Positions 1-64,000 of a DNA stretch of 64,000 nucleotides are shown here, piece after piece. Source of the stretch: Lysobacter silvisoli (GTDB taxonomy: Bacteria; Pseudomonadota; Gammaproteobacteria; Xanthomonadales; Xanthomonadaceae). The notes below the pieces were generated by a model, which did no database searches, was not told the origin of the DNA, and saw only the letters and a list, made by a program, of their open reading frames with translations. How positions within the stretch are numbered: position 1 is the stretch's first letter; each line of letters begins with the position of its first letter. The position numbers and the translations under genes were made by a program. The stretch covers positions 1,488,001-1,552,000 of the forward strand of contig NZ_QTSU01000001.1 in assembly GCF_003382365.1 (NCBI RefSeq), given 5' to 3'.

Positions 1-957
1 CGAACGCCCGCCTTCGGCCAGCACGCTGGGTTCGCCGGCGACCACGGCGTCGAGCCAGTCGCCGTCCAGTTCGGCCGCGCGCAGCACCGCGCCGCCGCCG
101 TTGGAAATGCCCACGGCGATGACGCGGGTGTTGTCGAAGGTGAACGGCGCCGATCGCGGCAGCGCGCTGTCCAGCGCGTGCAACGCGTACTGCGCCGCCT
201 GCTTCACGTGGCGGCCCCAATCGGCCTCGGGGTTGTCGCCGGAATGGGCATGCTTGAAGGCGATGCCGGTGGCGGCGACCGGCGCGTCGGGCGGGAAGGC
301 CAAGCCGCTGTCGCGCGCGCCCACGCTGCCGTCGGCGCGCACGCCCTGGCCTGCGTCGAGGTCGAAGTAGTCGGTGCCCGCGCCCTTGTCGGTGTAGGCG
401 ATCGCGCAGCCCTTGGGCAGGCCCCAGGCGGCGGCGACGGAAATCGCGCCGTAGATGCCGCGCGAGCCCGACGAGGCGGTGACGACCACGCAGCGCTTGC
501 GCGTATCGAAACTGTCGGGCAGTTGCACCAGCACGCGATGCGGCTTGCTCGCGCCGGGCACCGTGGCCAATGCGCTGAATTCGCGGCCGGGCACGGCCGC
601 GGTGCTGCCGTACAAGTCGCCGTAGCCGCCGCCGGGCGCCAGATCGGCGATGCCGCGCCAATTGGCCCAGATCGCGCGGCGGCGCAGTTCGGCCACGGTC
701 GGCGCCTGCGCCTGGGAGAAGGCCGGCGGCGCCAGCGCGCGCAGGCCGGCCAGGCCCAGGCCGGCGGTGAGCAGATCGTCGTCGCCGCGGTGCTCGCTGA
801 CGCGCTCGGCGCTGAACATGGGCGCGGACTCCTTGGCGTTGCGCGCGCCGCCGCCGGCGCAGGCTGCCAGAACCAAAGGCAGGATCAGGGCGGCGCAGGC
901 CGCGATATGCGGCTGCAGCGCGCTCATGGTAGGCCGACTCGGGTTGGGCATGGTCAT
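1..957 (-). CDS. 3-hydroxybutyrate oligomer hydrolase family lipoprotein (partial, C-terminus outside window)
   Basis: The window edge removes the C-terminal part, leaving 319 codons of a family that usually runs near 700 residues. The family cleaves D-3-hydroxybutyrate oligomers, the products of PHB depolymerases, to monomers. Seen directly: a lipoprotein signal with lipobox LVLAAC and an AVGISNGGGA nucleophile motif (Ser codon at 103-105), as in the PHB-oligomer hydrolase family. In-frame ATGs lie at 957, 951 and 927; 927 gives the tightest lipoprotein signal (MSALQPHIAAC). The gene is divergent from the response regulator at 1050 and belongs with the symporter-kinase, TonB receptor and GntP permease nearby. 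The lipobox suggests a membrane-anchored enzyme on the periplasmic or outer face; which side cannot be read from the sequence. Confidence 0.8.
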   Translation of the reverse strand, partial: MTMPNPSRPTMSALQPHIAACAALILPLVLAACAGGGARNAKESAPMFSAERVSEHRGDDDLLTAGLGLAGLRALAPPAFSQAQAPTVAELRRRAIWANWRGIADLAPGGGYGDLYGSTAAVPGREFSALATVPGASKPHRVLVQLPDSFDTRKRCVVVTASSGSRGIYGAISVAAAWGLPKGCAIAYTDKGAGTDYFDLDAGQGVRADGSVGARDSGLAFPPDAPVAATGIAFKHAHSGDNPEADWGRHVKQAAQYALHALDSALPRSAPFTFDNTRVIAVGISNGGGAVLRAAELDGDWLDAVVAGEPSVLAEGGRS

Positions 958-992
958 GCCGCCAGCGTAGCAAGGCCGCCGCGCGCGCTCAT

Positions 993-1006
993 CGTACTTT
1001 CGTACA
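993..1006. promoter_or_regulatory. Candidate response-regulator binding palindrome (copy 1)
   Basis: The sequence CGTACTTTCGTACA lies between the divergent hydrolase and response-regulator genes, and its core GTAC-N4-GTAC is a dyad. Its reverse complement matches 11 of 14 bases of the site at 8409-8422 in the TonB receptor/permease promoter region. It lies 44 bp upstream of the regulator start and 36 bp upstream of the hydrolase start. That it is bound by the regulator encoded at 1050 is inference. Confidence 0.45.
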
Positions 1007-1049
1007 GGCCCCGGCGTGGCGCGGGCCGCGGTGCGCTAGGCTAGTCGCG

Positions 1050-1715
1050 ATGCCCAGCCTGCTGATCGCCGACGACCACCCGCTGTTCCGCGCCGCCTTG
1101 CGCCAGGCCGCGGCGGACGCCGTGGCCGACACCCAGGTGCGCGAGACCGACACCCTGGAGGGCGTGCTCGCGGCGCTGGACGCCGAACCCGGCATCGACC
1201 TGGTGCTGCTGGACCTGCACATGCCCGGCAACCACGGCCTGGCCGGGTTGGCCGCGGTCCGCGCCCAGCACCCCGGCGTGGCGGTGGTGGTGGTTTCGGC
1301 CAACGACGACCCGCGCGTGGTCCGCCGCGCCCTGGACCACGGCGCCGCCGGCTACCTGCCCAAGAGCGCCGGCCTGGACGAGCTGCGCGACGCGATCCGT
1401 GCGGTGCTGGCCTGCGAGCAATGGCTGCCGGCCTCGCTGCGCGGCGCGGTCGCGCGCACCGACAGCGCCAGCGGCGACGCCGACCTGGCCGCGCGCCTGG
1501 CCAGCCTGTCGCCGCAGCAGTTCCGGGTACTGGCCCTGGTCGCCGACGGTTTGCTCAACAAGCAGATCGCCGATCGTCTGGACGTGCAGGAACGCACGGT
1601 CAAGGCGCACCTGTCGGCGATCTTCGACCGCCTGGGCGTGCGCAACCGCACCCAGGCCGGCGTGGTGCTGCGCGAGCTGGAGCTCAGCGATCCGGCGCGG
1701 CAGATCGCGGATTGA
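1050..1715 (+). CDS. NarL/LuxR-family response regulator (CrbR-like)
   Basis: Two-component transcription regulator of 221 residues. The N-terminal receiver domain (about 1-120) has the acidic pair D8/D9, phospho-acceptor D55 in LLDLHMP and the conserved lysine K105 in YLPKSA. A LuxR-type helix-turn-helix follows at about 150-205 (LSPQQFRVLALVADG, NKQIADRL, TVKAHLSAIFDRLGV). The likely partner is the symporter-kinase at 2481-5840, separated by a small secreted protein and REP elements. CrbR/ErdR-type regulators paired with symporter-kinases control acetate and short-chain carboxylate use in other gammaproteobacteria. By position, the target here is probably the 3-hydroxybutyrate gene set. A LuxR-type regulator is certain; the CrbR relationship is inferred from the kinase architecture. 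Confidence 0.88.
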   Translation: MPSLLIADDHPLFRAALRQAAADAVADTQVRETDTLEGVLAALDAEPGIDLVLLDLHMPGNHGLAGLAAVRAQHPGVAVVVVSANDDPRVVRRALDHGAAGYLPKSAGLDELRDAIRAVLACEQWLPASLRGAVARTDSASGDADLAARLASLSPQQFRVLALVADGLLNKQIADRLDVQERTVKAHLSAIFDRLGVRNRTQAGVVLRELELSDPARQIAD

Positions 1716-1741
1716 GCCTGCGAGATCGCCTTGCCTTTGCC

Positions 1742-1844
1742 TTGGGGTAGGAGCGGCGTAAGCCGCGAACGGACGCTCAACCCGCCAACGATCCTTCGCC
1801 GCATTCGGATTCGCGAATCGCGGCTCACGCCGCTCCTACCCCAA
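1742..1844. repeat. REP pair (REPIN-like), GTAGGAGCGGC family
   Basis: Two REP palindromes face each other: GGGGTAGGAGCGGCGTAAGC at the left and its inverted partner ending CCGCTCCTACCCC at the right, about 100 bp in total. The same sequences recur at 1884-1986, 26817-26913, inside both composite repeats (51.4 and 58.6 kb) and at 58738-58770. This matches the GTAG-type REPs known from Stenotrophomonas and relatives, which are mobilised by RAYT transposases. No such transposase is in this window. Confidence 0.8.
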
Positions 1845-1883
1845 AGCGCAGGGTTCGTCCGCTCGGGCGGATGCGCGCTGCTC

Positions 1884-1986
1884 GAGGTAGGAGCGGCGCC
1901 AGCCGCGACCCGCAAATCCGCATAGCTGCGCCAGTCGCGTTGGCCTACGTGGTTCGCGGTCGCGGCTCGCGCCGCTCCTACCCCGA
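1884..1986. repeat. Second REP pair (REPIN-like)
   Basis: Inverted pair of the same family, beginning GAGGTAGGAGCGGCGCCAGC and ending CGCCGCTCCTACCCCGAG. It lies 39 bp after the first pair. The two pairs fill most of the 292-bp gap between the response regulator and the small secreted protein, and no other gene is seen in that gap. Confidence 0.78.
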
Positions 1987-2007
1987 GCGAGCCTGAGGCG
2001 TCGCCGG

Positions 2008-2304
2008 TCAGCTGGCGGTCAAGCGCAACTGCGCCGGTGCGCGGTACGCGCACTGCGCGCGCTTGGCTTCGGCCGTGCAGGCCTTGCGCTCGCGCGCCTG
2101 CAGGCTCAGGGGCTTGCTGGCCACGCAATCGGCGAAGCAGGCTTCGCGCTCGGCCTCGCAGGCCGCCGGCGATTCGCCGCTGGCCAGGCACAGGTTGTAC
2201 AGGCGCACGCAGATGCTCTGGCAGGAGGCCTGCGCAGGCAGCGCCGCGAACAGGCCGATACCCACGGCCAGGGCATACGACAACACCATCGACTGGGTCT
2301 TCAT
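2008..2304 (-). CDS. Small secreted cysteine-rich protein, function unknown
   Basis: 98 residues starting at the ATG at 2304, preceded by a good ribosome site (AAGGAGAA, 7 nt upstream). An earlier in-frame start adds only an Arg-rich extension without a ribosome site. The first 26 residues are a Sec signal peptide (hydrophobic core YALAVGIGLFAALPA, cleavage after AQA). The mature part has eight cysteines (residues 28, 32, 39, 49, 56, 60, 76, 85), which is consistent with four disulfides in the periplasm or outside. No known domain is recognised. It lies between the response regulator and the symporter-kinase on the kinase strand. Whether it belongs to the regulatory system is unknown. Confidence 0.72.
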   Translation of the reverse strand: MKTQSMVLSYALAVGIGLFAALPAQASCQSICVRLYNLCLASGESPAACEAEREACFADCVASKPLSLQARERKACTAEAKRAQCAYRAPAQLRLTAS

Positions 2305-2480
2305 CGTTCTTCTCCTTGAACGCATCGCTTTGAAGCGCAACCCCCTGCGCGGCGGACCTTACTCCAGTTCGTCCGGACCCGGCAAAACAGCGTGCGAATT
2401 TGCGAACGCGCGCAGAAAACCGCCGTATTCATCGTCGCGCCATGGCGCAGCGCATCATCGCGGCGCACGTTGCGGTTGCG

Positions 2481-5400
2481 CTAGCCCAGTTCGCGCTCGC
2501 GCGCGGCGAGCATGCGGTCCAGCACCGACTTCAGCGCCAGCGGCTTAAGCGGCTTGGTCAGCAGCGACAGGCCCGCCTCGTGCACCGCGCGGCGTACGTC
2601 TTCGCCGCCGTCGGCGCTGAGCACCAGCGTGGGCCGCGCGCCGAACTCCTCGCTCAACCGTTCGGCCAGGGCCACGCCGGTATCGCCGTGGTCGAGGTGG
2701 TAGTCGAACAACCACACCTCCGCCAGCGCGGCCTGCAGGGCAAGACGCGCACCTTCGCCATCGGCCGCGGTCGCCACCGTAAAGCCCCAGCGCTGCAGCA
2801 CCTCGGCCAGCGCCGCCAGCGCCTGCGGATCGTTATCGACGGCGAGCACACGCAGGCCGGCCCGGCCACCCGGCGCGCGCCCCGCCCCGCCCTGCCCGCC
2901 CCGCGCCGGCACGGCCGTCACGGTGACGGCGAAGGCGGTGCCGCGGCCGATATGACTGCGCAGCCGCAGCGGCGCCTGCAGCAGCTGGGCGATGCGGTCG
3001 GCGATCGACAAGCCCAGGCCCAGCCCCTGCCCCGGCGCATCCTCGCCACGGCGGAACTCCTCGAAGATCGCGCTCTGCTGCTCCGGCGCGATGCCGGGGC
3101 CGGTGTCGTGCACTTCGATGCGCAGGCGCTGACCGTCGCGGCGCACGCCCAGCAGCACGCTGCCGCTGGCCGCGTAGCGCACCGCATTGGCCAGGAAGTT
3201 CTGCAGCACCCGGCGCAGCAGCTGCGGATCGCTGCGGGTCCAGGCGCGGCTGGGCACGTAGCGGAAGCGCAGGCCGCGCGCGGCGGCGATGGCGCCGAAC
3301 TCCGAGGCCAGCGGTTCCAGCACCTCGGCCAGCGGAAACGCGCGCGGCTGCGGCACCAGGCCGCCGGCCTGCAGCCGCGACATGTCGAGCAGGCCGTTGA
3401 GCAGGTCGCCGGTGGAATCCAGCGCGCCACTGATCTGGGCCACGGTCTCGCGCTGGCGCGCGCCTTCGACCTGCTGCCCGAGCGCATCGGCGAACAGCTG
3501 CGCGGCGTGCAGCGGCTGCATCAGGTCGTGGCCGATCGCGGCCAGGAAGCGGCTCTTGGCCTCGTTGGCGCGCTCGGCTTCGCCCTTGGCGATCTCCAGG
3601 TCGGCGGTGCGCTCGATCACGCGCTGTTCCAGGGTTTCGTTGGCCTGGATCAGCCCGGCTTCGGCGCGACGGAACGCGGTCACGTCGGTGAAGGTGGCAA
3701 CGAAGCCGCCGCCGGGCATGGGGTTGCCGCGAATCTCGATGATGCTGCCGTCGCTCAGCACGCGTTCGGACAAATGCGGCGTGCCCGCACGCATGAACGC
3801 CAGACGCCGCTCCAGCGCGCGCTCCAGCTGCCCTTGCGGCGGCTGCCCCGGCAACGGCAGGCGTTGCAGCGCCCAGCGCGACAGCTCGGCGATGGGCCGG
3901 CCCACCTGCAGCAATTCGTGCGGGAAAGCGAACAGCTCGGCATAACGCCGGTTCCAGGCCACCAAACGCAGTTGCGCATCGACCACGCTGATGCCCTGGC
4001 TCATGTTCTGCAAGGCCGCTTCCAGCACGCGCTGGTTGAAGCGCAGGTCGGCCGAAGCCTCGCCGACGATGGCCGCCACCGTGTCCAGGTCGCGCCCGGC
4101 GTCGCGCCGCGCCGCGTCCAGCAGCACGCGCGCCGAGGCCGAACCCAGCACCGCGGCCAGTTCGCGCTCCACCCGCGCTTCGATCTGCGCGGCTACCGCC
4201 TCGCCGGTGGGCACGCCCTGCAGCAACTGCGTCACGCGCTCGCGCGGCAGGAAGCGCAGACCGGTGTCGCGCAGGGTCTGAACGTCCAGGCCGCGCTGCG
4301 CGCGCCGCGGCGCCTCGCGCCGCCAGACCGCACCGATCACCGTGGCCAGGGTGCCCACGAACAGGCTGGCGCCGACCGCGCGGCCCAGGCGGCTCCAACC
4401 CGTCAACCCGAACAGGCCTTCCGGCGACAGCCAGCGCCATCCGAACGGACCGGCCTGCAGCCATTCGGGCGAGGCGCCACGCGCCGACAACATCATCGGC
4501 AGCAACAACACCCAGGCCCAGGCGGCGAAGCCGGCCAGCACGCCGATCACCGCCGCGCGCGGCGGCGTCTGCGGCCGCCACACCGCGAACGCCAGCGCCG
4601 GCGCCAGCGTGGCCAGCGCCGAGAACGACACCGCGCCCACGTCGGCCAGCGCCTCGCTGCCGGCGATCAGGCGGCTGTAAGCCCAGGCCAGCAGCATGAT
4701 CACCACGATGCCGCTGCGGCGCAGCGCCAGCACGTGGCCGCGCAGGTCGCTGCCGTCGTTGCGCGACCACAGCCCGCGCAGCAGGCCCGGCGCGAACCAA
4801 TGGTTGCCGATCATCAGGCTCAGGGTGAGCGTGCTCACCACCACCATGCCGGTAGCCGCGCTGAGACCGCCCAGGAACGCGAACAGCGCCAGCCCTTCAT
4901 GACCCTGCGACAGCGGCAATGCCAGCACGTACAGGTCGGACGGCACGCCGCTGCCGCCGAGCAGGGCCTGACCGGCCTTGGCCAGCGGCAGCACCGGCAG
5001 CGCGATCAGCACCAGATACAGCGGGAACTGCCAGCGCGCGGTGCGCACGTCGCGCTCGTCGCGGCACTCGACCACGCCGACATGGAACTGGTGCGGCAGG
5101 ATGAACATGGCCAGAGCGCCCAGCAGCACCAGCGGCGCGAAGCCGCCGGCCGGATCGGCGGGCGGCGGCGCCGGCGGCGCAGCGCTGGGCGCGTCCAGGC
5201 CGAACCAGACGAACAGGCCCAGCGACAGCATCGCCGCCAGCTTGAACACCGACTCGAACGCCATCGCCAGCACCAGGCCGCGGTTGTGCTCGGCCGCGCT
5301 GGCGCGGCGGGTGCCGAACAGCATCGCGAACAGCGCCATCGCCAGGGCCACGTACAGCGCGCTGTCGCGCCAGGCCGGCGAGGCGGCGGCGTCGGGCGAG

Positions 5401-5840
5401 CGCGTGGTCAGCATGGCGAAGCTCATCGCCACCGCCTTGAGCTGCAGCGCGATGTAGGGAATCAGGCCCAACGCCGCCACCAGGGTGACGGTGGCCGCCA
5501 GCCACGCGTCCTTGCCCAGGCGCGTGGCGATCAGGTCGGCCAGCGAAGTGGCATTGGTTTCGCGCGCCAGCCGCACCAGCCGGACCATGAAGCCCACGGC
5601 CAGCGCGTACAGCAGGATCGAGCCCAGGAAGGTCGGCGGCAGCGGCCAGCCGTAGCGCGCGGCCTGGGTGACGGTGCCGTAGAAGGTCCAGGAGGTGCAG
5701 TGCACCGCCAGCGACAGCGAGTAGATGTGGCGCCAGTGCCGCGCCAGCACTGCCGGCCGGCGCTCGGCGTAGAGCGCGGTGCCGAACATCAGCGCCAGCC
5801 AGGCGACGCTGGCCAGGGCTACGGCGGTGAGGCTCAGCAT
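2481..5840 (-). CDS. Symporter-domain hybrid sensor histidine kinase (CrbS-like)
   Basis: 1119-residue membrane sensor kinase. Residues about 5-480 form a multi-pass sodium/solute-symporter (SLC5-like) domain. A linker and a PAS domain follow (about 600-720, with ALQNMSQGISVVD and WNRRYAELF). The HisKA domain has phospho-acceptor H771 in AAIGHDLMQPLHAAQ, and the ATPase has N box NFLANAVRY, G1 DTGPGIAP and G2 GQGLGLGLSIAD (about 880-945). The C-terminal receiver has D1046 (WLFDYHLD) and K1096 (LTKPL). The order symporter-PAS-kinase-receiver is that of CrbS/MxtR-type sensors, which respond to acetate or related carboxylates. The TonB receptor, hydrolase and GntP permease around it suggest 3-hydroxybutyrate or its metabolites as the signal (inference). 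Confidence 0.88.
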   Translation of the reverse strand: MLSLTAVALASVAWLALMFGTALYAERRPAVLARHWRHIYSLSLAVHCTSWTFYGTVTQAARYGWPLPPTFLGSILLYALAVGFMVRLVRLARETNATSLADLIATRLGKDAWLAATVTLVAALGLIPYIALQLKAVAMSFAMLTTRSPDAAASPAWRDSALYVALAMALFAMLFGTRRASAAEHNRGLVLAMAFESVFKLAAMLSLGLFVWFGLDAPSAAPPAPPPADPAGGFAPLVLLGALAMFILPHQFHVGVVECRDERDVRTARWQFPLYLVLIALPVLPLAKAGQALLGGSGVPSDLYVLALPLSQGHEGLALFAFLGGLSAATGMVVVSTLTLSLMIGNHWFAPGLLRGLWSRNDGSDLRGHVLALRRSGIVVIMLLAWAYSRLIAGSEALADVGAVSFSALATLAPALAFAVWRPQTPPRAAVIGVLAGFAAWAWVLLLPMMLSARGASPEWLQAGPFGWRWLSPEGLFGLTGWSRLGRAVGASLFVGTLATVIGAVWRREAPRRAQRGLDVQTLRDTGLRFLPRERVTQLLQGVPTGEAVAAQIEARVERELAAVLGSASARVLLDAARRDAGRDLDTVAAIVGEASADLRFNQRVLEAALQNMSQGISVVDAQLRLVAWNRRYAELFAFPHELLQVGRPIAELSRWALQRLPLPGQPPQGQLERALERRLAFMRAGTPHLSERVLSDGSIIEIRGNPMPGGGFVATFTDVTAFRRAEAGLIQANETLEQRVIERTADLEIAKGEAERANEAKSRFLAAIGHDLMQPLHAAQLFADALGQQVEGARQRETVAQISGALDSTGDLLNGLLDMSRLQAGGLVPQPRAFPLAEVLEPLASEFGAIAAARGLRFRYVPSRAWTRSDPQLLRRVLQNFLANAVRYAASGSVLLGVRRDGQRLRIEVHDTGPGIAPEQQSAIFEEFRRGEDAPGQGLGLGLSIADRIAQLLQAPLRLRSHIGRGTAFAVTVTAVPARGGQGGAGRAPGGRAGLRVLAVDNDPQALAALAEVLQRWGFTVATAADGEGARLALQAALAEVWLFDYHLDHGDTGVALAERLSEEFGARPTLVLSADGGEDVRRAVHEAGLSLLTKPLKPLALKSVLDRMLAARERELG

Positions 5841-5894
5841 GGGCGGTGCGGGTTGAGCATCGAGGGAGGATAGCTTGTGGGGTGGAAGAGCAAA

Positions 5895-6000
5895 TCCCCC
5901 CTACCCCCTTTTTCAAAGGGGGGAGAAGCGAGAGCGGGGGAACGCTTGCCCTCCCCATCGCCGAGATCCCCCCCTTTGAAAAAGGGGCCTAGGGGGGATC
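5895..6000. repeat. Dispersed CCCCCTTT/AAAGGGGG palindromes
   Basis: Two inverted hairpins (CCCCCTTTTTCAAAGGGGG at 5904-5922, and CCCCCCTTTGAAAAAGGGGCC near 5970-5988) fill the gap between the TonB receptor stop and the kinase start. The flank GGAAGAGCAAATCC at 5884 recurs exactly at 24961 beside another copy, so this is a dispersed family rather than a one-off terminator. A copy may still end receptor transcription. Confidence 0.6.
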
Positions 6001-6085
6001 TGCTTCTTTCTGCCCCCCAAAAAAAACGAGCCCCCGCCCTAACGAGCGAAGGCCCGCCGCAGCCCCTCAGCTGCGCTCCCCGTGC

Positions 6086-8302
6086 TTAGAAGTCGTACTT
6101 GACCGACAGCGTGTACTGGCGCGGCGCGCCGTAGAAACCGGTGAACACGCCCAGCGCCGAGTTCAGACTGTAGCCGGTGGTGCGGTATTCCTTGTCGGCC
6201 AGGTTGGTGCCCTGCAGCGACACCGTCCACGGGCCGCCGCTCTTCCAGGTCACGCCGGCGTTGATCAGGCCGTAGCCGTCCTGGGTGATCGGCACCGCGC
6301 CGGTGCGGATGATCTCGGTGGTGGCCACCACTTCGCTCTGGTAGCTGTAGCCCACGCGCGCGGCCAGGTTGCCGCCGCTGGCCAGGTCGGTGCGCCATTC
6401 CACGTTCAGCGCGCCCGAGAATTCCGGCGCGTTGGTGAACTCCTGCTCCTTGGCGATGTTGACGCCGGCGTACATGAACTCGTCGTACTTGGCGTCCAGC
6501 CAGGCCAGGTTGCCCGAGATCAGCCAGTTCGCGCTGGGCAGCCACTGATACTCGACCTCGAAGCCGTTCACCGTGCCCGAACCGGCATTGGTGAAGTCGC
6601 CGAAGAAGGCGTCGTTGGTACCGTCGCCGTTGCTGTCGTAGGCGGTGAACACCGACAGCTGGATGTCCTTGTACTTGTTGTGGAAGTAGGCCAGGTTCAG
6701 GAACAGGGTCTGGTCCAGGAAGGCCATCTTGCTGCCGATCTCGTAGCTGTCCACGACCTCGTCGTCGAACGGCTCGGCCGAGCGCGGCACCGCGGTGGCC
6801 TGGGCGCGGATGTTGTAGCCGCCGGACTTGAAGCCGCGCGTGGCCAGGCCGTACAGCAGGATGTCGGGCGTGATCTGGTAATCCAGCGAGACCTTGGGCG
6901 AGGTGTTCTGGAAGCTGATGCGCTTGTCGAAGTTGGCCGCGACCACGCCGTTGGGGGTGGTGAAGCTGCCGTCGCGGTAGCCGCGGTTGAGCACCTTGGC
7001 GCGCTTGTCCTCGTCGGTGTAGCGCGCGCCCACGTCCAGGGTCAGGCGCTCGGTCAGGTCGAAGGTCCAGTCGGCGTAGGCGGCGATGCTCTTGCTGTAG
7101 ACCGTGCCCTGGGTGTCGCCGAAGGACAGGTTGAAGAAGTTGTTCAGCACCTGGCCGCCGGCCTCGCCGTCGAAGGCATAGATGCCCATCACGCCGCGCG
7201 CGCGGCCGCCGCCGTCGTAGTTGGCCTGCAGCTCGTGGCTGACCTGCTGGTCGCTGTAGAACGCCTTCACGTCGGCGATCTTGTTCTGCAGGGTGTCGAA
7301 GTCGATGTTGGTCTCGGTGTCGGACTCGCGCTTGGCCAGCACATACTTGAACGCCCAGTTCTCGTTGGCGTTCCAGTTCACCGTCGCCGACGCGCCCTTG
7401 ATCGTGGTGTCGTTGACGTTGGGCATGCCGTTGCGCACGTCGTAACGGTCGTCCATCGGCAAGGTGCCGGGGGCGAAGCGGTTGGGCGCCAGCATCTTGG
7501 CGCCGCGCACGCCGGACTGGTCGTCCATCCAGTCGAAGGCGAACTGGATGTTGAGGTCGTCGCTGACGTAGGCGCCGAGCTGGCCGCGCAGGGCCAGGAT
7601 TTCCTTGTCGCTCACGTCCTGGCCGGTGACCACGTTCTTGCCGAAGCCGTCGCGGTTGAGGCTGGCCACGGCGATGCGGCCGCGCAGGCTGTCCTGGCCG
7701 CCGATCGGGCCGCCCACCGCGGCCTTCACGTCGAGCTGGTTGTAGTTGCCCACGGTGACCGAGGCGAAGCCGTCGAACGAGGTGGGCAGGCCGCGCGAGA
7801 TGTACTTGATCGCGCCGCCGATGGTGTTCTTGCCGTACAGCGTGCCTTGCGGGCCGCGCAGCACTTCGATGCGGTCCACGTCGAACACGTCCAGCAGCGC
7901 GCCCTGCGGGCGGGCGATGTAGACGTCGTCCATGTAGATGCCCACGCCCGGGTCCACGCCCCACAGCGGATCGGACTGGCCGACGCCGCGGATGTAGGCG
8001 GTGATGGTGCTGCTGGAGCCGCGGGCGGCATAGATGGTCAGGTTGGGCACCTGCGCATCCAGGTCGCTGAGGTCCTCCACGGCCAGGCGGTCCAGCGCCT
8101 CGGGGGTGAACGCGGTGACCGCCACCGGCACTTCCTGCAGGGTTTCCTCGCGCTTGCGCGCGGTGACCGTGACCGAGCCCAGGGTGGTGGCCTGCTCGCC
8201 CTCGGCCGGCGCGGCCTCCTGCGCCCAGGCGGCCGGCGCCAGCAGCGCGCAGGCGATGGCCAGACTGAGGCTGTGGCGGCTCATGGTGGTGCGTGCGATC
8301 AC
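6086..8302 (-). CDS. TonB-dependent outer-membrane receptor (carboxylate/oligomer uptake candidate)
   Basis: 738-residue outer-membrane receptor. The start is set at GTG 8302, which follows GGAGGAG by 7 nt; the next ATG (8284) has no ribosome site. A Sec signal (LAIACALLAPAAWAQ) is followed by the TonB-box-like stretch TTLGSVTVTARKREE. The plug domain has VPVAVTAF, YIRGVGQ, GVGIYMDDVYI and DRIEVLRGPQGTLYG, and the beta-barrel ends in YTLSVKYDF, with the terminal Phe needed for barrel assembly. The gene is divergent from the GntP permease and next to the symporter-kinase. The context suggests import of 3-hydroxybutyrate oligomers or a related acid rather than siderophores, but the substrate cannot be read from the sequence. 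Confidence 0.9.
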   Translation of the reverse strand: MIARTTMSRHSLSLAIACALLAPAAWAQEAAPAEGEQATTLGSVTVTARKREETLQEVPVAVTAFTPEALDRLAVEDLSDLDAQVPNLTIYAARGSSSTITAYIRGVGQSDPLWGVDPGVGIYMDDVYIARPQGALLDVFDVDRIEVLRGPQGTLYGKNTIGGAIKYISRGLPTSFDGFASVTVGNYNQLDVKAAVGGPIGGQDSLRGRIAVASLNRDGFGKNVVTGQDVSDKEILALRGQLGAYVSDDLNIQFAFDWMDDQSGVRGAKMLAPNRFAPGTLPMDDRYDVRNGMPNVNDTTIKGASATVNWNANENWAFKYVLAKRESDTETNIDFDTLQNKIADVKAFYSDQQVSHELQANYDGGGRARGVMGIYAFDGEAGGQVLNNFFNLSFGDTQGTVYSKSIAAYADWTFDLTERLTLDVGARYTDEDKRAKVLNRGYRDGSFTTPNGVVAANFDKRISFQNTSPKVSLDYQITPDILLYGLATRGFKSGGYNIRAQATAVPRSAEPFDDEVVDSYEIGSKMAFLDQTLFLNLAYFHNKYKDIQLSVFTAYDSNGDGTNDAFFGDFTNAGSGTVNGFEVEYQWLPSANWLISGNLAWLDAKYDEFMYAGVNIAKEQEFTNAPEFSGALNVEWRTDLASGGNLAARVGYSYQSEVVATTEIIRTGAVPITQDGYGLINAGVTWKSGGPWTVSLQGTNLADKEYRTTGYSLNSALGVFTGFYGAPRQYTLSVKYDF

Positions 8303-8408
8303 GGTGTTCTCCTCCCCAAGGTGACGCCGGCGGCGCGAACGCAAGCGCGGCGGACGGGCGGTCCCGTCATGGCGCACAGACTAGGAGGCGGCCGCGCGGG
8401 CGGGCAGC

Positions 8409-8422
8409 TGTACCTTCGGACA
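8409..8422. promoter_or_regulatory. Candidate response-regulator binding palindrome (copy 2)
   Basis: The sequence TGTACCTTCGGACA lies in the 297-bp divergent region between the TonB receptor and the GntP permease. Its dyad form, TGTNC-N4-GNACA, matches 11 of 14 bases of the reverse complement of the site at 993-1006. Presence in both divergent promoter regions of the locus suggests a common operator. No clear -35/-10 pair could be assigned around it. Confidence 0.45.
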
Positions 8423-8469
8423 ATGCCCGCCGGCCGCCGGGACGCGGACACTGCGCGCTGCTTGATTCG

Positions 8470-8556
8470 TCGTCCCCGCGCAAGCGGGGATCCAAAGACT
8501 TTCAGAGTCATGCCTGGGTAAAGCCCTGGATTCCCGCCTCCGCGGGAATGACGGGG
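8470..8556. repeat. Dispersed inverted repeat with CCCGCG..CGCGGG ends
   Basis: An element of about 87 bp bounded by GTCCCCGCGCAAGCGGGGAT and TTCCCGCCTCCGCGGGAATG, each a short hairpin. It resembles the ATTCCCGC-type repeats dispersed in many proteobacterial genomes. It lies between the candidate operator at 8409 and the GntP permease start at 8600, so it forms part of the permease leader or promoter region. Confidence 0.55.
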
Positions 8557-8599
8557 GTGAGAGTTCACCGCAATGGCGAGTTATTCAGGGGATCGTTAG

Positions 8600-9997
8600 A
8601 TGGCGTTTTTGATCGTGCTGGCCGCGCTGTGCTTCCTGATGTTCGTGGCCTACCGCGGCTACAGCGTGATCCTGTTCGCGCCGGTGGCGGCGCTGGGCGC
8701 GGTGCTGCTGACCGACCCCAGCCTGGTCGCGCCGATGTTCACCGGCCTGTTCATGGACAAGATGGTCGGCTTCCTCAAGCTGTACTTCCCGGTGTTCCTG
8801 CTCGGCGCGATCTTCGGCAAATTGATCGAACTGTCGGGCTATTCCAAGTCCATCGTCGCCGCCACCATCCGCCTGCTCGGGCGCGAGCGCGCCATGCTGT
8901 CGATCGTGGCGGTATGCGCGCTGCTCACCTACGGCGGCGTGTCGCTGTTCGTGGTGGTGTTCGCGGTTTACCCCTTCGCGGCCGAGCTGTTCCGCCAGAG
9001 CGACATCCCCAAGCGCCTGATCCCCGGCACCATCGCCCTGGGCGCGTTCACCTTCACCATGGACGCGCTGCCGGGCACGCCGCAGATCCAGAACATCATT
9101 CCGGCCTCGTTCTTCGGCACCAACACCTGGGCCGCGCCGTGGCTGGGCACCCTGGGCGGCGTGTTCATCCTGTTCGTCGGCCTGCTCTATCTGAACTGGC
9201 GCCGGCGCAGCGCGCTCAAGGCCGGCGAAGGCTACGGCACCGGCCTGCTCAACGAACCGGCGCCCTACGCCGGCGGCAAGCTGGCCTCGCCGTTGCTGGC
9301 GATCCTGCCGCTGGTGCTGGTGGGCGTGAGCAACAAGCTGTTCACCGCCTGGATTCCCGCGTTCTACGGCAGCAGCCACAGCTTCGACCCGGCGGTGATC
9401 GGCGATGCCGCGCCGGTGGTGCAGGACGTGAGCAAGGTGGCGGCGATCTGGGCGGTGGAAGGCGCGCTGCTGGTCGGCATCGTGTGCGTGCTGGCCTTCG
9501 CCTGGAAGTCGGTGATGACCAGCTTCGCCGAGGGCACCAAGGCCGCGATCGGCGGCGCCCTGCTGGCGGCGATGAACACCGCCTCCGAGTACGGCTTCGG
9601 CGCGGTGATCGCGGCGCTGCCCGGCTTCCTGATCGTGGCCGACGCGCTGGGCGCGATCCCCAATCCGCTGATCAACGAAGCGGTGACGGTGACCGCGCTG
9701 GCCGGCATCACCGGCTCGGCCTCCGGCGGCATGAGCATCGCCCTGGCGGCCATGGCCGACACCTTCATCGCCAACGCCAACGCCGCCGGCATTCCCATGG
9801 AAGTGCTGCACCGCGTGGCGGCGATGGCCTCCGGCGGCATGGACACCCTGCCCCACAACGGCGCGGTCATCACCCTGCTGGCGGTGACCGGCCTGAGCCA
9901 CCGCCAGGCCTATAAGGACATCTTCGCCATCACCCTGGTCAAGACCCTGGCGGTGTTCGTGGTGATCGGCCTGTATTACGCGACTGGGCTGGTTTGA
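8600..9997 (+). CDS. GntP-family permease (probable D-3-hydroxybutyrate permease)
   Basis: 465-residue inner-membrane transporter with about twelve hydrophobic segments, matching the length of GntP-family carboxylate permeases. The start at 8600 follows AGGGGA by 7 nt. Segments such as LTYGGVSLFVVVFAVYPFA, TMDALPGTPQIQNIIP and ASGGMDTLPHNGAVITLL are typical of the family's hydroxybutyrate/gluconate branch. Its place between a TonB receptor and an alpha/beta hydrolase, with the 3HB-oligomer hydrolase family gene 8 kb away, favours 3-hydroxybutyrate as substrate. Gluconate or another hydroxy acid remains possible. It is transcribed divergently from the TonB receptor and is probably under the same regulator. 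Confidence 0.87.
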   Translation: MAFLIVLAALCFLMFVAYRGYSVILFAPVAALGAVLLTDPSLVAPMFTGLFMDKMVGFLKLYFPVFLLGAIFGKLIELSGYSKSIVAATIRLLGRERAMLSIVAVCALLTYGGVSLFVVVFAVYPFAAELFRQSDIPKRLIPGTIALGAFTFTMDALPGTPQIQNIIPASFFGTNTWAAPWLGTLGGVFILFVGLLYLNWRRRSALKAGEGYGTGLLNEPAPYAGGKLASPLLAILPLVLVGVSNKLFTAWIPAFYGSSHSFDPAVIGDAAPVVQDVSKVAAIWAVEGALLVGIVCVLAFAWKSVMTSFAEGTKAAIGGALLAAMNTASEYGFGAVIAALPGFLIVADALGAIPNPLINEAVTVTALAGITGSASGGMSIALAAMADTFIANANAAGIPMEVLHRVAAMASGGMDTLPHNGAVITLLAVTGLSHRQAYKDIFAITLVKTLAVFVVIGLYYATGLV

Positions 9998-10062
9998 GGC
10001 ACGGGCACGACGGCGGCGACCTGCGCTACCCTGCGACGCATCCGTCCCGCGCGCAGGCCCGC

Positions 10063-11292
10063 ATGCCGAGTTCCCGATCCGCGATCCGCCCGCGCCCGGC
10101 GAGCAACGGCGACGATCTGCGCGGCGTCAACCGCCTGACCATCGACGCGATCACCGGCGTCACCGATCTGGTCGAAGCCATGCACGCCAACATCAGCCGC
10201 TTGCCCGGCGTGCTCGGCACGGTGGCCGCGGGCCCCGCGCCGGGCATCGCCGGCTTCGTCTACCGCAGCGTGCGCGGCGCCACCCGGCTGGTTGGCGACG
10301 GCCTGGATCTGGCCTTCGCCCGCGCTGCGCCGCTGTTGGACGTGGTGCGCCCGCCGCCGCAGCGCGAAGCCATGGTCGCCGCCGCCAACGGCGTGCTCGG
10401 CGATCACCTGGACGCGAGCCGCAATCCGCTCGCCATCCCGATGCGGCTGCGCCACGGCGGCCAGGCGCTGACCCTGCGCCGCCGCGAGCTCGCCGCCGCC
10501 CTGCCCGACGCCGGCGGCAAGATCCTGGTGCTGGTGCACGGCTTGTGCATGAACGACCTGCAATGGCGCTACGGCGACCACGATCACGGCGCCGCGCTCG
10601 CGCGCGACCTGGGTTACACGCCGCTGTACCTGCACTACAACAGCGGGCGCCATATCTCGGTCAACGGGCGCGAGTTTTCGCGCTTGCTGGAGCAACTGCT
10701 GCAGCGCTGGCCGGTGCCGGTGGAGCGCCTGGCGATCCTGGGCCATAGCATGGGCGGCCTGGTCGCGCGCAGCGCCTGCGTGGCCGCGCAGCAGGAACGG
10801 CTGGACTGGCTCGCGCACCTGGACCGCATGATCTTCCTCGGTACCCCGCACCAGGGCGCGCCGCTGGAACGCGCCGGCAGCTGGATCGACGCGATGATCG
10901 GCTTGAGCCCCTACACCGCGCCGTTCGCGCGCCTGGGCAAGATCCGCAGCGCCGGCATCCAGGACCTGCGCCACGGCAACGTGCGCGACGAGGATTGGGA
11001 AGATGCCGACGCCGACGGCCGCGCGGACGGCCGCCAGCCCTCGCCGCTGCCGCCGGGCGTGCGCAGCTACGCGGTCGCCGCCAGCACCGCCAGCGCAGCG
11101 CGCGACGATGCCGCCGTGCTGCCCAAGGGCGATGGCCTGGTCCCGGTGGCCAGCGCGCTGGGCCGGCACCCGGACCGCGCCTACGACCTGCGCATGCCCA
11201 AGACCCGCCAGCACATCGCCTACGGCGTGAACCATCTGGAATTGCTCGGCGACGCGGGCGTGTACCGCCAGCTGCTGCGCTGGCTGGGCTGA
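10063..11292 (+). CDS. Alpha/beta-hydrolase (lipase/esterase-like)
   Basis: 409-residue hydrolase; the start at 10063 is the first plausible ATG, but it lacks a strong ribosome site. The C-terminal two thirds form an alpha/beta-hydrolase domain: LVLVHGLCMND (oxyanion region), nucleophile elbow LAILGHSMGGLVARS, acid region PKGDGLVPVASALG and catalytic-histidine region GVNHLELLGD, in canonical order. The first 120 residues are a family-specific extension. No signal peptide is seen, so it is probably cytoplasmic. It starts 65 bp after the permease on the same strand and may be co-transcribed; an ester-cleaving role in the same catabolism is possible but unproven. Its stop is 7 bp from the stop of the convergent TonB receptor. 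Confidence 0.82.
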   Translation: MPSSRSAIRPRPASNGDDLRGVNRLTIDAITGVTDLVEAMHANISRLPGVLGTVAAGPAPGIAGFVYRSVRGATRLVGDGLDLAFARAAPLLDVVRPPPQREAMVAAANGVLGDHLDASRNPLAIPMRLRHGGQALTLRRRELAAALPDAGGKILVLVHGLCMNDLQWRYGDHDHGAALARDLGYTPLYLHYNSGRHISVNGREFSRLLEQLLQRWPVPVERLAILGHSMGGLVARSACVAAQQERLDWLAHLDRMIFLGTPHQGAPLERAGSWIDAMIGLSPYTAPFARLGKIRSAGIQDLRHGNVRDEDWEDADADGRADGRQPSPLPPGVRSYAVAASTASAARDDAAVLPKGDGLVPVASALGRHPDRAYDLRMPKTRQHIAYGVNHLELLGDAGVYRQLLRWLG

Positions 11293-11299
11293 GCGCGCC

Positions 11300-13438
11300 T
11301 CAGTCCGCGCGCGGCACCGCGTCCCAGGCCAGGCCCAGGGTGAAGCCGCGCCCCGCGCCCGGCTCGAAATAGCGCGCATTGCCCTCGTTGACGATCACCG
11401 AGCCGACGTAGTCGCGGTCGAACAGGTTGTCGACGCGCGCGAAGCCGCGCCAGCCGCGGCCGTTGCGCGGCCGCCAATCCAGACGCAGCGCGAAGCGCGC
11501 GTTGCCAGCGGCAAAATCGGTGTTGCGGTCGTCGACCGCGATGCGATCGCTGAAACGCCCCTCCAGCGCCGCGCCCAGCGCGCCGTCGCGCGAACGCCAG
11601 GCGAGTTCGGCATAGCCGTCGGCACGCGGCACGCCGGGCACGCGGCTGCCGGCGGCGACGGTGCGCGTGGCGCCCTGTACACGGTAAGCGAAGCTCTGCT
11701 CGAAGCGCGCATCGATCCAGTTCGCCGCCACCGCGTAGCGCCACTGCGCGCCCCAGTCGCCGTCCAGGCCCAATTCGACGCCGTCGCGACGGGTGCGGCC
11801 GGCATTGGCGAAACTGGCGCGGCCGCCGCGGCTGTCGGCCGGCACGATCTCGTGCTCGCCCTCCACCCGGTACACGGCCGCGCTGAAGCGCGCGCCGCCA
11901 CGGCGCCAGCGCAGGCCGAGTTCGGCGGTGTCGAAGCGCGCCGGCTGCAGCTCGCGATTGAAGCCGGCGCTGCCGTCGGCGCGGTAGGCCAACTCGGTCG
12001 CGGTGGGCGTCTCGAAACCGCGGCCCAGGCTGGCGAACACCTCGCCGCGCGCGAACGCACGGCTCAGGCCCAGCGCCGCGGAGGTTTCGCGGTAATCGGC
12101 GCGGCCGCCGTCGTCGCCGTTGCCGGGCGCGAAATAGCGGTCGTCGGAGCGGAACTCCAGGCGCGCATGCCGCACCGCGCCGAGCAAGGTCCAGCCCGCT
12201 GCCGGCGCGTAATCGCCGACCGCGTACAGCTCGCGATCGGCGATGCGGTTGCGCTCGTCGCGGCGCAGCCGGCCGCGCACGCCCAGGCGGTCGCCGACGT
12301 AGTTCTCATAGCCGCGCCGGTCCTCATCCAGTCGCGCCAGTTCCACGCCGAGCGCCAAACCGCCGCGCGCGCCGTACCAGCGGTGGCCGGCGTCGAGGCC
12401 CGTCGAGCGCCGGCCCAGGTCGATCACGCCGCCCGCGCTACCCGGTGCGGTTTGCGCCGCCATCGGAATCGCCAGGTACTGGACCACGTCGCGGCGGATG
12501 CCATAGGCGCCGACCCAGGCTTCGCGCCCGGGCGCGTAGTCGCGTTGCCAGCGCAGGCCCGCCTGGTGGTTGCCGATGCGCTTGCGCGTGTCGAAGCGCA
12601 GCGCCACCGGATCGGTGCCGTGCGGGTCCGCGCGCAGGCCGGCGCGATCCAGGCCCAGCGGATCGTCGGTGTCGGGCTGCGACAGCGAATTCAGCACCAG
12701 GCGCAGGCGCTCGCCTTCCCGCGGCGACCACTCGGCCACCGCATCGAACTGCGAACGCTGTGCAGCCGAGTGCGGCCGCTCGCCGTCGGTGCCGAAGCGG
12801 CTAACGCCCACGCGCCCGCGCCAACGCCCATCCTCGCTGGCGCCGTCGGCCAGCGCGCCTACGCGGTAGCTGCCATGGTCGCCGCCCCAGGCCTGCGCGC
12901 TCGCGCCGCGCAGGCGCTGCAGGTCGGTGGCGGCAACGATGGCACCGCCGGCGGCGTTACCGTATTGCAACGCCAGCGGACCGCGCAGCACTTCGATGCG
13001 GTCCAGCGCGTCCAAGGGAAAGTTCGCTGCCTGCCCCTGTCCGTCCGCGGCCGTGGATGGAATGCCGTCCACCACCAGGCGGATGCCGCGGATGCCAAAG
13101 GTGGAGCGCGCGCCGAAGCCGCGGCTCTGCACCTGCAGGTCCTGGGCGTAGTTCTGCCGGTCCAGCACGCTGATGCCGGGCACGCGCGCCAGCGCCTCGG
13201 ACAGGTTCACCTGACGCTGGCCCTCGCGCAGGGTCCGGCCCTCGATCACGGTGACGGCGCCGGGGAACTCGGCCAGCGCGCGACGCGGCGCGACCACTTC
13301 CACCGAATCCAGGGTACGCGCCTGGGTTTGGTTCTGTTGCGCGGATGCGGATGCGCTCAGGACGAGCAAGGCCAGAGCGCAGGCGGCGCTCAGCGGGCGA
13401 TGCAGCGGGATCGGATGGGACGGAGCGACAGGCGGCAT
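11300..13438 (-). CDS. TonB-dependent outer-membrane receptor (second)
   Basis: 712-residue receptor. A Sec signal (AACALALLVLSASASAQ) is followed by a TonB-box-like stretch, TLDSVEVVAPRR. The plug has FPGAVTVIEGRTL, LSEALARVPGISV, LQVQSRGFGARSTFGIRG and DRIEVLRGPLALQYGNAAGG, and a long beta-barrel follows. Unlike most barrels it ends in Asp rather than an aromatic residue (LGLAWDAVPRAD). The plug resembles FecA/PupB-like metal-chelate receptors, but no regulator or siderophore genes are nearby, so the substrate is open. It is convergent with the hydrolase upstream. Confidence 0.88.
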   Translation of the reverse strand: MPPVAPSHPIPLHRPLSAACALALLVLSASASAQQNQTQARTLDSVEVVAPRRALAEFPGAVTVIEGRTLREGQRQVNLSEALARVPGISVLDRQNYAQDLQVQSRGFGARSTFGIRGIRLVVDGIPSTAADGQGQAANFPLDALDRIEVLRGPLALQYGNAAGGAIVAATDLQRLRGASAQAWGGDHGSYRVGALADGASEDGRWRGRVGVSRFGTDGERPHSAAQRSQFDAVAEWSPREGERLRLVLNSLSQPDTDDPLGLDRAGLRADPHGTDPVALRFDTRKRIGNHQAGLRWQRDYAPGREAWVGAYGIRRDVVQYLAIPMAAQTAPGSAGGVIDLGRRSTGLDAGHRWYGARGGLALGVELARLDEDRRGYENYVGDRLGVRGRLRRDERNRIADRELYAVGDYAPAAGWTLLGAVRHARLEFRSDDRYFAPGNGDDGGRADYRETSAALGLSRAFARGEVFASLGRGFETPTATELAYRADGSAGFNRELQPARFDTAELGLRWRRGGARFSAAVYRVEGEHEIVPADSRGGRASFANAGRTRRDGVELGLDGDWGAQWRYAVAANWIDARFEQSFAYRVQGATRTVAAGSRVPGVPRADGYAELAWRSRDGALGAALEGRFSDRIAVDDRNTDFAAGNARFALRLDWRPRNGRGWRGFARVDNLFDRDYVGSVIVNEGNARYFEPGAGRGFTLGLAWDAVPRAD

Positions 13439-13521
13439 GCGAGGGTGCGGCGGGGATCAGCCTGCATCATGCCACCGCCGTCGCAACGCGCCCGGCATGC
13501 GGGTCGCAAGTTTCGCGCGAA

Positions 13522-13554
13522 GAGCCCCCCTTAATCCCCCTTTTCCAAAGGGGG
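13522..13554. repeat. CCCCCTTTTCC/GGGGG hairpin, dispersed family
   Basis: CCCCCTTTTCCAAAGGGGG at 13536-13554, preceded by GAGCCCCCCTTAATC, belongs to the same family as the copies at 5.9 kb and 25.0 kb. It lies between the second TonB receptor and the DUF5671-like gene. Confidence 0.5.
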
Positions 13555-13587
13555 AAGCTGAGAAGCAAAGGCGGACGCGATCCGCAC

Positions 13588-14655
13588 TCAAGGCTTCACC
13601 TCACGCTCGAAACACTGCTCGCCCACATCGTGCAGCCAATCGTCGTTCAAACCGTAGCGCGTATCCTCCGCCTGCGCCGTATCGGTAGTGAAGCTCGCGC
13701 ACACCCGGTACTGCTTGCCCTCGCCCGCCTGGTAACCGTAAGGCGCGCGCGTCACCGGATCGACGATGGACAGCTTCATCCCCGGCTGCGCCGCCAGCGT
13801 CCGCAGGTCCGAGGGCAGGCGTTGATGCTGGTTGTAGTAGTGGGTCACCGCGTAGCCGATCCGGGTCAGGTCCTCGACCCGGCGCTGGTCCAGGCGCATC
13901 GCCCGCTGCGCGGCCGGGCCGCCGGTGGTGGCGATGGCCGCGACGACCGTCGCCACGATGATGGCCGCAGTCGCGATCAGCAGCCCGCGCCCCACCGGCT
14001 TGCCGCCGGCGCCCTCGACCTCCTCGCGGCGCAGGTCGCGCAGGTAGTACAGGAACACCGTGCCCGCGATCGCCGCCACCACCAGCACCTTGAACACGAA
14101 GCGCAGGGTCAGTTCGCCGCCGAGCAGGTTGTAGACCAGCGCGGTCATGTCGCCGATCAGCACCGTGGCGGCTACGAACAGGGTCAGGTAGGTCAGCCAG
14201 CGGCGCACCGGCGACAAGCGCTTGATCGGATGCAGCGCGACTTCACGTGCCAGATACGCGGACACGAACGCGAACACCGGGAAGGCGATGATCATGGTCG
14301 ACACCGACCAGCGCACGCCGGAACCGAGATAGTCGCCGAACACCTGATAGGCCTGGGCCGGGTCCGGCCACATCCGGTTGATCAGATCGAACAGCAGGCT
14401 GCCCAGGCTCCACGCCACCGAGTACAGGGTAGCGAACAACACCAGATAGAGGAACGCCTCGCGTGCCGACAGCGAGGCGCGCGGGCGCGGTACCGGCACC
14501 GGGAACTCGACGTCGGCGTAGGCGTCCAGCGCGCCGCGGGTTTGCTCCGCACTCCAGCCGGCCGCGGTCAGCGCCTGCGAAATCGCGCCCTTGCTCTGCC
14601 CGCGCAACATCGCTTCGCGTACGAACGACTCCAGTTCCTGGCTGCCTGCCGCCAT
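13588..14655 (-). CDS. DUF5671-like multi-pass membrane protein
   Basis: 355 residues. The N-terminal cytoplasmic part (about 1-60, ELESFVREAMLRGQSKGAI and AGWSAEQTRGALDAY) resembles a short helical domain that often precedes membrane regions. At least five hydrophobic segments follow (for example LYLVLFATLYSVAWSLGSLL, TMIIAFPVFAFVSAYLA, VLIGDMTALVYNLLGG, LVVAAIAGTVFLYYL, IIVATVVAAIATTGG). A C-terminal soluble part of about 120 residues carries DQRRVEDLTRIGYAVTHYYN and LPSDLRTLAA, a pilin-like periplasmic pattern. The arrangement is that of proteins labelled DUF5671. The function is unknown. It is transcribed away from the SH3-domain gene. Confidence 0.68.
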   Translation of the reverse strand: MAAGSQELESFVREAMLRGQSKGAISQALTAAGWSAEQTRGALDAYADVEFPVPVPRPRASLSAREAFLYLVLFATLYSVAWSLGSLLFDLINRMWPDPAQAYQVFGDYLGSGVRWSVSTMIIAFPVFAFVSAYLAREVALHPIKRLSPVRRWLTYLTLFVAATVLIGDMTALVYNLLGGELTLRFVFKVLVVAAIAGTVFLYYLRDLRREEVEGAGGKPVGRGLLIATAAIIVATVVAAIATTGGPAAQRAMRLDQRRVEDLTRIGYAVTHYYNQHQRLPSDLRTLAAQPGMKLSIVDPVTRAPYGYQAGEGKQYRVCASFTTDTAQAEDTRYGLNDDWLHDVGEQCFEREVKP

Positions 14656-14890
14656 GCCGGCTTCTCCTGATAGGGACGGCGCGAATCTAGCAGCATCCTG
14701 CCGGCGGCCAGGCGAAGATCGGCGGGGTCGACGATTACGCTACCGGTGGGCGTGGGCCGCGCTACGTGCCGGGCCCCGTCCGGGCGTGCGCGGTTGGAAC
14801 AGCCGTCGATCGCGAGGCCATAATCGAACCCGGCCCCTACGTTTCCTGGCGGGCGCTTGCATGGAATTCCCGCAATGGAGGCATCCCCGC

Positions 14891-15505
14891 ATGAGCTTTT
14901 CGCCCACGACGTTCATCGCCGCCCTGTTCCTGGCGCTGGCCGCGCATGCGGGCGATGCGCGTGCCGCCAGCGCGGCCTGCGAACTCGACGTGTACGCCAA
15001 GGACACCGATCCGAAAGGCTTGAACGTCCGCTCCGGCCCGTCGATCAACGCTCCCGTCGTCGCGACCCTGCCCGGATGGAATCCGCCGGGGCCCGACGAC
15101 GAACTCGAAGGACATCTGCCGGTCGGCTTCACCATCGTCGAGGCGCGCGACGGCTGGGTCCGCATCGCCGACGTCTCGATCCCCGACCCGGCCACCGGCG
15201 CCCATCGCGCGTCGCCCATCCGCGGCTGGGTCAGCGGCAAGAGGGTCGGCTACAACTTGCAGACCGAGGTCGGTTTCCAGAATCCCGATCCGAGCAGCCC
15301 GGCGCTGATCCAGCAGGACGGCGGGATCGTGCTGACCGACGCGATCGGCATCAGCGGCTGCACCGGGGAATGGGCCCGGATCGACTACGGCGATCCACGC
15401 TCGCCCAAGCGCGCCTGGTTCCGCGGCTTGTGCGGTCTGATCGAGACCACTTGCGATGGCCGCAACGGCGACGAGAGCCGGGGTGAGGACGCCGACGCAC
15501 GTTAA
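14891..15505 (+). CDS. Secreted SH3-domain protein
   Basis: 204 residues; the ATG at 14891 follows GGAGG by 9 nt. A signal peptide covers about the first 26 residues (SPTTFIAALFLALAAHAGDARA). A bacterial SH3-like domain follows: LNVRSGPSINAPVVATLPG, FTIVEARDGWVRIADV, IRGWVSGKRVGY. A second, weaker copy may lie in the C-terminal half (GISGCTGEWARIDYG and RAWFRGLCGLIETTC). Such domains often bind cell-wall peptides in periplasmic or extracellular proteins. No enzyme domain is attached. Confidence 0.75.
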   Translation: MSFSPTTFIAALFLALAAHAGDARAASAACELDVYAKDTDPKGLNVRSGPSINAPVVATLPGWNPPGPDDELEGHLPVGFTIVEARDGWVRIADVSIPDPATGAHRASPIRGWVSGKRVGYNLQTEVGFQNPDPSSPALIQQDGGIVLTDAIGISGCTGEWARIDYGDPRSPKRAWFRGLCGLIETTCDGRNGDESRGEDADAR

Positions 15506-15522
15506 CCACGACTCTCACAAGC

Positions 15523-15690
15523 TTAGGAGTTACCTAAGAGCAGGGCACCGGAAACGTCGCGCGCCGACGGGTCACCAGACGCTTCGCCGAGGCAGTTGAC
15601 GGGCATGTTGGTGTTGGCAATCGTGGCGGCGAACGACTGGCGCTTGTCGGTGCGCGCGGGAGCGGGCGTAGCCGGATACTCCAGCGCTGA
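15523..15690 (-). pseudogene. Possible gene remnant (coding-like fragment)
   Basis: The 341-bp gap between the SH3-domain gene and the adhesin-like gene has no intact gene. On the minus strand a 55-codon stretch bounded by stops has strongly GC-biased third positions and reads protein-like (SFAATIANTNMPVNCLGEAS, DPSARDVSGALLLGNS). It has no start codon or ribosome site. It may be the C-terminal stub of a lost gene; no family is recognised. Confidence 0.25.
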
Positions 15691-15778
15691 CTAGCGACAA
15701 AGTGACACGGCACTCGCTTCACCGGACATCTAGCTAGCTCGCAGCCGCCGGCTGCTATGTTCCGATGCATTCCAACTC

Positions 15779-15814
15779 AAAAGCGAAGAGCGGACCGAAG
15801 CCCGCTCCTCGCTT
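15779..15814 (-). terminator. Terminator hairpin after the GEVED/DUF11 gene
   Basis: Read on the minus strand, an AAGCGAGGAGCGG stem pairs with CCGCTCTTCGCTT and is followed by TTTT, 33 nt past the stop at 15847. Its core resembles the pnp terminator at 22051-22079 (GCGGGC-TTCG loop), consistent with a shared origin of the two adhesin units. Confidence 0.6.
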
Positions 15815-15846
15815 CCAGACGTTGAGCGTATAACGATGAGCGCCGT

Positions 15847-18800
15847 CTACTGCACGGCGCAATTGAAGCTGAACGTCGCCGTCGCTCCGGCTGCCAACGC
15901 GCCTAAGACCACTCCGGCGGCCAGATCGCCCACGGTGATGGCCCCTCCCGGGCACGCCACGCCGGAGCACGTCACCACGTTGCCAGCCGGACAATTTAGT
16001 CCAGCCTGCGGTGCGTCGCGCACCACCGCACCTATCACCGCTTGGGCACCATGATTGCTCACAACTACGGTATACGCCGTGCTCGCCCCTGCGGTCACCG
16101 TGTCGTCCGTCTGATCGCTAGGGCCAGCGCCTGGCGTGTTGGTCTTGGTGATCGACAAATCCGTGGTACGTAGCGTGTTCGTGTACGTGCATACCGCCGG
16201 GTTCGTGCTGTTGATGGTCAGCGTATTCGTCTGCTGACCGTCCGTGCCTGACAGCGCATGGCCGCCCGTGCAGCCGACGGTCGTGGTGTAGTTCACGGCA
16301 TTGGCACCGCCCTCCGCTGGCAGCGTGATCGTGTTCCCGATCGTTACCACCACTGCTGCTCCGCTGTCCGCCACCGTGGGCGCAGTGGCGGTAAATGCCT
16401 CGGTGTTGTTGGTGCCGCCGGAGCTGGCGCCGATGGTGACTTGATTGCCGGCCAGGCTACCCGCCGCCCAGGCCTTGGCCAGCTGCAACGTGCTGGTACG
16501 CAGGGCGTTGGTGTACGTGCACGTAACCAAAGCGTCCGCGGCCAGCGTGCTGGGTAGAACGACGGTATTGCCCGAGGCCTGACCGTTCGTTCCCGATAGC
16601 GTTGCTCCGTTGTCGCAGGCCAAGGTGGTGGTGTAGTTGGCCAGAGTCCCCACCGTCATGGTTTCTGCGGGCAAAGTGGCGGTTTCCGCCGCGCCCACTA
16701 TGACCTCTGCGCCGTTCGTCGCCGCCGGCGCGGCGGCGGTGAACGGCACCGTATTCGTACTGAGTCCAACGGTGGCTTCAAGACGGGCGACATCGCCCGC
16801 GATAGCGCTAGTCCAAGCCTTGGCCAAGCGGAAACGCACTCGCCGGGTGTTGGTATAGGTGCACACCGCCAAGCTGTCGGAGGGCACCGTTACTGTAAAG
16901 TTGACCGAGGTGGACGTGACCGTCCCCGCTGTTACCGTCAACGGACTGTTGTCGGTGTTCTTTACGCAAGACAGGGCACTAACATAGTTAGCGGTTGTGC
17001 CGTTGGTGAAGGTCTCGGTCAGGGTCGCGGTACCGCCGGTGGTAGCGAAAGAATCCCGCGCCACCGTAGTGGCTCCGCCTGCAGTAGATGAGCCAGCGGT
17101 GATGTCGGTACCTCCGCCAATCGTCAACGTCACTGCATTGGGGCTGATCCCACTCTGCCATATCTTGGTCAAACTGACTGTAGGCAGCAAATTGACTTGA
17201 TAGTCCTCTACCTCACCGTTTGCCGCGTTGCCTGCCGCGCTCGCGATTTCGGAGGAGGAACGCGCCAGACGAAAGCGGGCAAAACCAACTCCCGGCACGG
17301 CAGTATTTGGCACGGTGAAACTGAGGTTGACCGTCTGTATCGCGCCCGTATTAGCCGCCACGACAGTCGCGGCAAGCGACTCCCCTGTATCGAGAAAGTC
17401 TCCGTCGCGGTTGAAGTCCAGAAATCCGGTTAAGAATGCATTCTCGCCAGTTGTGTTGGTGACCGTTACCGGGATGGCAATGATTTGCCCCGGCGTCAGC
17501 ACGATATTGGGAATCGCAGTGGCTCGGGTATCGTCGGCATCGCCGGTGGCGGTGCCATTTTGCAGGGCGTCGGCCTCATTGGTGGCGGCACCGCCGAGAT
17601 AAAGGCCGCCCACCAAGGTGTGGCGCGGACCGCCGTCAGCCGAGAGGGTCTGGTAGTTGTTCTGGGAAGTGCCTGAGGCGGTGTCGGGCGCGTCGCCGAA
17701 ATCACGTGGGCAGCCCGCTTCCAGCAAAGGAGCAACCGTGATGTCGTCAATCGCGAAATCGTTGTTGTTGAACGACGTGGTGAGATTCCTGACTTCGACG
17801 GTGTAGGAACCTGCGGCGGTGGCCGTGAAATCGACCGTTGCCTGCGTCCAATCGGCCGGACCCGTCCAGGCAGCGCCTGAGAACCTGAAGGGAATGGCAC
17901 CGGTCTGCCCCGTTGCAATGACCGTTCCGCCCGGTGTCAGGACGCGTATTTCGAGGTTCGGCCTCTCACCGGGGGCGTTGGAATTGTATCCAGCAAGATT
18001 AACCGCGTTTACTGCGAACATGCTTAAACGATACTGCTGCCCAGCGACGAGAATGACGGATTGACGATAGAACATCCCAACCGTGAGTGCTCCGTTAACC
18101 GCCAGATAGGCATCGTTGTCGCTGCCATCAGTGTGCCCGAACAAGTTTTGCCAGTGATATCCGGACGGCAACCAATTGGCGGAGTATGCCTTGCCGAAAA
18201 CCGCGTACTGAGCGGCGGCTGTATTCGAACCCCCTGCGTAAGAGTAGCCTCCCGCCGTGGCTGGAATCTGGAGGTCGCGGAAAGAAGCTGTTGCACCGAA
18301 GCTGCCACCGAACTCGGCGGTATTGAGATTACCGCAGGTCGTATTGGGCACGGGTGTGACCTGGGCTGCGACCGGCAAGACGCAGGTCAAAGACGAGAGC
18401 ATGGCGGCAACGATACGCGCACGCACTATTCGACTGTCGACATGCCAAGACGCCGTGCGCGCTCCCCGGCCCGAAATCTCTAGCGCTTGCCGACCGTAGG
18501 ACCGAAGTTCTCCATATCCTGCGGCTTTGAATTTCACCCGATTCAAATGCACTGCAGCGCGAGGCGCCACTCGATGTCGTAGCCGTTCGATCAGTGTGCG
18601 CGCCCTTATGAAAAAGCCCAGCCGAATAGAGCGTTCTTCGGTATCGCGCAAGCGCCGGAGTTGCGTCGGCACTTGACTCAAGCCCAGCGCATACCCGTCC
18701 GCTTTGGCCATTCCGACCCCGGTGTTCGACGTCGCCATCCGCGACGAGGATGCCAAACGGGAAGAATCGATCGCCGTCCGCGCTTGCGCCGATCGCGACA

Positions 18801-19065
18801 AGGCCATGAGACTCGCGGATATGGCTGCCACCGCAGCCCCACGATTCGGGCCTTGGGCAACCATCGAGTCGCGAGTTGCGCGACTGCCGGGGCGCACCGA
18901 CAGCTCCGCCGAGCCGGGCGCCAGGAGCCATGAAGCCGCGCCGGCAACCCAGCCTTCGGCGGCAGCGAGCCTATCGCGTAGAGCAGCCGTATCGGCCGCG
19001 ACCGGCGTCACCGCGCCGCACTGCAGCACCGGCTGCGGCCGGCGGCGAACCAAAGAAGAACCCAT
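15847..19065 (-). CDS. Large secreted adhesin-like protein: GEVED, three prealbumin-like repeats, DUF11
   Basis: The reading frame is clear but the start is not. ATG 19065 follows GGGGTGG and lies at nearly the same offset from the upstream terminator as the start of the paralogue at 21951, giving 1072 residues. That puts about 210 low-complexity, weakly coding residues before the apparent Sec signal (RARIVAAMLSSLTCVLPVAAQ), so a GTG at 18426 (859 residues) is an alternative. After the signal come a ligand-binding-like domain (GGSYTVEVRNLT-type end; DFAIDDITV), a GEVED domain (FLDFNRDGDFLDTGES to NGEVEDYQVNLL), three prealbumin-like repeats each ending CTYTN, and a C-terminal DUF11 domain (LSITKTNTPGAGPSDQTDDT) ending TFSFNCAVQ. 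It is presumably exported. GC is lower than in neighbouring genes. Confidence 0.72.
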   Translation of the reverse strand: MGSSLVRRRPQPVLQCGAVTPVAADTAALRDRLAAAEGWVAGAASWLLAPGSAELSVRPGSRATRDSMVAQGPNRGAAVAAISASLMALSRSAQARTAIDSSRLASSSRMATSNTGVGMAKADGYALGLSQVPTQLRRLRDTEERSIRLGFFIRARTLIERLRHRVAPRAAVHLNRVKFKAAGYGELRSYGRQALEISGRGARTASWHVDSRIVRARIVAAMLSSLTCVLPVAAQVTPVPNTTCGNLNTAEFGGSFGATASFRDLQIPATAGGYSYAGGSNTAAAQYAVFGKAYSANWLPSGYHWQNLFGHTDGSDNDAYLAVNGALTVGMFYRQSVILVAGQQYRLSMFAVNAVNLAGYNSNAPGERPNLEIRVLTPGGTVIATGQTGAIPFRFSGAAWTGPADWTQATVDFTATAAGSYTVEVRNLTTSFNNNDFAIDDITVAPLLEAGCPRDFGDAPDTASGTSQNNYQTLSADGGPRHTLVGGLYLGGAATNEADALQNGTATGDADDTRATAIPNIVLTPGQIIAIPVTVTNTTGENAFLTGFLDFNRDGDFLDTGESLAATVVAANTGAIQTVNLSFTVPNTAVPGVGFARFRLARSSSEIASAAGNAANGEVEDYQVNLLPTVSLTKIWQSGISPNAVTLTIGGGTDITAGSSTAGGATTVARDSFATTGGTATLTETFTNGTTANYVSALSCVKNTDNSPLTVTAGTVTSTSVNFTVTVPSDSLAVCTYTNTRRVRFRLAKAWTSAIAGDVARLEATVGLSTNTVPFTAAAPAATNGAEVIVGAAETATLPAETMTVGTLANYTTTLACDNGATLSGTNGQASGNTVVLPSTLAADALVTCTYTNALRTSTLQLAKAWAAGSLAGNQVTIGASSGGTNNTEAFTATAPTVADSGAAVVVTIGNTITLPAEGGANAVNYTTTVGCTGGHALSGTDGQQTNTLTINSTNPAVCTYTNTLRTTDLSITKTNTPGAGPSDQTDDTVTAGASTAYTVVVSNHGAQAVIGAVVRDAPQAGLNCPAGNVVTCSGVACPGGAITVGDLAAGVVLGALAAGATATFSFNCAVQ

Positions 19066-19156
19066 CGAACCACCCCTGAGCCGGCCGAAATGGCCGGACT
19101 TGGGTAAGACAATCTCCCTTTGGCGGTCAAACCGGACATCCCGGCAGGTCTCGGAC

Positions 19157-19188
19157 AAAAAAAAAAGCGGGCCGAAGCCCGCTTTTTC
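19157..19188 (-). terminator. Duplicated pnp terminator
   Basis: AGCGGGC-TTCG-GCCCGCT hairpin with a T-run on the minus strand. It is the second copy of the authentic pnp terminator at 22051-22079 and follows the truncated pnp copy. Confidence 0.75.
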
Positions 19189-19213
19189 GTGTAGCTGCGA
19201 TGTCGTCCGGCGC

Positions 19214-19490
19214 TTACTCGGCCGAGACGCCCTCGCCTTCTTCCACGGCCTTCATCGACAGGCGGATGCGGCCCTGCTTGTCGACTTCCAGCACCTTGAC
19301 CTTGACCACGTCGCCTTCCTTGAGCTTGTCGCTGACCTTCTCGACGCGCTCGTTGGAGATCTGCGAGACGTGGACCAGACCGTCCTTGCCCGGCAGGATC
19401 GTCACGAAGGCGCGGAAGTCCTCTTGGTGACCTTCTTCATAGATGCGACGATTCGACGTCGGATATGAGCTGACAAGCGCGCCTTGGCCT
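19214..19490 (-). pseudogene. Truncated second copy of pnp 3' end (S1 domain)
   Basis: The last 65-70 codons of pnp are repeated here. From 19167 to 19413 the DNA equals the true pnp tail and terminator (22058-22304) except for two bases between stop codon and terminator. Further upstream, about 19414-19490, similarity to pnp continues but is much weaker, with small indels: [14 protein letters not shown] here against [16 protein letters not shown] in pnp. The encoded piece is the RNA-binding S1 domain ([20 protein letters not shown] and on to EEGEGVSAE) without the catalytic domains or a start codon with ribosome site. It lies between the two adhesin-like genes and marks the boundary of a duplicated or inserted unit. 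Confidence 0.88.
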
Positions 19491-19590
19491 GCTCGGACGC
19501 GAGGGGTGCACCGCCTTCCAGTCTTTCACCCATTGGCGAATACGGCACCTGCTCTGCGTCGCCCCACATTTTTGGGTATCGTTCGAAACG

Positions 19591-21951
19591 TCAGTTCACC
19601 GTACATTGGAAGCTCAACGTGGCGCTCTGCCCACTGTTGAGCGTGCCCAGGGTGATGCCCGCTCCGGTCAGATTGGACACCGTAAATGTGCTCGCTGGCA
19701 CGCCGCTACCGGTGATGGTCACAGCATTTCCCGCAGGACAGGTGATGCCCGCGCCGGGCGCGTCGCGCACCACCGCGCCAGCGACCGTCGCCGGTCCGTT
19801 GTTGGTGACACGCAACTGGTAGACCGTGGCTGCGCCGCGGACCACGGTGTCGTTGGCGCCATCGCTGGGACCGTCAACCGGGGTATTGGTTTTGGTGATC
19901 AGCAGGTCGCTGCCGTTTGCATTGGTGAAAGTGCAGGTGAAATCCGTGCCGCCGACCACGTCGGCAGCTGCGATGGTGTAGATGGTTCCGCGCAGCGAGC
20001 CGACCGTGGCGCTGCCATTCGAGCAGGTCGCATTGGCGACCGAATAGCCGTTGGGCATGGCGTTCTCGTCGATGGTCACCGCCACGCCCGCGGCGACGAT
20101 GCCGAACGCTTGCACTCCGGCCACGGCATTGCCGTCGACCTGGACCGTACCCCCGGCAGGTGTGGTCGCCGTACCACTGGTCTGGCCGGTGTTGGTCAGG
20201 CCGAAGGTGAACGGTCCCCGGGCTGCGGCCGGAGTGACCGTCTTGTTCAGGGTCAAGCAGCCTGGGTCGGCGAATGCGGTGGCGCTGTTGTTGGCGGTGC
20301 CGCCCGGCGTCGGGGTGACGAAACCCGACTGCGCGGACGTGCCTTCCTGCAGCGTGGTGCCGTTTAGGGTGATGGTGGAGGTGTTGGGCGCTGCCGTGCA
20401 CTGCGCGATCGCGAGCGTGGCGGTGACGGTATAGGTGAGGCTGGCGCCCGCCGCGCCAGCCGTGCCGGCAGGCAGGCTGACGTTGGTGGCGTTGATGGCC
20501 CCCGCGCCGCTGGCGGCGGGACAGACCGCGCCGCCGGCCGCCGCGCAGGTCCACGCGAACGCGGTGTACCCCGCCTGTAAGGGATCGGTCAGGGTCGCGA
20601 TGAGATCGTGCGCCGTGAGATCGGCGGCCGTGCCGACGGTGGGACGAGCGGCGTTGTTCTGGTACACCACCGTAAAGGTGGCCGTTCCGCCCGGTGGCGG
20701 ATTGGCGTTGACGGCGACCTTGGTGGTTGCCACATCAACATCGTTGTCGACGATGGTGACCACGCCCGCGCCGCCCACGACCGCGCCGCAAGTCTGGGTG
20801 GAGCCCACCACGTAGGCGCCTGCGCGCGAGACCATGCGCAGATCGATGGTTTCGTTGTTCTCGATCACCGTGTCGTTGTTGACCGTGACCAAGTTGGTCA
20901 GGGTGATCGTGGTGGGTGTTTCGTAGCGACCTGCCGGGATGGTCACGGTGTTAATGGTGTAATCGATGCCCTGGGTGGCGGTGGCCGCGGCATCGTTGAT
21001 GAAGTCCAGCACCAGGCCGCCGGCGGGTACGGTGCCGACGACGATGATCTGCGGGCTCAAGGTGTTCGCCGCCGCGCCCTCGCCGCGGGTGCCGGCGATG
21101 CTACCGGTGAATTGGATCACCGGCGACAGGAGGATGTCCACATCGTCGAGGAAGTTGCCTGAACTGCCGCCATTGGCGGTCTGAAAGCCAAGGTTGTGCG
21201 CTCCGGACGTCCCGCCGTACACGAAAGTGCCGGTGTAGCGGCGCCAACCGTTCGTGGAGGTCGCTGTACTGCAGGTCGCCGACTGCACCAGACCTTCGCT
21301 GGCCCCGCTCACAGTCCCAGACTGCGGCGATGCGAAGGCGGTGCCGCCGCAACTCGTGGTGCCGCCCGCGCCCGTGGTGGTCGTGCTCATGGCGACGACC
21401 GTGTTGCTGGTGCTGTCGACATTGAACTCGGCCGTATCGCCGGTCGCTGCGCTGTTGCGCCCACGATGCAAAAAGCTGTAACCGACCTGCTCGCCTTGAA
21501 ACAGGCAGACATCCTGCGACAAGCGCCCATCGCTCCAGGCGTTGAGTTCGGAGAACTGGGTGCCTGCCCCTGCGCTGACGCCGGCGAAGGCGGTGTTCCA
21601 GATTTCGATCACTCCCAGTCCGGTTCCCGGGTTGCCGTTGAAACAGTTGTTAGGCGGGCCACTGCCAGGGAAGGCATTGCTCTGGTTGGGCTCGCTGGTT
21701 TTCCAGCCCTGCACGTCCTGCGCGCGCGTGATGATGAAGCAATTGGGGTTCACGTCGACCGTCTGCGGCGGCTCAAAACCCAGGTTGCGAAAACTACGCT
21801 GGATCTGCGCCACCGCCGGCATGGCCGCCAGTAGCAGTATCAGCGCCAGCAACCAACGCCCGGCCGGCAGGCCCAAGGGACTGCCTTGAACGGCGACCGA
21901 TGCGCGGGCGCGTCGACGACGGCTCGCGGTCAATTTAGATGGAAAGTTCAT
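19591..21951 (-). CDS. Large secreted adhesin-like protein: Calx-beta and DUF11 domains
   Basis: 786 residues from ATG 21951. An Arg-rich n-region (ASRRRRARAS) and a Sec signal (GRWLLALILLLAAMPAVAQ, cleavage after residue 48) show export. An N-terminal ligand-binding-like domain (about 50-285, RSFRNLGFEPPQTVD, FLDDVDILLSP) is followed by a Calx-beta-like domain (about 285-405, DYTINTVTIPAG and NDTVIENNETIDL), a DUF11 domain (to about 563), a prealbumin-like domain (FTCTFTNANG) and a second DUF11 domain (LLITKTNTPVDGPSDGANDT) ending TLSFQCTVN. The last 100 residues are clearly paralogous to the end of the 15847-19065 protein, while the N-terminal halves differ. No sorting signal or autotransporter barrel is seen, so the export route is unknown. 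Confidence 0.83.
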   Translation of the reverse strand: MNFPSKLTASRRRRARASVAVQGSPLGLPAGRWLLALILLLAAMPAVAQIQRSFRNLGFEPPQTVDVNPNCFIITRAQDVQGWKTSEPNQSNAFPGSGPPNNCFNGNPGTGLGVIEIWNTAFAGVSAGAGTQFSELNAWSDGRLSQDVCLFQGEQVGYSFLHRGRNSAATGDTAEFNVDSTSNTVVAMSTTTTGAGGTTSCGGTAFASPQSGTVSGASEGLVQSATCSTATSTNGWRRYTGTFVYGGTSGAHNLGFQTANGGSSGNFLDDVDILLSPVIQFTGSIAGTRGEGAAANTLSPQIIVVGTVPAGGLVLDFINDAAATATQGIDYTINTVTIPAGRYETPTTITLTNLVTVNNDTVIENNETIDLRMVSRAGAYVVGSTQTCGAVVGGAGVVTIVDNDVDVATTKVAVNANPPPGGTATFTVVYQNNAARPTVGTAADLTAHDLIATLTDPLQAGYTAFAWTCAAAGGAVCPAASGAGAINATNVSLPAGTAGAAGASLTYTVTATLAIAQCTAAPNTSTITLNGTTLQEGTSAQSGFVTPTPGGTANNSATAFADPGCLTLNKTVTPAAARGPFTFGLTNTGQTSGTATTPAGGTVQVDGNAVAGVQAFGIVAAGVAVTIDENAMPNGYSVANATCSNGSATVGSLRGTIYTIAAADVVGGTDFTCTFTNANGSDLLITKTNTPVDGPSDGANDTVVRGAATVYQLRVTNNGPATVAGAVVRDAPGAGITCPAGNAVTITGSGVPASTFTVSNLTGAGITLGTLNSGQSATLSFQCTVN

Positions 21952-22050
21952 CAAAGCCGCGCCCCCGCAGCGGTGAGATGATTGGCCTTAGAAAAATTAA
22001 TCTCCATTCGGCAGGTAAACCGGACATCGGCGAGGCGAAAAGAGAGGCAC

Positions 22051-22079
22051 AAAAAAAGCGGGCCGAAGCCCGCTTTTTC
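22051..22079 (-). terminator. pnp terminator
   Basis: On the minus strand AGCGGGC-TTCG-GCCCGCT is followed by TTTTTTT, 26 nt past the pnp stop. It separates the operon from the downstream adhesin gene; the hairpin is symmetrical and may act in both directions. Confidence 0.85.
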
Positions 22080-22104
22080 GTGTAGCTGCGATGTCGCCCG
22101 GCGA

Positions 22105-24213
22105 TTACTCGGCCGAGACGCCCTCGCCTTCTTCCACGGCCTTCATCGACAGGCGGATGCGGCCCTGCTTGTCGACTTCCAGCACCTTGACCTTGACCAC
22201 GTCGCCTTCCTTGAGCTTGTCGCTGACCTTCTCGACGCGCTCGTTGGAGATCTGCGAGACGTGGACCAGACCGTCCTTGCCCGGCAGGATCGTCACGAAG
22301 GCGCCGAAGTCCATGATCTTGGCGACCTTGCCTTCGTAGATGCGGCCCGGCTCGACGTCGGACACGATCTGGTCGATGCGCGCCTTGGCGGCCTGCGCGG
22401 CGGCGGCGTTGACCGAGGCGATGACGATGGTGCCGTCGTCCTGGATGTCGATCTGGGTGCCGGTTTCCTTGGTGATGGCCTGGATGGTCGAACCGCCCTT
22501 GCCGATCACTTCGCGGATCTTGTCCGGGTGGATCTTCATGGTCAGCAGGCGCGGCGCGTACTCGCTCAGCTCACCGCGCGGCGCGGTGATGGCGTTGGCC
22601 ATCTCGCCCAGGATGTGCAGGCGGCCGGCCTTGGCCTGGCCCAGCGCGACCTTCATGATCTCTTCGGTGATGCCCTGGATCTTGATGTCCATCTGCAGCG
22701 CCGAGATGCCTTCCGAGGTGCCGGCGACCTTGAAGTCCATGTCGCCCAGGTGATCCTCGTCGCCCAGGATGTCGGACAGGACGACGAAGTTGTCGCCTTC
22801 CTTGACCAGGCCCATTGCGATACCGGCGACCGGCGCCTTGATCGGCACGCCGGCATCCATCAGCGCCAGCGAGCTGCCGCAGACCGAGGCCATCGAGGAC
22901 GAGCCGTTGGACTCGGTGATTTCCGAGACCACGCGGATGGTGTAGGGGAACTCTTCCATGGTCGGCATCACGGCCAGCACGCCGCGCTTGGCCAGACGGC
23001 CGTGGCCGATTTCGCGGCGCTTCGGACCCATCATGCGGCCGGCTTCGCCGACCGAGAAGGGCGGGAAGTTGTAATGGAACAGGAAGTGTTCCTTGTACTC
23101 GCCGGAGACGGCGTCGATGATCTGACCGTCGCGGGCGGTGCCCAGGGTGGCTACCACTATCGCCTGGGTCTCGCCGCGGGTGAACAGCGAGGAGCCGTGG
23201 GTGCGCGGCAGCACGCCGACCTTGGAGGCGATCGGGCGCACGGTGTCCAGGGCGCGGCCGTCGATGCGGACCTTGGTGGTCAGCACCGAGTTGCGCATGG
23301 TCTGGTACTCGAGCTCGCCGAATTCCTTGGACAGCTCGGCGGTGGCCCAGCCCTCGGCTTCGGCGCGGCCGGCCAGACGCTGCAGCACGTCCTTCTTGAT
23401 CGCGCCGATGGCGTCGCGGCGCTGCAGCTTGTCGCGCACCTGGAAGGCGGCGGCGAGCTGGTCGCCCACGGCTTCCTTGAGCGCGCCGATCAGGGCGTCG
23501 TTCTTGGCCGGAGCTTCCCAGGTCGAGGCCTTGGTGCCGGCTTCGACGACCAGCTCGTTGATGATGTTGATGACCTTCTGCATTTCGCGATGGCCGAACA
23601 TCACCGCGCCGAGCATGACGTCCTCGGACAGCATCTTGGCTTCGGATTCGACCATCAGCACGGCATTGGAGGTGCCGGCGACGACCAGTTCCAGTTCGGA
23701 ATCGGCCAGCTCGCTCACGGTCGGGTTCAGCAGGTACTGGCCGTTCTTGTAGCCGACCTTGGCCGCGCCGATCGGGCCCTGGAACGGGGTGCCGGCCAGC
23801 GCCATGGCGGCCGAGGCGCCGATCAGCGCCGGGATGTCGCCGTCGACTTCCGGATTCATCGACATCACGGTGGCGATGATCTGGACTTCGTTCTTGTAGT
23901 CCTCGGGGAACAGCGGACGGATCGGGCGATCGATCAGACGCGAGATCAGCGTCTCCTTCTCGGTCGCGCGGCCCTCACGCTTGAAGAAGCCGCCCGGGAT
24001 GCGGCCGCCGGCGTAGAACTTCTCCTGGTAATCGACGGTGAGCGGGAAGAAATCCTGCCCCTCGCGCGCGCTCTTGGCGGCGACGGCGGTCACCAGCAGT
24101 ACGGTGTCGTCCATCTTGACGATCACGGCGCCGCTGGCCTGGCGCGCGATCTCGCCGGTCTCCAGCGTTACCTGGTGGTTGCCGTACTGGAAGGTCTTGG
24201 TAATTTTTGCCAC
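22105..24213 (-). CDS. pnp: Polyribonucleotide nucleotidyltransferase (PNPase)
   Basis: 702 residues, the usual length for 3'-5' phosphorolytic exoribonuclease PNPase, a trimeric RNA-decay enzyme and degradosome partner. The start is GTG 24213 with AAGGAA upstream, giving the standard N-terminus [20 protein letters not shown]. Seen: two RNase PH domains with [26 protein letters not shown] and [17 protein letters not shown], then a KH domain ([20 protein letters not shown]) and an S1 domain ([20 protein letters not shown]). It follows rpsO, with a hairpin between them. Its 3' end is duplicated 2.9 kb downstream. Confidence 0.98.
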
Positions 24214-24441
24214 GTTGGGTTCCTTCGGTTCGATACGTTCCGGTCGGGGCCCTTGCCCCACCCGGTCGGCCGCCGTCACGGCCTGCGGTTTGGTGTGCAC
24301 CGGTTCGGGCATCCGCCCTGGCCGGTCGCGCGGCCCGAGTTCCGGGCCAGGGCCTACGCGGCCCTGGGGCCGGTCGGCTGGCGCTGCATCCTGCATCGCC
24401 GCGGTGCGCGGTGCCGGAACATTCCGGACCCGCAAAAGAAA

Positions 24442-24465
24442 CCGCGGCGCATCGCTGCGCCGCGG
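24442..24465 (-). terminator. rpsO-pnp intercistronic hairpin
   Basis: A perfect 10-bp stem (CCGCGGCGCA, GCGA loop, TGCGCCGCGG) is followed by TTTCTTTTG on the minus strand, 11 nt past the rpsO stop. It looks like an attenuating terminator between rpsO and pnp, where enteric bacteria have comparable processing and termination sites. The rest of the 260-bp gap shows no gene. Confidence 0.75.
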
Positions 24466-24475
24466 TCGGTATCGT

Positions 24476-24736
24476 TTAGCGGCGCAGACCGAGCTTTTCG
24501 ATCAGGGCCTTGTAGCGCTCGTTGTCTTTCCGCTTCAGGTAGTCCAGCAGGCTGCGGCGGCGGTTGACCATCTGCAGCAGGCCGCGCCGGCTGTGGTGGT
24601 CCTGCTTGTGCACCTTGAAGTGGCCGGTGAGCTGCTCGATGCGGGCGGTCAGCAGGGCGACCTGGACTTCCGGCGAACCGGTGTCGTTGGCGCCGCGCTT
24701 GTTGTCTTCGATGACTTTGCTGGTGTCGATGGACAT
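24476..24736 (-). CDS. rpsO: 30S ribosomal protein S15
   Basis: 86 residues, close to the family length of 88. It binds the central domain of 16S rRNA early in small-subunit assembly. Seen: [20 protein letters not shown] and [20 protein letters not shown], which are highly conserved S15 segments, and the C-terminal KLGLRR. The start ATG 24736 follows GAGAAG. It lies between truB and pnp in the usual order. Confidence 0.98.
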
Positions 24737-24966
24737 GATTTCTCTTCTCGATGCGTGGCCTGCAGTCGCGTATCGGTCGCGGCTTTGCCGCTCCGACGCA
24801 CCGCCTGGCTCGCCGTTAGCTGTGGTTGGTGAGTGCGATTCAAATCCCAGGGACTGGGAAGTGCTTGAAAAGCGGCGAGATTGTAGCAGCCCGCGGCGGC
24901 GAATGCGACCGGGAATGTGGAGCGGCGGTGCCGGGGCGGGCGTGTTCAGGTTGCGGGGGCGGAAGA

Positions 24967-25046
24967 GCAAATCCACCTCAATCCCCCTCAACAAAGGGGG
25001 AGCGGTACGCGGTCGCCTTGGGGCTTAGCCCCTTTGCCAAAGGGGG
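24967..25046. repeat. CCCCCTC/CCCCTTTGCC hairpins, dispersed family
   Basis: Two hairpins (CCCCCTCAACAAAGGGGG, and CCCCTTTGCCAAAGGGG at the right) are preceded by GGAAGAGCAAATCC, the same flank as the copy at 5884. They lie downstream of the periplasmic protein gene and upstream of rpsO. Confidence 0.55.
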
Positions 25047-25092
25047 CGGGCGGCCGCGCAGCGGGCGACGGGGTTGCTCTGCTTTTCCCGCC

Positions 25093-25719
25093 TCAGTCCT
25101 TCTCCACCGCCGCCGGATCCGGCTTGGGCTCGCCGCCCTCCCCGCCCAGCTGCCGGTTCATGGCCTCGGCCATGCCGCGGATGTCGCCGCTGAGTTCTAT
25201 CCGCCAACCCTCGGCGCGGTGGCGCAGGCTGACCACCTGCATCTTGGTGATGCTGATGCCCATGGCCGAGGCGGTGCTGCGCACCACCACGTGGCGGCGG
25301 TCCTCGCCCTCGGCCACGCTGCCCAGGATTTCGGTCTTGCCCACGTCGGCCTGGGCCATGTTGACCATGCCGCCCATGTAGGCGGCGAAGAAGTCGGCGT
25401 CGCTGGCGCCGGTCAGCTGCTTGGCGTCCATGCCGGCGAACAGCAGGGCCAGGCGCGGGTCCGGGCCGGCGCCGGCCTCCGGCGCCTCCTTGGCGGCCAG
25501 CTCGACCAGCGGCGCCAGCAGGCCGCGGAAATCCTTGAGCGCGGCCGGGTCGAACAGCGCGGCCACGCCCTTCCAGTCGCGGGTCTGGGCGTGCTGGGAC
25601 ATGGCCTCGACCACGGCCTCGGGCTTGCTCAGATCGACCGCGGCGGCGCTGTCGGCGGCCTGCGCCAGCGGCGCCCACAACAGGGCGGCCAGCGCCCAGG
25701 TCCGTATGGTCTTGCCCAT
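25093..25719 (-). CDS. Periplasmic protein of unknown function
   Basis: 208 residues from ATG 25719. A Sec signal peptide covers about residues 1-21 (TIRTWALAALLWAPLAQA). The mature part has ALKDFRGLLAPLVEL, DADFFAAYMGGMVNMAQADV and RHVVVRSTASAMGISITKMQ, an NTF2-like/SnoaL-type alpha+beta pattern in which a Cys-free cavity protein may bind a small ligand. This fold guess is weak. It starts 38 bp after the truB stop on the same strand and could be the last gene of a truB transcript. Confidence 0.68.
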   Translation of the reverse strand: MGKTIRTWALAALLWAPLAQAADSAAAVDLSKPEAVVEAMSQHAQTRDWKGVAALFDPAALKDFRGLLAPLVELAAKEAPEAGAGPDPRLALLFAGMDAKQLTGASDADFFAAYMGGMVNMAQADVGKTEILGSVAEGEDRRHVVVRSTASAMGISITKMQVVSLRHRAEGWRIELSGDIRGMAEAMNRQLGGEGGEPKPDPAAVEKD

Positions 25720-25757
25720 GCCCTGCCCCTCGAGTCCGGCGCGGCGGCCGGCCGTTG

Positions 25758-26729
25758 TCAGCCGGCGCCCGTGGCCGGCTGGTCCTGGGGCGCATTATCC
25801 ACGGCGCCGCCGGCCGCGGCCCAGCGGAACAGGCGCTGCGGCGCCAGCCGCGCGCCGTCGCGCTGGCCGATGCCCAGGCAGCGGCCGTGCTCGTCGTACA
25901 CCGCGACCTCGCCGGCCTCGCCCGGCTCGCAGTCCACCGACTGGCCGAAACCCAGGCGGCGGCGGCGTTCGGCGTCCAGGCGCACGGCGGCAAAGCCGCT
26001 CAGGCCGGCTTCGATCGGCAGCAGGCAGGCATCGAGTCCGGACTCGCCGCGCTGCGCCAGCGCGCGCAGCTCGTCCAGGGTGACCATGCGCGGCGCAACG
26101 AAGGGTTCGACCCACAGGCGACGCAGGGTGGCGACATGCGCGCCGCAGCCCAGGGTCTCGCCCAGGTCGCGGACCAGGCTGCGCACGTAGGTGCCCGAGC
26201 CGCACTCCACGTGCAGGCGCAGGCGCGCGCCTTCGTGCTGCAGCACCTCCAGCGCATACACGCTGACCTGACGCTCCGGCGCTTCGATGGCTTCGCCGCG
26301 GCGGGCCTTGGCGTACAGCGGCTCGCCGCCCTGCTTGAGCGCGGAATAGATCGGCGCGCGCTGGCGGATGTCGCCGCGCAGCGGCGCCAGCGCGGCTTCG
26401 ATCGCGGCGGCGTCCAGTTCAGGCACCGGGCGTTCGAGCAAGGTGACGCCGTCGGCATCGTCGGTGTCGGTGACCGCGCCGAGCACCGCTTCGGTTTCGT
26501 AGGCCTTGCGCGCGCCCAGCAGCAGGCCGGCGATCTTGGTCGCCTCGCCGAAGCACACCGGCAGCAGGCCGGTGGCCAGCGGGTCCAGGCTGCCGGTGTG
26601 GCCGGCCTTCTCGGCGCGGAACAAATGACGCACCTGCTGCAGGGCCTGGTTCGAGCTCAGGCCCGGCGGCTTGTCGAGCAGCAGCAGCCCGTCCAGGGCG
26701 CGGAACACGGTACGGGGCTTCTTGCTCAT
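25758..26729 (-). CDS. truB: tRNA pseudouridine(55) synthase
   Basis: 323 residues; makes the T-loop pseudouridine 55 of tRNAs in the cytoplasm. The start ATG 26729 ([14 protein letters not shown]) matches the family N-terminus. Seen: [20 protein letters not shown], catalytic D49 in [35 protein letters not shown] and [16 protein letters not shown], plus a C-terminal PUA-like region ([16 protein letters not shown]-type). It follows rbfA, separated by a REP pair. Confidence 0.97.
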
Positions 26730-26816
26730 GCGGGCATTGTAGGAGCGATGGCGGCGGGCACCAGTACGCCGCGCCGGCAGCCCGGTGCGGTCGGGACGGC
26801 ATCGTCGCCGGCGATC

Positions 26817-26913
26817 TGTGGGAGCGGCGTGAGCCGCCAATGGGGTGCGCCGAAGGGTCGGGGCGTGCGCGGTAGCCGGATGACGGGGTCGCGGCTCACG
26901 CCGCTCCTACCCC
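26817..26913. repeat. REP pair (REPIN-like) between rbfA and truB
   Basis: TGTGGGAGCGGCGTGAGCCG at the left faces CGGCTCACGCCGCTCCTACC at the right, the same family as the pairs at 1.7-2.0 kb. It sits in the rbfA-truB spacer inside the operon, where it could affect message stability or partial termination. Confidence 0.78.
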
Positions 26914-26927
26914 AAAGCCGAGTGGGC

Positions 26928-27296
26928 TTATTCCGGGTCGGGCTCGGACGGCGCGGGCGCCTCGCGCAGCAGGTTGTCGATGCGCTCGCCGCGGTCGACC
27001 GAGTCGTCGTAGTGGAAATGCAGCTCGGGCACGTGGCGCAGCTTCATCGCCTTGCCCAGCTGATAGCGCAGTTCCTTGGACAGCTCCTTGAGCGCCTTCA
27101 CGGCTTCCTTGGAGCGCTCAGCCTGCAGCGCGGTCACGAACACCTTGGCGTGGGCCAGGTCGCGGGTCACTTCGACGTCGGACACGCTGACCGACGGCAG
27201 GCCGTGCTCGCGCACGGCCTCGCGCACCAGCGTGCCCAGCTCGCGGCGGAGCTGCGCGGCGACGCGGTCGGTGCGGTGGAACGATTTGGTAGGCAT
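26928..27296 (-). CDS. rbfA: 30S ribosome-binding factor RbfA
   Basis: 122 residues, typical length; a late 30S maturation factor with a KH-like fold. Seen: SFHRTDRVAAQLRRELGTLV, VSVSDVEVTRDLAHAKVFVT and MKLRHVPELHFHYDDSVDRG, conserved RbfA segments. The start ATG is 27296. It is downstream of infB by 95 bp, in the normal order, and has an acidic, proline-containing tail (REAPAPSEPDPE). Confidence 0.97.
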   Translation of the reverse strand: MPTKSFHRTDRVAAQLRRELGTLVREAVREHGLPSVSVSDVEVTRDLAHAKVFVTALQAERSKEAVKALKELSKELRYQLGKAMKLRHVPELHFHYDDSVDRGERIDNLLREAPAPSEPDPE

Positions 27297-27391
27297 GTGA
27301 TTGGTGATCTGTGATTCGAAAAAGCCCGGGCCGTGACCGGGATTCGCGTTCGCTACAACGAATCACGAACCCCGGATCACGAATCCCGGCC

Positions 27392-30010
27392 TTACAGCGT
27401 GCGCTGAACCTCGATGCGCTCGAAGCACTCGATCTGGTCGCCGGGCTTGACGTCGTTGTACGCCTTCACGCCGATGCCGCACTCGGTGCCGTTGCGCACT
27501 TCGTCCACGTTTTCCTTGAAGCGGCGCAGCGATTCCAGCTCGCCTTCGAACACCACCGCGTTGTCGCGCAGCACGCGGATCGGCTTGTTGCGCTTGACCA
27601 CACCCTCCACGACCATGCAGCCCGCGACCGCGCCGAACTTGGAGCTGCGGAACACGTCGCGGACCTCGGCGATGCCGATGATCTCTTCGCGGATCTCCAC
27701 GCCCAGGATGCCCGAGGCCACCTGCTTCACCTGGTCGATCACGTCGTAAATGATCGAGAAGTAGCGCAGGTCGACGCCGTTGCCTTCGATGATGCGGCGG
27801 GCCGAGGCGTCGGCGCGGACGTTGAAGCCGATCACGGTGGCCTTGGCGGTGGCCGCGGCATTGGCGTCGGACTCGGTGATGCCGCCCACGCCGGAGCTGA
27901 TCACGTTGATGCGGATCTGATCGTTGGACAGCGCCATCAGCGACTGGCGCAGCGCCTCGACCGAACCCTGCACGTCGGCCTTGATGACCAGGTTGAGGCT
28001 CAGCTGGCCCTCGCCCTTGCCCATCTGGGCCATGATGTCTTCCATGCGGTTGCCGGCGGCGGCGACGAGGCGCGACTCGCGGCGCTTGGCGTCGCGCTGC
28101 TGCGCCACGTCCTTGGCCAGGCGCTCGTCCTCGACCACGACGAAGTCGTCGCCGGCGTCGGGCACGCCCGACAGGCCCAGCACCTGCACCGGAATCGACG
28201 GACCGGCGGTTTCGACCTGCTTGCCGGTTTCGTCGAACAGCGCGCGCACGCGGCCGTAATGCACGCCGCACACCAGGTAGTCGCCCTTCTTCAGCTGGCC
28301 CTGCTGCACCAGCACGGTGGCGACCGGGCCGCGGCCCTTGTCCAGCGCCGACTCGATCACCGTGCCGGTGGCGCGGCCGATCGGCACCGCACGCAGTTCC
28401 AGCACTTCGGCCTGCAGCGAAATCGCGTCGAGCAGGTTGTCCACGCCCTGGCCGGTCTTGGCCGACAGCTCCACCATCTGGGTGTCGCCGCCGAACTCTT
28501 CGGCCACCACGTCCTCGGCGAGCAGGTCGCTCTTGACCCGGCTGGGGTCGGCGTCGGACTTGTCGATCTTGTTGATCGCCACGATCAGCGGCACGCCGGC
28601 CGCCTTGGCGTGCTGCACGGCTTCCTTGGTCTGCGGCATGACGCCGTCGTCGGCGGCCACCACCAGCACCACGATGTCGGTCAGCTTGGCGCCGCGCGCG
28701 CGCATCGAGGTGAAGGCCGAGTGGCCGGGCGTGTCGAGGAAGCTGATCACGCCGCGAGCGGTTTCGACGTGGTACGCGCCGATGTGCTGGGTAATGCCGC
28801 CGGCTTCGCCCGAGGCGACCTTGGTGCGGCGGATGTAGTCCAGCAGCGAGGTCTTGCCGTGGTCGACGTGGCCCATGATGGTGACCACGGGCGGACGCGG
28901 CGTGCGGTCGCCCTGCACTTCCTCGGCGTGGGCCAGCAGCGCGTCTTCGGCATCGTTGGCGTTGGCCTTGATGACGGTGTGGCCCAGTTCCTCGGTCACC
29001 AGCGACGCGGTGTCGTGGTCGATGCTCTGGTTGATGGTCGCCATGACGCCCATCTTGAACAGCGCCTTGACCACGTCGCCGCCCTTGAGCGCGAGCCTCG
29101 AAGCCAGGTCGGCCACGGTGATGGTGTCGCCGATCGCCACTTCGCGCACGATCGGCGCGGTGGGACGCGAGAAGCCGTGCGCGCCGCCGCCGGAGCGGGA
29201 CTGCTCGGCCTGACGGCGGGGCTTGGGCTTGCCGCGGGCGCTGGTGGTGCGGCGCGCGCGGTCGGAGGCGCTCAGGTGCAGCTGGCCGGCGAAGCGGTTG
29301 GCCGCATCGTCGTCCTCGACACCGGCGACCATCGCGTGCGAGCCGCGGGTCTTGTGGCGGGCGGCGTTGTGGGTGTCCACGCGGGCCGCTTCCGGCCGCG
29401 CCGGGGCCGGCTTGGGATGGCCGTGACCGTGGGTGGTCGGCGGCTTGCGCACCGGCTCCTCGTCGCCCTCGGCCGGCACGATCGCGCTGGCGTCGGCCAG
29501 GCGCGCCTTCTGCTCTTCCTCGGCCTTGGCGCGTGCGGCGTCCTCGGCCTCGCGGCGCGCGGACTCGACGGCTTCGGCGCGGCGGCGGTCGACCTCGGCC
29601 AGCTTCTGCTGCTCAGCCAAGTTGCGCTGCTTGGATTCCTCGAGCTTGCGCAGGATCTCGGCGCGCTCGTCGGTGGGCGCCGGCTCGGCCTCGTTCGGCT
29701 TGACCAGGGTCACCTTCTTGCGCACCACCACGTCGACCGTGGTGCGGTTCTTGCCGCCGCCGACGGTGAGCTCCTGCTTGCGGCTGCGGTTGAGGGTGAT
29801 CTTCTTCGGCGCTTCTTCCTCTTCCGGCCCCTTGTCGCTCTTGCCGTGCGAGCGCTTGAGGAAGCCGAGCAGCTTGACTTTCTCGATACTGGTCACGACC
29901 TGGTCGGGGCCGCTGAAGCTCATGCCGGCCTCGGCCAGCTGCTCCAGCAACTTCTCGACCGGCGTGTTCACCAGTTCGGCCAGCTTGCGGATGGTGGTTT
30001 GCTGCGACAT
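27392..30010 (-). CDS. infB: Translation initiation factor IF-2
   Basis: 872-residue GTPase that brings initiator tRNA to the 30S subunit. The start ATG 30010 gives [20 protein letters not shown], an IF2 N-terminal domain. A charged Ala/Glu/Arg-rich linker follows (about 120-330), then a second N-terminal module ([20 protein letters not shown]). The GTPase has G1 [10 protein letters not shown]3 DTPGHSAF, G4 NKID and G5 [11 protein letters not shown], with C-terminal domains ending in [20 protein letters not shown]. It follows nusA, with a 220-bp gap that shows no gene. Confidence 0.98.
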
Positions 30011-30230
30011 TCGGTGTCCGTTTCCTCTTGGCGCGGGACGCATCCCGCGCGTGATGGCGCCATTCTAGCCCTGCGCGATACCCCGAACGAATCGGGTTGC
30101 GCGCCGGCCTGGACGGCCTGCCCGCGGACCGGGCCCCAGCCCGGTCCAGCGAACCGGGAGCCGGCGGTGGCCGGTCCCCGGGTTGCCGGAAGACGCCCGC
30201 TGGGGGCCTCTCCCGGCGCTAGCTAATTCC

Positions 30231-31718
30231 TCACTCGAACCAGTGCTTGCGCGCTTCCATGATCAGGGCCGCGGCGCGGGTCTCGTCGACGCCTTCGATG
30301 TCGGTCAGCTCGTCGGTGGCCAGGTCGGCCAGGTCGTCGCGGGTGACCACGCCACGGCCGGCCAGCACGTAGGCCAGCTCGTCGTCCATGCCTTCCAGCG
30401 ACAGCAGGTCCTGCGCCGGCTGGTGCTCGTCGAGCTCCTCCTCGGCGGCCAGAGCCTCGTTGAGCAGGGCGTCGCGGGCGCGGGCGCGCAGTTCCTCGAC
30501 GATGTCCTCGTCGAAGCCCTCCACCGCCAGCAGCTCGCCGACCGGCACGTAGGCGATTTCCTCGACCGTGCTGAAGCCCTCGGATACCAGGATGCCGGCG
30601 ATTTCCTCGTCGACCTCCAGCTTGTCCTGGAACAGCTGGCGGGCGGCGGTCTGCTCGGCCTCGGACTTGGCGGTGACCTGGTCCTGGGTCATGACGTTGA
30701 GCTGCCAGCCCGACAGGCGGCTGGCCAGACGCACGTTCTGGCCGCCCTTGCCGATCGCCTGGGCCAGACGCTCCTCGGCCACGGCCAGGTCCATCGAGTG
30801 CTTCTCTTCGTCGACGATGATCGACTGCACCTCGGCCGGCGCCATCGCGTTGATCACGAACTGGGCCGGGTTGTCCGACCACAGCACGATATCCACGCGC
30901 TCGCCGTTGAGTTCGTTCGACACCGCCTGCACGCGCGAACCGCGCATGCCGATGCAGGCTCCGATGGGATCGGTGCGGTTGTCGTGCGCGAGCACGGCGA
31001 TCTTGGCGCGGTCGCCCGGATCGCGCGCGCAGGCCTTGATCGAAACCAGGCCCTGGCCCACTTCCGGCACTTCGAGCTTGAACAGCTCCATCATGAATTC
31101 CGGCGCGGCGCGGCTGATGAACAGCTGCGGGCCGCGCGGCTCGGTGCGCACGTCGAACAGGAAGCCGCGCACGCGGTCGCCGGCGCGCAGCACGTCGCGC
31201 GGGATGCCCTTGTCCTTGGGGATGATGGCCTCGGCATTGCCGCCCAGGTCCACGTAGATGTTGCCGCGCTCCACGCGCTTGACGATGCCGGTGACCAGCT
31301 CGCCCACGCGGTCCTTCCACGCGTCCACGACCTGGGCGCGCTCGGCTTCGCGCACGCGCTGCACGATCACCTGCTTGGCGGCCTGCGCGGCGATGCGGCC
31401 GAAGTCAGGGTTTTCGATCTGCTCTTCGATGTAGTCGCCGACTTCCACGCCCTCGACCTCGTCGACGGCGTCCATCAGGCGGATCTGGCGGTCCGGCGAC
31501 TCCATGACCACGTCGTCGGCCACGACTTCCATGCGGCGGAAGGTCTCGTAGCTGCCGTCCTTCTGGTCGATGGACACGCGCACCAGCACGTCCTGGTCGT
31601 GGTAGCGCTTCTTGGCGGCGGACGCCAGCGCGGCCTCGATGGCCTCGAAGATGACTTCGCGCGGCACGCCCTTTTCGTTGGCCACCGCGTCAACTACCAG
31701 CAACAGTTCCTTGCTCAT
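30231..31718 (-). CDS. nusA: Transcription termination/antitermination factor NusA
   Basis: 495 residues, the length of enterobacterial NusA. It binds RNA polymerase and RNA and modulates pausing, termination and antitermination. The ATG at 31718 (MSKELLLVVDAVANEKG) is the family start. Seen: N-terminal RNAP-binding domain, S1 domain (ELVTGIVKRVERGNIYVDLG), two KH domains (DPIGACIGMRGSRVQAVSNE; AIGKGGQNVRLASRL) and two C-terminal acidic repeats (EGFDEDIVEELRARAR; GVDETRAAALIMEAR). It lies between rimP and infB. Confidence 0.98.
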   Translation of the reverse strand: MSKELLLVVDAVANEKGVPREVIFEAIEAALASAAKKRYHDQDVLVRVSIDQKDGSYETFRRMEVVADDVVMESPDRQIRLMDAVDEVEGVEVGDYIEEQIENPDFGRIAAQAAKQVIVQRVREAERAQVVDAWKDRVGELVTGIVKRVERGNIYVDLGGNAEAIIPKDKGIPRDVLRAGDRVRGFLFDVRTEPRGPQLFISRAAPEFMMELFKLEVPEVGQGLVSIKACARDPGDRAKIAVLAHDNRTDPIGACIGMRGSRVQAVSNELNGERVDIVLWSDNPAQFVINAMAPAEVQSIIVDEEKHSMDLAVAEERLAQAIGKGGQNVRLASRLSGWQLNVMTQDQVTAKSEAEQTAARQLFQDKLEVDEEIAGILVSEGFSTVEEIAYVPVGELLAVEGFDEDIVEELRARARDALLNEALAAEEELDEHQPAQDLLSLEGMDDELAYVLAGRGVVTRDDLADLATDELTDIEGVDETRAAALIMEARKHWFE

Positions 31719-31804
31719 TTCGTCACTCCGCACGGGTCGGCTCGTTGGCCGCCGGCTCTAGGTTGGTTGATGCTCGTTGGATTGCTGAATATGTACCGTC
31801 TTGC

Positions 31805-32386
31805 TTACGAAGCGCGCGGCTTCGCGGGTTTGTCCTTGGCGCCCTTGCCGGGCTTGCCCTTGGAGGGGCTGGGCTTGGCCGGGGCGAAACCGAGCGCCGC
31901 CCAGTCCGGCACCAGCCGCGCCTTGTCGATGTTGGAGAACGGCACGCTGTAGCGCGCCCCGTCGATGGCGAACACCACCTGCGCGCCTTCCACGCCGACG
32001 ATCTCGCCCTGCAGGCGGCGACGGCCTTCGTGCGGCAGCTTCAGGCCGACCTTGGCGGTCTGGCCGGCGAAGCGCGCGTAATGCTCCAGCGCGAACAGCG
32101 GGCGGTCGATGCCCGGCGACGATACTTCCAGCGTGTAGTTGCCGCTGATCGGGTCTTCCACGTCCAGCTGCGCCGACACTTCGCGGCTGACCGCCTCGCA
32201 GTCCTCGATGGTCACCGAGCGCGGCTCGCCCTCGGCGCCCACGGCCGCGTCGGCCGGCACGTCGATGTACAGGCGCAGCACCGCGCTGCCCGGCGACGGC
32301 AGGTATTCCGCGCCGAGCAACTCCACGCCCAGCGAACGGATCGTGGGCGCGAGCATCGCGGCGATTTCGACTGCTTTGTCCGTCAT
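31805..32386 (-). CDS. rimP: Ribosome maturation factor RimP
   Basis: 193 residues; needed for 30S assembly. The start ATG 32386 follows CAGGAG. Seen: [38 protein letters not shown]-like segment and [16 protein letters not shown], diagnostic for RimP. It is longer than the approximately 150-residue norm because of a C-terminal basic tail rich in Lys, Pro and Gly ([20 protein letters not shown]). It is the first protein gene of the nusA-infB operon, downstream of tRNA-fMet. Confidence 0.96.
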
Positions 32387-32494
32387 CTGCGCAGACTCCT
32401 GCTTGCGGCGGCCGGCGACGCGTGCGTCACCGGCCCTGCATTGAAACTTTGAAAAAAACCCAGCTTTAAAAAAGCTCGAAAAAAAACCCGAACG

Positions 32495-32528
32495 CGAAAA
32501 ACAACAAGGGGCCCGGTGGGCCCCTTGT
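32495..32528 (-). terminator. Terminator after tRNA-fMet
   Basis: On the minus strand ACAAGGGGCCC pairs with GGGCCCCTTGT and is followed by TGTTTTT. It lies about 130 nt past the tRNA. Two further T-runs (TTTTTTT, TTTTTT) follow before rimP, so the tRNA and the rimP operon may be partly separated. Confidence 0.8.
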
Positions 32529-32656
32529 CCGTACAGCTGGATTTCGGTGTGAGGCGCGAGCAGAGCGCCTACACAAAGCCCGACCTGGTTCGAAAAAAAC
32601 CTCACCAGGTGAAGTTCTTAGCGAGCCGCCTTACATCGGCGGCATCGAACCGAAGC

Positions 32657-32733
32657 TGGTAGCGGGGGCAGGATTTGAACCTGCGACCTTCGGGTTATGA
32701 GCCCGACGAGCTGCCAGACTGCTCCACCCCGCA
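32657..32733 (-). tRNA. Initiator tRNA-fMet (CAU)
   Basis: 77-nt tRNA with encoded CCA. The anticodon stem-loop GGGCTCATAACCC has the three G-C pairs typical of initiator tRNAs, and the T arm is GCAGGTTCAAATCCTGC. Positions 2-7 of the acceptor stem (GCGGGG) pair with CCCCGC, while the first pair is T opposite T, a mismatch where E. coli initiators have C-A. It lies upstream of rimP-nusA-infB, the same place as metY in enterics. Confidence 0.97.
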
Positions 32734-32744
32734 TCAGGCCGACC

Positions 32745-32773
32745 ATGATAACGGCCGACTAAACTCCCTGCAA
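32745..32773 (-). promoter_or_regulatory. Sigma-70-type promoter for tRNA-fMet
   Basis: A -10 box TATCAT (32745-32750 on the plus strand as ATGATA) ends 11 nt before the tRNA 5' base. A -35-like TTGCAG is placed 17 bp further upstream. The -10 box matches consensus at 5 of 6 bases, the -35 box poorly. Confidence 0.5.
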
Positions 32774-32879
32774 GCCCGCATTCACTTTTTTTTTTCTACA
32801 TCCAGTGAATCGCTGCGCTCGCGGCACTACAGATATGGGCGCGCCCGCGGCTTTCAAGCTGCCGCGCGCCCTGCCCGGC

Positions 32880-34325
32880 TCAGCCCGCGAACGCGCGCTG
32901 GCACCAGGCCATGATCGGGTTCCAGGCCAGGCCCAGCGCCAGCAGCGCCAGCGCGTTGACGCCGAACACCACGTTCAGGGGGCGGTCTTCGCGCAGCGGC
33001 GGCGCCTGGCCGTCGGGCTCGTCGAAGTACATGGCCTTGATCACGCGCAGGTAGTAGAACGCGCCGATCACCGCGAACACGATGCCGACGATGGCCAGCC
33101 ACAGCATGCCGCCCTGCAGCGCGGCCTTGAGCACGGCCAGCTTGGCCCAGAAGCCCAGGAACGGCGGCAGGCCGGCCAGCGAGGCCATCACGCACAGCAC
33201 CAGGCCGGCCATCCACGGGCTGCGGGCATTGAGGCCCTTGTAGTCGTCGATGCGGTCGGCTTCGAAGCCGCGATTGGACAGCACCACGATCGCGCCGAAG
33301 GCCGCGGCGGACATCAGCGAGTAGCTGATGGCGTAGAACATCGCCGCCGCGAAGCCCTGCGCGCCGCCGCCGGCGATGCCCAGGAACAGGAAGCCCACGT
33401 GCGAGACCGTGGAGTACGCCAGCAGGCGCTTGAGGTTGGTCTGCACCAGCGCGCTGAGGTTACCGATCGCCAGCGACATCACCGCCAGCCAGCCCAGGGC
33501 CAGGCGCCAGTGGTCGTCCAGCGGGCCGGCCGCCACTTCGAGCAGGCGGTAGGTCATGCCGAACGCGGCCAGCTTGGGCGCCGAGCCGATGAACAGCGTG
33601 ATCGGGGTCGGCGCGCCCTGGTAGACGTCGGGCAGCCACATGTGGAACGGCGCGGCGCCGAACTTGAAGGCGATGCCGGCGACCACGAACACCACACCGG
33701 TGATCAGCAGGGTCGAGGAGGGGTTGCCGTAGGCGGTGGCGGCGATCTGGCCCAGGTCCAGCGAACCGGCGGCGCCGTAGATCAGCGACAGGCCGTACAG
33801 CAGCAGGCCCGAGGCCAGCGCGCCGAGCACGAAGTACTTGATCGCCGCTTCCGAGGCCAGCGGGCTGTCGCGGTCGATCGCGACCAGCGCGTAGGAGCAC
33901 AGGGCCAGCATTTCCAGGCCCAGGTAGACCATGACCAGGCTGCCGGCCGACACCAGCAGCATCATGCCGGCGGTGGCGAACAGCATCAGCACCGCGACCT
34001 CGCCCTTGTACAGGCCGCGCTCGCGCAGGTAGGGCCAGGTGTAGATCATGGCCAGCACGGTGACCACGCCGATGCCGACCTTGAGCACGTCGGCGGCGAC
34101 GTCGCGCACGAACATGCCGCCCAGCACGGTGCCGTGATCGCCCACGCCCAGCACGATCAGAGCGGTGGCGGCGATCACCACCGCGATGGCGAAGCCGTGG
34201 CTGAGGATGCGCCGGCGCTCGGCGACGAACAGGTCGATCATCAGCAGGGCGAACGCGCCCAGCACCACCACCAGCTCGGGCAGCAGCGGCATCAGGTCGG
34301 CGAACCCACGTACAGGCATGTTCAT
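32880..34325 (-). CDS. nuoN: NADH-quinone oxidoreductase subunit N
   Basis: 481-residue antiporter-like membrane subunit of complex I, with about 14 transmembrane helices. Seen: FKFGAAPFHMWLPDVYQGAP with the conserved lysine and histidine region, YSTVSHVGFLFLGIAGGGAQ and a Leu-rich N-terminus. It is the last gene of the nuo operon, and its start lies 3 bp after the nuoM stop. The 150-bp gap to tRNA-fMet contains the tRNA promoter. Confidence 0.97.
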   Translation of the reverse strand: MNMPVRGFADLMPLLPELVVVLGAFALLMIDLFVAERRRILSHGFAIAVVIAATALIVLGVGDHGTVLGGMFVRDVAADVLKVGIGVVTVLAMIYTWPYLRERGLYKGEVAVLMLFATAGMMLLVSAGSLVMVYLGLEMLALCSYALVAIDRDSPLASEAAIKYFVLGALASGLLLYGLSLIYGAAGSLDLGQIAATAYGNPSSTLLITGVVFVVAGIAFKFGAAPFHMWLPDVYQGAPTPITLFIGSAPKLAAFGMTYRLLEVAAGPLDDHWRLALGWLAVMSLAIGNLSALVQTNLKRLLAYSTVSHVGFLFLGIAGGGAQGFAAAMFYAISYSLMSAAAFGAIVVLSNRGFEADRIDDYKGLNARSPWMAGLVLCVMASLAGLPPFLGFWAKLAVLKAALQGGMLWLAIVGIVFAVIGAFYYLRVIKAMYFDEPDGQAPPLREDRPLNVVFGVNALALLALGLAWNPIMAWCQRAFAG

Positions 34326-34328
34326 GCG

Positions 34329-35867
34329 TTACAGCCCCATCGGAAGCTTGGAGGTGGCGATCTGCGTCGCCAGGTTGGCGATCGCCGGTTCCATCAGGTC
34401 GGTCAGCGGCTTGGGCCAGATGCCCAGGATCAGCACGCCGGCGGCGAACACGCCCAGCACCAGCGCCTCGCGCGGGTTGATGTCCTCGAGCTCGGCGACG
34501 TGGGCGTTGCCGACCTCGCCCCAGATCGTGCGCTTGACCAGCCACAGGGTGTAGGCCGCGCCGATGATCAGGGTGGTGGCCGCGGCGAAGGCGATCATCG
34601 GGTGCTTCTGGAAGCTGGCCACGATGACCATGAACTCGCCGACGAAGCCCGAGGTGCCCGGCAGGCCGGAATTGGCCATGGCGAACAGCACCACGAAGGC
34701 GGCGAACCACGGCATCACGTTGGCCACGCCGCCGTAGTCCTTGATCATGCGGCTGTGCATGCGGTCGTAAAGCACGCCCACGCAGGTGAACATGGCGCCC
34801 GACACGAAGCCGTGGCTGATCATCTGCACCATCGCGCCCTGCAGGCCCAGGCGGGCGGCGTCGACGTTGCCGTAGTCGCGCACCAGGGCGAAGGAGATGA
34901 AGGTGCCCAGGGTGACGAAGCCCATGTGCGAGACCGACGAATACGCGATCAGCTTCTTCATGTCGTCCTGGACCAGGGCGACCAGGCCGACGTAGACCAC
35001 CGCGATCAGGCTCAGCGCGATCACCAGCCAAGCCCAGTCCTGCCCGGCGTCGGGCACGATCGGCAGGGTGAAGCGCAGGAAGCCGTAGCCGCCGATCTTC
35101 AGCATGATCGCCGCCAGGATCACCGAGCCGGCGGTGGGCGCCTCGACGTGCGCGTCCGGCAACCAGGTGTGCACCGGGAACATCGGCACCTTGACCGCGA
35201 AGGCGATCAGGAAGGCGAAGAACAGCCACATCTGCTCGGTCGCGCTCAGCGACAGCGGGTACCAGTCGGCCAGCTGCCAGCTGCCGCTCTTCAGGTACAG
35301 GTAGATCAACCCGACCAGCATGAACACCGAGCCGAGGAAGGTGTACAGGAAGAACTTCACCGACGCGTACACGCGGCGCGGGCCGCCCCACACGCCGATG
35401 ATGATGAACATCGGGATCAGCATGCCCTCGAAGAACACGTAGAACAGCAGCGCGTCCAGGGCCGAGAACACGCCCACCATCAGGCCTTCCAGGATCAGGA
35501 AGGCGGCGTAGTACTGGCTCACCCGCTTGTCCACCGAGCCCCAGGCGCTGATCAGCACCAGCACGGTGGTCAGGGTGGTCAGGCCGATCAGGGCGACCGA
35601 GATGCCGTCCGCGCCCAGCTGGTAGCGGATGTCGAAGGCCGGGATCCATTCGCGGCTTTCGACGAACTGCATGCCGGCGTTGGCGTGGTCGAAGCCGGTG
35701 AACAGCAGCACGCTCAGCGCCAGCGTGACCAGGCCGACGGCCAGCGCGAACCAGCGCGCGGAGCCGGCACGCTGGTTGCCGAACGCCAGGGTGGCAAGGC
35801 CGCCGATGATGGGCAGCCAGATCAGGACGGTGAGCAGGTGGGTGCTCAGCAAGGGCCAGTGGTTCAC
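34329..35867 (-). CDS. nuoM: NADH-quinone oxidoreductase subunit M
   Basis: 512-residue antiporter-like proton-pumping subunit, about 14 transmembrane helices. The start is GTG 35867 (reads MNHWPLLSTHLLTVLIWLPI). Seen: KVPMFPVHTWLPDAHVEAPT with the conserved Lys, KLIAYSSVSHMGFVTLGTFI and GTSGFVGEFMVI, as in NuoM/ND4. It lies 19 bp after the nuoL stop. Confidence 0.97.
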   Translation of the reverse strand: MNHWPLLSTHLLTVLIWLPIIGGLATLAFGNQRAGSARWFALAVGLVTLALSVLLFTGFDHANAGMQFVESREWIPAFDIRYQLGADGISVALIGLTTLTTVLVLISAWGSVDKRVSQYYAAFLILEGLMVGVFSALDALLFYVFFEGMLIPMFIIIGVWGGPRRVYASVKFFLYTFLGSVFMLVGLIYLYLKSGSWQLADWYPLSLSATEQMWLFFAFLIAFAVKVPMFPVHTWLPDAHVEAPTAGSVILAAIMLKIGGYGFLRFTLPIVPDAGQDWAWLVIALSLIAVVYVGLVALVQDDMKKLIAYSSVSHMGFVTLGTFISFALVRDYGNVDAARLGLQGAMVQMISHGFVSGAMFTCVGVLYDRMHSRMIKDYGGVANVMPWFAAFVVLFAMANSGLPGTSGFVGEFMVIVASFQKHPMIAFAAATTLIIGAAYTLWLVKRTIWGEVGNAHVAELEDINPREALVLGVFAAGVLILGIWPKPLTDLMEPAIANLATQIATSKLPMGL

Positions 35868-35886
35868 GTAATCGGTCCTTGTTCCG

Positions 35887-38037
35887 TTAGCGCCAGTAGC
35901 GGATGAGCACGGCCAGCAGTGCGATCAGGCCGAGAATCATCGCGAAGGCATAGTGATAGAGATAACCGGATTGCACGCGGCGCACGATCCCGGCGACGAA
36001 GTCGACCAGGCGCGCGCTGCCCTCGACCACGCCGCCGTCGATCAGGCGGCTGTCGACTTCGCGCGAGGCCTTGCCCAGGCGCACGCCGCCGCCGGCGAAG
36101 CCTTCGATCCAGAGCTTGTCGAAGTAGAACTTCTCTTCCAGCACGCGCACCGGCAGGGCGAACAACTTGCGCGCCTTGACCGCCAGTTCCGGCTTCCACC
36201 AGTACATGACGGTGGCCAGGGCGAAGCCGGTGAAGGCCAGCAGGAACGCCGGCGCGGTCAGGCCGTGCAGGGCGAACTTGATCGGGCCGTGCCAGGCCTC
36301 GGCACCGACCAGGGCGACGGTATCGCGGGTCGCTTCCAGGTCGATCGCGCCCAGGAAGAACGGCAGCTGCTTGACGTGACCGGCCCAGTCGGTGCCGAAC
36401 AGCATCGGGCCGGCGGTGAAGAAACCGATCAGCACCGACGGGATCGCCAGCAGGATCAGCGGCAGGGTCACCACCCACGGCGACTCGTGCGGCTCGTGCG
36501 CGCCGTGATGGCCATGATCGTCGTGCGCGTGGCCGTCATGCGCATGCGCATCGTGGTGGGCGTCGTGGCCATGACCGTGCTCGGCGTGGGCGTCGCGGAA
36601 GCGCTCCTTGCCATGGAAGGTCATGTACAGCAGGCGGAAGCTGTAGAACGCGGTCACGAAGGCGCCCAGCAGCACCGCGTAATAGGCGTACTGCGAGACC
36701 CAGGTCGCGTGCGCGCCGTTGGCGGCGTGGTGCGCGGCCTCGATGATGGTGTCCTTGGAATAGAAACCCGAGAAGAACGGCGTGCCGACCAGGGCCAGCG
36801 TGCCCAGCAGGCTGGTCCAGTAGGTGATCGGCATGTACTTGCGCAGGCCGCCCATCTTGCGCATGTCCTGCTCGTGGTGCATGCCGATGATGACCGAGCC
36901 GGCGGCCAGGAACAGCAGCGCCTTGAAGAAGGCGTGGGTCATCAGGTGGTAGACGGCCGAGGAATAGGCCGACACGCCCAGCGCCACGGTCATGTAGCCC
37001 AGCTGCGACAGGGTCGAATACGCGACCACGCGCTTGATGTCGTTCTGCACGATGCCCATCAGGCCGGTCCAGAACGCAGTGGTGGCGCCGATGAACAGCA
37101 CGAAGTTCAGCGCGGTGTGCGACAGCTCGAACAGCGGCGACATGCGCGCCACCATGAAGATGCCCGCGGTGACCATGGTCGCGGCGTGGATCAGCGCCGA
37201 GATCGGGGTCGGGCCTTCCATCGAGTCCGGCAGCCACACGTGCAGCGGCACCTGCGCCGACTTGCCCATGGCGCCGATGAACAGGCAGATGCAGATCGCG
37301 GTCGCGGCCGACCACACCACCGGCTCGGCGGTGACCGTCCAGGTGTGGCCGAACAGGCTCAGCGAACCGCCCCAGATGCCGATGGTGCGGCTGGCGATGT
37401 CGGTGGCCTTGGCGAAGACCACGCCGTAGTCCAACGAACCGGTGGCCCAGAGCACCCCGGCGATGCCGAGCAGGAAGCCGAAGTCGCCGACACGGTTGAC
37501 CAGGAAGGCCTTGAGGTTGGCGAACACCGCGGTCGGGCGCTTGAACCAGAAGCCGATCAGCAGGTACGACACCAGGCCCACCGCTTCCCAGCCGAAGAAC
37601 AGCTGCAGGAAGTTGTTGCTCATGACCAGCATGAGCATGGAGAAGGTGAACAGCGAGATGTAGCTGAAGAAGCGCTGGTAGCCGTCGTCCTCGGCCATGT
37701 AGCCGATGGTGTAGACGTGGACCAGCAGCGAGACGAAGGTGACCACCACCATCATCATCGCGGTCAGCTTGTCGACCATGAAGCCGACGTTGGCCTGGAT
37801 GCCGCCGACCTGGAACCAGGTGTAGAGGTTCTCGTTGAACGGCAGCGCGGCCTGCGCCACCAGCTGCCACAGCACGTAGCACGACAGCGCGCAGCTGGCG
37901 GCCACGCCCAGGATGGTGGCGCTGTGCGCCCCTGCCCGGCCGACCTTGCGGCCGAACAGGCCGGCGATGATCGCGCCCAGCAAGGGGGCGAGCACGATGG
38001 CCAGCAGGACGGACTTGGAGAGTACGACGGGTTGCAT
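35887..38037 (-). CDS. nuoL: NADH-quinone oxidoreductase subunit L
   Basis: 716-residue antiporter-like subunit, longer than E. coli NuoL (613). Seen: KSAQVPLHVWLPDSMEGPTP, IKRVVAYSTLSQLGYMTVAL and SFFKALLFLAAGSVI-type segment, as in NuoL/ND5. The extra length includes a His/Asp-rich loop at about 485-520 (HAEHGHGHDAHHDAHAHDGH and on), before the last helices and the long lateral helix region. The start ATG is 38037, 5 bp after the nuoK stop. Confidence 0.97.
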   Translation of the reverse strand: MQPVVLSKSVLLAIVLAPLLGAIIAGLFGRKVGRAGAHSATILGVAASCALSCYVLWQLVAQAALPFNENLYTWFQVGGIQANVGFMVDKLTAMMMVVVTFVSLLVHVYTIGYMAEDDGYQRFFSYISLFTFSMLMLVMSNNFLQLFFGWEAVGLVSYLLIGFWFKRPTAVFANLKAFLVNRVGDFGFLLGIAGVLWATGSLDYGVVFAKATDIASRTIGIWGGSLSLFGHTWTVTAEPVVWSAATAICICLFIGAMGKSAQVPLHVWLPDSMEGPTPISALIHAATMVTAGIFMVARMSPLFELSHTALNFVLFIGATTAFWTGLMGIVQNDIKRVVAYSTLSQLGYMTVALGVSAYSSAVYHLMTHAFFKALLFLAAGSVIIGMHHEQDMRKMGGLRKYMPITYWTSLLGTLALVGTPFFSGFYSKDTIIEAAHHAANGAHATWVSQYAYYAVLLGAFVTAFYSFRLLYMTFHGKERFRDAHAEHGHGHDAHHDAHAHDGHAHDDHGHHGAHEPHESPWVVTLPLILLAIPSVLIGFFTAGPMLFGTDWAGHVKQLPFFLGAIDLEATRDTVALVGAEAWHGPIKFALHGLTAPAFLLAFTGFALATVMYWWKPELAVKARKLFALPVRVLEEKFYFDKLWIEGFAGGGVRLGKASREVDSRLIDGGVVEGSARLVDFVAGIVRRVQSGYLYHYAFAMILGLIALLAVLIRYWR

Positions 38038-38042
38038 GCCGG

Positions 38043-38369
38043 TCAGCCCTTCATCGTGTCGATTTCAGCGACGTTGATCGTGCGCCGGTTGCGGAACAGC
38101 GTGACCAGGATGGCCAGGCCGATGGCGGCCTCGGCCGCGGCCACGGTCAGGATGAAGAACACGAACACCTGACCGGCCGGGTCGGCCAGCTGGCGCGAGA
38201 ACGCGACGAAGTTGATGTTGACGGCGAGCAGCATCAGCTCGATCGACATCAGCAGCACGATCACGTTCTTGCGGTTGAGGAAGATGCCGGCCACGCTGAT
38301 GCAGAACAGCGCCGCGCCCAGCGCGAGGTAGTGGCCCAGGGCCAGTCCGGTTCCGAGGAATTCGCTCAC
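38043..38369 (-). CDS. nuoK: NADH-quinone oxidoreductase subunit K
   Basis: 108-residue membrane subunit with three helices. The start is GTG 38369, overlapping the nuoJ stop by 4 nt (GTGA). Seen: [20 protein letters not shown] with the conserved membrane glutamate, and [20 protein letters not shown] with the second one; both are required for proton translocation in the family. The reading frame continues open through the upstream nuo genes by chance, so only this part is coding. Confidence 0.95.
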
Positions 38370-39013
38370 GGCTTGGCCTCCTGTGCGGGCGCGTCGGCGG
38401 AAGGTTCCGGCTCCGCCGGCAGCGGCTTGACCGCGTCCATCTTGACCACGCGCAGGCGGTCGCCGGCGCGGACCCGCGCCTGTTCGGACGGGTTCTGGTG
38501 CTTGGCGCCCGGACGGCGGCGCAGGGTCAACATCACCGCCGCGATCACCGCCACGGTCAGGATCACCGCGGCGACCTCGAACGGCAGCAGGAAGTCGGTG
38601 AACAGCGCGGTGGCCAGCCATTTGGTGTTGGAACCGCCCGAGGCGTCGGCGGTCAGCGGCGCGGCCACGGAGGCCTTGACCCCGATCAGGGTCAGCATCT
38701 CCAGCAGCATGACCACGGCCACCAGCAGGCCCACCGGCAGGTACCTGACGTAGCCCTCGCGCAACGGGGTGACGTCGATGTCCAGCATCATCACCACGAA
38801 CAGGAACAGCACCATCACCGCGCCGACGTAGACCAGGATCAGGGCCACACCGAGGAACTCGGCGCCGGCGATGATCCACACGCAGGCGACCGAGAAGAAG
38901 GTCAGCACCAGGCTGAGCGCGGCGTGCACCGGGTTCTTGACGCTGATCACCGCCACGGCCGAAGCCACGGCCGCGAGGGCGAAGACGAAGAAGGCGATCT
39001 GGGCGAGATCCAT
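38366..39013 (-). CDS. nuoJ: NADH-quinone oxidoreductase subunit J
   Basis: 215-residue membrane subunit, five helices in the N-terminal part, starting at ATG 39013 ([19 protein letters not shown]); a GTG at 39022 is a weaker alternative. Seen: [40 protein letters not shown] (conserved NuoJ core). The C-terminal 60 residues are charged and proline/alanine-rich. Overlaps nuoK by 4 nt. Confidence 0.95.
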
Positions 39014-39022
39014 GGCGGGCAC

Positions 39023-39511
39023 TCAGCGGAAGGCGGCGTCGGCGGCGCGGCGCTCGGCGATCTCGGCCTCGAGCCGGTCGCCGATCGCCAGCAGCTGCGG
39101 CTTGGTGACGATGTTCTGTCCGCGCTGGTCGAAGTGGTATTCGTGGATGTGGGTCTCGACGATCGAGTCCACCGGGCACGACTCCTCGCAGAACCCGCAG
39201 AAAATGCACTTGAACAGGTCGATGTCGTAACGCGTGGTGCGGCGGGTGCCGTCCTCGCGTTTGGTCGAGTCGATGGTGATCGCCAGCGCCGGGCACACGG
39301 CCTCGCACAGCTTGCAGGCGATGCAGCGCTCTTCCCCGTTGGGGTAGCGACGCAGCGCGTGCACGCCGCGGAAGCGCGGCGACTGCGGCGTCTTCTCCAT
39401 CGGGTACATCAGCGTGTACTTGGGCTTGAACAGGTACTTGAGCGTCAGGCCCAGGCCCTGCGCCAGCTCGATGAGCAGCAGGCTCTTGAAGTAGGAAACG
39501 ATGCGATTCAT
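39023..39511 (-). CDS. nuoI: NADH-quinone oxidoreductase subunit I
   Basis: 162-residue peripheral subunit carrying iron-sulfur clusters N6a and N6b. Seen: two 8-cysteine-type ferredoxin motifs, [16 protein letters not shown] and [16 protein letters not shown], after an amphipathic N-terminal helix ([20 protein letters not shown]). The start ATG 39511 lies 15 bp after the nuoH stop. Confidence 0.98.
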
Positions 39512-39526
39512 GTCGTAAGCCTGTCC

Positions 39527-40603
39527 TTACACGCCCGGCTGGAACACGTTGTAGTAGGCCATCACGGCCACCACGCAGATCCAGGCGATGGTGAGCGGGA
39601 TGAACACCTTCCAGCCCAGGCGCATGATCTGGTCGTAGCGGTAGCGCGGGAACGAGGCGCGGAACCAGATGAAGCAGCTGGCGAAGAAGAACACCTTGGC
39701 CAGTAGCCACCACCAGCCGTCCACCGACAGGAACGGAATGCCCAGGCCCTGGAACGGGCTCAGCCAGCCGCCGACGAAGAAGATCGAGGTCAGGAAGCTG
39801 ATCAGGATCATGTTCGCGTATTCGGCCAGGAAGAACAGCGCGAACGCCGAGCCCGAGTACTCGACCATGTGGCCGGCGACGATTTCCGACTCGCCTTCGA
39901 CCACGTCGAACGGCGCGCGGTTGGTTTCGGCCACGCCGGAGATGAAATACACCACGAACAGCGGCAGCATCGGCACCATGAACCATTCCAGCGCGCCGGC
40001 GTTGCCGGACTGCGCCATCACGATGTCGGTGAGGTTGAGGCTGCCCGCGCCGACCATCACGCCGACCATGGCGAAGCCCATCGCGATCTCGTAGGAGACC
40101 ACCTGGGCCGCGGCGCGCATGGCGCCGAGGAAGGCGTACTTGGAGTTCGACGCCCAGCCGGCCAGGATGATGCCGTACACGCCCAGCGAGGTCATCGCCA
40201 GCAGGTACAGCAGGCCGGCGTTGGCGTTGGACAGCACCACCTGCGCGTCGAACGGCACCACCGCCCAGGCCGCGAAGGCCGGCGCCAGCGCCAGCAGCGG
40301 CGCCAGCTTGTACAGGAAGGACTCGGCCCGGGTGGGCTGGATCACTTCCTTGAACAGCAGCTTGAACACGTCGGCGAAGGCCTGAAGGATGCCCATGCCC
40401 ACGTACATCGGACCGCGGCGCACATGCATCCAGCCGATGAGCTTGCGTTCCCAGACCACGTAGAACGCGACCGAGACGATCACCGGCATGGCGATCAGCA
40501 GGATCTTGAGCACGATCCAGGCCACCGCGCCGGCATTGCCGAACGACAGGAACCAGTCGCGCACCGGGTCGACCACCTGGGTGGTGAACATTCCGTCCGT
40601 CAT
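39527..40603 (-). CDS. nuoH: NADH-quinone oxidoreductase subunit H
   Basis: 358-residue membrane subunit at the junction of the hydrophilic and membrane arms, forming part of the quinone pocket. Seen: [40 protein letters not shown] and [20 protein letters not shown], the most conserved NuoH/ND1 stretches. It starts 3 bp after the nuoG stop. Confidence 0.98.
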
Positions 40604-40606
40604 GGC

Positions 40607-42838
40607 TTAAGCCCTCCCCGCCTGCACGCGGCCCGCGCCCAGCGGCGCGGTGGCGCCGTGGCCGGTTTCGATCCAGACCGTGCCGGCGGCGACCTTGTCG
40701 CTGACCGCGACCGGCAGCGTGGCGGTGCCGGCGGCGGCGGCGAACTTGCCGACCGCGCCGTCTTCCAGGCCCAGCGACTGCGCATCGGCCGGATTGAGCA
40801 CGGCGCGCGGTTCGCGGTTGAGCGGGTGCGCCTGCAGCGCGGCTGCGCGGCGGACCACGGCATCGCTGCGGTAGATGGCGATGCTGGCGGCGACCTCGAG
40901 ACCGCCCTCGCCCGCCGCGGGCGCGCGGCCGGCGGACGGCTGCACGGTCTGCGGCTGCACGCTGGCGCGCAGGCCGGCCAGATCGGTGAAATCGAAGCCC
41001 GGCGCGCCGAGCTCGCCGCCCAGCGCACGCAGCACGCGCCAGCCGGCGCGGGCCTGGCCCGGCAGCTTGCCGCCGGCGCTGGCGCGCTGGTCGTTGCCGT
41101 CCAGGTTGGTCAGGGTGGCGTCGATTTCCGGCAGCAGGCCGATCGGCAGGATCACGTCGGCGACGGCGCGGGTGGAGCGGCAGGCGTAATGGCTGAAGGC
41201 CACCACCTGCGCCTGGCCCAGCGCCTTGAGCGCGGCGGCGGTGTCGGCGAAATCCAGGCCCGGCTCGATGCCGTAGATCATGTAGGCGCCGCGCGCATCG
41301 CTGAGCATGCCCTGCGCGTCGCGCGCGGTCGGCAGCACGCCGTGACGGCTCAGGCCGACGGCGTTGGCACCCTGCGGAATGCGGCACAGCGCGGCGCCGG
41401 TGGCGGCGGCGAAGTCGGCGGCGGCGGCGCGGATGGCGGCGGCGTGCGGGCCGTTCTCGGCCAGCGCGCCCAGCACGATCACCGCGCGGTTGCCGGCCTG
41501 GGCGGCCTCGCGCAGCGCGCTGTCGCCCAGCGCGGCGGCGAGCTGCGACGGGGCGGCGATGCGCTTGCCGGCGAGCTCGAAGGTGAAGTCGAAATCGACC
41601 GGATTGACCGCGTGCACCTTGGCGCCGCGGGTCCAGGCCTTGCGCACGCGCTGGTGCGCCAGCGGCAGCTCGTGGCGCAGGTTGCTGCCCACGATCACCA
41701 CCACGTCGGCCTGCGACAACTCGGCCACCGGCGCGGCGAACGGCTGCGCGACGGCGGCGTCGGACAGGTCGTGCTGGCCGATGCGATGGTCGAGGTTGCC
41801 GGTGCCCAAAGCCTGGGCCAGGCGCGCGAGCAGCGCGCCCTCTTCGTTCGACGTCGTCGGATGGGCGAGCACGCCCAGGGCGTCGGCGCCGTTGTCGCGC
41901 AGGATCTTGGCGGCGCGCGCCAGCGCGTCCTCCCAAGTGGTCTCGCGCCATTCGCCGTTGTCCTTGACCATCGGCGCCACGGCGCGATCTTCGGCGTACA
42001 GGCCCTGGTGCGAATAGCGGTCGCGGTCCGACAGCCAGCACTCGTTGACGGCTTCGTTGTCGCGCGGCACCGCGCGCAGCACGTCGCCGCGGCGCACGTG
42101 CAGGAACAGGTTGCTGCCCAGCGCGTCGTGGTAACCCAGCGACTCGCGCGCGGTCAGTTCCCAGGGACGGGCCTGGAACTGGAACACCTTGTTGGTCAGC
42201 GCGCCCACCGGGCACACGTCGATGACGTTGCCCGACAGCTCGGTGGTCAGCGGCTTGCCGTCGAAGGTGCCGATCTGCAGGTTCTCGCCGCGGTACATGC
42301 CGCCCAGCTCGTAGGTGCCGGCGACTTCCGCGGTGAAGCGCACGCAGCGCGTGCACTGGATGCAGCGGGTCATCTCGGTGGCGACCAGCGGGCCCATGTC
42401 CTCGTCCGGCACCACGCGCTTGCGCTCGGCGAAACGGCTGACCGAGCGGCCGTAGCCCATCGACAGGTCCTGCAGCTCGCACTCGCCGCCCTGATCGCAG
42501 ATCGGGCAGTCCAGCGGGTGGTTGACCAGCAGGAACTCCATCACGTTGCGCTGCGACTTCAGGGCCTTGTCGCTGCGGGTGACGATCTTCATGCCGTCCA
42601 TCACCGGCGTGGCGCAGGCCGGCGCGGGCTTGGGCATCTTCTCCACTTCGACCAGGCACATGCGGCAATTGGCCGCGATGCTGAGCTTGTCGTGGTAGCA
42701 GAAGCGCGGAATCGGAATGCCGGCCTTGTCGGCGGCCTGGATGATCATCGAGCCCTTGGGCGCGGCCATCTCGACGCCGTCGATGAAGACGGTGACGTGG
42801 TCGGGCGGCAGGTTCGGGTTTACCGGCTGCGCGCTCAT
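40607..42838 (-). CDS. nuoG: NADH-quinone oxidoreductase subunit G
   Basis: 743-residue peripheral subunit with several iron-sulfur clusters. The N-terminal 250 residues carry the ferredoxin and hydrogenase-like motifs [34 protein letters not shown] and [10 protein letters not shown]. The rest is a molybdopterin-oxidoreductase-like fold ([20 protein letters not shown]). The start ATG 42838 overlaps the nuoF stop by 4 nt (ATGA). The GC-rich C-terminus is less conserved. Confidence 0.97.
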
Positions 42839-44202
42839 GCGGCCACCTTTTCAACCACCGTGCCGGCGGCTTGATCGTCGACGAGGAAACGCTTGTTCAC
42901 GATCGCGTACTCGAACTCGCTCCAGAAGTGGCGCAGGAAGCCCTGCACCGGCCAAGCGGCGGCTTCGCCGAAGGCGCAGATGGTGTGGCCTTCGATCTGG
43001 CCGGCCGCGGCGCGCAGCATCTGCAGGTCTTCCAGCGTGGCCTGCTTGTCGACGATGCGCGTAAGCATGCGGTACATCCAGCCCGTGCCTTCGCGGCAGG
43101 GCGTGCACTGGCCGCAGCTTTCCTTGAAGTAGAAGCGCGCGATGCGCTGGCAGGCGCGGACCATGCAGGTGGTCTCGTCCATGACGATGACCGCGCCCGA
43201 ACCCAGGCCGGAGCCGGCCTTCTGGATCGCGTCGTAGTCCATGGTCAGGCCCATCATGGTCTCGGCCGGCAGCACCGGCATCGAGGAACCACCCGGGATC
43301 ACCGCCTTGAGCTTGCGGCCGCCGCGCATGCCGCCGGCCATCTGCAGCAGGTCGGCGAACGGGGTTCCCAGGCGGATCTCGAAGTTGCCCGGGTTGGCCA
43401 CGTGGCCGGACACCGAGAAGATCTTCGGGCCGCCGTTGTTGGGCTTGCCCAGGTTGAGGAACCACTCGGCGCCGTTGCGCACGATCGCCGGCACCGAGGC
43501 GTAGGTCTCGGTGTTGTTGATCGTGGTCGGCTTGCCGTACAGGCCGAAGTTGGCCGGGAACGGCGGCTTGTAGCGCGGCTGGCCCTTCTTGCCTTCCAGC
43601 GACTCCATCAGCGCGGTTTCTTCGCCGCAGATGTAGGCGCCGGCGCCGAGCGCGCCGTAGATGTCGATGTCGATGCCGCTGCCGAGCACGTTCTTGCCCA
43701 GCCAGCCGTGCTCGTAGGCTTCCTTCAGCGCCTGCTCGAAGTGCTCGAACGGCTCGTGATGGAACTCGCCGCGCAGGTAGTTGTAGGCCACGGTCGAACC
43801 GGTGGCGTAGCAGGCGATCGCCATGCCCTCGACCACCGAATGCGGGTTGTAGCGCAGGATGTCGCGATCCTTGGCCGTGCCCGGCTCGGACTCGTCCGAG
43901 TTGCACAGGATGTACTTCTGGGTGCCGCTGCCCTTGGGCATGAAGCTCCACTTCAGACCGGTCGGGAAGCCCGCGCCGCCGCGGCCGCGCAGGCCCGAGC
44001 CCTTGACCATCTCGATCACCGCGGCCGGCTCGATCTTCTCGCTGAGGATCTTGCGCAGCGCCGCGTAGCCGCCGGTCTTGAGATAGTTCTCGTACGACCA
44101 GGGCGTGTCGAAATGCAGCGTGGTGTAGACGACCTGGTGCTCCTGCGGAGCCGGGCCGACCGGGCCGTAGCCCTGGGAATAATCGTGGTGACCGTGCGCC
44201 AT
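42835..44202 (-). CDS. nuoF: NADH-quinone oxidoreductase subunit F (NADH/FMN-binding)
   Basis: 455 residues; binds NADH and FMN and carries cluster N3. The start is ATG 44202 ([13 protein letters not shown]). Seen: [19 protein letters not shown] (FMN/NADH loop), [18 protein letters not shown], and [20 protein letters not shown] (N3 cysteines). An extra His-rich N-terminus precedes the conserved part. The start lies 11 bp after the nuoE stop. Confidence 0.98.
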
Positions 44203-44213
44203 CTCGCCCGACC

Positions 44214-44741
44214 TCACTTCAAACCGTCGAGAATCTCGTCCACCTTGGCGGTGTCGAGCTTCTCCAGGTAATGACCGTTGACGACGACCACCGGCGCGCC
44301 GCAGCACGCGGCCAGGCACTCTTCCTCGCGCTTGAGGAAGATGCGGCCATCGGCGGTGGATTGCCCGAGCTTGCAGCCCAGCTTGTTCTCGGCGTGGCGG
44401 ACCAGGTCCTCGGCGCCGTTGAGCCAGCAGCTGATGTTGGTGCAGAAAGCGACGTTGTGGCGGCCGACCTGCTCGGTTTCGAACATCGAGTAGAAGCTCG
44501 CCACCTCGTAGGCCCACACCGGCGGCAGGCCCAGGTACTTGGCCACGGCCGCGATCAGCTCGTCGGTCAGCCAGCCGCCGTTCTGCTCCTGTGCCGCGTG
44601 CAGGCCCTGCAGCACGGCCGAGCGCTTGCGGTCCGGCGGGAACTTGGTCAGCCAGTGATCGATGTGCGCACGCGTCTTGTCCGACAGCGCGACCATCGGA
44701 TCGACGTGCTGGGTGGCTTCGAAATTGCCTGTCGCCTTCAT
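44214..44741 (-). CDS. nuoE: NADH-quinone oxidoreductase subunit E
   Basis: 175 residues; thioredoxin-like [2Fe-2S] subunit (cluster N1a) of the NADH-dehydrogenase module. Ligands are C100 and C105 (FCTNISC) and C142 and C146 (CLAAC), the family spacing C-x4-C and C-x3-C. The start ATG is 44741, 39 bp after the nuoD stop. Confidence 0.97.
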   Translation of the reverse strand: MKATGNFEATQHVDPMVALSDKTRAHIDHWLTKFPPDRKRSAVLQGLHAAQEQNGGWLTDELIAAVAKYLGLPPVWAYEVASFYSMFETEQVGRHNVAFCTNISCWLNGAEDLVRHAENKLGCKLGQSTADGRIFLKREEECLAACCGAPVVVVNGHYLEKLDTAKVDEILDGLK

Positions 44742-44780
44742 TCGTTCAATTCCTCAGTGATCGCCGCTCGCCTGCGGCGA

Positions 44781-46073
44781 TCAGCGGTCGATCTCGCCGA
44801 ACACGACGTCGTAGGTGCCGATCATGGCCACCACGTCGGCCAGCATGTGGCCCTTCACGATCTCGTCCATCGACGACAGATGCGCGAAGCCCGGAGCGCG
44901 CAGCTTGACCCGGAACGGCTTGTTGGCGCCGTCGGAGACCAGGTAGCAGCCGAACTCGCCCTTGGGCGCCTCGACCGCGCTGTAGGTCTCGCCGGCCGGC
45001 ACGCAGTAGCCTTCCGAGAACAGCTTGAAGTGGTGGATCAGCGCTTCCATGTCGTCCTTCATTTCTTCGCGCTTGGGCGGCGCGACCTTGAAGTTGTCGA
45101 CGATCACGGGGCCGGGATTGGCGCGAAGCCACTTAACGCACTGCTTGATGATGCGGTTGGACTCGCGCATCTCGGCCACGCGCACCAGGTAGCGGTCGTA
45201 GCAGTCGCCGTTGGTGCCCAGCGGAATGTCGAAATCGACTTCGGCGTAGCTGGCGTAAGGCTGCTTCTTGCGCAGGTCCCAGGCGATGCCGGAGCCGCGC
45301 ACCATCGGGCCGGTCATGCCCCAGGCCAGCGCCTGCTCGGGCGAGACCACGCCCACGCCCACGGTGCGCTGCTTCCAGATGCGGTTCTCGGTGAGCAGGG
45401 TCTCGTACTCGTCGACGCGCTTGGGGAAGTCGTCGGTGAACGCGTCCAGGTAGTCCAGCAGCGAGCCTTCGCGCCACTCGTTGAAGCGCTTCAGGCTAGC
45501 GCCCTTCTTCCACGGCGATTCGCGGTACTTGGGCATGCGGTCCGGCAGGTCGCGGTAGACGCCGCCCGGACGGTAGTAGGTGGCGTGCATGCGCGCGCCG
45601 CTGACCGCCTCGTAGCAGTCCATCAGCTCTTCGCGCTCACGGAAGGCGTACAGGAACACCGCCATCGCGCCCAGGTCGAGCGCGTTGGAACCGACCCACA
45701 TCAGATGGTTCAGGATGCGGGTGATCTCGTCGAACATGGTGCGGATGTACTGCGCGCGCACCGGCGCCTCGATCCCCAGCAGGGATTCGATCGCGCGCAC
45801 GTAGGCGTGCTCGTTGCACATCATCGACACGTAGTCCAAGCGGTCCATGTAACCGATGGACTGGTTGAACGGCTTGGACTCGGCCAGCTTCTCGGTGCCG
45901 CGGTGGAGCAGGCCGATGTGCGGATCGGCGCGCTGCACGACCTCGCCGTCCATCTCCAGGATCAGGCGCAGCACGCCGTGCGCGGCCGGATGCTGGGGAC
46001 CGAAGTTCAGGGTGTAGTTGCGGATCTCGGCGTTGTTCAGGCCGGAGGTATTGGAGGCAGGCACGGCGCTCAC
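44781..46073 (-). CDS. nuoD: NADH-quinone oxidoreductase subunit D
   Basis: 430-residue 49-kDa-type subunit lining the quinone site. The start is GTG 46073, overlapping nuoC by 4 nt; it gives the N-terminus [20 protein letters not shown]. Seen: [47 protein letters not shown]-type region and [10 protein letters not shown]-like C-terminus ([10 protein letters not shown]). Confidence 0.97.
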
Positions 46074-46788
46074 TTCTTCACCTCGGCGCGCTGGGCGGCT
46101 TCGCCGGTGGCGGTCTGGTAACGCGCGTCGTCGCGGATCACGCGCGGCACGCCTACGCGCGGCTCGATGGACACCGGTTCGTAGACCACGCGCTTCTTGT
46201 CGGCGTCGTAGCGCACTTCGACGTTGCCGATCAGCGGGAAGTCCTTGCGGAACGGATGGCCGACGAAACCGTAGTCGGTGAGGATGCGGCGCAGGTCCGG
46301 ATGGCCGTCGAAGACGATGCCGAACAGGTCGAAGGCCTCGCGCTCGAACCAGTTCACGCCCGGCCAGATCGAGGTCAGCGAAGCCACCACCGGCAGGTCG
46401 TCGTTGGGCGCGAAGGCCTTCAGGCGCACGCGGCGGTTGTGCTGGTAGGACAGCAGGTGGGCGACGGCCGCGTAACGGCGTTCCGGTGCGGCGGCGGCGC
46501 CGTTGGGCGCCTCGCCCCAGACGAAACGGCCGGCGCTCTTGCCTTCCACGCCGCGCGAGAAGCCTTCCGAGGACACGTCGGTGTCCCACTCGTCGCTGCC
46601 GTAGCTCAGGTAGTCCACGCCGCTGACGTCGACGCACTGCTCGAAGCCGAACTCGTCGCGCAGCGCGCGGGCGGCGCCCAGCCATTCCTCGGCGGACACT
46701 TCCAGCGTGGTCTCGCCGCGCGGCAGCGCGACGGTCACGGTGGCGTTGGGAAAGCGCGCGCGCAGCGCGTCGGCATAGGCGCTGGCGT

Positions 46789-46792
<4 letters not shown>
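46070..46792 (-). CDS. nuoC: NADH-quinone oxidoreductase subunit C
   Basis: 240-residue 30-kDa-type subunit. The start ATG 46792 overlaps the nuoB stop by 4 nt. Seen: [40 protein letters not shown] and [19 protein letters not shown], diagnostic. An insertion at about 70-105 ([20 protein letters not shown] and on) lengthens the protein relative to separate NuoC proteins of about 190-200 residues. Confidence 0.97.
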
Positions 46793-47366
<574 letters not shown>

Positions 47367-47376
<10 letters not shown>

Positions 47377-47723
47377 TCGAGCGCTCCCTTCTTCCAGACG
47401 TAGACGAAGCCGAGCAGGAGCATGCTGGCGAAAATGCCCATCTCGATCAGGCCGACCACGCCCAGATCGCGGAACACGGTGGCCCAGGGCACGATGAAGA
47501 TGATTTCCAGATCGAAAATGATGAACTGGATGGCGATGAGGTAGTAGCGCACGTCGAACTGCATGCGCGCGTCTTCGAAGGCTTCGAAGCCGCACTCGTA
47601 CGGAGACAGTTTCTCCGTCGTCGGGCGCTTGGGCCCGAGCGTGTTGCCTACCACCAACAGGGCGACGCCAATGGCGCTGGCGACGATCAGGAACAGCAGG
47701 GTCGGCAGGTATTCGGCCAGCAC
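47367..47723 (-). CDS. nuoA: NADH-quinone oxidoreductase subunit A
   Basis: 118-residue membrane subunit with three helices. The start is GTG 47723 (reads [20 protein letters not shown]). Seen: [40 protein letters not shown], conserved NuoA segments with the cysteine loop. First gene of the nuo operon; the 200 bp between it and tRNA-Leu must hold the operon promoter, but no convincing boxes were found. Confidence 0.97.
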
Positions 47724-47922
47724 TCGATGTTCTCTCGGCTACTTGGCTGCGGTAAGGCAGCCTTGGCTCGGCGGTCCGGCCCTGTCGGATGCGATTGCCG
47801 CGATTCCGATCCGGGCCAGCGGCGCGGCCCGCCGTGCGTGCCGCACCTGGGGGTTGTGGTGCGTGTTGCTGCCGGTCGCGTTGCCTTGACCGTACTGCTT
47901 TGGGTTCTACGAAACTGCGGTG

Positions 47923-48007
47923 TGGTGCCCAAGGGGGGACTCGAACCCCCACGACTTACGTCGCTACCACCTCAAGGTAGTGCGTCTACCAATTCCGCCA
48001 CCTGGGC
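47923..48007 (-). tRNA. tRNA-Leu (GAG)
   Basis: 85-nt tRNA with a long variable arm and encoded CCA. Acceptor GCCCAGG pairs with CTTGGGC-type 3' end. The anticodon stem-loop CTACCTTGAGGTGGTAG gives anticodon GAG (CUU/CUC codons). The D-loop GCGGAATTGGTAGACGC and the type II variable arm are typical of tRNA-Leu. It lies between secG and nuoA. Confidence 0.96.
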
Positions 48008-48146
48008 AATCAAACCTCGCCGTCCTGGCCCGGGCCCGGCGCTAACGCGCAAAGCCCCCGGTCATCGCTGACCGCGCCCCGGTGATCCGTACCGGGCCGC
48101 TTGGAACACAACATTTAAAGCGCAGGTTATATGGTACCGCGCTTTG

Positions 48147-48668
48147 TCAGCCGCCCGAAGCCGGCTGCGTCTGCGGCGGGTTGGCCGGCGCCGGCTGGGC
48201 CGGAGCCTGCTGCGCCGGAGCCGCCGGAACGGTGCCGTCGGCGGGCGCCTGCGGAGCGTTCTGGGCCGGGGCGGCCGGCACGGTCGAACCCGGAGCCGCC
48301 GGAGCGGTCTGGGCCGGAGCGCTCTGGGCAGGAGCCGCCGGAACCGTGGCGTTACCCGCGGCCGGCTTGGCCGGAGCGCCGCCGATGTCGGCCGCCAGGC
48401 CGGCGTCCTGCTCGGTCGGGGCGACATTGCCGCCGGCGCCGCGCGAGGCCTGCCAGGCCATGAACAGGCTGATCGCGAAGAACGCGATCGCCAGCCACTT
48501 GGTGGCCTTGGACAGGAAGTTGGACGAGCCGCGCGCACCGAACACGGTGGCCGAGGCACCGCCGCCGAAGCCCGAGCCCGCCTGCGCACCCGCGCCGCGT
48601 TGCATCAGGATCAGCGCGATCATGGCGATCGCGATCAGCACGTAGATGACGTTGAGGAACAACAGCAT
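48147..48668 (-). CDS. secG: Preprotein translocase subunit SecG
   Basis: 173 residues starting at ATG 48668 (MLLFLNVIYVLIAIAMIALI). The first 85 residues are a normal two-helix SecG: LMQRGAGAQAGSGFGGGASA and SKATKWLAIAFFAISLFMAW. SecG stimulates SecYEG protein export. The remaining 85 residues are an Ala/Pro/Gln-rich tail with repeated TVPAAPAQ units, probably disordered and periplasmic or cytoplasmic depending on topology. It starts 58 bp after the tpiA stop, as in many gammaproteobacteria. Confidence 0.96.
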   Translation of the reverse strand: MLLFLNVIYVLIAIAMIALILMQRGAGAQAGSGFGGGASATVFGARGSSNFLSKATKWLAIAFFAISLFMAWQASRGAGGNVAPTEQDAGLAADIGGAPAKPAAGNATVPAAPAQSAPAQTAPAAPGSTVPAAPAQNAPQAPADGTVPAAPAQQAPAQPAPANPPQTQPASGG

Positions 48669-48726
48669 CGTGGGATTCTTCGTAGGGTGGTTCGTGTGCG
48701 ACAGCGCCGGGCCGGGCCCGGTTCCG

Positions 48727-49482
48727 TCAGGGCGCCGCCGCGGCAGCGATGGCGTTGAAATCGGCGGCGACCAGGGAGGCCCCACCGACCAGACCGCCGT
48801 CGACGTCGGGCTGCGAGAACAGCGCGGCGGCGTTGTCGGCCTTCACGCTACCGCCATACAGGATCGGCAGCGAGCCAGCGATTGTAGCATCCAGTCCGGC
48901 GATTTCGCTACGAATGAATGCGTGCACCGCCTGCGCCTGCTCGGGCGTGGCGGTGCGGCCGGTGCCGATGGCCCAGACCGGTTCGTAGGCGACGATGGCG
49001 CCGGCCAGCTGCTGCGCGCCCAATTCGAAAATCGGCGCCAGCTGCTCCTGCAGGCGGTATTCGGTCTGGCCGTCTTCGCGCTCGGCCAGGGTCTCGCCCA
49101 CGCACAGGATCGGCACCAGGCCGGCGGCCTTGGCGGCGGCGAACTTGCGCGCGACCAGGGCGCTGCTCTCGGCGTGGTACTGGCGGCGCTCGGAATGGCC
49201 GACCAGGCCGTAGCGCGCGCCCACGTCGCGCAGCATCGAGGCCGAGACCTCGCCGGTGTAGGCGCCCTTCTCGTTGCTGCTCACGTCCTGCGAACCGAAA
49301 TCCAGGCCGCGCGTGCCGTAGTGTTCGATCAACTCGCCCAGGTAGGGCAGCGGCGGCAGCACGATGCGCTCCACCCCGGCCGGGGCGGCGGCGGCGACCA
49401 CCTGGTCCAACAGCCCGAAGGCGAACTCGCGGCTGCCGTGCAGCTTCCAGTTTCCGGCGACGATCCTGCGGCGCATGGCCAT
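48727..49482 (-). CDS. tpiA: Triosephosphate isomerase
   Basis: 251 residues; interconverts dihydroxyacetone phosphate and glyceraldehyde-3-phosphate in glycolysis. Seen: catalytic Lys13 in AGNWKLHG, catalytic His in GLVGHSERRQY, catalytic Glu in VAYEPVWAIGTG and phosphate-binding ILYGGSVKADNA. The start could be ATG 49482 or 49476. It is divergent from the SDR gene and upstream of secG. Confidence 0.98.
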   Translation of the reverse strand: MAMRRRIVAGNWKLHGSREFAFGLLDQVVAAAAPAGVERIVLPPLPYLGELIEHYGTRGLDFGSQDVSSNEKGAYTGEVSASMLRDVGARYGLVGHSERRQYHAESSALVARKFAAAKAAGLVPILCVGETLAEREDGQTEYRLQEQLAPIFELGAQQLAGAIVAYEPVWAIGTGRTATPEQAQAVHAFIRSEIAGLDATIAGSLPILYGGSVKADNAAALFSQPDVDGGLVGGASLVAADFNAIAAAAAP

Positions 49483-49579
49483 CCCAAGCTACGAAAGGAC
49501 GCGATTCTACCGCAGCCCGTCGCCGCGCATGGCCCGGCCAGGGCAAGCTAGCGGACACACCCGGCAACCCGACGGCCTC

Positions 49580-50386
49580 ATGACCCAGCCCCCTGCCCCG
49601 CTCCATGCCCTGATCACCGGCGCCTCGGCCGGCATCGGCGCCGCCCTGGCCCGCGAATACGCCCGCCGCGGCGTGCCGCTGGTGCTGACCGCGCGGCGCG
49701 AGGACCGCCTGCAGGCGCTGGCCGCGCAGCTGCGCGCGCAGGTGCCGGTGGAGGTGATCGCCGCCGACCTGGCCGATCCGGCCGCGCCGGCCCATCTGCA
49801 CGCGGAAACCCGGCGCCGCGGGCTGGCGATCGGCCACCTGGTCAACAACGCCGGCTACGGCGTGCCGGGGCGCTACCTGGCCGACGACTGGAAGGTCCAC
49901 GCCGACTTCCTGCAGGTGCTGGTGACCGCGGTGGCCGAGCTCAGCCACCGCTACCTGCCCGAGATGGAGGCGCGCCGTTACGGGCGCATCCTCAACGTGG
50001 CCTCGCTGGCCGGGCTGGTGCCGCCCTCGGCCGGGCATACCCTGTACGGCGCCTCCAAGAGCTTCGTGATCCGCTTCAGCCAGTCGCTGGCGGCCGAGAG
50101 CCGGCCGCGCGGGGTGCACGTGACCGCGCTGTGCCCGGGCTTCACCTACACCGAATTCCACGACGTCAACGGCATGCGCGAACGCATCTCGCGCTTGCCC
50201 AAGTGGCTGTGGCTGGACGCCGACACGGTGGCGCGGCTGGGCGTGGACGCGGTGGAGCGCGGCGACGCGCGCTACGTGACCGGGAGCATCAACCGCGTCC
50301 TTGCCGGCTTGGCCAAATACCTGCCCGAACGCGTGGCCAACGCCTTGGTCGCCAGCCGCGCCAGCGATTTCCGCGACGCCGAATGA
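49580..50386 (+). CDS. Short-chain dehydrogenase/reductase (SDR)
   Basis: 268-residue NAD(P)-dependent oxidoreductase. Seen: cofactor loop LITGASAGIGAALAREYARR, NNAGYG, ILNVASLAGLVP and catalytic YGASK. The arginine-rich second strand (TARREDR) favours NADPH. This classical subfamily acts on ketones, aldehydes or acyl chains; the substrate cannot be told from the sequence. The stop overlaps the start of the DNA glycosylase gene by 4 nt (ATGA). Confidence 0.93.
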   Translation: MTQPPAPLHALITGASAGIGAALAREYARRGVPLVLTARREDRLQALAAQLRAQVPVEVIAADLADPAAPAHLHAETRRRGLAIGHLVNNAGYGVPGRYLADDWKVHADFLQVLVTAVAELSHRYLPEMEARRYGRILNVASLAGLVPPSAGHTLYGASKSFVIRFSQSLAAESRPRGVHVTALCPGFTYTEFHDVNGMRERISRLPKWLWLDADTVARLGVDAVERGDARYVTGSINRVLAGLAKYLPERVANALVASRASDFRDAE

Positions 50387-50907
50387 GCGCCGCGCGCCTG
50401 CAGGGTTTCCCGCCGGTGGCCCGGGCGGACGCGCGCGTGCTGGTGCTGGGCAGCATGCCGGGCGCGGCCTCGCTGACGGCGCAGCGCTATTACGCGCATC
50501 CGCAGAACCGCTTCTGGCCGATCATGGGCGCACTGGTCGGCGCCGACCCCGCCCTGCCCTACGAGCAGCGCTTGCGGCGTTTGAACGACGCCGGCATCGC
50601 CTTGTGGGACGTGCTGGCCAGCTGTGAGCGCAGCGGCAGCCTGGATACGGCGATCCGCGCGGCGGAAGCCAACGATTTCGCGCGGTTCTTCGCCACGCAT
50701 GCGCGCGTGGGCGCGGTGCTGTTCAACGGCGCGCAGGCGGAGACGAGTTTCCGGCGGCTGGTGCTGCCGGGGCTGCGCGCGCCGTTGCCGGCGTTGCGGC
50801 GTTTGCCGTCGACCAGCCCGGCGAATGCGTCGCAGCCGATGCAGATGAAGCTGGCGGCGTGGCGGGAGGCGTTGGTGGAGGCTGGGGTGGCGGTGCTGCC
50901 GGGCTAG
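50383..50907 (+). CDS. Hypoxanthine/uracil-DNA glycosylase (HDG-type, UDG superfamily)
   Basis: 174 residues starting at ATG 50383, inside the end of the SDR gene. Seen: LVLGSMPGAASLTAQRYYAH, PQNRFWPIMG and the late motif RLPSTSPANAS, the signature of the family called DNA-deoxyinosine glycosylase (UDG family 6). These enzymes remove hypoxanthine, and in some cases uracil, from DNA to start base-excision repair. Coupling with the SDR gene is probably only transcriptional. Confidence 0.88.
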   Translation: MSAARLQGFPPVARADARVLVLGSMPGAASLTAQRYYAHPQNRFWPIMGALVGADPALPYEQRLRRLNDAGIALWDVLASCERSGSLDTAIRAAEANDFARFFATHARVGAVLFNGAQAETSFRRLVLPGLRAPLPALRRLPSTSPANASQPMQMKLAAWREALVEAGVAVLPG

Positions 50908-50930
50908 CGATGCGGGATTGGTGCTGCGCC

Positions 50931-51461
50931 GCCCTCACCCCAACCCCTCTCCCGCAAGCGGGAGAGGGGCTAAAGCAGCAAGCGTCGGATCTGTCCCCTC
51001 TCCCGCTTGCGGGAGAGGGTTAGGGTGAGGGGGTGAGCGCAAAGCGCGAATGCTCTTGCTCCTCGCTCGGGCACCGAACTCGCCACACCAATAAAAGACC
51101 CGGAGAGCCTGCCCCCGCGAAGGCGGGGGGGCGGCGCACAGGATGTGCGCCGTTTTGCGCTGGCACAGGATGTGCCATCGGAAAATCCCCGCGCCCACTC
51201 CGCTCTCGCACTGGAGCTCTGGGGCAGCGTTTTTCTTTGGTTACTTTCTTTTGACGCTTATCAAAAGAAAGTAACCCGGCCGCTTGCGGACGGAAGCTGT
51301 TGCTGTTGCTTCGACCAACACACCCACACACCTTCGCGAGCTCGGAGCTGGTCGCGGCTCACGCCGCTCCTACCCCAAGGCGCCAGAGCGGACCCCACGC
51401 CGACCGAGGGCTTGGTCGTAACGGTGGATTCGCGGTCGCAGCTTGCGCAGCTCCTACAGGG
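50931..51461. repeat. 530-bp composite hairpin repeat, copy A
   Basis: This fills most of the 600-bp gap after the DNA glycosylase gene; no gene is seen. In order it contains two opposed CCCCTCTCCCGC/GCGGGAGAGGGG hairpins (50943-51020), GGCGCACAGGATGTGCGCC and TGGCACAGGATGTGCCA hairpins (about 51132-51180), the palindrome GGTTACTTTCTTTTG...CAAAAGAAAGTAACC (about 51238-51275), and two GTAG-type REPs (about 51353-51378 and 51434-51461). Copy B at 58175-58706 has the same order and is about 90% identical by eye. Confidence 0.88.
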
Positions 51462-51509
51462 CGGCGGCGCTTGCGCGGTGGCGGCTCGCGCCGCCACCCG
51501 TGCCGGTGC

Positions 51510-52448
51510 TTACTTCAGCTTGATCTCGCGCAAGCGCTCTTCCAGATACCCCTGCGCCGTGATCGGCTCCGGATAGCGCTTGGGGTTGTCCGGCGTGATC
51601 GTCGAAGGCAGCACGTCGATCAGGAAATCCGGGTTCGGGTGCAGGAAGAACGGCGTGGAATAGCGCGGCTGGCGCGCCTTCTCGCCCGGCGGGTTGACCA
51701 CGCGGTGGGTGGTCGAGGGGTACACGTGGTTGGTCAGACGCTGCAGCATGTCGCCGATGTTGACCACGATGGTGTCGGCGTCGGCGGTGAACGGCACCCA
51801 CTCGCCCTTGCGCGACTTCACCTCCAGGCCCTCGGCGCTGGCGCCGACCAGCAGGGTGATCAGGTTGATGTCCTCGTGCGCGCCGGCGCGCACGTTGGGG
51901 ATGTCGTCGGTGGTGATCGGCGGGTAATGGATCGGGCGCAGGATCGAATTGCCCGAATCGGTCTTGTCGGCGAAATAGTCCTCCGGCAGGCCGATATGCA
52001 GGGCCAGCGCGCTGAGCACACGCGACCCCAGCTGGTCCAGCGCGGTGTACAGGCCGTAGGCCTGCTCGCGGAACTCGGGAATCTCGCTCGGCCACAGGTT
52101 GGCCGGCATCACGTCGGCGTACTGCGAATCGCGCGGGATCTCGCGGCCCACGTGCCAGAACTCCTTGAGGTCGAAGTGTTTGGAGTCCTTGGCGGTCTCC
52201 ACGCCGAACGGGGTGTAGCCGCGCGCGCCGCCGCTGCCGGGCACATGGTACTGGCGCTTGGTCTCTTCCGGCAGGGCGAAGAAACGCTTGAACAGATCGT
52301 AGGACTGATCGATCTGCTCGGCCGGAATGCCGTGGCCGCGGATGCCGGCGAAGCCCCACTCGCGGTAGGCGGCGCCCAGCTCGGCGACGAAGGCTTCGCG
52401 GTCGGTGTCGAAACGGCGGATATCGAGGGTCGGAATCTGGGAGGTCAT
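51510..52448 (-). CDS. 2-oxoglutarate/Fe(II)-dependent dioxygenase, isopenicillin-N-synthase family
   Basis: 312 residues. Seen: N-terminal DIOX_N-like segment (YREWGFAGIRGHGIP), iron ligands H191 and D193 (GAHEDINLITLL) and H248 (STTHRVVNPP), and the co-substrate Arg in RYSTPFFLHP (R262-x-S264). The family includes plant gibberellin/flavonoid oxygenases and bacterial oxidases of unknown substrate. It lies 16 bp downstream of glmM on the same strand and is probably co-transcribed with accD and glmM; a role in that pathway is not evident. Confidence 0.9.
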   Translation of the reverse strand: MTSQIPTLDIRRFDTDREAFVAELGAAYREWGFAGIRGHGIPAEQIDQSYDLFKRFFALPEETKRQYHVPGSGGARGYTPFGVETAKDSKHFDLKEFWHVGREIPRDSQYADVMPANLWPSEIPEFREQAYGLYTALDQLGSRVLSALALHIGLPEDYFADKTDSGNSILRPIHYPPITTDDIPNVRAGAHEDINLITLLVGASAEGLEVKSRKGEWVPFTADADTIVVNIGDMLQRLTNHVYPSTTHRVVNPPGEKARQPRYSTPFFLHPNPDFLIDVLPSTITPDNPKRYPEPITAQGYLEERLREIKLK

Positions 52449-52464
52449 GTTCGCTCTCGTGGTG

Positions 52465-53804
52465 TCATTGCGCCGCGGCGCGCACGGCCTCGGCCAGGCG
52501 CTGCAGCGTGTCCTGCATCAGTTGCGCATCGTCGGCCTCTACCGTAACCCGGACCACCGGTTCGGTGCCCGACGGGCGCAGGAAGGCGCGGCCGCGGCCG
52601 GCCACGGCGGCCTGGGCTTCAGCCAGGGCGGCCTGCACCGATGCGGCCTCGGCCGGCTTGGACCCGGCCTGGAAGCGTACGTTGACGGTCTTCTGCGGCA
52701 CCTTGGCGAAGCCGTGCAGGGCCTGCGTCAGCGAGAGGCCGCGGCGGCTGAGCACCTCCAGCACCTGCAGCGCGCTGACGATGCCGTCGCCGGTGCTGGT
52801 GCGGTCCAGGCACAGCAGGTGGCCGGAGGCCTCGCCGCCCAGGGTGCCGTCGCGCGCGATCAGCTGCTGGTGCACATAACGGTCGCCGACCTTGGCGCGC
52901 ACGAACTCGATGCCGCGCTGGGCGAACGCGCGCTCCAGGGCGTAGTTGGTCATCAGCGTGCCGACCACGGGGCCGCGCAGGCGGCCGCTGTCCTGCCAAT
53001 CGCAGGCCAGCACATAGAGCAGGTCGTCGCCGTCGCGCACCGTGCCTTCGCCGTCGACGAACAGCACCCGGTCGCCGTCGCCGTCGAAGGCGATGCCCAG
53101 GTCGGCGCCGCTGGCGCGCACGCGCTCGGCCAGGGTGTCGGGGTGAGTGGAACCCACGCCGTCGTTGATGTTCAGGCCGTTGGGCTCGACCCCGATCGCG
53201 TCCACGCGCGCGCCCAGTTCGCGCAGCACCAGCGGACCGAGCTGATAGGTGGCGCCGTTGGCGCAGTCCATGGCGATGCGCATGCCGCCCAGGTCGAAGC
53301 CCTTGGGCACCGAGCCCTTGCAGGCCTCGATGTAGCGGCCCAGCGCGTCGCGCGTGCGCACCGCCTTGCCCAGTTCTTCGGACGCCACGGTGCGGAACGG
53401 CAGTTCCAGCGCGGCCTCGATCGCCAGTTCGGTGGCGTCGTCGAGCTTCTCGCCTTCGGCCGAGAAGAACTTGATGCCGTTGTCGTGGTGCGGGTTGTGC
53501 GAGGCCGAGATCACGATGCCGCCGTCGGCGCGCATCGAATGGGTCAGGTGGGCCACCGCCGGGGTCGGCATGGGGCCCATCAGCTGCACGTCCACGCCGG
53601 CGGCGACCAGCCCGGCTTCCAGCGCGGCCTCGAACATGTAGTTGGAGATGCGCGTGTCCTTGCCGATGATCACCACCGGCTTGCGCCAGTCGCGGCGCTT
53701 GAGCGCGTGACCGTAGGCGTTGCCCAGGCGCAGCACGAAGTCGGCCGAGATCGCGCCCTCGCCCACCCGGCCGCGGATGCCGTCGGTGCCGAAGTACTTG
53801 CGGC

Positions 53805-53808
<4 letters not shown>
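52465..53808 (-). CDS. glmM: Phosphoglucosamine mutase
   Basis: 447 residues; converts glucosamine-6-phosphate to glucosamine-1-phosphate for UDP-GlcNAc, peptidoglycan and LPS synthesis. The start is TTG 53808, overlapping the accD stop as TTGA and giving the standard N-terminus [17 protein letters not shown]. Seen: phosphoserine S103 in [15 protein letters not shown], metal loop [11 protein letters not shown], sugar-binding GGEASGHLL and phosphate-binding [11 protein letters not shown]. Enteric bacteria keep glmM with folP, so the accD-glmM fusion of operons is specific to this group. Confidence 0.97.
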
Positions 53809-54722
<914 letters not shown>

Positions 54723-54967
54723 GCGTGTGCGGTTTTCCCGTTCAGGCTGCGATGAGGGCCGCTCCGGCAGCGAGCGCGGACACGGCCTAGGGAAGCCCCG
54801 GACCCGGAGCTCCCGCGCGCCAAGCATGGCGCGCCCGTGGGCCAGGCGCGCAAGTGCCTGATCCTACGGGAACAATCGCGGGCGCTAGCCCGGTTTGCGG
54901 CGTCCCGGGCGGCCCGAGGCCGCCCAAAAACTTCCCTAGCGCACCAGTTTAGCGCAGGCCGTATGGT

Positions 54968-55774
54968 TCACGGCACAGCCCGGTCCAGGGCCTGGCGCAG
55001 CGGCGCCAGGAAGGCCGCGGCGCGTTCGGCGGCGGCGTCGGGGCCGGCCTCGGCCAGGGCCGCGACCAGGGCGCTGCCGACCACCACGCCCTCGGCCTCG
55101 CGCGCCATGGCCACGGCGCTGGCGGCGTCCTTGATGCCGAAGCCGGCCACCACCGGCACCCGGCAGCGCTGGCGGATCTGCTGCAGGCGGGTGCTGGCGG
55201 CGTCGGTATCCAGCCGGTCGGCGCCGGTCACGCCGGCGAAGCTGACGTAATAGAGGTAGCCCTGGGCTTCGTCGGCCAGCACGGCCAGGCGCTGATCGGT
55301 GGTGGTCGGCGAGGCCAGCAGGATCAGCTGCAGGCCGGTGGCGGCGAAGGCCGCGCGCAGTTCGGCGGCTTCCTCCGGGGGCAGGTCGACCAGCAGCACG
55401 CCGTCGACGCCGGCCGCGGCGGCGGCGTCGGCGAAACGCCGGGCGCCGCGGATTTCGATCGGGTTGAGATAGCCCATCAGCACCACCGGGGTCTGGGCGT
55501 CGCGCTCGCGGAACTGCTGCACGCAGCGCAGCGCGTAGCTCAGGCCGGCGCCGCGCGCGATCGCGCGCTCGGAACTGCGCTGGATGGTGGGGCCGTCGGC
55601 CATGGGGTCAGAGAACGGCACGCCCAGTTCGATCACGTCGGCGCCGGCTGCGGTCAGCGCGTGCATCACCGGCACGGTGGCTTCCAGCGCGGGATCGCCG
55701 GCGGTGACGAAGGGCACCAGGGCCTTGCGGTTTTGGGCTTTGAGCGCGGCGAAGCGGGTGTCGATGCGGTTCAT
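54968..55774 (-). CDS. trpA: Tryptophan synthase subunit alpha
   Basis: 268 residues; cleaves indole-glycerol phosphate to indole, which is passed to TrpB. Catalytic Glu49 and Asp60 fall exactly at the classical positions (DVIELGVPFSDPMADGPTIQ). Other conserved segments: VTAGDPALEATV, LLVDLPPEE, SFAGVTGAD and VVAGFGIKD. It lies 141 bp after trpB, a gap holding a dispersed palindromic repeat. The 245 bp to accD show no gene. Confidence 0.98.
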   Translation of the reverse strand: MNRIDTRFAALKAQNRKALVPFVTAGDPALEATVPVMHALTAAGADVIELGVPFSDPMADGPTIQRSSERAIARGAGLSYALRCVQQFRERDAQTPVVLMGYLNPIEIRGARRFADAAAAAGVDGVLLVDLPPEEAAELRAAFAATGLQLILLASPTTTDQRLAVLADEAQGYLYYVSFAGVTGADRLDTDAASTRLQQIRQRCRVPVVAGFGIKDAASAVAMAREAEGVVVGSALVAALAEAGPDAAAERAAAFLAPLRQALDRAVP

Positions 55775-55793
55775 ATCAGGTTCTTCGCTTGAG

Positions 55794-55911
55794 CCCCTCT
55801 CGCGCTGGGCGGGAGAGGGGTTGGGGTGAGGTCCGTCGGTTGCGGGGGAGCCGCATCGCGTGCGCCCTCATCCGCCCTCCGGGCACCTTCTCCCGCACGC
55901 GGGAGAAGGGA
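55794..55911. repeat. CTCTCCCGC-type palindromes inside the trpB-trpA gap
   Basis: Hairpins CCCCTCTCGCGCTGGGCGGG and CTTCTCCCGCACGCGGGAGA lie in the trpB-trpA intercistronic gap. They belong to the same family as the left part of the composite repeats at 50.9 and 58.2 kb (CCCCTCTCCCGC/GCGGGAGAGGGG). In an operon this position can affect message processing. Confidence 0.65.
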
Positions 55912-55915
55912 ATCT

Positions 55916-57127
<1,212 letters not shown>

Positions 57128-57162
57128 GGCGGTGGGGCGGGCAGCGGAAGTCCGGCTACTTT

Positions 57163-57180
57163 ATCGCGCGACGGCGCGAT
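57163..57180. promoter_or_regulatory. Candidate TrpI-like operator (7-4-7 dyad)
   Basis: Perfect inverted repeat ATCGCGC-GACG-GCGCGAT in the 103-bp gap between the divergent trpB and LysR-family genes. A TAAAAT -10-like box for the regulator lies at 57191-57196. By analogy with trpBA/trpI of Pseudomonas, this may be where the LysR-type protein binds; the analogy is inference. Confidence 0.45.
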
Positions 57181-57230
57181 CGATAACGCATAAAATCGGC
57201 CCAACCCGTCAGGAAAACTCACCGATCGCC

Positions 57231-58115
57231 ATGAGCCGCGACCTGCCTCCGCTGAACGCCCTGCGCGCCTTCGAGGCGGTGGCGCGGCTGGACGGCGTGG
57301 GCCGCGCCGCGGCCGAGCTGCACGTGACCCATGGCGCGGTCAGCCGCCAGCTACGCGCGCTGGAGGACGCCCTGGGCGCGGCCTTGTTCGTGCGCGAGGG
57401 CCGAGGCCTGGCCCTGACCCCAGTCGGGCAGCGCCTGTACGAGGCCGCCGAAGCCGGTTTCGCCCCGCTGCGCGGCGCCTGGGCCGACCTGCAGCGGCGC
57501 CCGGCGCAGGCGCCGCTGGTGCTGGGCTGCCCCGGCAGCGTGCTCGCGCGCTGGATGATCCCGCGCCTGGACCGGCTCGCCCGCGAGCGCCCTGCCCTGC
57601 GCCTGCACCTGGCCGCCAACGACAGCGCGCCGGATGCGGCGCTGAGCGGCCTGGATGCCGCGCTGCTGATCGGCTCGCCGCCGTGGCCGGGTGAGTGGCA
57701 GGTGCATCAACTGGCGGCCGAACGCATCGGCCCGGTGCTGAGCCCGCACTGGCCGGGCGCGGCCGAACTGCCCGCCCTGCCCGCGCTCGCAGGCATCGCG
57801 CTGCTGCACACCGCCTCGCGCCCGCAGGCCTGGGGCGACTGGGCCGCGCGGGCGGGCGTGGACGCGGCCACGCTGCGCATGGGCACCGGCTTCGATCATC
57901 TGTACTACCTGCTGGAAGCGGCCAACGCCGGTTTGGGCATCGCCATCGCCCCGCAACCGCTGGTCGCCGCCGACCTGGCCGCCGGCCGCCTGATCGCGCC
58001 TTGGGGTTTCGTGGAAACCGATGCGCGTTGGGTGTTGTGCGCGCCGAGGCGACGCGAGGATGCGCGGGTGGAAGAGTTGGCGCGCTGGTTGCGAGGGGAG
58101 TTGGCGGAGGCATAG
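57231..58115 (+). CDS. LysR-family transcriptional regulator (TrpI-like candidate)
   Basis: 294 residues, typical for the family, starting at ATG 57231 (AGGAA upstream). The N-terminal helix-turn-helix reads LNALRAFEAVARLDGVGRAA and HVTHGAVSRQLRALEDALG, followed by a substrate-binding domain. It is divergent from trpBA. In Pseudomonas the gene at this place encodes TrpI, which activates trpBA when indole-glycerol phosphate is present; a similar role is likely. It also resembles GcvA-type regulators, so the name is not fixed. Confidence 0.87.
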   Translation: MSRDLPPLNALRAFEAVARLDGVGRAAAELHVTHGAVSRQLRALEDALGAALFVREGRGLALTPVGQRLYEAAEAGFAPLRGAWADLQRRPAQAPLVLGCPGSVLARWMIPRLDRLARERPALRLHLAANDSAPDAALSGLDAALLIGSPPWPGEWQVHQLAAERIGPVLSPHWPGAAELPALPALAGIALLHTASRPQAWGDWAARAGVDAATLRMGTGFDHLYYLLEAANAGLGIAIAPQPLVAADLAAGRLIAPWGFVETDARWVLCAPRRREDARVEELARWLRGELAEA

Positions 58116-58174
58116 CGGCGTCCGCATTGTTCGTAGGGTCTTGCCCGTGGCGAAGCGCGAATGGCGAGTACGCG

Positions 58175-58706
58175 GCCCTCACCCCAACCCCTCTCCCGCA
58201 AGCGGGAGAGGGGCTAAAGCAGAAGCAGCGTCGAATGCATCCCCTCTCCCGCTTGCGGGAGAGGGCTAGGGTGAGGGGGTGAGCGCAACGCGCGAATGCT
58301 GTTGATCCTCGCTCGGGCCCCGAACTCGCCGTCCCAACAGCAGACCCGTAGAGCCTGCCCCCGCGAAGGCGGAGGGCGGCGCACAGGAGGTGCGACGTTT
58401 TTCGCTGGCACAGGATGTGCCAGCGAAAAATCCCCGCGCGCGCTCCGCTCTCGCACGGGAGCTTTGGCGAAGCGTTTTTCTTTGGTTACTTTCTTTTGAC
58501 GCTTATCAAAAGAAAGTGACCCGGCCGCTTGCGGACGGAAGCTGTTGCTATTGCTTCAACCAGCACACCCACACACCTTCGCGAGTTCGGAGCCTATCGC
58601 GGCTCACGCCGCTCCTACCCCAAGGCGCCAGAGCAGACCCCACGCCGACCGAGGGCCTGGTCGTAACTGCGGATTCGCGGTCGCAGCTTGCGCAGCTCCT
58701 ACAGGG
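58175..58706. repeat. 530-bp composite hairpin repeat, copy B
   Basis: Second copy of the element at 50931-51461, same order and orientation, about 90% identical by eye. Its small differences include better-paired stems (for example GCTGGCACAGGATGTGCCAGC here). It fills most of the 670-bp gap between the LysR gene and trpF; a further single REP lies at 58738-58770. No gene is seen in the gap. Confidence 0.88.
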
Positions 58707-58737
58707 GTGGGCGCGGCGTTCGCCGTAGTTGCGCGTT

Positions 58738-58770
58738 CGCGGTCGCGGCTTACGCCGCTCCTACCCCAAG
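58738..58770. repeat. Single GTAG-type REP upstream of trpF end
   Basis: GCGGTCGCGGCTTACGCCGC followed by TCCTACCCC, the same REP family as at 1.7-2.0 kb and 26.8 kb. It lies just downstream of the trpF stop and could end that transcript. Confidence 0.65.
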
Positions 58771-58785
58771 GCGAGCAGTGCGACG

Positions 58786-59460
58786 TTAGTCGGTGTGGCA
58801 ATCGGCGCGGCGGACTTCTTCTACGAAGCGGCGCATCAGATGGCCGTCCTTGAGGCCCGGCTCGGCTTCGATGCCGCTGGATACGTCCACGCCCCAGGGG
58901 CGCGTGGCCAGGATCGCGTCGAACACGTTTTCGGTCGTGAGACCGCCGGCGAGCAGGTAGGGCTTGTGCAGGCCGACGGGAATGCGCGACCAGTCGAAGG
59001 TGCGGCCGCTGCCGCCGCTGCTGCCCGCGCCATGACTGTCGAGCAGGAAGCCCGACGCCGACGGATAGCGCGCGTGCAACGCGATCGCCCCGCGTTCGGC
59101 GCCCGGCGTGCCGGGCGCGGGCGCATCGCCCATCGCCACCGCCTTCAGGTAGGGCACGCCGAATGAACGGCAGAACGCATCGGTCTCGTCGCCGTGGAAT
59201 TGCAGCAGGCTAGGCCGCACCTGACGGACCACGTCGCGCACCTGCTCGGCCGGGTTGTCCATGAACAAGGCCACCGCATCGACCAACGGCGCCAGCGCCT
59301 GGCGCATGGCGCGCGCTTCCTCGGCCTCGACCCGGCGCTTGCTGCTCTCGGCGAACACGAAGCCGATCGCATCGGCGCCGAGTTCGCAGGCCAGGCGCAC
59401 GTCGCCTGGGCGGGTGAACCCGCAGAACTTGATTCGGGTGCGGAACATGCGTGCTTTCAT
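58786..59460 (-). CDS. trpF: Phosphoribosylanthranilate isomerase
   Basis: 224 residues; third step of tryptophan synthesis from anthranilate. Seen: catalytic Cys13 in [35 protein letters not shown], catalytic-Asp region [20 protein letters not shown] and [10 protein letters not shown]. The start is ATG 59460; an in-frame ATG at 59448 is also possible. It lies 10 bp after truA, away from trpBA, as in other gammaproteobacteria. Confidence 0.97.
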
Positions 59461-59470
59461 CGTGCGCGCC

Positions 59471-60313
59471 TCACAAAGTGACCTCAGCCGGCAATTGCCA
59501 GGACGCAGGGTAGCGCGGGCCGATGAACACCAGGCCAGCGGACGGCGCGGTGGGCCCTGCGACGGTGCGGTCGCGGCCTGCGAGCAGTTCGCCGATCCAG
59601 GCCTCGGGCCGTTCGCCGCGCCCCACCGGCAACAGGCTGCCGACGATGTTGCGGACCATGTGGTGCAGGAACGCATTGGCCTGCACTTCGATTTCGACCA
59701 CGTCGCCGTCACGGCGTACCTGGATGTGCTGCAGTTCGCGACGCGCGTGCGGCGCCTGGCAGTGCACGGTGCGGAAGGCCGAAAAGTCGTTTTCGCCCAG
59801 CAGCGCCTGCGCGGCGCGATGCATGGCGTCGGCGTCCAACGGCCGGCGCTCCCAACTCAGGTACTGGCGTTGCAACGCCGGCCGCACCTGGCGGTTGAGG
59901 ATGCGATAGCGGTAACGTCGCGCGCGCGCCGAGAAGCGCGCGTGAAAATCGTCGGCCACCGGCAGGCACCAGCGCACGCAGACCGAAGGCGGCAGCCGCG
60001 AGGTGGTGCCCAGCACCCAGCCGCGCGGATCGCGCTCGACCGGGCCGTCGAAGTGCACCACCTGGCAGGACGCATGCACGCCGGCATCGGTGCGGCCGGC
60101 GCAGACCACTTCGGTAAGGCGCCCGGCGACGAAGCTCAGCGCGGCTTCCAGCGCGCTCTGCACCGTCGGCTCGCCACGCGTGTCCGGCTCGCCTGGGCGG
60201 CTGAGGCGCTGCCAGCCGGAGAACTCGCTGCCGTCGTACTCGACGCCCAACGCGTAGCGCCGGGTCGCGGCGGGACGCTCCGCGCCGGCGACCTGCGGAA
60301 CCTGGTCCTGCAC
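59471..60313 (-). CDS. truA: tRNA pseudouridine(38-40) synthase
   Basis: 280 residues; modifies the anticodon arm. The start is GTG 60313. Seen: [16 protein letters not shown], catalytic Asp76 in [27 protein letters not shown] and [20 protein letters not shown]. An N-terminal extension of about 18 residues precedes the catalytic domain. It starts 3 bp after the fimV stop. Confidence 0.97.
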
Positions 60314-60316
60314 CGC

Positions 60317-62125
60317 TTACTCCAATTCGCGCAGCATCCGGGCGGCCTGCTGGCGCGCGGCCAGATCGCCGGTGACCGCGACTTCGCCCAGCAGCTGGCG
60401 GGCGCTGTCGTGGTCGCCCAGATCCATGTAGGCGCGCGCCAGTTCCAGGCGCTCCTGACCCGGCTGGGTCGCCAGCAGGGGCTCGCGCGGCTCGTCTCCG
60501 CTGCCGCTGCCGACCGAGGCCACGTGCCAGGCCGGCACCCGGCGTTCGGCCGCGGGCTGGGCGCTGCTGGCGGTCCAGAACGGCGCGGCCGAGGTCGCCG
60601 CCGGCGGCGTGACCGGAGCCGGCGCCGGCTCCGGCGCGGCCTCGACCAGCGCTTCGGGTTCGGCGAAGGCATCGGCCAGCGACGGCGAGGTCGCCGCGCC
60701 GGGCGCGCGGAACACCGGCTTGACCGGGCGTCGGCGCATGAACCAGGCGCCCAGCGCGGCCAGCAACAGCACCACGCCGGTGATGGTCCACGGCAGCACG
60801 GTCGAAGCGCCCGCAGCGGCCTGCTTCTGGTTGGATTCGGCCACGCGCTGCTGCGCGGCGGCCAGTTCGCTGTCCTTCAACTGGATCAGCTGCTGCTGTT
60901 GCTTCTGCAGCTGTTCGAGCTCGGCGATGCGGCCCTTGAGGTCTTTGACTTCGGCGTCGCGGGCGGCGAGCGATTCGGTGGACTCTTGCAATTCCTGACG
61001 CAGCATCTGCCCCTCGCCCCCGGCGCTGATGCCGGACTGTGTGCCCGCGCGCGTGGCGCGGCTGGCGCCCGGCGGAACGATTTCCAAGCGCGCACCGGCG
61101 CCGGCGGCACCGGCCGCGGCGGCGGACGCGCCCGCGGACGGCTGCGCGCTGGGCGCGACCGCCAACGGCACCGCTTCGGTCGCCGGTTGCGGCGCCGGGC
61201 GGCGCGCCTGGCGCCATTGCTGCACCTGGCTGCGCACCAGCGCGCTGGCCTCGCCGGCGTCGAGCGCGGCGACTTCGCTGCCCGACGGCACGCGCAGCAC
61301 CGCGCCCTGCTTGAGCCGGTTGATGTCGCCGCCGATGAAGGCGTCGGGATTGGCGCGCAGCAGCGCGACCATGGTCTGGTCCAGGGTGGCGCCGTTCGCG
61401 TCCAGGCCGCTGGCGATGCGCGAGAGCGCGTCGCCGCGGCGCACGGTGATGGCGTCGCCGTTCTCGGCGGCCGCGGGCGCCGGCGCATCCAGGGCCGGCA
61501 CCGGGGACGGCGGCGGCGGCGCGATGGCGATCGCGGTGGGTTGTTCGGGGAAGGCGCTGGCCGGCGCCGGTGCGGGCACCGAGGCGTCGGGCACCACGTC
61601 CACCGCGGCCGGGTCCGGCACGGGTGGCGCCGAGGCCACGGCGGCCGGGTCGATGGGGCGTTCGATCAGGTTGGACGGCGCCGACACCGGCGCCTCGATC
61701 GGCGGCTGCAACGGCGCCGACACGGTCTTGGGGGTGTCGATCAGCGCCGAGTACTCGCGCACCAGGCGGCCCTGGCCCCAGTCCACTTCGACCAGGAAGG
61801 TCACCAGCGGCTGGTTGACCGGCTGCTGGCTGGTGACCCGGATCACCGGGTTGCCGCGCGCGTCCAGCGCGACCTGGAATTGCAGGTCCGAGACGATGCC
61901 CTGCGGCGGCATCAGGCCGATGCGGGCGAAGGTTTCCGGCGAGGCCAGCCGCGCCTGCAGCTGTTCCAGTTCGGCCGGGTCGCTGGAGACGATCGGGATT
62001 TCCGCCAGCAGCGGCTGGTCGGAACGCGACTTGACTTCGATCTGTCCCAGACCGAGCGCGCAGGCCCCGCCGCTGGCCAGAGCCAGCGCCAATGCCAATG
62101 CGGTGCGCGTAAAACGATGCTTCAC
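60317..62125 (-). CDS. fimV: FimV/HubP-family peptidoglycan-binding polar protein
   Basis: 602 residues; FimV helps organise type IV pili and cell poles. The start is GTG 62125 with GGGAG upstream. A Sec signal (RTALALALALASGGACALG) precedes the conserved FimV N-terminal domain (LGQIEVKSRSDQPLLAEIPI). A LysM domain (ITVRRGDALSRIASGL, ANPDAFIGGDINRLKQG), a coiled coil (about 340-400), one transmembrane helix (about 430) and a C-terminal TPR-like stub (ELARAYMDLGDHDSARQLLG) follow. Shorter than Pseudomonas FimV (over 900 residues), mainly in the cytoplasmic part. Confidence 0.92.
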   Translation of the reverse strand: MKHRFTRTALALALALASGGACALGLGQIEVKSRSDQPLLAEIPIVSSDPAELEQLQARLASPETFARIGLMPPQGIVSDLQFQVALDARGNPVIRVTSQQPVNQPLVTFLVEVDWGQGRLVREYSALIDTPKTVSAPLQPPIEAPVSAPSNLIERPIDPAAVASAPPVPDPAAVDVVPDASVPAPAPASAFPEQPTAIAIAPPPPSPVPALDAPAPAAAENGDAITVRRGDALSRIASGLDANGATLDQTMVALLRANPDAFIGGDINRLKQGAVLRVPSGSEVAALDAGEASALVRSQVQQWRQARRPAPQPATEAVPLAVAPSAQPSAGASAAAAGAAGAGARLEIVPPGASRATRAGTQSGISAGGEGQMLRQELQESTESLAARDAEVKDLKGRIAELEQLQKQQQQLIQLKDSELAAAQQRVAESNQKQAAAGASTVLPWTITGVVLLLAALGAWFMRRRPVKPVFRAPGAATSPSLADAFAEPEALVEAAPEPAPAPVTPPAATSAAPFWTASSAQPAAERRVPAWHVASVGSGSGDEPREPLLATQPGQERLELARAYMDLGDHDSARQLLGEVAVTGDLAARQQAARMLRELE

Positions 62126-62180
62126 TCGAAGTCCCACTCCCTGCCCTGGCGGCGACTCTAGCCCTCGCCACCGTTATTAC

Positions 62181-62211
62181 GCAATGCGGCCGCTCTATGC
62201 GGCCGCATTGC
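62181..62211 (-). terminator. Strong hairpin after asd
   Basis: Perfect 13-bp stem GCAATGCGGCCGC, loop ATAGA, GCGGCCGCATTGC on the minus strand, 14 nt past the asd stop. The following sequence (GTAATAACGG) has no T-run, so it may act as an attenuator or stability element rather than a full intrinsic terminator. Confidence 0.5.
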
Positions 62212-62224
62212 GCCGTCCCTGTCC

Positions 62225-63265
62225 TCAGGCCGCGTTCTGCGCCTGACGCTCGTTCCAGACCAGCTCGGCCAGTTGCACGGCGTTGGTGGCCGCACCCTTG
62301 CGGATGTTGTCCGACACCACCCACAACGACAGCCCGCGCGGATGCGAGATGTCGTCGCGGATGCGGCCCACGTACACCGGGTCCTGACCCGAGGCATGGG
62401 TGACCGGGGTCGGATAACCGCCGGCGGCACGCTCGTCCACCACCACCAGGCCCGGCGCGCCTTCCAGCAGCTCGCGCGCCTGCTCGGCGCTGAGCTTCTC
62501 GCGCGTTTCCAGGTGCACGGCCTCGGAATGGCCGTAGAACACCGGCACGCGCACCACCGTGGCGTTTACCCCGATGCTGTCGTCGCCGAGGATCTTGCGC
62601 GTCTCCCACACCAGCTTCATTTCTTCGGTGGTGTAGCCGTTGTCGGTGAAGTCGCCGCCGTGCGGGATCACATTGAACGCGATCTGCACCGGATAGACCT
62701 CGGCCTTGGCGTCCTGGAAGTTGAGCAGCGCGGCGGTCTGCTTGCCCAATTCCTCCAGCGCGCGCCGGCCGGTGCCGGAGACCGACTGATAGGTGGCCAC
62801 GTTGATGCGCTCGATGCCGACCTTACGGTGGATCGGCGCCAGCGCCACCATCAGTTGCATGGTCGAGCAGTTGGGGTTGGCGATGATGCCGCGCGGGCGC
62901 TGGGCGGCCTGCTCCGGATTGACCTCGCTGACCACCAGCGGGATGTCGGCGTCGTAGCGGAAGGCCGAGGAGTTGTCGATCACCACCGCGCCGGCGGCGG
63001 CGAACTTGGGCGCGTATTCCTTGGACACCGAACCGCCGGCCGAGAACAGCGCGATGTCGACCCCGGACGGATCGAACGTGGCCAAGTCCTCGACCACCAG
63101 GGTTTTGCCCTCGAACTGAATTTTCTCGCCCGCCGAGCGCTCGCTGGCCAACACGTGCAGACGGCCGATCGGGAATTTGCGCTCCGCGAGGACCTTCAGC
63201 ATGGTTTCACCGACCGCACCGGTAGCACCGACCACGGCGACATTGCAGGACGTCTTGGCGTTCAT
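62225..63265 (-). CDS. asd: Aspartate-semialdehyde dehydrogenase
   Basis: 346 residues; reduces aspartyl phosphate to aspartate semialdehyde for lysine, diaminopimelate, methionine and threonine. Seen: NADP loop VAVVGATGAVGETMLKVLAE, catalytic Cys133 in IANPNCSTMQL, VSGTGRRALEEL and PVFYGHSEAVHLET. The start is ATG 63265 (MNAKTSCNVAVVGATG). The 168 bp upstream, before the 2-hydroxyacid dehydrogenase, show no gene. Confidence 0.97.
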   Translation of the reverse strand: MNAKTSCNVAVVGATGAVGETMLKVLAERKFPIGRLHVLASERSAGEKIQFEGKTLVVEDLATFDPSGVDIALFSAGGSVSKEYAPKFAAAGAVVIDNSSAFRYDADIPLVVSEVNPEQAAQRPRGIIANPNCSTMQLMVALAPIHRKVGIERINVATYQSVSGTGRRALEELGKQTAALLNFQDAKAEVYPVQIAFNVIPHGGDFTDNGYTTEEMKLVWETRKILGDDSIGVNATVVRVPVFYGHSEAVHLETREKLSAEQARELLEGAPGLVVVDERAAGGYPTPVTHASGQDPVYVGRIRDDISHPRGLSLWVVSDNIRKGAATNAVQLAELVWNERQAQNAA

Positions 63266-63433
63266 CAGTTTCGATTTACCTGGTAGTGGGGCCGCCGGAC
63301 CCATTTCCGGCGGGTGTTGCGTTGAATGGGAGTGCGCCGATTATCGGGCAAGCGCGGCGCCAATGGCGGACGGCCGATCGCGGTTTTCGCAGATCCGGCC
63401 GCAGATTCGAGCGCAAGCCGGCCGACGCGGGTG

Positions 63434-64000
63434 TCAGATGCCCGGTTTTCGCGCGGCCAGCGCGTCGGCGTTCAGCGGCGATGGCGGGCGGCCGGCATCG
63501 GGGCCCAGGCCCAGCGCGGCGAGCAGGTTGTCCACGGCCAGGGCGACCATGGCCCGGCGCGTGGCCAGGCTGCCGCTGGCGATATGCGGGGTCAGCACCA
63601 CGTTGCGCAGCGCCAGCAGGCGCGGATTCACCGCCGGCTCGCCTTCGAACACGTCCAACCCGGCCGCGGCCAGGCGGCCGCCGGCCAGCGCATCGGCCAG
63701 CGCGTCCTCGTCGATCAGGCCGCCGCGGGCGATGTTGGTCAGGGTGGCGTGCGGGCGCAGGCGCGCCAGCGCCGCGGCGTCGATCAGGTGGTGATGCTCG
63801 GGCGCGTACGGCAGCACCAGCACCAGGTGGTCGGCGCGCTCGAACAGCGCTTCGAAACTCACGTACTCGGCGTTGTGGGCGCGCTCGACCTCATCGGGCA
63901 AGCGGCTGCGATTGTGGTACAGCACGCGCATGCCGAAGCCGGAAGCGCGCCGGGCGATGCCGCGGCCGATCCGGCCCATGCCCAGGATGCCCAGGGTGGC
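63434..64000 (-). CDS. D-isomer-specific 2-hydroxyacid dehydrogenase (partial, N-terminus outside window)
   Basis: 189 codons are visible; the N-terminal third lies beyond the window. Seen: NAD(P)-binding loop LGILGMGRIGRGIARR, LPYAPEHHHLIDAAALARL, NIARGGLIDEDALADAL (catalytic-Arg region), GLDVFEGEP and LTPHIASGSLATRRAM with the catalytic histidine. Phosphate-binding features fit glyoxylate/hydroxypyruvate reductase (GhrB-like) but cannot exclude other members. It ends 168 bp before asd on the same strand. Confidence 0.9.
   Translation of the reverse strand, partial: ATLGILGMGRIGRGIARRASGFGMRVLYHNRSRLPDEVERAHNAEYVSFEALFERADHLVLVLPYAPEHHHLIDAAALARLRPHATLTNIARGGLIDEDALADALAGGRLAAAGLDVFEGEPAVNPRLLALRNVVLTPHIASGSLATRRAMVALAVDNLLAALGLGPDAGRPPSPLNADALAARKPGI

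What the first reader, a model, noticed from the sequence alone, without database searches (positions are those of the whole stretch)
19161..24213. Adhesin-like cassette at the pnp 3' end with a near-identical second copy of the pnp tail and terminator
On the minus strand the order is pnp, terminator, adhesin B, pnp tail copy, terminator copy, adhesin A. The 247 bp of tail and terminator (19167-19413 against 22058-22304) differ by only two bases. The adhesins themselves are strongly diverged, and the next 75 bp of pnp-like sequence is also diverged and carries indels. Simple old tandem duplication does not explain this. It fits import of a foreign pnp-tail-plus-adhesin unit that recombined with the resident pnp, leaving both alleles in tandem, or ongoing gene conversion. 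The pnp tail may be an integration hot spot for surface-protein cassettes.
Basis: partly seen in the sequence, partly recalled or inferred. Interest (0 to 1): 0.78.

Follow-up and report, generated by a model that had tools for sequence, protein, structure and literature searches.

The report
Adhesin array recombining at pnp tail
In these bacteria a changing set of surface-protein genes sits right after a housekeeping gene, and copies of that gene's tail found between the surface-protein genes look like points where the array has recombined.

Summary
On the minus strand the last 193 coding bases, stop and terminator of pnp recur 2.9 kb downstream with 2 substitutions in 247, beside 77 bp of decayed pnp (57/77, indels), between two strongly diverged adhesin-like genes.

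It is not unique. Of 20 genomes of the genus, 12 carry 1-4 DUF11/SpaA-type adhesin genes behind pnp and 8 none; 0 of 60 fetched genomes from other genera do. Clear pnp-tail copies lie between tandem adhesins in 3 of 6 multi-adhesin genomes and were not found in the other 74 genomes examined. The longest copy in each of the three is closest to its own genome's pnp; two very short ones cannot be placed.

Best explanation: the pnp 3' end is the shared left end of a variable adhesin locus. Different pnp-adhesin units came to lie in tandem, displaced tails decay, and homologous exchange with an intact pnp tail rewrote the right-hand 247 bp here. No recombinase gene was found in the insert. Foreign import of the pnp end is only hinted at (AU p = 0.079).

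The parts
22105..24213 (-). pnp (polynucleotide phosphorylase), intact, 702 codons plus stop, GTG start; left border of the adhesin locus
   Evidence: whole gene closest to G013
22058..22304 (-). resident pnp tail and terminator: the intact copy of the 247-bp near-identical segment
22000..22026 (-). leader element of adhesin B, TGTCCGG-N16-AGAT, promoter-like
19591..21951 (-). adhesin-like gene B: SpaA_4 and DUF11 domains; residues 50-689 of its longest frame 65.7% identical (648 aligned) to the third adhesin of G015
19414..19499 (-). decayed pnp fragment with indels, left flank of the tail copy (57/77 over the 77 bp next to the copy)
19167..19413 (-). second pnp tail and terminator, 2 substitutions in 247 against the resident; no intact gene in front of it
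19161..19188 (-). terminator hairpin of the copy, 12-pair stem (6 G-C) with a T run; its 36-nt core is the same as the resident one (fold z-score -3.46)
19112..19138 (-). leader element of adhesin A, TGTCCGG-N16-AGAT
15847..19065 (-). adhesin-like gene A: GEVED domain above cut-off, SpaA-type domains below cut-off, C-terminus similar to the other adhesins
15501..22047 (.). extent of the adhesin region relative to sister genomes; in G018 and G012 the terminator and the conserved flank lie about 60-77 bp apart

Best explanation
The stretch behind pnp, up to a neighbour that is conserved within each clade, is a variable adhesin locus of this genus. An adhesin unit is: pnp 3' end and terminator, leader, adhesin gene. 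Two units with different adhesins ended up in tandem, so that the tail of a second pnp, cut off from its gene, was trapped between the adhesins. The trapped tail decayed. It later recombined with an intact pnp tail, either the resident one (gene conversion) or that of an incoming chromosome of the same species (a crossover that also delivers a new downstream adhesin). This rewrote the right-hand 247 bp and left the decayed 77-86 bp to its left untouched. Shown: the anatomy, the sharp change of divergence, the own-genome affinity of the longest copies, the empty and differently filled sites in relatives, and homogenised 3' ends with unlike 5' parts in three other arrays. Inferred: the exchange event, its partner, and that the 262-bp repeat lets adhesin B be lost or exchanged without harm to pnp.
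For: Copy 245/247 against flank 57/77. Empty sites: G018, G012 and G011 have no adhesin behind pnp; G018 and G012 are colinear with the window on both sides of the insert; G013 holds one different adhesin there. 12 of 20 genus genomes have 1-4 adhesins at this place, 0 of 60 fetched outside. Clear tail copies in 3 of 6 multi-adhesin genomes, against 0 of 14 other genus genomes (p = 0.018) and 0 of 74 in all (p = 0.0002). The longest copy is closest to its own pnp in three species. Within the arrays of G015, G014 and G009 the last 330 bp of the adhesins are 81-96% identical while the first 600 bp (starts set by hand) are 58-66%, near one shuffled control (60%). Parts of single adhesins have different nearest relatives.
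Against: In the window the two adhesin C-termini are not homogenised (65% DNA), nor are those of G019 and G010 (60-61%). In G015 the fresh tail copy lies to the right of an older decayed fragment that is not colinear with it, so that copy is not a simple in-place conversion. In G009, G019 and G010 the tandem adhesins have no detectable tail copy between them, nor do adhesins 3 and 4 of G014. The two shortest copies (G014c2, G015c1) score marginally best against another genome's pnp. The G014 arrangement (two similar spacers) also fits duplication of a whole unit. Only three genomes carry clear copies. No strain-level data.
Confidence: 0.6

Rival explanations
1. Import from another species: a foreign pnp-tail-plus-adhesin unit recombined into the resident pnp, and both alleles remain in tandem.
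For: The resident pnp 3' end, identical in the copy over the coding part, has no difference from G017 between pnp positions 1992 and 2126 (limits chosen after seeing the data), while sister G013 has 7; the body is closest to G013. The tail tree places G000 and the copy with G017 and G019 (78/95, not starred). Adhesins are absent at this site in G018, G012 and G011.
Against: The copy is not foreign relative to the resident (245/247). The AU test does not reject the sister clade (p = 0.079). The decayed flank has no foreign affinity. In G014 and G015 the longest copies are closest to their own pnp.
Confidence: 0.15
2. Tandem duplication inside the genome of the unit pnp-tail-to-adhesin, recent for the tail, with the adhesin afterwards replaced or reshuffled; no conversion of the tail.
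For: The unit structure fits (clear copies always lie between two adhesins); in G014 two units share similar spacers.
Against: A recent duplication would leave the 77-bp flank as identical as the 247 bp; it is not (p = 6e-12). The first 600 bp of the two adhesins are near the shuffled control.
Confidence: 0.15
3. Site-specific insertion of a mobile element into the 3' end of pnp, with the tail copy as the displaced gene end.
For: Duplicated gene 3' end beside an insert; integrase-bearing elements lie next to pnpA in Dichelobacter nodosus (PMC2593044, passages seen).
Against: No recombinase domain: the two adhesin genes gave none and ten other, overlapping frames of the insert gave no Pfam hit. 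The longest copies begin at different pnp positions: -296 in G000, -141 in G015, -46 in G014. In D. nodosus the targets are tRNA genes.
Confidence: 0.05
4. Assembly artefact.
For: The genome is in 7 contigs and the repeat is longer than typical short reads (recalled; read type unknown).
Against: The copies have distinct flanks and a decayed segment that an assembler cannot invent; similar anatomy in G015 and G014.
Confidence: 0.03

Closest known systems
Fibrillar-adhesin-like surface proteins (DUF11, SpaA-type stalk domains)
   Same: DUF11 and SpaA_4 domains; PMC9210967 (passages seen) calls DUF11 a stalk domain.
   Different: No known adhesive domain found among the Pfam hits; no adhesion function tested. 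SpaA and GEVED do not occur in that paper's text.
Integrated elements next to pnpA and csrA in Dichelobacter nodosus (intA-intD)
   Same: Variable DNA accumulates next to pnp; tandem integrations are mentioned there (PMC2593044, passages seen).
   Different: Those elements carry integrases and use tRNA-Ser genes; here no recombinase was found and the tail of pnp itself is duplicated.
Recombining cassette arrays of surface or secreted proteins (vls of Lyme Borrelia; Neisseria Maf loci)
   Same: Conserved segments flank variable cores, and arrays change by homologous exchange (PMC11499132 and PMC4287609: listing and start of abstract; the Maf detail is recalled).
   Different: Here each window adhesin is a full gene with its own leader, not a silent cassette, and the shared segment is the end of an unrelated housekeeping gene.
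Genomic islands that duplicate the 3' end of their target gene (recalled)
   Same: A partial gene 3' end remains beside the insert.
   Different: The repeat is 262 bp with variable left ends across species, no common att core and no recombinase found.

Membership tests
Integrase-driven genomic island at a gene 3' end | Integrase or other recombinase gene in the insert | tested here: not met
   Two adhesin genes without such a domain; ten other frames of 100 aa or more in the insert without any Pfam hit at E 0.01; a few further overlapping frames were not scanned
Integrase-driven genomic island at a gene 3' end | Fixed short att core at both ends | tested here: not met
   The longest tail copies start at pnp -296, -141 and -46 in G000, G015 and G014; a short common core elsewhere was not sought
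Gene-conversion array (concerted evolution of a repeat) | Repeat copies more alike within a genome than between genomes | tested here: met
   G000 245/247 against at best 234/247; G015 93.3% own against 87.5%; G014 95.1% own against 93.2%. Two shortest copies: another genome marginally first, not decisive
Gene-conversion array (concerted evolution of a repeat) | Abrupt change of identity inside a homologous stretch | tested here: met
   247 bp with 2 differences beside 77 bp with 20; seen in the window only, not in G015
Silent-cassette antigenic variation system | One expressed locus plus silent partial copies of the same gene | tested here: not met
   Both window adhesins are full open frames, each with terminator and leader element in front; expression not testable
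Fibrillar-adhesin-like proteins | Stalk-type domains such as DUF11 or SpaA | tested here: met
   Adhesin B: SpaA_4 9e-14 and DUF11 1e-5, both above cut-off; adhesin A: GEVED above cut-off, SpaA_4 and SpaA_3 below cut-off
Fibrillar-adhesin-like proteins | Known adhesive domain or shown binding | tested here: inconclusive
   No adhesive domain among Pfam hits at E 0.01; binding not testable

The most novel reading that the evidence does not exclude
The pnp 3' end is a maintained recombination platform: trapped tail copies, kept fresh by exchange with the housekeeping gene, let whole adhesin genes be gained, lost or reordered by ordinary homologous recombination while pnp always stays intact, giving a reversible adhesin repertoire without a dedicated recombinase.
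Probability: 0.25. Interest if true: 0.65.

Novelty: new variant of a known kind. Interest (0 to 1): 0.5.

Why it matters
It shows a surface-protein locus whose shared recombination segment is the end of an unrelated, conserved housekeeping gene. If such tails really serve as exchange points, they explain how these bacteria change surface proteins without a dedicated recombinase, and give a simple signature (gene-tail copies between paralogues) by which similar loci can be sought elsewhere.

Tried and rejected
Foreign origin of the copy was tested by identity to 20 pnp tails and by a tail tree: not supported for the copy, undecided for the shared 3' end. Site-specific insertion was rejected. 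Selection on the copy was rejected as the cause of identity (inference): a conserved terminator would explain some 40 bp, not 193 identical former coding bases; in G015 the 11 coding substitutions of the copy fall on all three codon positions (2, 4, 5), as in decay.

'Clear' copy means E below 1e-8 against the own pnp and a score above every shuffle; the second copy of G015 (65) and of G014 (80) pass. The control searches (reverse strand, pnp body) reach 5e-6 and 2e-5. Not counted: a pnp-like fragment behind the only adhesin of G003 (E 5e-6, the level of the best control, but score 50 against at most 33 in shuffles) and of G004 (E 0.01; 41 against 35), perhaps one old remnant; repeats of the terminator hairpin alone in G139 (E 5e-6); and a hit in G037 (E 4e-8) that lies in an open frame reading like the S1 domain of another protein (judged by eye).

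The leader element TGTCC-N18-[AC]GAT was noticed by eye, so its count of 13 of 21 leaders (30 matches in 794,510 bases of both strands, these included) is partly circular. Among later adhesins it is present in 3 of 5 with a tail copy in front and 0 of 4 without, not significant (p = 0.17). Genome-wide in the genus it has 68 matches against 28 for the reversed control, 14 of the 68 at the pnp locus. Of 41 other sites read, 2 precede an adhesin-like gene by blastp; 13 were not read. A site in the window's own genome lies about 118 bp behind an adhesin-like gene, but the frames after it show no similarity to the adhesins; I had first taken it for a third adhesin and withdraw that. Whether the element is a promoter or a regulator site is open; the sigma-70 scan found none there. 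A first, narrower pattern missed the window's own two copies.

The terminator scan listed the hairpin of the copy but not the resident one, and its total (2) was below its shuffles (3.3); the hairpin rests on the fold and on conservation.

Among the papers listed (capped lists) I saw none on adhesin genes or duplicated tails at pnp in Lysobacter; one search found no paper. This covers the held open-access library only.

Genomes used: 20 of the genus; 60 of the other 151 family genomes, chosen by hand for spread; three of the 60 had less than 11 kb downstream (2.6, 8.7 and 9.7 kb). Adhesin calling used blastp E <= 1e-8 within 11 kb; two distal adhesins cut by that limit (G014 fourth, G015 third) were added.

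Full report
What is there. The minus strand holds an intact pnp (22105-24213), its terminator, an adhesin-like gene B (19591-21951), a decayed pnp fragment, a nearly perfect second pnp tail and terminator (19167-19413), and adhesin-like gene A (15847-19065). The repeat was found independently as 19160-19421 against 22051-22312, 262 nt at 99%. In the alignment the last 193 coding bases are identical, the next 54 bases differ at two sites, and the 77 bases to the left match at 57 with several indels. The difference between the two segments is far outside chance for one common age (p = 6e-12). Behind the terminators the leaders are still related (70% over 54 nt), so the similar unit includes tail, terminator and leader. 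The first 600 bp of the two adhesins are near the level of a shuffled control (64% against 60% of aligned bases).

Proteins. Adhesin B has SpaA_4 and DUF11 domains above cut-off; adhesin A has a GEVED domain above cut-off and SpaA-type hits below cut-off. Neither shows a known adhesive domain. 'Adhesin-like' is a fair label, not a tested function. Ten other frames of the insert gave no Pfam hit.

The locus in relatives. I fetched the region downstream of pnp from the 20 genomes of the genus that the search returned. Equal contig lengths suggest that several are Lysobacter (G014 = sp. ISL-50, G010 = sp. Root690, G005 = L. enzymogenes ATCC 29487, G017 = sp. yr284, G018 = sp. cf310; inferred). 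Twelve have adhesin genes behind pnp: six have one, four have two, G015 has three and G014 has four; eight have none by this test. Of 60 fetched genomes from other genera of the family none has one within the stretch read. The sisters G018 and G012 show the empty site: terminator and next conserved region lie about 60-77 bp apart, while in the window 6.5 kb lies between; G013 has a different single adhesin there.

Tail copies elsewhere. Searching each genome's downstream region with its own pnp end gives clear copies in G000 (score 560), G015 (333 and 65) and G014 (182 and 80), against at most 43 in any shuffle; each lies between two adhesins. The longest start at different pnp positions (-296, -141, -46), which argues against a fixed integration core. 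The longest copy is closest to the pnp of its own genome: 245/247 here, 93.3% against 87.5% in G015, 95.1% against 93.2% in G014. The two shortest copies score marginally better with another genome's pnp and cannot be placed. The other three multi-adhesin genomes (G009, G019, G010) have no detectable copy. G003 and G004 have a possible old fragment.

Ends alike, cores unlike. Within the arrays of G015, G014 and G009 the last 330 bp of the adhesins are 94-96%, 81-91% and 93% identical, while the first 600 bp are at 58-66%. A tree of the C-terminal domains groups the adhesins of G015 (97/97) and, less firmly, those of G009 (87/90). Adhesin B of the window has its C-terminus, on a long branch, with the group of G014, G009, G003, G004 and G010 (100/99), yet residues 50-689 at 65.7% identity to the third adhesin of G015. 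Parts of adhesins have therefore been recombined between lineages and, in some arrays, homogenised at their ends. In the window and in G019 and G010 the C-termini are not homogenised.

Mechanism. One homologous exchange between a decayed, trapped tail and an intact pnp tail explains the window best: it leaves the decayed 77-86 bp on the left, makes the right part pristine, and, if it was a crossover with another chromosome, brings in the downstream adhesin A. Plain gene conversion from the resident pnp gives the same sequence, and I cannot tell the two apart from one genome. An import from a relative is hinted at by the pnp 3' end shared by both copies: between pnp positions 1992 and 2126 there is no difference from G017 but 7 from the sister G013, although the body of the gene is closest to G013 (limits set after seeing the data). 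The tail tree agrees (78/95), but the AU test does not reject the sister clade (p = 0.079), so this step stays open.

Consequence (inference). A 262-bp repeat at 99% flanking adhesin B should allow its loss or duplication by ordinary recombination, with pnp always left complete. This would make the pnp tail a recombination platform. It is untested.

Leader element. In 13 of 21 adhesin leaders of the array a TGTCC-N18-GAT-type element is present. It also lies in front of an adhesin-like gene at another place in G009 and in G014, 2 of 41 other sites read. It may be a shared promoter or regulator site; it was found by eye and needs an independent test.

Verdict.

Noticed in passing
window 19112-19138 and 22000-22026 (minus strand); L172 and L181 at 200 from the upstream end: A TGTCC-N18-AGAT/CGAT element with fixed spacing in front of adhesin genes at the pnp locus and of an adhesin-like gene elsewhere in G009 and G014; possible shared promoter or regulator site.
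   Followed up: partly
L158 and L176 (G003, G010); L162 and L166 (G005, G006): The same element lies upstream of a frame that reads like a LuxR-type response regulator in two genomes and like a polysaccharide-synthesis protein in two others (judged by eye from translations, no family search).
   Followed up: no
L152 1614-3869 (minus) and 6537-8630 (plus), own genome, contig C3: A second locus with two adhesin-like genes; no long direct repeat of a gene tail there. The leader element lies about 118 bp behind the second gene, but what follows it does not resemble the adhesins.
   Followed up: partly
L052 (G015), behind the stop of its second adhesin: An older decayed pnp fragment (14-58 bases behind the stop) lies left of the fresh tail copy (from about 98 bases) and is not colinear with it, suggesting at least two successive events.
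   Followed up: partly
L038 (G014), spacers behind adhesins 1 and 2: The two inter-adhesin spacers, each ending in a pnp tail copy, are similar to each other, as after duplication of a whole unit.
   Followed up: partly
window 15501-15846 (minus strand): Behind adhesin A there is another terminator-like hairpin and a further TGTCCGG, perhaps the remnant of a third unit; the match to the pnp terminator was not above shuffles.
   Followed up: partly
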